19,638 bases of DNA, from positions 15,938 to 35,575 of the forward strand of contig DOIX01000429.1 of assembly GCA_003511885.1 (NCBI GenBank), in the 5' to 3' direction. A program made the translations under genes and the position numbers. Origin of the DNA: Cyanobacteria bacterium UBA11153 (GTDB lineage: Bacteria > Cyanobacteriota > Cyanobacteriia > Cyanobacteriales > Coleofasciculaceae). How positions within the stretch are numbered: the stretch's first letter is position 1; each line of letters opens with the position of its first letter. A model generated the notes under the pieces. It saw only the letters and a list, made by a program, of their open reading frames with translations, did not search any database and was not told the origin of the DNA. This document shows, in pieces, positions 1 through 19,638 of this stretch.

Positions 1-26
1 AATGATTTAGGATTGCTATATGTAGT

Positions 27-43
27 GCGAGCATCTTGCTCGC
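27..43. repeat. Perfect 7-bp hairpin, dispersed-repeat type
   Basis: GCGAGCA, a TCT loop, then TGCTCGC form a perfect stem-loop. It lies 25 bases beyond the stop codon of the minus-strand ABC-F gene. No T-run follows in either direction, so a classic intrinsic terminator is not supported. The sequence resembles palindromes scattered through filamentous cyanobacterial genomes. A role in 3'-end protection or termination is possible but inferred. Confidence 0.6.
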
Positions 44-68
44 TGGGGAGGTTTTGCGTAAGTCATGT

Positions 69-1985
69 TTAACTAACTCTTTCTGCTAATTCTAACCACC
101 TTTCTGTAGCCGCATCAATTTTGTCAGTCAATTCAGCCAAACGTGTAGTTAATTTTTGCATTTCTGTAAAATCACTTTGGGGATTATTATAGAGAATCTT
201 CTCAATTTCTTCCTTCTCAGCTTCCATCTTAGTAATTTTAACTTCCAGTGATTCGTATTCTCGTTTTTCGTTAAATGACAGCTTATTGGATTGAGAATTT
301 TGTTTAGATTTGGTATTTTTAGAGTCTGATTTTTGTGCGGCACTATTTCCTTGCTTGACTAATGTTTCCTGCTCTTCCTCGGCTTTCTTGTAGTCTAAAT
401 ACACTGAATAGTTTCCAGGATACTGACGCAAATTGCCGCCCGATTCAAAGGCGAAAATTTTGTCAACGGTGCGATCCAGAAAATAGCGATCGTGCGATAC
501 GACAATGACGCAGCCGTTAAAGTCTTCTAAATACTCTTCTAATACTGCTAATGTCTGGACATCTAAATCGTTAGTGGGTTCATCTAAAATCAAGACATTC
601 GGGGCACTCATTAACACTCGCAATAGAAATAGTCGCCTTTTTTCTCCACCAGATAGTTTGGCAATGGGTGCATATTGTTGATTGGGAGGAAAGAGAAACC
701 TTTCCAACATTTGAGAGGCGGTAATGATTTCCCCATCTGAGGTTTTCACCAATTCTGCTATATTTTTGAGGTATTCAATGACTCGTTGATTTTCATTCAT
801 CGCGATATCTTCCGAGTGTTGATCGAAATACCCAATTTGAATTGTGCTACCAATTTCTACTGTACCCGTATCCGGCTGAATTCTTCCCGTAATAATATCC
901 ATTAAGGTAGATTTGCCCGCACCATTACTGCCAATAATACCTAGACGATCTTCAGGATTAAAATTATAGGTAAAATCTTTAATGAGAGTCCGTTCTCCGT
1001 AAGATTTGTTAATATTATTTAATTCAATTACTTTCTTACCAATTCTACGACCAACTGTAGAAATATTAACTTTACCCTGAACTTCTTTGAACTCTTGTGC
1101 CTCCATATCCCGGATACGATCGATCCTGGCTTTTTGCTTCGTACTCCGTGCTTTGGGTCCCCTCTTTAGCCATTCTAATTCTCGACGCAATACACCTGCA
1201 TGTTTCCTTTGGCTGCTGATAGCAGATTCATTGGCTTCTGCTTTTTTGGCTAAGTAATAAGCATAGTTACCAGAATAGGCATAGAGATCCCCGCGATCGA
1301 TTTCCAGAATGCGATTGGTGACGCGATCCAGAAAATAGCGATCGTGAGTAATTAGTAATAGCGCACCTCGGAAGCGATTCAAATAACTTTGTAACCATTC
1401 CACTGATAGGGCATCTAAATGGTTTGTCGGTTCATCCATTAATAATACATCTGGTTCTGATAAAAGGGCAGTAGCCAGGGCAATTCTTTTGCGATATCCC
1501 CCAGATAGATTACCAATTTTGGCATCAAAATCTTGAATCCCTAACTTGCTTAAAATGACTTTAGCGTTAGTTTCTAATTCCCACGCTCCTACTGCTTCCA
1601 TCCGTTGAGATACGGTAGATAAACGCGCCATTAACTTATCAGTATCGCCTGCTCCGTGGGCTAGTCGATCGGAAATTTCTTCATACTCCCGCACTAAGGC
1701 CATTTTCTCACCACTGTCGGCAAATACTTGCTCTAAAACCGTGCAATTTTCATCTAAATCTGGCTGTTGGGGGAGGTATACTATTTTAGAGCCAGAATTA
1801 ACCCAGCGATCGCCACTATCGATTGGCTCTAAACCAGCGATCATTTTCAGTAAGGTGGATTTGCCGGAACCATTTGTACCAATTAGTCCAACTTTATCAC
1901 CTTCATCAAGGCTGAAAGTGGCATCCTTAAGGATTTCCTTGATGCCAAAGTCTTTGGAAAGCGATCGCAGCGTGAAGATAGTCAT
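69..1985 (-). CDS. uup: ABC-F family ATPase, Uup type
   Basis: This 638-residue soluble protein has two ATP-binding cassettes and no membrane segment, the layout of ABC-F proteins, which act on ribosomes or nucleic acid rather than as transporters. Cassette 1 has Walker A GTNGSGKS (about residues 36-43), signature LSGGYRKR and Walker B LLMDEPTNHLD. Cassette 2 has Walker A GSNGAGKS, signature LSGGEKRR and Walker B LILDEPTNDLD. A charged linker rich in Arg and Lys joins them. The last 70 or so residues form a Lys/Glu-rich predicted coiled coil, like the C-terminal domain of Uup, which binds DNA and is linked to suppression of transposon excision in E. coli. That domain and the NDLD Walker B favour Uup over EttA. 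The ATG at 1985 has no clear Shine-Dalgarno. The gene diverges from the next gene across about 220 bases. The exact ABC-F subgroup is less certain than the family. Confidence 0.88.
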   Translation of the reverse strand: MTIFTLRSLSKDFGIKEILKDATFSLDEGDKVGLIGTNGSGKSTLLKMIAGLEPIDSGDRWVNSGSKIVYLPQQPDLDENCTVLEQVFADSGEKMALVREYEEISDRLAHGAGDTDKLMARLSTVSQRMEAVGAWELETNAKVILSKLGIQDFDAKIGNLSGGYRKRIALATALLSEPDVLLMDEPTNHLDALSVEWLQSYLNRFRGALLLITHDRYFLDRVTNRILEIDRGDLYAYSGNYAYYLAKKAEANESAISSQRKHAGVLRRELEWLKRGPKARSTKQKARIDRIRDMEAQEFKEVQGKVNISTVGRRIGKKVIELNNINKSYGERTLIKDFTYNFNPEDRLGIIGSNGAGKSTLMDIITGRIQPDTGTVEIGSTIQIGYFDQHSEDIAMNENQRVIEYLKNIAELVKTSDGEIITASQMLERFLFPPNQQYAPIAKLSGGEKRRLFLLRVLMSAPNVLILDEPTNDLDVQTLAVLEEYLEDFNGCVIVVSHDRYFLDRTVDKIFAFESGGNLRQYPGNYSVYLDYKKAEEEQETLVKQGNSAAQKSDSKNTKSKQNSQSNKLSFNEKREYESLEVKITKMEAEKEEIEKILYNNPQSDFTEMQKLTTRLAELTDKIDAATERWLELAERVS

Positions 1986-2200
1986 TAGTTTAAGGTACAG
2001 CTATAATTTTTAAGCATGTCTTAGAATATACTAAATCAGCAAACATAATTCAACTTAAAACTACCTGACACTGAAAAACCCCGTTTCTGACGGTGATGGT
2101 TTCTGAGGGCGCAGGTTTCTCTCGCCCAGTTAACAATAGTTTAGTGTTTAATTGGGAATTTTCAACCAAACTAGGGCAAAATAAGGAAAAGGTTAAAACT

Positions 2201-2204
2201 GGAG
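2201..2204 (+). promoter_or_regulatory. Shine-Dalgarno GGAG fixing the start at 2210
   Basis: GGAG stands five bases before the ATG at 2210. The same frame is open back to 2093, but the upstream part has no ribosome site and reads like intergenic sequence, so this site decides the start. Confidence 0.6.
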
Positions 2205-2209
2205 TAGCT

Positions 2210-2785
2210 ATGTCCAAAGGTAAAAAGCACAATCTCCAATGGATCAAGGAAACTATAGATTTGGACGAAAACCACAACTGGTCTTCAAAACCAGGAACTA
2301 AGATTTTTGTGGCAGGGCGAGGGGCATTGCGTTTTGATGTGCCCCAGGATTGGCATTTTGAACCCAAAGAGAAATCATTCCGATTTCTTGACAAAAAACC
2401 ACCAGATGATAATTGTTGCTTGGAAGCCTCTTTTAATTTACTTCCTCCTGGAGAATGGGCTGATTTTCCCCTGGTAGGCGTGTTAAAAAAGGTGGTAAAA
2501 CAGGATACAAGAAATCCTTACGATCGAGGAGAAATTATTAAAGTCAAGCGTCAAACAGCCCGTATTGTTTGGACTGAATTCAAGTTTATCGATCCGCAAG
2601 AACACCGGGAAGCTTTTTCTCGCATTTGTATTGGGATAGGATCTAATGTACAATGTTTAATTACTTTTGATTACTGGGCAGATGATGCAGAAAGCTTAAC
2701 ACCTGTATGGGATACGGTAATGGATTCTTTAGTTCTTGGTTTATTTATCCGCGATCCTCGCACTGGTTTTGCTTTCCCAGACTAG
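2210..2785 (+). CDS. Conserved-looking hypothetical protein, soluble
   Basis: I do not recognise this 191-residue protein as a named family. It has no signal peptide and no membrane segment. It begins with a short basic stretch (MSKGKKHNLQW). A region near residues 28-45 (KIFVAGRGALRFDVPQDWHF) looks like the opening beta strands of a compact beta-rich domain of the kind found in small proteins that describe a substrate as 'wild-type-like lipoprotein or photosystem assembly' domains, but I cannot assign one. Tryptophans and aromatic residues are frequent (WSSKPG, DYWADDAESLTPVWD). The start at 2210 is chosen for its GGAG. It stands alone, 215 bases before the bestrophin gene on the same strand and divergent from uup. 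Coding is credible from the long frame and cyanobacterial codon use; function is unknown. Confidence 0.7.
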   Translation: MSKGKKHNLQWIKETIDLDENHNWSSKPGTKIFVAGRGALRFDVPQDWHFEPKEKSFRFLDKKPPDDNCCLEASFNLLPPGEWADFPLVGVLKKVVKQDTRNPYDRGEIIKVKRQTARIVWTEFKFIDPQEHREAFSRICIGIGSNVQCLITFDYWADDAESLTPVWDTVMDSLVLGLFIRDPRTGFAFPD

Positions 2786-2918
2786 TGGTTAACCAGACTA
2801 AGCTGCTGCGCATTTAAACTGTATATTTTCAAGTTAGAGAAAAAGTCATCAAACCCTCTCTTCTGCTCCCCCTATCTCAAAACAGACAAATTAAATGCGT
2901 GACAGCTTACTTATGATG

Positions 2919-2945
2919 GGTAGATTGGGAATGACTGAATCTACC
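2919..2945 (+). repeat. 8-bp inverted repeat upstream of the bestrophin gene
   Basis: GGTAGATT and AATCTACC pair perfectly around an 11-base loop, about 55 bases before the bestrophin ATG. There is no T-run. It could sit in the 5' leader or be an operator; chance is also possible at this length. Confidence 0.35.
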
Positions 2946-3000
2946 TTATTAGGGGATCGCCAATTTATTTTCAATCGAACAACGGAGACTATTGAAAAAC

Positions 3001-3897
3001 ATGAAAAAAACAAGTTGGTTTTCCCTAATTTTACAACTTAAAGGTTCTGTTGTTACCGCTATTATTTATCGAGTGATAGGATGTGGGTTGTTTGGAGTTT
3101 TAATTACTGTACTTTATCAATTAAAATTGCCTGTATCTCAGCCATCAGTTGACAAAATTATTACCAGTTTAGCTCTGGTATTGGGATTATTACTAGTTTT
3201 CCGAACCAATACAGCTTACGAAAGGTTTTGGGAAGGAAGAAAATGTTGGGGATCTGTCATCATTAGTATCCGTAATTTATCGCGGCAAATTTGGACTTCT
3301 GTACTAGAAAAGCAACCTGAAGATAGAGCAGAAAAAGAAGCGTTGCTGCGGTTATTACTAGCATTTTCTCTGGCGATGAAGTTACATCTAAGATCGGAAC
3401 CAGTGAATGAAGAGTTAGTAGAATTAATGTCGCAGAAGCAGTATGATAAGCTGAAGCTAACGAGTAATCCTCCGTTGGAAATTATCTTCTGGATTGGTGA
3501 TTATTTTCAAATTCAATCTGAGCGCAATTGCCTGGATACCTACCAAATGACAGCCTTTAATAATTTACTTAATAATATGGTGGAAGCATTGAGTGGCTGC
3601 GAACGGATTTTGAAAACGCCGATCCCTTTAGCTTATGTGATTCATCTCAAGCAACTAATCCTAATTTTTTGTCTAATATTGCCATTTCAAATGGTAGCAC
3701 AAGCTGTCTGGTTAACCGGACTAATTGTCGCGTTAATCAGTTTCGCTCTATTTGGGATTGAAGAAATAGGAATCGAAATTGAAAATCCTTTCGGAAGAGA
3801 TGCTAACGATTTACCACTCGATGGATTTTGCGATACGATTCGCCAGAATATTGAAGATTTAACTCACATGGAAACCAGCACGGGTTTTAAAGGATAG
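3001..3897 (+). CDS. Bestrophin-family ion channel (UPF0187/YneE-like)
   Basis: This 298-residue membrane protein has the sequence signature of prokaryotic bestrophins, pentameric anion or cation channels of the inner or thylakoid membrane. Hydrophobic segments lie at about residues 15-38, 50-70 and 215-255. The conserved stretch LVFRTNTAYERFWEGRKCWG follows the second segment, and the family's acidic C-terminal motif EEIGIEIENPFGRDANDLPL is present near residue 255, followed by a cytosolic tail. Length is normal for the family. Cyanobacterial and chloroplast relatives have been linked to chloride flux and thylakoid proton-motive-force balance; which ion this one conducts cannot be read. The start is uncertain: a TTG at 2992 in the same frame has GGAG four bases upstream, whereas the ATG at 3001 is 13 bases from that site. 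I prefer ATG, but three extra residues are possible. Confidence 0.9.
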   Translation: MKKTSWFSLILQLKGSVVTAIIYRVIGCGLFGVLITVLYQLKLPVSQPSVDKIITSLALVLGLLLVFRTNTAYERFWEGRKCWGSVIISIRNLSRQIWTSVLEKQPEDRAEKEALLRLLLAFSLAMKLHLRSEPVNEELVELMSQKQYDKLKLTSNPPLEIIFWIGDYFQIQSERNCLDTYQMTAFNNLLNNMVEALSGCERILKTPIPLAYVIHLKQLILIFCLILPFQMVAQAVWLTGLIVALISFALFGIEEIGIEIENPFGRDANDLPLDGFCDTIRQNIEDLTHMETSTGFKG

Positions 3898-4048
3898 AGG
3901 AAGAAATTATCCATAGAAGGAGTTGAGAAGTTCAGTAGTTTATCCCAAATCAAGTTTAATTACCCGTGTTTGAGGAGGGATAGGGTGTAATCTAATCGCT
4001 TATTCTTTATTCCTTTTTTTGATGAATCATATATAGCGCTACGCATTA

Positions 4049-4117
4049 AGGTTAGGACATATTCTCAAGCTACGTTATTCTTAATTCAGGATTCAAGTTG
4101 AAACAACGTCCTAACCT
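4049..4117. repeat. Inverted-repeat element, 10-bp arms
   Basis: AGGTTAGGAC (4049-4058) and GTCCTAACCT (4108-4117) are perfect inverted copies separated by 49 bases. The left arm is part of a longer string (GCTACGCATTAAGGTTAGGAC) of a kind I associate with dispersed elements in filamentous cyanobacteria. No open frame lies between the arms, so this is a non-coding, MITE-like or REP-like insertion. It ends 44 bases before the ribonuclease D gene and may contain or displace its promoter. Confidence 0.55.
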
Positions 4118-4136
4118 GTGTTGGTAGTGTTATAAG

Positions 4137-4163
4137 ATGAGAAGAATAAATATTTCTTCTCAT
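4137..4163 (+). promoter_or_regulatory. Perfect hairpin occluding the RNase D start codon
   Basis: ATGAGAAGAA (4137-4146) and TTCTTCTCAT (4154-4163) form a perfect 10-bp stem with a 7-base loop. The right arm includes the first two bases of the ATG at 4162. No separate Shine-Dalgarno is visible; the GAGAAGAA of the left arm is the only purine-rich tract. In mRNA the start would be paired, which suggests structure-dependent translation. The stem has only three G-C pairs, so it would be weak. Confidence 0.6.
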
Positions 4164-5073
4164 GCCATACCTGATTAAAGATACAGACATTCGAGCCGCG
4201 ATAGCAAATTGTACCCAAGCCAAAACCCTGTGGCTCGATACAGAAGTCGCTGACTACCAAACCGACAAGCCCAGATTGTCGCTAATTCAGGTGTTAGAGG
4301 ATGCCAGTGACAGAAAAGGCGATCGCGTTTTTATCTTAGATGTATTGGAGAAACCTAAACTTGTGGCTGAGTTTATTGCCGAAATCATGGTAAATCCGGC
4401 AATTGAAAAAGTATTTCACAACGCTCAATACGATCTAAATTTTCTCGGTAAAAAGAAAGCTAAAAATATTACCTGCACCCTAGAATTAGCCAGAAAAATC
4501 CCTTATTACCTCGTACCTTTACCCAATTTTCAACTCAAAACCTTAGCAGAACACCTTGGCGATTTTCCCAGTATAGATAAAACCGAACAAAGAGGGAATT
4601 GGGGGTATCGCCCCCTCACTCCGAATCAAATTGATTACGCTAAGATGGATGCAGTTTATCTCGCACAGGTACATCAACGCCTGTTGCAACTGGCTTATCC
4701 GGATCCTGCTGCTGAAGATATTGAAGCACTGACTTTAAGATATCGGCAAATCGAGGATCGTTGGCAGCAGTTAGATACCGAAGTCCAGCAACTTAAAGAA
4801 AGACTCAAAGCTGCTATGCAAGCTCAAAATTGCTCCCAAATTAACGGATTTCGCCTATCAAGTCAAACTCGCACTACCAAAAAAGTGGCATTTAAGCATC
4901 TAGTTAGAGTGACACAAGCACTAGGATTTGACTTAGATTTATCCGTTCAATTAACCAAAGAAATTCAACAAAAATTGGGTAACTTAATGACAGAATTACC
5001 GATAGATGAGGAGATAAGCACTAGCTGGCGACTATTAATTGAGGAATGGGAAGAACAGGAAATTCCTTTCTAA
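4162..5073 (+). CDS. rnd: Ribonuclease D-like 3'-5' exonuclease (DEDDy)
   Basis: This 303-residue cytosolic exonuclease is expected to trim RNA 3' ends such as tRNA precursors, using two metal ions. All DEDDy catalytic residues are visible: D26 and E28 in WLDTEVAD (Exo I), D91 in FHNAQYDLNFL (Exo II), and Y159 and D163 in YAKMDAVYL (Exo III, Y-x3-D). The remainder after about residue 185 is helical with a coiled-coil-like stretch (DTEVQQLKERLKAAMQAQ) instead of an obvious paired HRDC domain, so it is shorter than E. coli RNase D and closer to the cyanobacterial form. The start is supported because the exonuclease fold begins immediately and no upstream frame exists. A 57-base gap separates it from the GH13 gene, so co-transcription is possible. 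The substrate is inferred from the family. Confidence 0.85.
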   Translation: MPYLIKDTDIRAAIANCTQAKTLWLDTEVADYQTDKPRLSLIQVLEDASDRKGDRVFILDVLEKPKLVAEFIAEIMVNPAIEKVFHNAQYDLNFLGKKKAKNITCTLELARKIPYYLVPLPNFQLKTLAEHLGDFPSIDKTEQRGNWGYRPLTPNQIDYAKMDAVYLAQVHQRLLQLAYPDPAAEDIEALTLRYRQIEDRWQQLDTEVQQLKERLKAAMQAQNCSQINGFRLSSQTRTTKKVAFKHLVRVTQALGFDLDLSVQLTKEIQQKLGNLMTELPIDEEISTSWRLLIEEWEEQEIPF

Positions 5074-5130
5074 GGAAAGATCGTTTCACAACCAACTACA
5101 AATAACAAAAAACCAACATTTTTTTTTGAT

Positions 5131-7149
5131 ATGTCTATCGATTTACTTACCAGAAAACAAACAAACTTTGTCCTCTGGCGCGCCGGAGCAAATCAACTAA
5201 ATCCCACCATCTACATCGCCAAACCATCCAGCAATAACCCAATTGAAATAGAAAAATTTGGCGAATTTACCCTCCATCAATCCACCGAATTTCCCGAACT
5301 TTGGGAAGTATCTCCAGCAGAATGCGGTTTAGTAGATGGACAAGTCTACTATTACTGGTTTAAAGTGCGCAATACCGATCCCTATAACCCTAATAATTTT
5401 AACCAAATTCTCTACTGTACGGATCCTATCTCTACAACTGTGGATCGGAGAATATTAGCACCAATTCCCTCAGAAACCGGAGGAGTTGCTAGCTACGATC
5501 CTGCTAGCATTATCCTCTATCAAAATGGTATCCTTACTCCCTGCGATCCCCAAGGACAAACCGTAACTTGGACATGGGATACTCCTGTTAATTCTCTGCC
5601 ACCAAATAATCGACTTGTCATCTATGAATTGCCTACTCGTTGGGCAGCAATTGGTGAAGAAGGGCAAACAATTGTCGGGATAGGTACATTTCAGGATGTA
5701 CTTTCCCTCATGAAAACTGAAGCATCTTCTCCAAATTTTTGCAACATTCATGCCTTAGCTAAAGATAAAGCACACTTGTTAGAGTTGGGAATAAATGCCC
5801 TAGAATTACTACCCCCAGCAGATAGCGATGACAAGCTAGAATGGGGCTATGGTACAGCCAACTATTTCGCTGCTGATTTTGATTTAGGAAAACCAAATAG
5901 TCAGGATAGCCCCACCGCTTCCACAGATTTAGCCAACCTAATTCAAGTTTGTCATCAATATAGTATTCGCTTTTTTGTGGATATGGTAATGGCATTTTCT
6001 CGCAATAATCCATACCACAATATTAACTTTAGCGATTTTTACATTCAGTGGCGACCAAAAGGCGATCCAAAAAGAGATCCAGAGCAAGGCGAGCGCGATG
6101 GTTTCGGCGGCGATTTATTTAAGTACAATTATTGGGTAGAAGGTTATCATCTAATTACTGGACAAAAGTCATGGTTTGTCCCCAGTCGCGAGTACATGAA
6201 AGCTTATATGGCTCACTGGTTAGCATACTATAAAGTTGATGGTTTGCGACTAGATAGCGTGAATAATGTCGGGAATTATGACTTTTTGCAGGAATTCAAA
6301 GATTTAGCACACCAACTATGGCAAAAACAAGGGGGAAGTAGCGATCGTTTTCTGGTAATTGGCGAAGAATTAAGCGTCCCCATGTCTCTCATTTATCAAA
6401 ATCGTCTTGATGGATTGTGGAATGAAAAATTTAAACAAATTATCCGACAAGTTATCTTAGGAAAGAATGCTGGTGGTGAATCTAGTTTTGAATGGAGCGT
6501 GCGAAAACTGATTGATTGTCGCAATTTAGGCTTTACTGATGGTTCCCAAGCTGTTAACTATTTAACTTCTCACGATGTAGGTGGATTTGGTAACGAGCGT
6601 TTCTTTAATTATCTGGTGAATAATGGGGTTGTTTACACTGAATCTCGCATTAAGTTAGCCTTTGTTTGTTTGCTGACAGCCGTAGGCATCCCCATGATTT
6701 TAGCTGGAGATGAATTCGCGGATCAACACGATTTGGATATCCGCAATGAACATGGTAACCACAAACAAGTCGATCCTGTTAACTACAGTCGTGTCACAGA
6801 AGAATGGCGAGGGAGAATTTTCCAATATGTAGCGAGATTAGTCCATTTCCGCACCACTTCTGACGCTTTAGCAGTGAATGATACTAAGTTTATTCACGTT
6901 GACTTTTATGGAGGGAAGCGAGTACTAGTTTGGCAAAGGGGAAATAATCCAGATAATTTAGTCGTTGTTGTGGCGAATTTTTCCGATTACGGTACTCCCC
7001 CTGGTGGCGAATATAAAGTACATAATTTCCCACCAACTCCAGTTGGGAAACAATGGAAAGAAATTACTCAAAATCGGATTGTACCGCTCAGTTGGGTAGG
7101 TAGAGAAGGAATTTTCCCTTGGGAAGCTAAAGTTTACACTTTGGTCTAG
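5131..7149 (+). CDS. GH13 alpha-amylase-family enzyme
   Basis: This 672-residue enzyme probably acts on alpha-1,4/1,6-glucan such as glycogen. Residues 1-150 form an N-terminal beta-rich module resembling those that precede branching and debranching enzymes. The TIM barrel follows with GH13 catalytic motifs: nucleophile D375 in GLRLDSVNN, acid/base E412 in VIGEEL and transition-state Asp D482 in LTSHDVGG. A beta C-terminal domain ends the protein (about 590-672). Motif I is odd: DMVMAF replaces the usual D-x-V-x-N-H, so the conserved His is absent at that site (around residue 289). There is no signal peptide, so it is intracellular. The ATG at 5131 follows nine T residues and has no Shine-Dalgarno. 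Branching enzyme, amylase and transferase activities cannot be told apart here. Confidence 0.85.
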   Translation: MSIDLLTRKQTNFVLWRAGANQLNPTIYIAKPSSNNPIEIEKFGEFTLHQSTEFPELWEVSPAECGLVDGQVYYYWFKVRNTDPYNPNNFNQILYCTDPISTTVDRRILAPIPSETGGVASYDPASIILYQNGILTPCDPQGQTVTWTWDTPVNSLPPNNRLVIYELPTRWAAIGEEGQTIVGIGTFQDVLSLMKTEASSPNFCNIHALAKDKAHLLELGINALELLPPADSDDKLEWGYGTANYFAADFDLGKPNSQDSPTASTDLANLIQVCHQYSIRFFVDMVMAFSRNNPYHNINFSDFYIQWRPKGDPKRDPEQGERDGFGGDLFKYNYWVEGYHLITGQKSWFVPSREYMKAYMAHWLAYYKVDGLRLDSVNNVGNYDFLQEFKDLAHQLWQKQGGSSDRFLVIGEELSVPMSLIYQNRLDGLWNEKFKQIIRQVILGKNAGGESSFEWSVRKLIDCRNLGFTDGSQAVNYLTSHDVGGFGNERFFNYLVNNGVVYTESRIKLAFVCLLTAVGIPMILAGDEFADQHDLDIRNEHGNHKQVDPVNYSRVTEEWRGRIFQYVARLVHFRTTSDALAVNDTKFIHVDFYGGKRVLVWQRGNNPDNLVVVVANFSDYGTPPGGEYKVHNFPPTPVGKQWKEITQNRIVPLSWVGREGIFPWEAKVYTLV

Positions 7150-7202
7150 AGTGATATTAAGGAAGGTGAGTTAGAAATAATGTATCAGATTGGATATGTT
7201 AT
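7150..7202. other. Short spacer between GH13 gene and repeat
   Basis: I see no terminator hairpin with a T-run and no gene here. The GH13 gene and the minus-strand Avd-like frame converge on it. Confidence 0.4.
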
Positions 7203-7502
7203 TTAACTGTAGGGGCGGGTGCATTTGCGCCCGGATTTATTGGGAAAACCAGTATCTTTATCCGCAAATGCACCCGCCCTGCCCATCTGCTTAAGAAAGA
7301 GATTTATTGCTGCTCGCCACCCGCGAGACAGGGTGAAGGATATGGATATCAATATTCCGGTTTCTACCATCAATATAAATAACAGTCCCGCCACTAATCG
7401 CTCTCCCAGCCCAAACCTGTGTGTTTTCGGTAATCGACTGAGAATGGGTACATACCATTTGATTAAATCGTAGGTTCTTTGTATTACAGGGAGATTACCC
7501 AT
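7203..7502 (-). pseudogene. avd: Truncated Avd-like (DGR accessory, four-helix bundle) gene
   Basis: The first 40 residues from the ATG at 7502 (7383-7502; LPVIQRTYDLIKWYVPILSR, then LPKTHRFGLGERLVAGL) look like the N-terminus of the four-helix-bundle Avd proteins of cyanobacterial diversity-generating retroelements, which bind the reverse transcriptase and help mutagenic homing. Family members are usually about 110-130 residues and continue with three more helices. Here the similarity stops at residue 40, and the open frame then runs through unrelated hydrophobic sequence and into the GC-rich inverted repeat before its stop. I found no continuation in the other two frames. It lies 76 bases downstream of the SUMF1-fold gene on the same strand, the usual place for avd. 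No Shine-Dalgarno is visible. The family assignment rests on remembered consensus, so a different small helical protein remains possible. Confidence 0.55.
7213..7279. repeat. Inverted-repeat element with 17-bp perfect arms
   Basis: GGGCGGGTGCATTTGCG (7213-7229) and CGCAAATGCACCCGCCC (7263-7279) are perfect inverted copies around 33 bases. The GC-rich arms contrast with the AT-rich surroundings and match a family of dispersed cyanobacterial palindromes that begin with AGGGGCGGG. Transcribed, they would make a strong hairpin, which could end transcription from either side. The Avd-like frame runs into it, and its last 27 or so codons are simply the translation of this element. Confidence 0.8.
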
Positions 7503-7578
7503 TTTTGAAAAAAAATTTAAAGACAGGGCTGTTAAGAGCAAAGGGAAAGAGGGAAAAGAGCATAGAAGAATCCTCAGC

Positions 7579-7695
7579 CTAGGAAGTAACTAGACGAAAA
7601 CTGTTGTGGTGGTTCCAGTCATCCGTCTCAATCCAGTTGCGAAGCGCACTGCGACAGCTCCAAGCATTGTTGCTCCACGAACCGCCACGCAACAG
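7579..7695 (-). other. Candidate variable region (DGR-like) at the 3' end of the SUMF1-fold gene
   Basis: The last 38 codons begin LLRGGSW and end SFRLVTS, the position and frame of the variable repeat in C-type-lectin-fold DGR targets. Between those anchors, codons such as AGC AAC AAT, TGG AGC, ATT, GAT GAC, and AAC CAC CAC AAC AGT are what adenine mutagenesis of AAC/AAT-rich template codons would yield. No template repeat is found in the window, so the assignment is inferred from position and composition only. Confidence 0.4.
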
Positions 7696-8565
7696 ACGAT
7701 ATTGAGAATTATTCTTATTAGATCCACCATCATTCGGGACATCTCGGTAATCATTGTGGTAATAGTCTTGACACCATTCCCACACATTACCGTGCATATC
7801 GAATAATCCAAAATTGTTTGCTACTTGGAAACTGCCAACAGGGGTAGTTTTTTGTCTATATTCTCCTTTAGGTGCATTACCGTAAGGATAATTACCATCG
7901 TAGTTAACGCAATCGGTATTAATCGTCTCTCCAAAATGAAAGGGCGTATTAGTTCCAGCTCGACAAGCATACTCCCACTCCGCCTCAGTGGGTAAACGAT
8001 AGTTTTTTCCAGTATATTTAGATAGTCTGGCACAAAATTCTGTCGCGTCAAGCCAAGTTATCGTTTCTACAGGTAAATTTTCTCCTTTAAAGTAAGATGG
8101 GTTAGATTCTAAGTCGTGATTGACTTTGGGTAAACTAGCGACAATTTGCCACTGTGCTTGAGTTACGGTATATTTTCCCATGTAAAAGGGAGATAGAGTA
8201 ACTGAGTGTTGCGGACCTTCATTGCTATCTCTGTCTGCTTCACTAGTTGGGGAACCCATCATAAATGTACTACCGGGGATGGCTACCATTTCCAGAATTA
8301 CCCCGTTAGGCAAATTTTCGCTAAAGAATTTGGCACTACGGCGATTGCGACTATTTTTCCTGCCTTGAGAGTCAAGGGTAATGACATCAAAGGAAAAAGA
8401 CTCAAAAGATAAGTTCTTCAAGTTCGTAGTAGGCGATTCATCGCCATTATCATTTGTAATAGGGGCGATAAATCGCCTACTACGAGCGAATGCGATCGCG
8501 CCAATAACTCCCACACTACCCAAACCTGCTAGCTGAATAATTCTGCGCCTTCCTATATTAACCAT
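7579..8565 (-). CDS. SUMF1/formylglycine-generating-enzyme-fold protein, Tat-like signal
   Basis: This 328-residue protein opens with a Tat-like signal (GRRRIIQLAGLGSVGVIGAI, about residues 5-24), suggesting export or anchoring. A 50-residue spacer follows, then the SUMF1/C-type-lectin domain: MVAIPGSTFMMGSP, FYMGKYTVTQAQW, RLPTEAEWEYACRAG, DMHGNVWEWCQDY and finally LLRGGSW...FRLV. True formylglycine-generating enzymes use a Cys pair near the C-terminus; here only one Cys (WSCRSALRN) is at the equivalent place, so sulfatase activation is unlikely. In cyanobacteria this domain is often attached to Ser/Thr kinases and is a common DGR target. Here a kinase stub overlaps its start and an Avd-like remnant follows. 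ATG at 8565 is chosen because it leads straight into the twin arginine; a GTG at 8598 with a GGGAAGG upstream would add 11 residues. Confidence 0.85.
   Translation of the reverse strand: MVNIGRRRIIQLAGLGSVGVIGAIAFARSRRFIAPITNDNGDESPTTNLKNLSFESFSFDVITLDSQGRKNSRNRRSAKFFSENLPNGVILEMVAIPGSTFMMGSPTSEADRDSNEGPQHSVTLSPFYMGKYTVTQAQWQIVASLPKVNHDLESNPSYFKGENLPVETITWLDATEFCARLSKYTGKNYRLPTEAEWEYACRAGTNTPFHFGETINTDCVNYDGNYPYGNAPKGEYRQKTTPVGSFQVANNFGLFDMHGNVWEWCQDYYHNDYRDVPNDGGSNKNNSQYRLLRGGSWSNNAWSCRSALRNWIETDDWNHHNSFRLVTS
8424..8485. repeat. 22-bp inverted repeat inside the SUMF1-fold coding region
   Basis: The arms 8424-8445 and 8464-8485 are reverse complements with one mismatch (core GTAGTAGGCGATT against AATCGCCTACTAC) around an 18-base loop. 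This core is a frequent dispersed cyanobacterial palindrome. It is translated as residues 27-47, directly after the signal sequence, where it extends the spacer without breaking the frame. Confidence 0.75.
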
Positions 8566-8728
8566 AATAATTGACCAGATAAGTGCGACCAAAACCACCC
8601 TTCCCGCTAAGTAAGCGAATTATCCGATAGCGCCCCGCCAAAAGCAACTCCCAGCCACAAGCTTGGCAGAATATTTCGGTATCGGGATTTTGGGGTTTCG
8701 GGCAGTGGGGGTTAATGCAGAGACTCAT
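8558..8728 (-). pseudogene. N-terminal stub of a 4-Cys Ser/Thr protein kinase
   Basis: A 56-codon frame from the ATG at 8728 reads MSLCINPHCP and continues with FCQACGWELL, giving the Cys spacing C4-x4-C9 and C21-x2-C24 of the zinc-ribbon that opens many cyanobacterial Ser/Thr kinases. It then gives AGRYRIIRLLSGKGGFGRTY, which is kinase subdomain I with the glycine-rich loop G-x-G-G-F-G. The frame ends seven residues later, before the catalytic Lys, so it cannot be an active kinase. Its TAA (8558-8560) overlaps the ATG of the SUMF1-fold gene (8563-8565), which is in another frame. The likely origin is a kinase or kinase-SUMF1 fusion gene from which almost the whole kinase domain was deleted. 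It may still be translated and couple to the gene below. No Shine-Dalgarno is visible. Confidence 0.75.
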
Positions 8729-8976
8729 TGCTACTGCGGGTGATGAGGGTTATGGTTAGTTTAGCTTATCCAAACCTGAGAAGATCATCTATAGAAAAGA
8801 GGCAAAACCCAGTACCGCAGCAATGTTCGCAAAAAATTAACTTAAATTTACAAAAGTCTCCACATCCTTAACTAATCCTGCGATATCGAAGGGAGGCGAA
8901 GCCATTCCGTAGTAGTTACTTTGCCCTATCACCTTTTCTGTCAAACCCTTTCTTGCTATCAAGTTTCCCCAAAGTA

Positions 8977-9078
8977 ATACCAATTCCCTAAAATGGCGCT
9001 GCATATTCACCCCCCCAACCCCCCTTAGTAAGGGGGAGCTAGAATCGCCACTGTAGCAGGTATTTGGGAAATTGGTAT
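8977..9078. repeat. MITE-like nested palindrome
   Basis: Outer arms ATACCAATTCCCTAAA (8977-8992) and TTTGGGAAATTGGTAT (9063-9078) are inverted copies with two mismatches. Centred between them is a tight palindrome, CCCCCTTA-G-TAAGGGGG (9020-9036), and the two share almost the same centre (about 9028). A 102-base element with terminal inverted repeats and no coding capacity is the pattern of a miniature inverted-repeat element. Confidence 0.6.
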
Positions 9079-9125
9079 AACTCCAACTCACAGACAGCGG
9101 TATCCTACCCCAGCCTATCTCCAGA

Positions 9126-9165
9126 AGCCATTAGCAGTAAAGATGACCAAATCCCGCTAATGGCT
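9126..9165. repeat. 10-bp inverted repeat upstream of chlL
   Basis: AGCCATTAGC (9126-9135) and GCTAATGGCT (9156-9165) are perfect inverted copies with a 20-base loop, about 370 bases before the chlL start. It could be an operator or a leader hairpin, or a terminator for something lost upstream. There is no T-run beyond TAAATTTAAG. Confidence 0.4.
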
Positions 9166-9422
9166 GAAATAACGTAAATTTAAGCCTTTAGCGGCAAAAT
9201 AGATGTTTTTGTCTTTTGTTCCTATTTATATAGATATAGAACACAAAATTATAAATTTAATCGGAAAAGAGACTTATAGACTCTGGTAAGCGATTAAGGA
9301 TAGTAAGCGAGATAATCCATCTAATGAAAGGGATTTAAACCCCAAACCAAGAAAAAGTGCCCTTTTATTTCCCGTGAACTTGGTTAATAATGCAAACAAC
9401 ACGAGAAAAGAAGCGATGCCCA

Positions 9423-9462
9423 AGGCAAGCTTCGCGATTGCCCAGGCAGGCTTCGCGATTGC
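9423..9462 (+). repeat. Two tandem 19-bp units in the chlL leader
   Basis: AGGCAAGCTTCGCGATTGC (9423-9441) and AGGCAGGCTTCGCGATTGC (9444-9462) differ at one base and have a 21-base period. They lie about 70 bases before the chlL start. They keep an upstream frame open in phase with chlL, which can mislead start calling. Confidence 0.7.
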
Positions 9463-9517
9463 AAACCCCTCCTGCAAAGCGCAAATAGAAGAAAAGTCCA
9501 GTTTTGATCCAAACGAT

Positions 9518-9522
9518 AGGAG
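9518..9522 (+). promoter_or_regulatory. Shine-Dalgarno AGGAG for chlL GTG start
   Basis: AGGAG lies ten bases before GTG at 9533. The position matches the universal ChlL start ([14 protein letters not shown]), so it settles the start against a longer in-frame reading that opens at 9374. Confidence 0.7.
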
Positions 9523-9532
9523 ACTACGAAAC

Positions 9533-10399
9533 GTGAAACTCTCAGTTTATGGAAAAGGCGGTATCGGCAAATCCACTACAAGCTGCAATATTTCAGTCGC
9601 CCTAGCCAGACGTGGTAAAAAAGTGCTACAAATAGGCTGCGATCCGAAACACGATAGCACCTTTACCCTAACTGGCTTTTTAATTCCCACCATTATCGAC
9701 ACCCTTCAGGAAAAGGATTATCACTACGAAGATGTATGGCCTGAAGATGTAATCTATAAAGGATATGGTGGCGTAGATTGCGTTGAAGCAGGTGGTCCCC
9801 CCGCAGGTGCAGGATGCGGCGGTTATGTAGTAGGCGAAACCGTAAAATTGCTCAAAGAATTAAACGCCTTTGACGAATACGATGTTATTCTCTTTGACGT
9901 ATTAGGCGACGTAGTTTGCGGCGGATTCGCAGCACCATTAAACTATTCCGACTATTGCATGATTGTCACCGATAACGGATTCGATGCCCTATTTGCTGCC
10001 AACCGAATTGCCGCATCAGTAAGAGAAAAAGCCCGCACCCATCCCCTCCGTTTAGCCGGATTAATTGGTAACCGCACCTCCAAACGCGACTTAATCAATA
10101 AATATGTCGATTCAGTACCCATGCCAGTACTAGAAATCCTCCCATTAATTGAAGACATTCGAGTTTCTCGCGTCAAAGGTAAAACCTTATTTGAAATGGC
10201 AGAAACAGATCCCTCATTAAACTACGTTTGCGATTACTACCTAAACATCGCCGACCAAATCTTAGCACAACCAGAAGGAGTAGTCCCCAACGACGCACCA
10301 GATCGAGAATTGTTCTCTTTGCTGTCTGATTTTTACCTCAATCCCCAACAACCCAAAGTAACCAAAGAAGAAGAAGAACTAGATCTAATGATGGTCTAA
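9533..10399 (+). CDS. chlL: Light-independent protochlorophyllide reductase, iron protein ChlL
   Basis: ChlL is the NifH-like dimeric ATPase that feeds electrons to ChlN-ChlB, reducing protochlorophyllide to chlorophyllide in the dark. The 288-residue product has the P-loop GKGGIGKST at residues 7-15, and the two Cys that ligate the bridging 4Fe-4S cluster are C95 (GAGCGGY) and C129 (VVCGGF). Switch motifs ([18 protein letters not shown]) are intact. Length and sequence match cyanobacterial and plastid ChlL throughout. The start is GTG. The enzyme is oxygen-sensitive, so expression in cyanobacteria is often tied to low oxygen or darkness, but I see no identifiable operator. chlN follows after 177 bases on the same strand, with a repeat between; chlB must be elsewhere. 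Confidence 0.97.
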
Positions 10400-10404
10400 T
10401 ACTC

Positions 10405-10526
10405 CGCAGCGGATGATTACCCAACTCTCCAAAAAACCTCTGCGTACCTCTGTGCAAACCTCTGCGTACCTCTGCGTTAAAAAAAAGATTTGGATACCCC
10501 CCGACGATTACAAATCATCCGCTGCG
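10405..10526. repeat. Inverted-repeat element between chlL and chlN
   Basis: CGCAGCGGATGATT (10405-10418) and AATCATCCGCTGCG (10513-10526) are perfect 14-bp inverted copies 94 bases apart. Between them, a 22-base unit beginning AAACCTCTGCGTACCTCTG is tandemly repeated at 10434-10455 and 10456-10477 (19 identical bases), followed by a run of A residues. The tandem unit is a widespread cyanobacterial repeat. The element begins five bases after the chlL stop and could form a long-range hairpin that ends or protects the chlL transcript. Confidence 0.75.
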
Positions 10527-10558
10527 AAACTAATAAATACCCTAAAACATCCTTATAA

Positions 10559-11980
<1,422 letters not shown>

Positions 11981-11993
11981 CCTCTCCCCCTGC

Positions 11994-12016
11994 CCCCTCT
12001 CCTGCGAGGAGAGGGG
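11994..12016. terminator. Perfect 10-bp GC-rich hairpin after chlN
   Basis: CCCCTCTCCT, a GCG loop, then AGGAGAGGGG make a perfect stem, 14 bases after the chlN stop, followed by AGTTTT. It is a good candidate terminator for the chl genes, although the T-run is only four long and the sequence also resembles a dispersed repeat. Confidence 0.6.
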
Positions 12017-12022
12017 AGTTTT

Positions 12023-12055
12023 AGATACCCGACTTCTTCGAGAAGTCGGGTATCT
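12023..12055. terminator. Perfect 15-bp hairpin, dispersed type
   Basis: AGATACCCGACTTCT (12023-12037), loop TCG, AGAAGTCGGGTATCT (12041-12055). A 15-bp uninterrupted stem with a three-base loop is highly stable, and this palindrome (TACCCGACTTCT...AGAAGTCGGGTA) is one I know as a common cyanobacterial repeat. Located just after the first hairpin, it probably reinforces transcript ending after chlN or blocks read-through into 12316. Confidence 0.7.
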
Positions 12056-12315
12056 TGGTTTGTAGAGGTAAAATTTTTAATTATTCTACAAAAGCTGTTT
12101 TATGATTTTGGACAAGTCACCCCAATATCTATAGAGTAAAACAACAAAAGTAATAATCGGACTCAGTATTTTTATTGCTGTTTTGAAAAAATTGATTATT
12201 TTCTCGATTTTAGAATATGTAGGGACAATAACTTTAGAGAGATGAATCGCATTATCGAATTGTTAACATAGCCCTAGTCTAGTAGAATTAAGTTAACTTA
12301 CTTTACAGTGGATCG
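12056..12315. other. AT-rich spacer before the dioxygenase gene
   Basis: No gene is supported. A minus-strand frame from about 12258 to the stop at 12086 would encode a short hydrophobic peptide (TFVVLLYRYWGDLSKIIKQLL-like) but has no ATG, GTG or TTG start. A 12-bp perfect palindrome TAAGTTAACTTA lies at 12289-12300. Confidence 0.45.
12289..12300. promoter_or_regulatory. 12-bp perfect palindrome 15 bases before an ATG
   Basis: TAAGTTAACTTA is its own reverse complement and ends 15 bases before the dioxygenase ATG at 12316. The position suits a repressor or dimeric-regulator site, or an AT-rich promoter element. No regulator gene is adjacent. Confidence 0.35.
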
Positions 12316-12891
12316 ATGACCAAAAATGTTTTAGTACCAGGAAATATTTTCACAATTGCGGATATTCTTTCACCAGCAGAATGTAATGAATATATTTCAT
12401 TAACAGAAAAGATTGGCTACACACCAGCCCCAATTACCACTCACCGAGGTTTTCAGATGCGTCCAGATATCCGCAATAACGATCGGGTAATTCTCGACGA
12501 TCCCATCCTTGCTTTAAACCTTTGGCAAAAGGTGTCAAACTATATTCCCAGGACTATTGGGAAATGGCAAGCGATTGGATTAAACGAACGTTTCCGATTC
12601 TATCGGTACGATCCAGGTCAAAAATTTGCACCACACTATGATGGTTGCTATCGGCGCAGTCATCAAGAAGAGAGTTTATTGACTTTCATGATTTACCTCA
12701 ATGAGGGTTTTCAAGGGGGTGCGACTCGTTTTTATCTTCCTGCTTATTATGCTAATACTGGCGATATTTCTGTGGTTCCTGTGACAGGAATGGCTTTGTG
12801 CTTTGTCCATGATTTACTACATGAGGGGAGTCCAGTGATTGAGGGACGTAAGTACGTTTTGCGCTCAGATGTTATGTATAATGCTACTTGA
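12316..12891 (+). CDS. 2-Oxoglutarate/Fe(II)-dependent dioxygenase, prolyl-4-hydroxylase type
   Basis: This 191-residue protein has the jelly-roll fold of P4H-like dioxygenases, which couple decarboxylation of 2-oxoglutarate to hydroxylation of a protein or small-molecule substrate. The iron-binding triad is visible: H107 and D109 in APHYDGCYRR, and H169 in HDLLHEGSPV. The 2-oxoglutarate carboxylate is probably held by R178 or K179 in EGRKYVLRSD. Flanking motifs RFYRYDPGQKFAPHYD and FMIYLNEGFQGGATRF are typical. There is no signal peptide, so it is cytosolic. It stands alone between two non-coding spacers. The substrate is unknown. Confidence 0.88.
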   Translation: MTKNVLVPGNIFTIADILSPAECNEYISLTEKIGYTPAPITTHRGFQMRPDIRNNDRVILDDPILALNLWQKVSNYIPRTIGKWQAIGLNERFRFYRYDPGQKFAPHYDGCYRRSHQEESLLTFMIYLNEGFQGGATRFYLPAYYANTGDISVVPVTGMALCFVHDLLHEGSPVIEGRKYVLRSDVMYNAT

Positions 12892-13214
12892 TACACTGAA
12901 ATATAACATTATAAATCCTATTGACTGGGAATTTCTTTATAAATTCCTCACAAAACAGGGGGTGACACCCCTCACCCTGAAATTATATAAGGTTTGCTGA
13001 AAAAGTCTTTTCGTGGGGGTAGGGAACGGGGAACGATTTTGGGATTTCTTAAACCCTATTATTCCGATCGCGCATTTAGGAAACTGTAACCGCTAATTCT
13101 GAGAAATGGTACAATCTAAGTGTATTATCTTATCTTCTCCCATTAGCTGATATAGTACCACAAAGTATTACCAGCAGATGAGTTAATTAATTTTAACGTC
13201 AAGGAGTACGCCCC
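12892..13214. other. Non-coding spacer with hairpin and repeat-like sequence
   Basis: About 320 bases with no supported gene. A small hairpin GGGGTG-A-CACCCC (12959-12971) sits in a GC-rich island bordered by CAGGG and CCCTG, and a phrase near 12990 (GGTTTGCTGAAAAAGTC) resembles ends of cyanobacterial insertion sequences, though no transposase remnant is present. The right end holds the ribosome site for the DUF262 gene. Confidence 0.45.
13201..13206 (+). promoter_or_regulatory. Shine-Dalgarno AAGGAG for a GTG start
   Basis: AAGGAG is eight bases before the GTG at 13215, supporting this non-ATG start for the DUF262 gene. Confidence 0.7.
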
Positions 13215-14348
13215 GTGACAAAATTGACAACTCGAAGTACAGAATTAACTGACGAAGACATTTTAGCAGAAGAGGAAAATGAAGAGGAAGAATATGAAAA
13301 AGATCAAATTATCTACGATCCTGATAAAATTAACATTGTTACCAGAGAACCAACAATTGAGCAATTACTGAGAAGAATTAATGAAGAGGCTCTTGACTTA
13401 GCACCTGATTTTCAGCGTCATGCAAATATATGGAAACCTGATGCTCAAAGCAGACTGATTGAATCGATTATTATTCGGATTCCACTACCAGCATTCTACA
13501 TAGACGCAACTGATGAAGATAAATGGTTAGTGGTAGATGGCATCCAAAGACTATTTGCCCTGAAGCAGTTTGTTAATGATAAAAAACTTAAACTAATTGG
13601 ATTAGAATATCTGAAAAATCTTGAGGGGAAAACATTTGAAAAACTAGAGCGTAGATACCAGCGTCGTATCGAAGAAACTCAAGTTACAGTATATCTGATT
13701 GACAGAGGTACACCACCTGAAGTTAAATATAATATTTTTAAACGCATTAATACAGGAGGAGAACCTCTATCACCCCAAGAACTTCGCCATGCTCTCAATC
13801 CCGGTAAAGCCGCACGTTTTTTAGCCGATCTCGCTGCATCTCGAGAATTCCAACAGGTAGTTCCGTTAGGCAATACTAGAAAAATGCGTATGGACGATCG
13901 GGAATTTATACTTGGTTTCTTAGCGTTCTATTTGACTTCATATAAGGATTTCAAAGAAGACAAGAGAGATGCTTTTCTAACAAAAGCCTTAGCTAAAACT
14001 AATAAGCTTCCTGATGAAACATTGAAAAATATTGAAAGTAACTTCAAAAAGGCAATGATGGCTATTCATGAAATTTTTGGCAAAGATGCTTTTCGCAAAA
14101 TATCTCATAACCAGAAAAGAAAGTATCCCGTTAATAAAGCCTTGTTTGAAGCCTGGTCAGTAAATTTAAGCGATCTGACTGATGAAGAGATTAAAATATT
14201 AAAAATCAGAAGTACAGAATTAATTAATAGGTTTAGTAACTTGGTAGATAATGACAAAGATTTTTTGCTGTCCATCTCTCAAGCAGCGACTAAGGTCGAG
14301 TATCGATTTAGTACAATTGAAAAAATAATCCAAGAAATTCTGCAATGA
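13215..14348 (+). CDS. DUF262 (ParB-like/GmrSD N-terminal type) protein
   Basis: This 377-residue soluble protein belongs to the DUF262 superfamily, whose members include the nucleotide-hydrolysing part of type IV restriction enzyme GmrSD and other DNA-related proteins. The family motif is visible as VVDGIQRLFA (D108-R112; usually DGQQR) and FKRINTGGEPLSPQELR (about 175-191), with the first strands at WLVVDG. The N-terminal 35 residues are strongly acidic (EEENEEEEYEKD) and look disordered. No HNH or DUF1524 nuclease domain follows, unlike GmrSD; the C-terminal half is helical and basic. The stop codon overlaps the start of the next gene (ATGA), so the two are translationally coupled and probably act together. 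A defence role is inferred from the family and the partner, not proven. Confidence 0.8.
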   Translation: MTKLTTRSTELTDEDILAEEENEEEEYEKDQIIYDPDKINIVTREPTIEQLLRRINEEALDLAPDFQRHANIWKPDAQSRLIESIIIRIPLPAFYIDATDEDKWLVVDGIQRLFALKQFVNDKKLKLIGLEYLKNLEGKTFEKLERRYQRRIEETQVTVYLIDRGTPPEVKYNIFKRINTGGEPLSPQELRHALNPGKAARFLADLAASREFQQVVPLGNTRKMRMDDREFILGFLAFYLTSYKDFKEDKRDAFLTKALAKTNKLPDETLKNIESNFKKAMMAIHEIFGKDAFRKISHNQKRKYPVNKALFEAWSVNLSDLTDEEIKILKIRSTELINRFSNLVDNDKDFLLSISQAATKVEYRFSTIEKIIQEILQ

Positions 14349-15226
14349 TTACATCACTATCCTTAAAAAATTTCAAGCCTTTTAAAGAGCAGTCTCTTGC
14401 CTTTAGACCACTTACCCTACTATCTGGTCTCAATAGCAGCGGTAAATCTTCTGTGCTGCAAGCACTAATGTTACTACGCCAATCTTACCAACAAAAATTA
14501 TTGGAAAAGACAGGTTTGGCTTTAAATGGTGAGCTAGTTAATATTGGTACAGCTAAGGATGTCTTTTTTGACGGAGCAAGTAAAGCAGATCAACTCAGTT
14601 TTGAGATTGTTTTGGAAAATGAAACAAATGGAATATGGTCTTTCAACTACGATTCAGAGGTAGATGTATTGAATCGTACCTCACCAGCAGTTAATTCAGT
14701 CGTATATGAATCAAATCTTTTCGGCAATAACTTCCATTATCTTCAAGCGGAACGTATAGGTTCTCGTACATTTTTTCCCATGTCAGATTTCCAAGTACGC
14801 CAGCTTGGGAAACTTGGTATCAGTGGTGAGTATGCAGCACACTTTCTTTGGGTTAATCAGGAGAAACCGATTTTCAGTAATAGGTTGAGTCATCCCAAGG
14901 TAAAACTTTTGCAGAGGGGAATCGAAGATCCAAAAACTCCATCAAAGTTGTTAATAGATCAAGTAGAAGCATGGATGGGCGAAATCAGTCCAGGTACAAA
15001 AATCAGGCTTGAACCGAAACCTGATATTGATTTGATTAGTATCAAATACTTTTACGGAGATGGCAACCCCTACCGTGCCACCAATGTTGGCTTTGGCATT
15101 AGCTACACTCTACCAATTATTGTCGCCGTACTCGCATCAACTCCTGGTACACTAATCTTAATCGAAAATCCCGAAGCACATCTCCATCCTAAAGGGCAAT
15201 CCAAAATGGGTGAATTAATGGACTAA
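14345..15226 (+). CDS. AAA ATPase (DUF3696-like), apparently C-terminally truncated
   Basis: The 293-residue product starts like SMC/OLD-type ATPases: MITSLSLKNFKPF, then Walker A GLNSSGKSS at about residues 28-36 and ALMLLRQSY. A mid region resembling DUF3696 ATPases follows, and Walker B LILIENPEAHLHP lies at about 270-282, followed by GQSKMGEL. Related proteins run on for another 80-100 residues containing a Thr-His-Ser switch and the final strands; here a TAA comes four residues after GEL, and a two-hairpin repeat begins nearby (15239). Without those parts, ATP hydrolysis is doubtful. Reading past one extra A near 15222 would give MAKR, resembling the normal MAKAA continuation for a few codons, so a small indel at a repeat junction may be the cause. 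The ATG at 14345 overlaps the DUF262 stop. It could be a functional short form, but I consider it decayed. Confidence 0.7.
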   Translation: MITSLSLKNFKPFKEQSLAFRPLTLLSGLNSSGKSSVLQALMLLRQSYQQKLLEKTGLALNGELVNIGTAKDVFFDGASKADQLSFEIVLENETNGIWSFNYDSEVDVLNRTSPAVNSVVYESNLFGNNFHYLQAERIGSRTFFPMSDFQVRQLGKLGISGEYAAHFLWVNQEKPIFSNRLSHPKVKLLQRGIEDPKTPSKLLIDQVEAWMGEISPGTKIRLEPKPDIDLISIKYFYGDGNPYRATNVGFGISYTLPIIVAVLASTPGTLILIENPEAHLHPKGQSKMGELMD

Positions 15227-15238
15227 AAGGATAATCCA

Positions 15239-15287
15239 GTCAGTTTTAACTGACTTCAGCTATGAGGCAGTGGTTTGAAACACTGCC
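15239..15287. repeat. Two-hairpin dispersed repeat at the broken end of the ATPase gene
   Basis: Hairpin 1, GTCAGTTTTAACTGAC (15239-15254), is followed by the spacer TTCAGCTATGA and hairpin 2, GGCAGTG...CACTGCC (15266-15287). The spacer core ACTTCAGCTATGAG is shared with a dispersed repeat type I know from filamentous cyanobacteria, in which both hairpins vary but the middle is kept. It begins only 12 bases after the ATPase stop codon. Confidence 0.6.
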
Positions 15288-15424
15288 GGGTTATCGCGAA
15301 TGGTGAAAGATCTCAGTTTAACCCAAATCTTTCTGAAAAAATACCAGGTTTTTGAGCTAAAAGAGGCTTTATGGTTTAATCTGATTATAATCGATCCTGT
15401 CTACCCACTCCCCATTCCTCTCAA

Positions 15425-18265
15425 ATGTCCAATTTAGGAATTCTGTCAGACATCCAAAACCATTGGGCGAAAGACTCTATTCGCCAACTATTTAACCGTA
15501 AAATTGTCGGCGGCTATCCTGATAATACTTTTAAACCAAATAACCCCGTTACCCGCGCTGAATTTGCGGTTTTATTAAACAAAGCTTTTCCCAACGCCGC
15601 ACCCATTAAAAATTCAGTTACTTTTAAGGATGTACCCGCCAATCATTGGGCAAATTTAGCGATTCAATTTGTTACCCGTGCTGGTTTTTTCTCAGGATAT
15701 CCCGATGGTACTTTTAAACTAAATCAACCGATTCCCAAAGTCCAATCCTTAGTTGCCCTAGTCAGCGGCTTACAGTACGATATCAATACTACGCCAACTG
15801 AAATCCTCAATCAGTATTTTGATGATGTGGCTGCTATTCCCAAATATGCTGTCAAGGCAATCGCTACTGCTACCCAAAAATATCTAGTTATTAATTATCC
15901 CAATATCCGACGACTTAATCCCAATCAAAATGCTACTAGAGGAGAAATCGCTGCCTTACTTTGTCGCGCCTTAAATCTTCCTGGTGTTCCCTTAGATTAT
16001 ATTGTCGCCCTCAATTTACTGACAATTAAACCCCAATTCGATGAAGCAGATTCCTTTACTGAAGAAACAGCCAGGGTAAAAGTTGGGGAGAAATGGGGTT
16101 ATATTGACAAAACTGGCAAATTTATCCTGCCACCTCAACATGACGAAGCCAATACTTTTTCGGAAGGAATAGCCTTAGTCAGAAGCTATCAAAATAAAAT
16201 CGAAAAAAATACCATAGAATTAAACCAATCTCCTCCCAACATTTCAGAAATACGTGGTGTTTGGCTAACGACAACTAATAGCCAAGTCTTCAACTCAAAA
16301 CAAAAGATTGTTGAAGCAATGAACTTTCTCGCCCAAAGCGGATTCAATGTGGTTTTTCCTGTTGTTTGGAATAATGGTGCGACTTTCTATCCCAGTCGCA
16401 TTATGCGAGAAAACTTTGGATTGGAGATAGATGGGCGATTTGTAGGTAGAGATCCCTTGGGAGAAATAGTTACGGAAGCTAAACGGGTAGGATTAGCAGT
16501 AATTCCTTGGTTTGAGTACGGATTTTCTAGTTCTTTCAACCAAAATGGGGGACGTTTAATTACCAAAAAACCAGATTGGGCTGGACGAGATTTTAGTGGT
16601 AATTTACTGAAAAAAAATAACTTTGATTGGATGAATGCTTTCGATCCTGAAGTCCAAACATTTCTCCTCAGTTTAATGCTAGAAGTTATTCAAAATTACG
16701 ATATTGCTGGAATTCAGGGAGACGATAGATTCCCTGCCTTACCTTCAGAAGGAGGATACGATGCCAAAACTGTTGCCCGATATTTTCAACAATTTAATCA
16801 AAATCCACCCACTAACCCCAAAGACTCTCAATGGTTGCAATGGCGTGCCGATGTACTGACAGATTTTTTAACTAATCTATACCAGCAAATTATTAATATA
16901 AATCCAAATTTGATTATTTCTCTTGCACCTAGTCCTTATCCTTGGGGATTACAAGAATACCTTCAAGATAGTCAAAGTTGGATGGATAGAGGATTGGTTG
17001 ATATTATCCATCCTCAATTATATCGCCGAGATTTTGCTGGATATAAACAACTTGTAGATAGATTAGTTAACGAGCAATTTATACCTCAACAATTACCTGC
17101 TGTTATTCCTGGTATGTTGATTAAAGTTAGTGCTTATCGGAGCAATCCGGAACTATTATTGCAGTCAATTCAGTATAATCGCGATCGCGGAATTAATGGG
17201 GAAGTCTTATTCTTCTATGAGGGATTGCGGGAAGATAATGATGCTTTGGGCAAAGTTTTGCGAGCTAATGTCTACTCTAAATCCGTTCCTTTTAATCCAT
17301 CGGCGATTAAAGCTGGTGGCTTTACCCATCGCCGAGTTGGTGGCAAATATAACTATATTGACTTATCTGGAAAATCGGTAAATCAGCCTCAATTCGATTG
17401 GGCTGATTCTTTTCAAGAGGAAAGAGCGCGAGTGAAAATGGGTTATAAATGGGGCTATATCGATAAAAATGGGGGGCTGATTAGTAGGTTACAGTTTGAT
17501 GAGGCTGAGTTTTTTTCGGAAGGATTAGCTTTGGTAAAAATAGCTAATAAATATGGCTATCTCGACAAGACAGGGAAACTGGTAATTCCACCACAATTTG
17601 AAGCTGCTAATTCTTTTAGTGAAGGGTTGGCGGCAGTTAAGGTAGGGGGTAAGTGGGGATATATCGATCCGACGGGAATATTAGTAATTCCGGCGCAGTT
17701 TGATGAGGCAGATTCTTTTGCTCAAGGATTAGCTAGAGTGGCGATAATTTATCCAAGTAATCCAGAGCCTACCAACTCCCCTATTAGTCCTAATCCTACC
17801 AATTCCTCAACTAATCCCAATCCAACTAATTCTCCAACTAATCCCAATCCAACTAATTTTATAATTAATCTAGAGCCTACCAATTCTCCAACTAATCCCA
17901 ATCCAACTAATTCTTCTACGATCAAATCTGGATATATAGACAAAACAGGTAAACTAATTATTATACCAAATTTTGATACTGGCAGTTATTTTTCTGAAGA
18001 GCTAGCAGCAGTAAAAATTGCCAACAAATGGGGCTACATTAATATTACAGGACAACTTATAATTGAGCCAAAATTTGATAATTTTGCACCCTTTAAAGAA
18101 GGATTAGCAGCAGTCAAGATTGATGATAAGTGGGGATATATAGATAAAACAGGAACATCCATTATCCCTCCTGAATTTGAAGAAGTGAAATCATTTTATC
18201 AAAGATTAGCTCTTGTCAAAATTGATGGAAAGTGGGGTTATATTCGCAATATTTTATTGAGGTGA
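15425..18265 (+). CDS. SLH + WG-repeat protein with an embedded GHL10 glycosidase-like domain
   Basis: This 946-residue protein has three S-layer homology segments in its first 190 residues (ILSDIQNHWAKDSI..., TFKDVPANHWANL..., YFDDVAAIPKYAV...), with GGYPDNTFKPN and SGYPDGTFKLN signatures. From about residue 200 it has WG repeats (pattern PQFDEADSF.E..A.VK...KWGYIDKTGK), about ten in all. A GHL10-type glycoside hydrolase-like domain lies at about 272-620 (RGVWLTTTNSQVF, VVFPVVWNNGATFYPS, GIQGDDRFPALP, IISLAPSPYPWG, FFYEG). Asn/Pro/Thr-rich repeats occupy 781-832. The ATG at 15425 is the first possible start, since a stop lies 48 bases upstream in frame. There is no signal peptide, which is odd for an SLH protein expected at the cell envelope. 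It converges with the response regulator, overlapping it by 12 bases. A role in cell-wall or polysaccharide binding and remodelling is inferred. Confidence 0.88.
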   Translation: MSNLGILSDIQNHWAKDSIRQLFNRKIVGGYPDNTFKPNNPVTRAEFAVLLNKAFPNAAPIKNSVTFKDVPANHWANLAIQFVTRAGFFSGYPDGTFKLNQPIPKVQSLVALVSGLQYDINTTPTEILNQYFDDVAAIPKYAVKAIATATQKYLVINYPNIRRLNPNQNATRGEIAALLCRALNLPGVPLDYIVALNLLTIKPQFDEADSFTEETARVKVGEKWGYIDKTGKFILPPQHDEANTFSEGIALVRSYQNKIEKNTIELNQSPPNISEIRGVWLTTTNSQVFNSKQKIVEAMNFLAQSGFNVVFPVVWNNGATFYPSRIMRENFGLEIDGRFVGRDPLGEIVTEAKRVGLAVIPWFEYGFSSSFNQNGGRLITKKPDWAGRDFSGNLLKKNNFDWMNAFDPEVQTFLLSLMLEVIQNYDIAGIQGDDRFPALPSEGGYDAKTVARYFQQFNQNPPTNPKDSQWLQWRADVLTDFLTNLYQQIININPNLIISLAPSPYPWGLQEYLQDSQSWMDRGLVDIIHPQLYRRDFAGYKQLVDRLVNEQFIPQQLPAVIPGMLIKVSAYRSNPELLLQSIQYNRDRGINGEVLFFYEGLREDNDALGKVLRANVYSKSVPFNPSAIKAGGFTHRRVGGKYNYIDLSGKSVNQPQFDWADSFQEERARVKMGYKWGYIDKNGGLISRLQFDEAEFFSEGLALVKIANKYGYLDKTGKLVIPPQFEAANSFSEGLAAVKVGGKWGYIDPTGILVIPAQFDEADSFAQGLARVAIIYPSNPEPTNSPISPNPTNSSTNPNPTNSPTNPNPTNFIINLEPTNSPTNPNPTNSSTIKSGYIDKTGKLIIIPNFDTGSYFSEELAAVKIANKWGYINITGQLIIEPKFDNFAPFKEGLAAVKIDDKWGYIDKTGTSIIPPEFEEVKSFYQRLALVKIDGKWGYIRNILLR
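17765..17920 (+). repeat. Coding minisatellite: Asn-Pro-Thr repeats
   Basis: Residues 781-832 repeat the unit PTNSPTNPN with small changes (EPTNSPIS, PNPTNSSTN, PNPTNFIINLE). At DNA level a unit starting CCAACTAATCCCAATCC recurs about every 27-30 bases. The copies are nearly identical, indicating recent slippage or unequal exchange, and all lengths are multiples of three. It looks like a flexible linker. Confidence 0.8.
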
Positions 18266-18640
18266 TTGAGGAGTAATTCCTGTCGCCTTGTAAACTGAAT
18301 TCAATATGTCATCAATGTCCAATGGTTTGAGGATGAGATCGTTAGCTCCCAATGCAAAAGCACGATTACGAATTTCTGGATCGTAGTCAGAAGTAAATAA
18401 AATAAAAGGCATTTCTTCTCGACTCCAAGTCTTGCGTAATTCCTCAAGTACCCCACACCCATTGATTTCGGGTATATACATATCGCAAAGAACCACATCT
18501 GGCTTAACTTCGCGGGCTAAACTTAAGGCAGAGACTCCATCACCAGCACCGACAACATTAAAATTTTCCATTTCCAGGAGATCGAAAATGGATGCGCGGA
18601 CAATCTCATCATCTTCAATAACTAACACTAATTTACTCAT
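18254..18640 (-). CDS. CheY-like response regulator, receiver domain only
   Basis: This 128-residue receiver domain accepts phosphate from a histidine kinase. The acidic pocket is E9-D10-D11 (IEDDE), the phospho-acceptor D53 in VLCDMYIP, the switch Thr T83 in LFTSDYD and the conserved Lys K105 in ILKPLD. No output domain follows, so it acts by binding partners, like CheY or PatA-type regulators. No kinase gene is in the window. The start ATG at 18640 follows AGGACAG. Its last codons overlap the 3' end of the SLH gene by 12 bases tail to tail, so transcription from either side may interfere. Confidence 0.93.
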   Translation of the reverse strand: MSKLVLVIEDDEIVRASIFDLLEMENFNVVGAGDGVSALSLAREVKPDVVLCDMYIPEINGCGVLEELRKTWSREEMPFILFTSDYDPEIRNRAFALGANDLILKPLDIDDILNSVYKATGITPQSPQ

Positions 18641-18922
18641 GGCTCTGTCCTATTGAAAAATCAATTGTGTTTACTAGTACTTGACAATTTGAGGAGGTAA
18701 GGAGTTGAGAAAATTTCCATCTATGATTTTATTGGAGCATAATTTCCTCATGACTGGCTCATAGAAATATAGTAGTTCCAGTTGGTGTAGTTACAAATTT
18801 GCCAATCGGGATGATTCCTGGCACTAATGCTTACAGATATTGGCTGTAAATACGCTAGGGAATAGCGCGATAGCTCCCGATCGTAGAACGGAATACTAAT
18901 TGACTATCAAGACTGTATTATA
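18641..18922. other. Spacer between response regulator and zinc-ribbon gene
   Basis: About 280 bases with no gene I support. A start-less 31-codon plus-strand frame (VVPVGVVTNLPIGMIPGTNA) was considered and not called. The promoter of the response regulator should lie in its left part. Confidence 0.4.
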
Positions 18923-19198
18923 TCAAGATATCCTGAACGATTGCTCAGTTGTATCCGTCTCGATTCCATCAAGGCAGGAGCCATAACTGAAGCGATGACT
19001 CAGCGATGACTCGGCGGGGCTAAAGATTCCTGAAGATAAGATTTCCTGAAGAGGTTTAACAACTTGAGCCTTTGCCATTAGAGTTTGGTCATCGTCTTGA
19101 GTCGATATCTCTTCATTGCATCGAGAACAAAACCAATAGAGGCGTTTGTTATGAATATGGAGTACTAACTTCCGCGCACAATGGGGGCACTTTTTCAT
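18923..19198 (-). CDS. Small zinc-ribbon protein, unknown role
   Basis: This 91-residue protein begins MKKCPHCARKL, and a second pair, WFCSRCNEEI, follows 20 residues later. The four Cys (C4, C7 and a CxxC near residue 25) form a zinc ribbon, suggesting nucleic-acid or protein binding. The rest is hydrophilic and low in structure. ATG at 19198 is chosen because AGGAG lies eight bases upstream; a longer frame from 19228 has no site. An exact 11-base tandem duplication inside the gene (18991-19012) shifts the frame of its C-terminus, so the last 27 or so residues may not be the ancestral end. I do not recognise a family. Confidence 0.6.
   Translation of the reverse strand: MKKCPHCARKLVLHIHNKRLYWFCSRCNEEISTQDDDQTLMAKAQVVKPLQEILSSGIFSPAESSLSHRFSYGSCLDGIETDTTEQSFRIS
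18991..19012. repeat. Exact 11-bp tandem duplication in the zinc-ribbon gene
   Basis: AGCGATGACTC occurs twice back to back (18991-19001, 19002-19012). Since 11 is not a multiple of three, gain or loss of one copy changes the frame: with one copy the protein would end about eight residues later (LQLWLLP, stop) instead of continuing to 18923. Confidence 0.8.
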
Positions 19199-19206
19199 CA
19201 GTCTTG

Positions 19207-19211
19207 CTCCT
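19207..19211 (-). promoter_or_regulatory. Shine-Dalgarno AGGAG for the zinc-ribbon gene
   Basis: AGGAG (read on the minus strand) lies eight bases before the ATG at 19198 and decides that start over an upstream one at 19228. Confidence 0.6.
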
Positions 19212-19362
19212 GTATCGACGATAGCCAAGCGCTAGACTTGCTCCTGACGCTGAAGTCTGTGTCCAAACTGGGGGCGGCTAAAATGGGGGGGCGGGGTGTA
19301 TGGAACATAGTCATGACCGTATCTGAGCCGATAATTTAGAAGATTACTCAAAAAAAGTGAAA

Positions 19363-19390
19363 ATTTCGGGTATGAAAAAGTTCCCGAAAT
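19363..19390. repeat. 8-bp inverted repeat in the right-end spacer
   Basis: ATTTCGGG and CCCGAAAT pair perfectly around 12 bases; weak as a terminator because no T-run follows. It may be the end of an element that continues beyond the window. Confidence 0.4.
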
Positions 19391-19503
19391 GGCAGGATCT
19401 GTAGTTTGCTAAAATCTTGATTTTCTGAGGATTCCTAACCCACATTCCGCACTTCGGTTTGTAGCATGTCAAGTAATACGTCGGTCTTGACTAATAATCA
19501 CCT

Positions 19504-19522
19504 GAGTTCGGAGTTCGGAGTT
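19504..19522. repeat. Heptanucleotide tandem repeat GAGTTCG
   Basis: GAGTTCG GAGTTCG GAGTT gives 2.7 copies with a 7-base period, the type of short tandem repeat often found between cyanobacterial genes. No function is seen. Confidence 0.7.
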
Positions 19523-19638
19523 TTCCCTTGACTTTTTTCATGATAGTTACGAAAATTCCGCTCGTAATATCGATTTCTTGCCTAAGAGATTAGATCAAAA
19601 AATGCTGTAAAGCTCTTGTTTAGAGGCTTTCAGCTTAG

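Follow-up and report, generated by a model that had tools for sequence, protein, structure and literature searches.

The window, a stretch of 19,638 nt from the draft genome of Cyanobacteria bacterium UBA11153, carries on its minus strand a gene for a protein of the FGE/SUMF1 (C-type-lectin-like) fold (7579-8598), followed by the 5' end of an avd gene. The FGE-sulfatase domain (PF03781, E 3.1e-54) covers residues 103-337 of 339, and a database copy of the protein (P0001, 328 amino acids, 100% identical) begins at an inner ATG. At the C-terminus (7579-7695), LLRGGSW is followed by 24 codons and then by SFRLVTS; the 24 codons between LLRGGSW and SFRLV (7603-7674, minus strand) are the variable core of the VR. 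An initial annotation made from the sequence alone had proposed a SUMF1-fold gene with a tip of this form, and the domain match bears it out: the gene has an FGE/C-type-lectin fold with a VR at its C-terminus, as an orphan target of a diversity-generating retroelement (DGR) would. By analogy with its family, the protein would bind a ligand with its lectin-like surface. Catalytic formylglycine-generating enzymes have paired active-site cysteines; the VR region of the target has, by eye, one Cys. The N-terminus (8500-8565, minus strand), GRRRIIQLAGLGSVGVIGAIAFA, resembles a twin-arginine signal. A palindromic repeat with 27-nt arms of the TAGTAGGCGAT type lies within the reading frame at 8424-8485, by eye in a linker after the N-terminal hydrophobic stretch, and part of it is found again on contig C160 of the same genome.

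A 76-nt spacer (7503-7578, minus strand) separates the target's stop codon from the ATG of the avd stub (7371-7502, minus strand), which comprises about 44 of about 114 codons and then breaks off. On the target's strand the stub reads MGNLPVIQRTYDLIKWYVPILSRLPKTHRFGLGERLVAGL, and it aligns with the full Avds of complete cyanobacterial DGRs; when it is set beside five full Avds and a second stub, 18 columns are invariant across the seven rows. A profile built here from five full-length cyanobacterial DGR Avds (A3) matches the stub with its positions 1-44 of 114 (E 1.3e-15), and the PHROG family "Avd protein of DGR" (phrog_3206) matches at E 2.1e-4 over positions 13-53 of 154. Pfam bAvd (PF22296) matches weakly (model positions 3-34 of 107, E 0.0053, 17.7 bits with a cut-off of 40), the stub being a fragment that falls under the curated cut-off of that family, and in a whole-genome search with bAvd it scored E 0.0387 and ranked below a four-helix protein on C74. 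At 17.7 bits, the stub would be dismissed on the Pfam library alone. The likeness to Avd that had been suspected in a frame 76 nt behind the target, on the same strand and then broken, is real with a suitable profile. Beyond codon 44 nothing Avd-like was found, and codons 1-44 are all of avd that is present at the locus; the break is real. Two four-helix proteins (PF05635), on C43 and C74, were considered as the missing Avd and rejected, as the adjoining 1.9 kb, read on one side, contains neither an FGE gene nor an RT gene; both genes stand at contig starts, and the C74 protein, at 25.5 bits, is below the bAvd cut-off as well.

When the 1,500 nt behind the stub were compared as DNA with 17 intact cassettes, each with avd, RT, template and flank, nothing matched at E <= 1e-3, and homology of this stretch to an RT or template flank was rejected. 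Two dispersed repeats lie there, between the stub and an amylase gene. The nearer, a short repeat of about 28 bp (7329-7356), has at least five matches elsewhere in the genome among the candidates scored, three on C367 and others on C341 and C370. The second is a MITE-like palindromic repeat of 83 bp (about 7203-7285) with arms at 7213-7229 and 7263-7279 that are 100% complementary; it has at least 19 partial matches at other places in the genome, 40 out of 55 candidates having been scored, and it lies where the missing part of avd, the RT and the template would be expected. In the related genome G001, the amylase gene (85%) is adjoined by another gene, and the FGE gene is not at that spot.

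Search for a reverse transcriptase and template

The working parts of the prototype DGR, that of Bordetella phage BPP-1, are the target, avd, template and RT; that element is complete and active, and the order of its parts differs from that of cyanobacterial cassettes. In complete cassettes from the same order of cyanobacteria as the window, the order is target, avd, RT, template. For example, locus L087 (G021:C411) holds a target, avd, an RT with GLPIGNLSSQ and YVDD, and a template within 3.5 kb. An FGE VR lies upstream of the intact avd in 16 of the 17 loci tried (at the other, L093, none was found within 2,500 nt of avd), and the spacer between target and avd measures 81-151 nt in 12 of the 16 and is longer in four. 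All 16 loci with a VR have a downstream near-copy of it, at E 2e-32 to 1e-48 when the VR is compared by blastn with its own locus and E is scaled to the size of the window genome. At least three quarters of the mismatches between VR and copy fall on A of the copy in 12 of the 16. The share is half or fewer at L089, L092, L204 and L210, where the top copy is probably a second VR and another copy lies at the usual template distance.

No DGR RT was found in the window genome, a draft that is 95.4% complete in 437 contigs: no match there to a profile built from five DGR RTs reaches E <= 1e-25. The three RVT_1 genes of the genome were all read as other types of RT: that on C192 exceeds the NCBIfam cut-off for group II introns; that on C79, cut by the contig end, matches a group II-type profile under the cut-off and by eye resembles the Cas1-linked RTs of relatives, with any neighbour gene hidden by the contig end; and that on C401 is retron-like, under the cut-offs. 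The types were assigned from the DGR profile and from motifs inspected by eye, because the NCBIfam hits include no DGR RT model; the true DGR RT of L087 itself scores best with a group II model, under its cut-off. Across 20 genomes of the family, four of which carry avd stubs, no DGR RT was found. Four weak profile matches, in four family genomes and all of the IPQGAVISP type, were rejected as divergent DGR RTs, the five DGR RTs having LPIGN and SQ, a difference that we presume to reflect the type of RT; Cas1 was the neighbour gene in both of the cases scanned. The five-RT profile matches 52 of 243 genomes of the order at E <= 1e-30, with at most 8 candidates per genome scored. Seven of the 52 have only matches weaker than 1e-36, and the two of these that were read are not DGR RTs; with the seven set aside, about 45 of the 243 genomes have a DGR RT.

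A search of the draft genome for the template that would match the window VR (query 7440-7720, up to E 10) found none. The matches were the query itself, an FGE paralogue on C140 (68%, E 3.8e-5) and 28 short matches, none better than E 0.25; five of these short matches were read for FGE-tip motifs and had none. Thus neither the DGR RT nor the near-copy of the tip that the initial annotation had proposed to look for was found, the template control having succeeded at 16 of 16 loci. The absence of a template had been named beforehand as one of three results that together would speak against a DGR relic, the others being a lack of Avd similarity and a conserved C-terminus, but it also fits loss. 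RT, template and full avd, the parts of a complete DGR, are all absent from the locus as assembled. A small RT-template core could be missing from a draft at 95.4% in 437 contigs, and the main doubt about the locus lies in the draft genomes, in which an RT may have gone unassembled.

Variation in the C-terminal tip

The target and its orthologue P0003 from the sister species Limnofasciculus baicalensis, encoded on a 1,628-bp contig, are identical at 8 of 24 positions in the core (33%) and at 233 of 298 outside it (78%). For P0006, the values are 7/24 (29%) and 202/245 (82%), and in all six proteins compared with the target, identity is lower inside the core than outside. The C-terminus is therefore not conserved but hypervariable between near relatives. 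That the VRs differ strongly and that neither congener has a detected RT is awkward for a reading in which the RT was lost. Mutagenesis that outlived the split of the two species, with two losses, would explain it, as would a polymorphic or unassembled RT, or P0003 being a paralogue. The target's own protein cluster has two member sequences over 15 contigs of unspecified origin, in line with little present variation.

Codon positions were compared between the FGE gene on C140 of the window genome and its two relatives in G001 (P0003 was compared as a protein). Differences in the VR at codon positions 1/2/3 number 10/7/1 and 11/10/0, compared to 24/18/59 and 22/15/27 upstream of the VR (Fisher 2.0e-5 and 9.5e-5), and the two G001 genes set against each other give 10/12/1 in the VR and 22/18/55 upstream. 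The pattern is what A-directed rewriting of first and second positions would be expected to leave. Protein P0106 carries the tip of the G001 target on C408, and G001 is by inference L. baicalensis.

The initial annotation had also argued for adenine mutagenesis from the codons of the tip. Consistent with this, third-position A occurs in 0 of 24 codons of the window core and in 56 of 200 upstream, and in pooled VRs the counts are 4/359 for intact loci and, with the window among them, 3/594 for those linked to a stub. The argument is weak for one gene, and 0/24 is unremarkable, because unselected FGE relatives are depleted too (134/2039, compared to 4522/17000 upstream), a control of 85 domains in 72 of 80 loci that is a mixture and will include DGR targets. 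We therefore do not take this depletion as proof for the window gene alone. Another FGE gene of the window genome, on C368 (L224), has a VR-like tip with no third-position A in 45 codons and has no avd match.

Truncated avd genes in other cyanobacteria

We examined 35 truncated avd matches, 34 from a profile search of the order and one from the target's own family (G013:C249); those in G112 (12-112) and on G013:C274 (43-98) stand outside the 35. The 5' end is kept and the 3' end absent in 30 of the 35, and 27 of these 30 stubs are preceded by an FGE VR at a distance of 76-142 nt. The three exceptions are L165, at a contig edge; L168, about 1 kb behind the template of an intact cassette; and L170, where no VR was found. 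Two of the five truncated genes without a 5' end also adjoin a VR, and at the 29 loci with a VR just upstream the gaps are 76-142 nt, with one of -1. The 30 stubs are 21 to 86 codons long, and eight have a stop in the matched part. They occur in 28 genomes, of which 13 have a DGR RT or a piece of one and 15 have no detected DGR RT. The 15 consist of 14 from the order sample, a count that takes the genomes of the stub search to be the 243 of the RT search, and G013 from the family search. These 15 stub-bearing genomes, in which no DGR RT was detected, suggest that DGR losses may be common. Within each of two congener pairs, G028/G096 and G141/G166, the stub is identical, the flanks are near-identical and the VR is hypervariable; an RT is present in both members of the first pair and was detected only in G141 of the second. 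Genome G090 has three stub-linked FGE targets (C216, C222 and C121), with no DGR RT detected among the 8 of 10 RT candidates scored.

Some of these loci suggest routes by which stubs arise. In G134, duplication may have formed the stub locus, which between -959 and +258, counted from the start of avd, is a copy of the intact cassette at 89%. Deletion in place may account for G127, where RT sequence lies directly behind the stub, and for G013:C249, in which the stub is followed by a piece of post-template spacer and then by a second FGE target. On the minus strand of the L. baicalensis locus C457 (G001:C457, L222), an FGE tip that resembles a VR passes, still in register, into the flank of a template, with 178/250 positions identical to L209 and five gap positions; recombination between VR and template that deleted avd and the RT would explain this junction. 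The same event is unsupported for the window, where it would leave no avd stub. We infer that deletion or partial duplication cut the window avd, with no cassette DNA beyond the stub by which to pick the route. Post-stub pieces in two other genomes were set aside as candidate cassette remnants and may be dispersed repeats: that in G125, between avd and RT, matches in part C368 of the window genome, on both strands, and that in G134 also matches a locus of another genome. An 82-bp piece on C140 of the window genome (16677-16758; L223:6178-6259), about 2 kb behind a kinase-FGE gene that itself has a VR-like tip, is 84% identical to the post-template spacer of L208. It may be a dispersed repeat too, since a Nodularia DGR is reported to have about 70 copies of a putative RNA element (PMC3610870).

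Origin of the locus and comparison with known systems

We consider it probable that the window locus is what remains of a cyanobacterial DGR, a target orphaned by loss of its RT and template. The orphan target proposed in the initial annotation is supported, in a draft genome, by the stub (E 1.3e-15), by the searches that found no RT or template, and by the variable tip. The complete cassettes in the same order of cyanobacteria, the 27 stubs placed behind a VR, the two congener pairs, the codon positions of the C140 gene and its relatives, and the relic-like sequences of G013:C249, C457 and C140 also speak for it. In the intact element, RT and Avd would have made cDNA from an adenine-rich template RNA, misreading it at adenines. 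Replacement of the 3' end (VR) of the FGE-fold target by this cDNA would have altered as many as 24 codons for a ligand-binding surface. Later, avd would have been truncated near codon 44 and the window VR would have lost its RT and template, with dispersed repeats coming to lie in the freed space. The protein would have been kept, its tip frozen if the RT is really gone. Adenine mutagenesis would then be the cause of the variability at the window locus, and the tip would now be frozen.

One alternative is that the target is still live, diversified in trans by an RT, Avd and template that are unassembled or on a plasmid, with the stub as a scar of duplication. Stub-linked targets are hypervariable in the RT-bearing congeners G028 and G096, the stub locus of G134 is such a copy of an intact cassette, VRs of the window's own genus are hypervariable with no RT found, and both trans diversification and structural variants with an intact RT within one population are reported by Dore et al. 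(2024, PMC10907252). We nevertheless regard a live target as unlikely, given 0 DGR RTs in the 20 family genomes compared to about 45 of 243 in the order with the same profile, the lack of a template for the window VR where the control recovered 16 of 16, and the little variety within the target's protein cluster (two sequences over 15 contigs of unspecified origin). It is very improbable that the 5' stub was kept for a function, as a cis retrohoming signal behind the VR or as a short peptide: the retention of the 5' end in 30 of 35 truncated genes and its position right behind a VR in 27 of 30 would suit such a role, but the same distribution would result if avd simply decayed from its 3' end or if copies stopped within avd, stub lengths vary from 21 to 86 codons with a stop in eight of 30, and the FGE genes on C140 and C368 have VR-like tips with no avd match. 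We give almost no credence to an ordinary FGE-fold gene with an Avd likeness and a variable tip arisen by chance or normal divergence, since, although FGE relatives are many, their tips vary and bAvd is below its cut-off, the Avd match (E 1.3e-15) is in the right place on the right strand, identity is 33% in the core compared to 78% outside, and the codon-position pattern is found in the genus.

Returning to the loss of RT and template, we offer a broader reading only tentatively, with rather less than even confidence in its two parts together: that cyanobacterial DGRs have been lost repeatedly and recognisably, with the 5' avd stub 76-142 nt behind the VR as the fossil, and that in this family diversification outlived, or runs without, a detected RT. 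For the family, the options include repeated recent loss, RT polymorphism within populations and recombination among frozen VRs. The end of DGRs has, to our knowledge, been little studied. Should avd stubs and VR-template junctions be marks of lost elements, genomes could be used to count the turnover of a targeted-mutation system, and it could be asked whether loss of the RT fixes a chosen variant.

Comparable systems have been described. In cyanobacteria, DGRs that act on FGE/CLec targets and have remote variable proteins share with the window the CLec fold, the C-terminal VR and remote copies; one such protein gene, all3226 of PCC 7120, has remnant TR-VR homology and neither RT genes nor pseudogenes in its vicinity (Vallota-Eastman et al. 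2020, PMC7517822). In contrast to those systems, the window genome has no detected RT or matching template and keeps a 5' avd stub, a gene name absent from that paper's main text. In Thiohalocapsa PB-PSB1, degenerate DGR loci likewise have key parts missing or broken and components degraded by MITE-like repeats, but one complete locus per class is kept, compared to none found in the window genome; a polymorphic RT is reported for the Thiohalocapsa loci (Dore et al. 2024, PMC10907252). Eight of the 17 Treponema denticola isolates in one paper's table have targets but no RT or TR; these too are FGE-sulfatase targets, some read as leftovers, but they belong to another phylum, and the portion of the paper considered mentions no accessory-gene stub (PMC4891356). 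Avd stubs go unmentioned in the portions considered of PMC7517822, PMC10907252, PMC4891356, PMC3610870 and PMC8867640, and a search of open-access literature by title and start of abstract, with subscription journals mostly outside it, gave no paper on avd stubs behind orphan targets. The window locus is an informative case of a known kind of system, and the recurrence of avd stubs is new here.

Other genes of the window also merit mention. At 13215-15226, a gene with a GmrSD_N domain overlaps an AAA_15/AAA_21 ATPase gene (293 amino acids) by 4 bases, possibly a defence pair. At 9374-9540, about 54 residues of the chlL reading frame, a repeat among them, precede the DPOR match, which begins at residue 55, and the true start of chlL is probably inside the frame. 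At 15425-18265, a protein with SLH, GHL10 and WG-repeat parts contains a low-complexity segment enriched in N, P, T and S.
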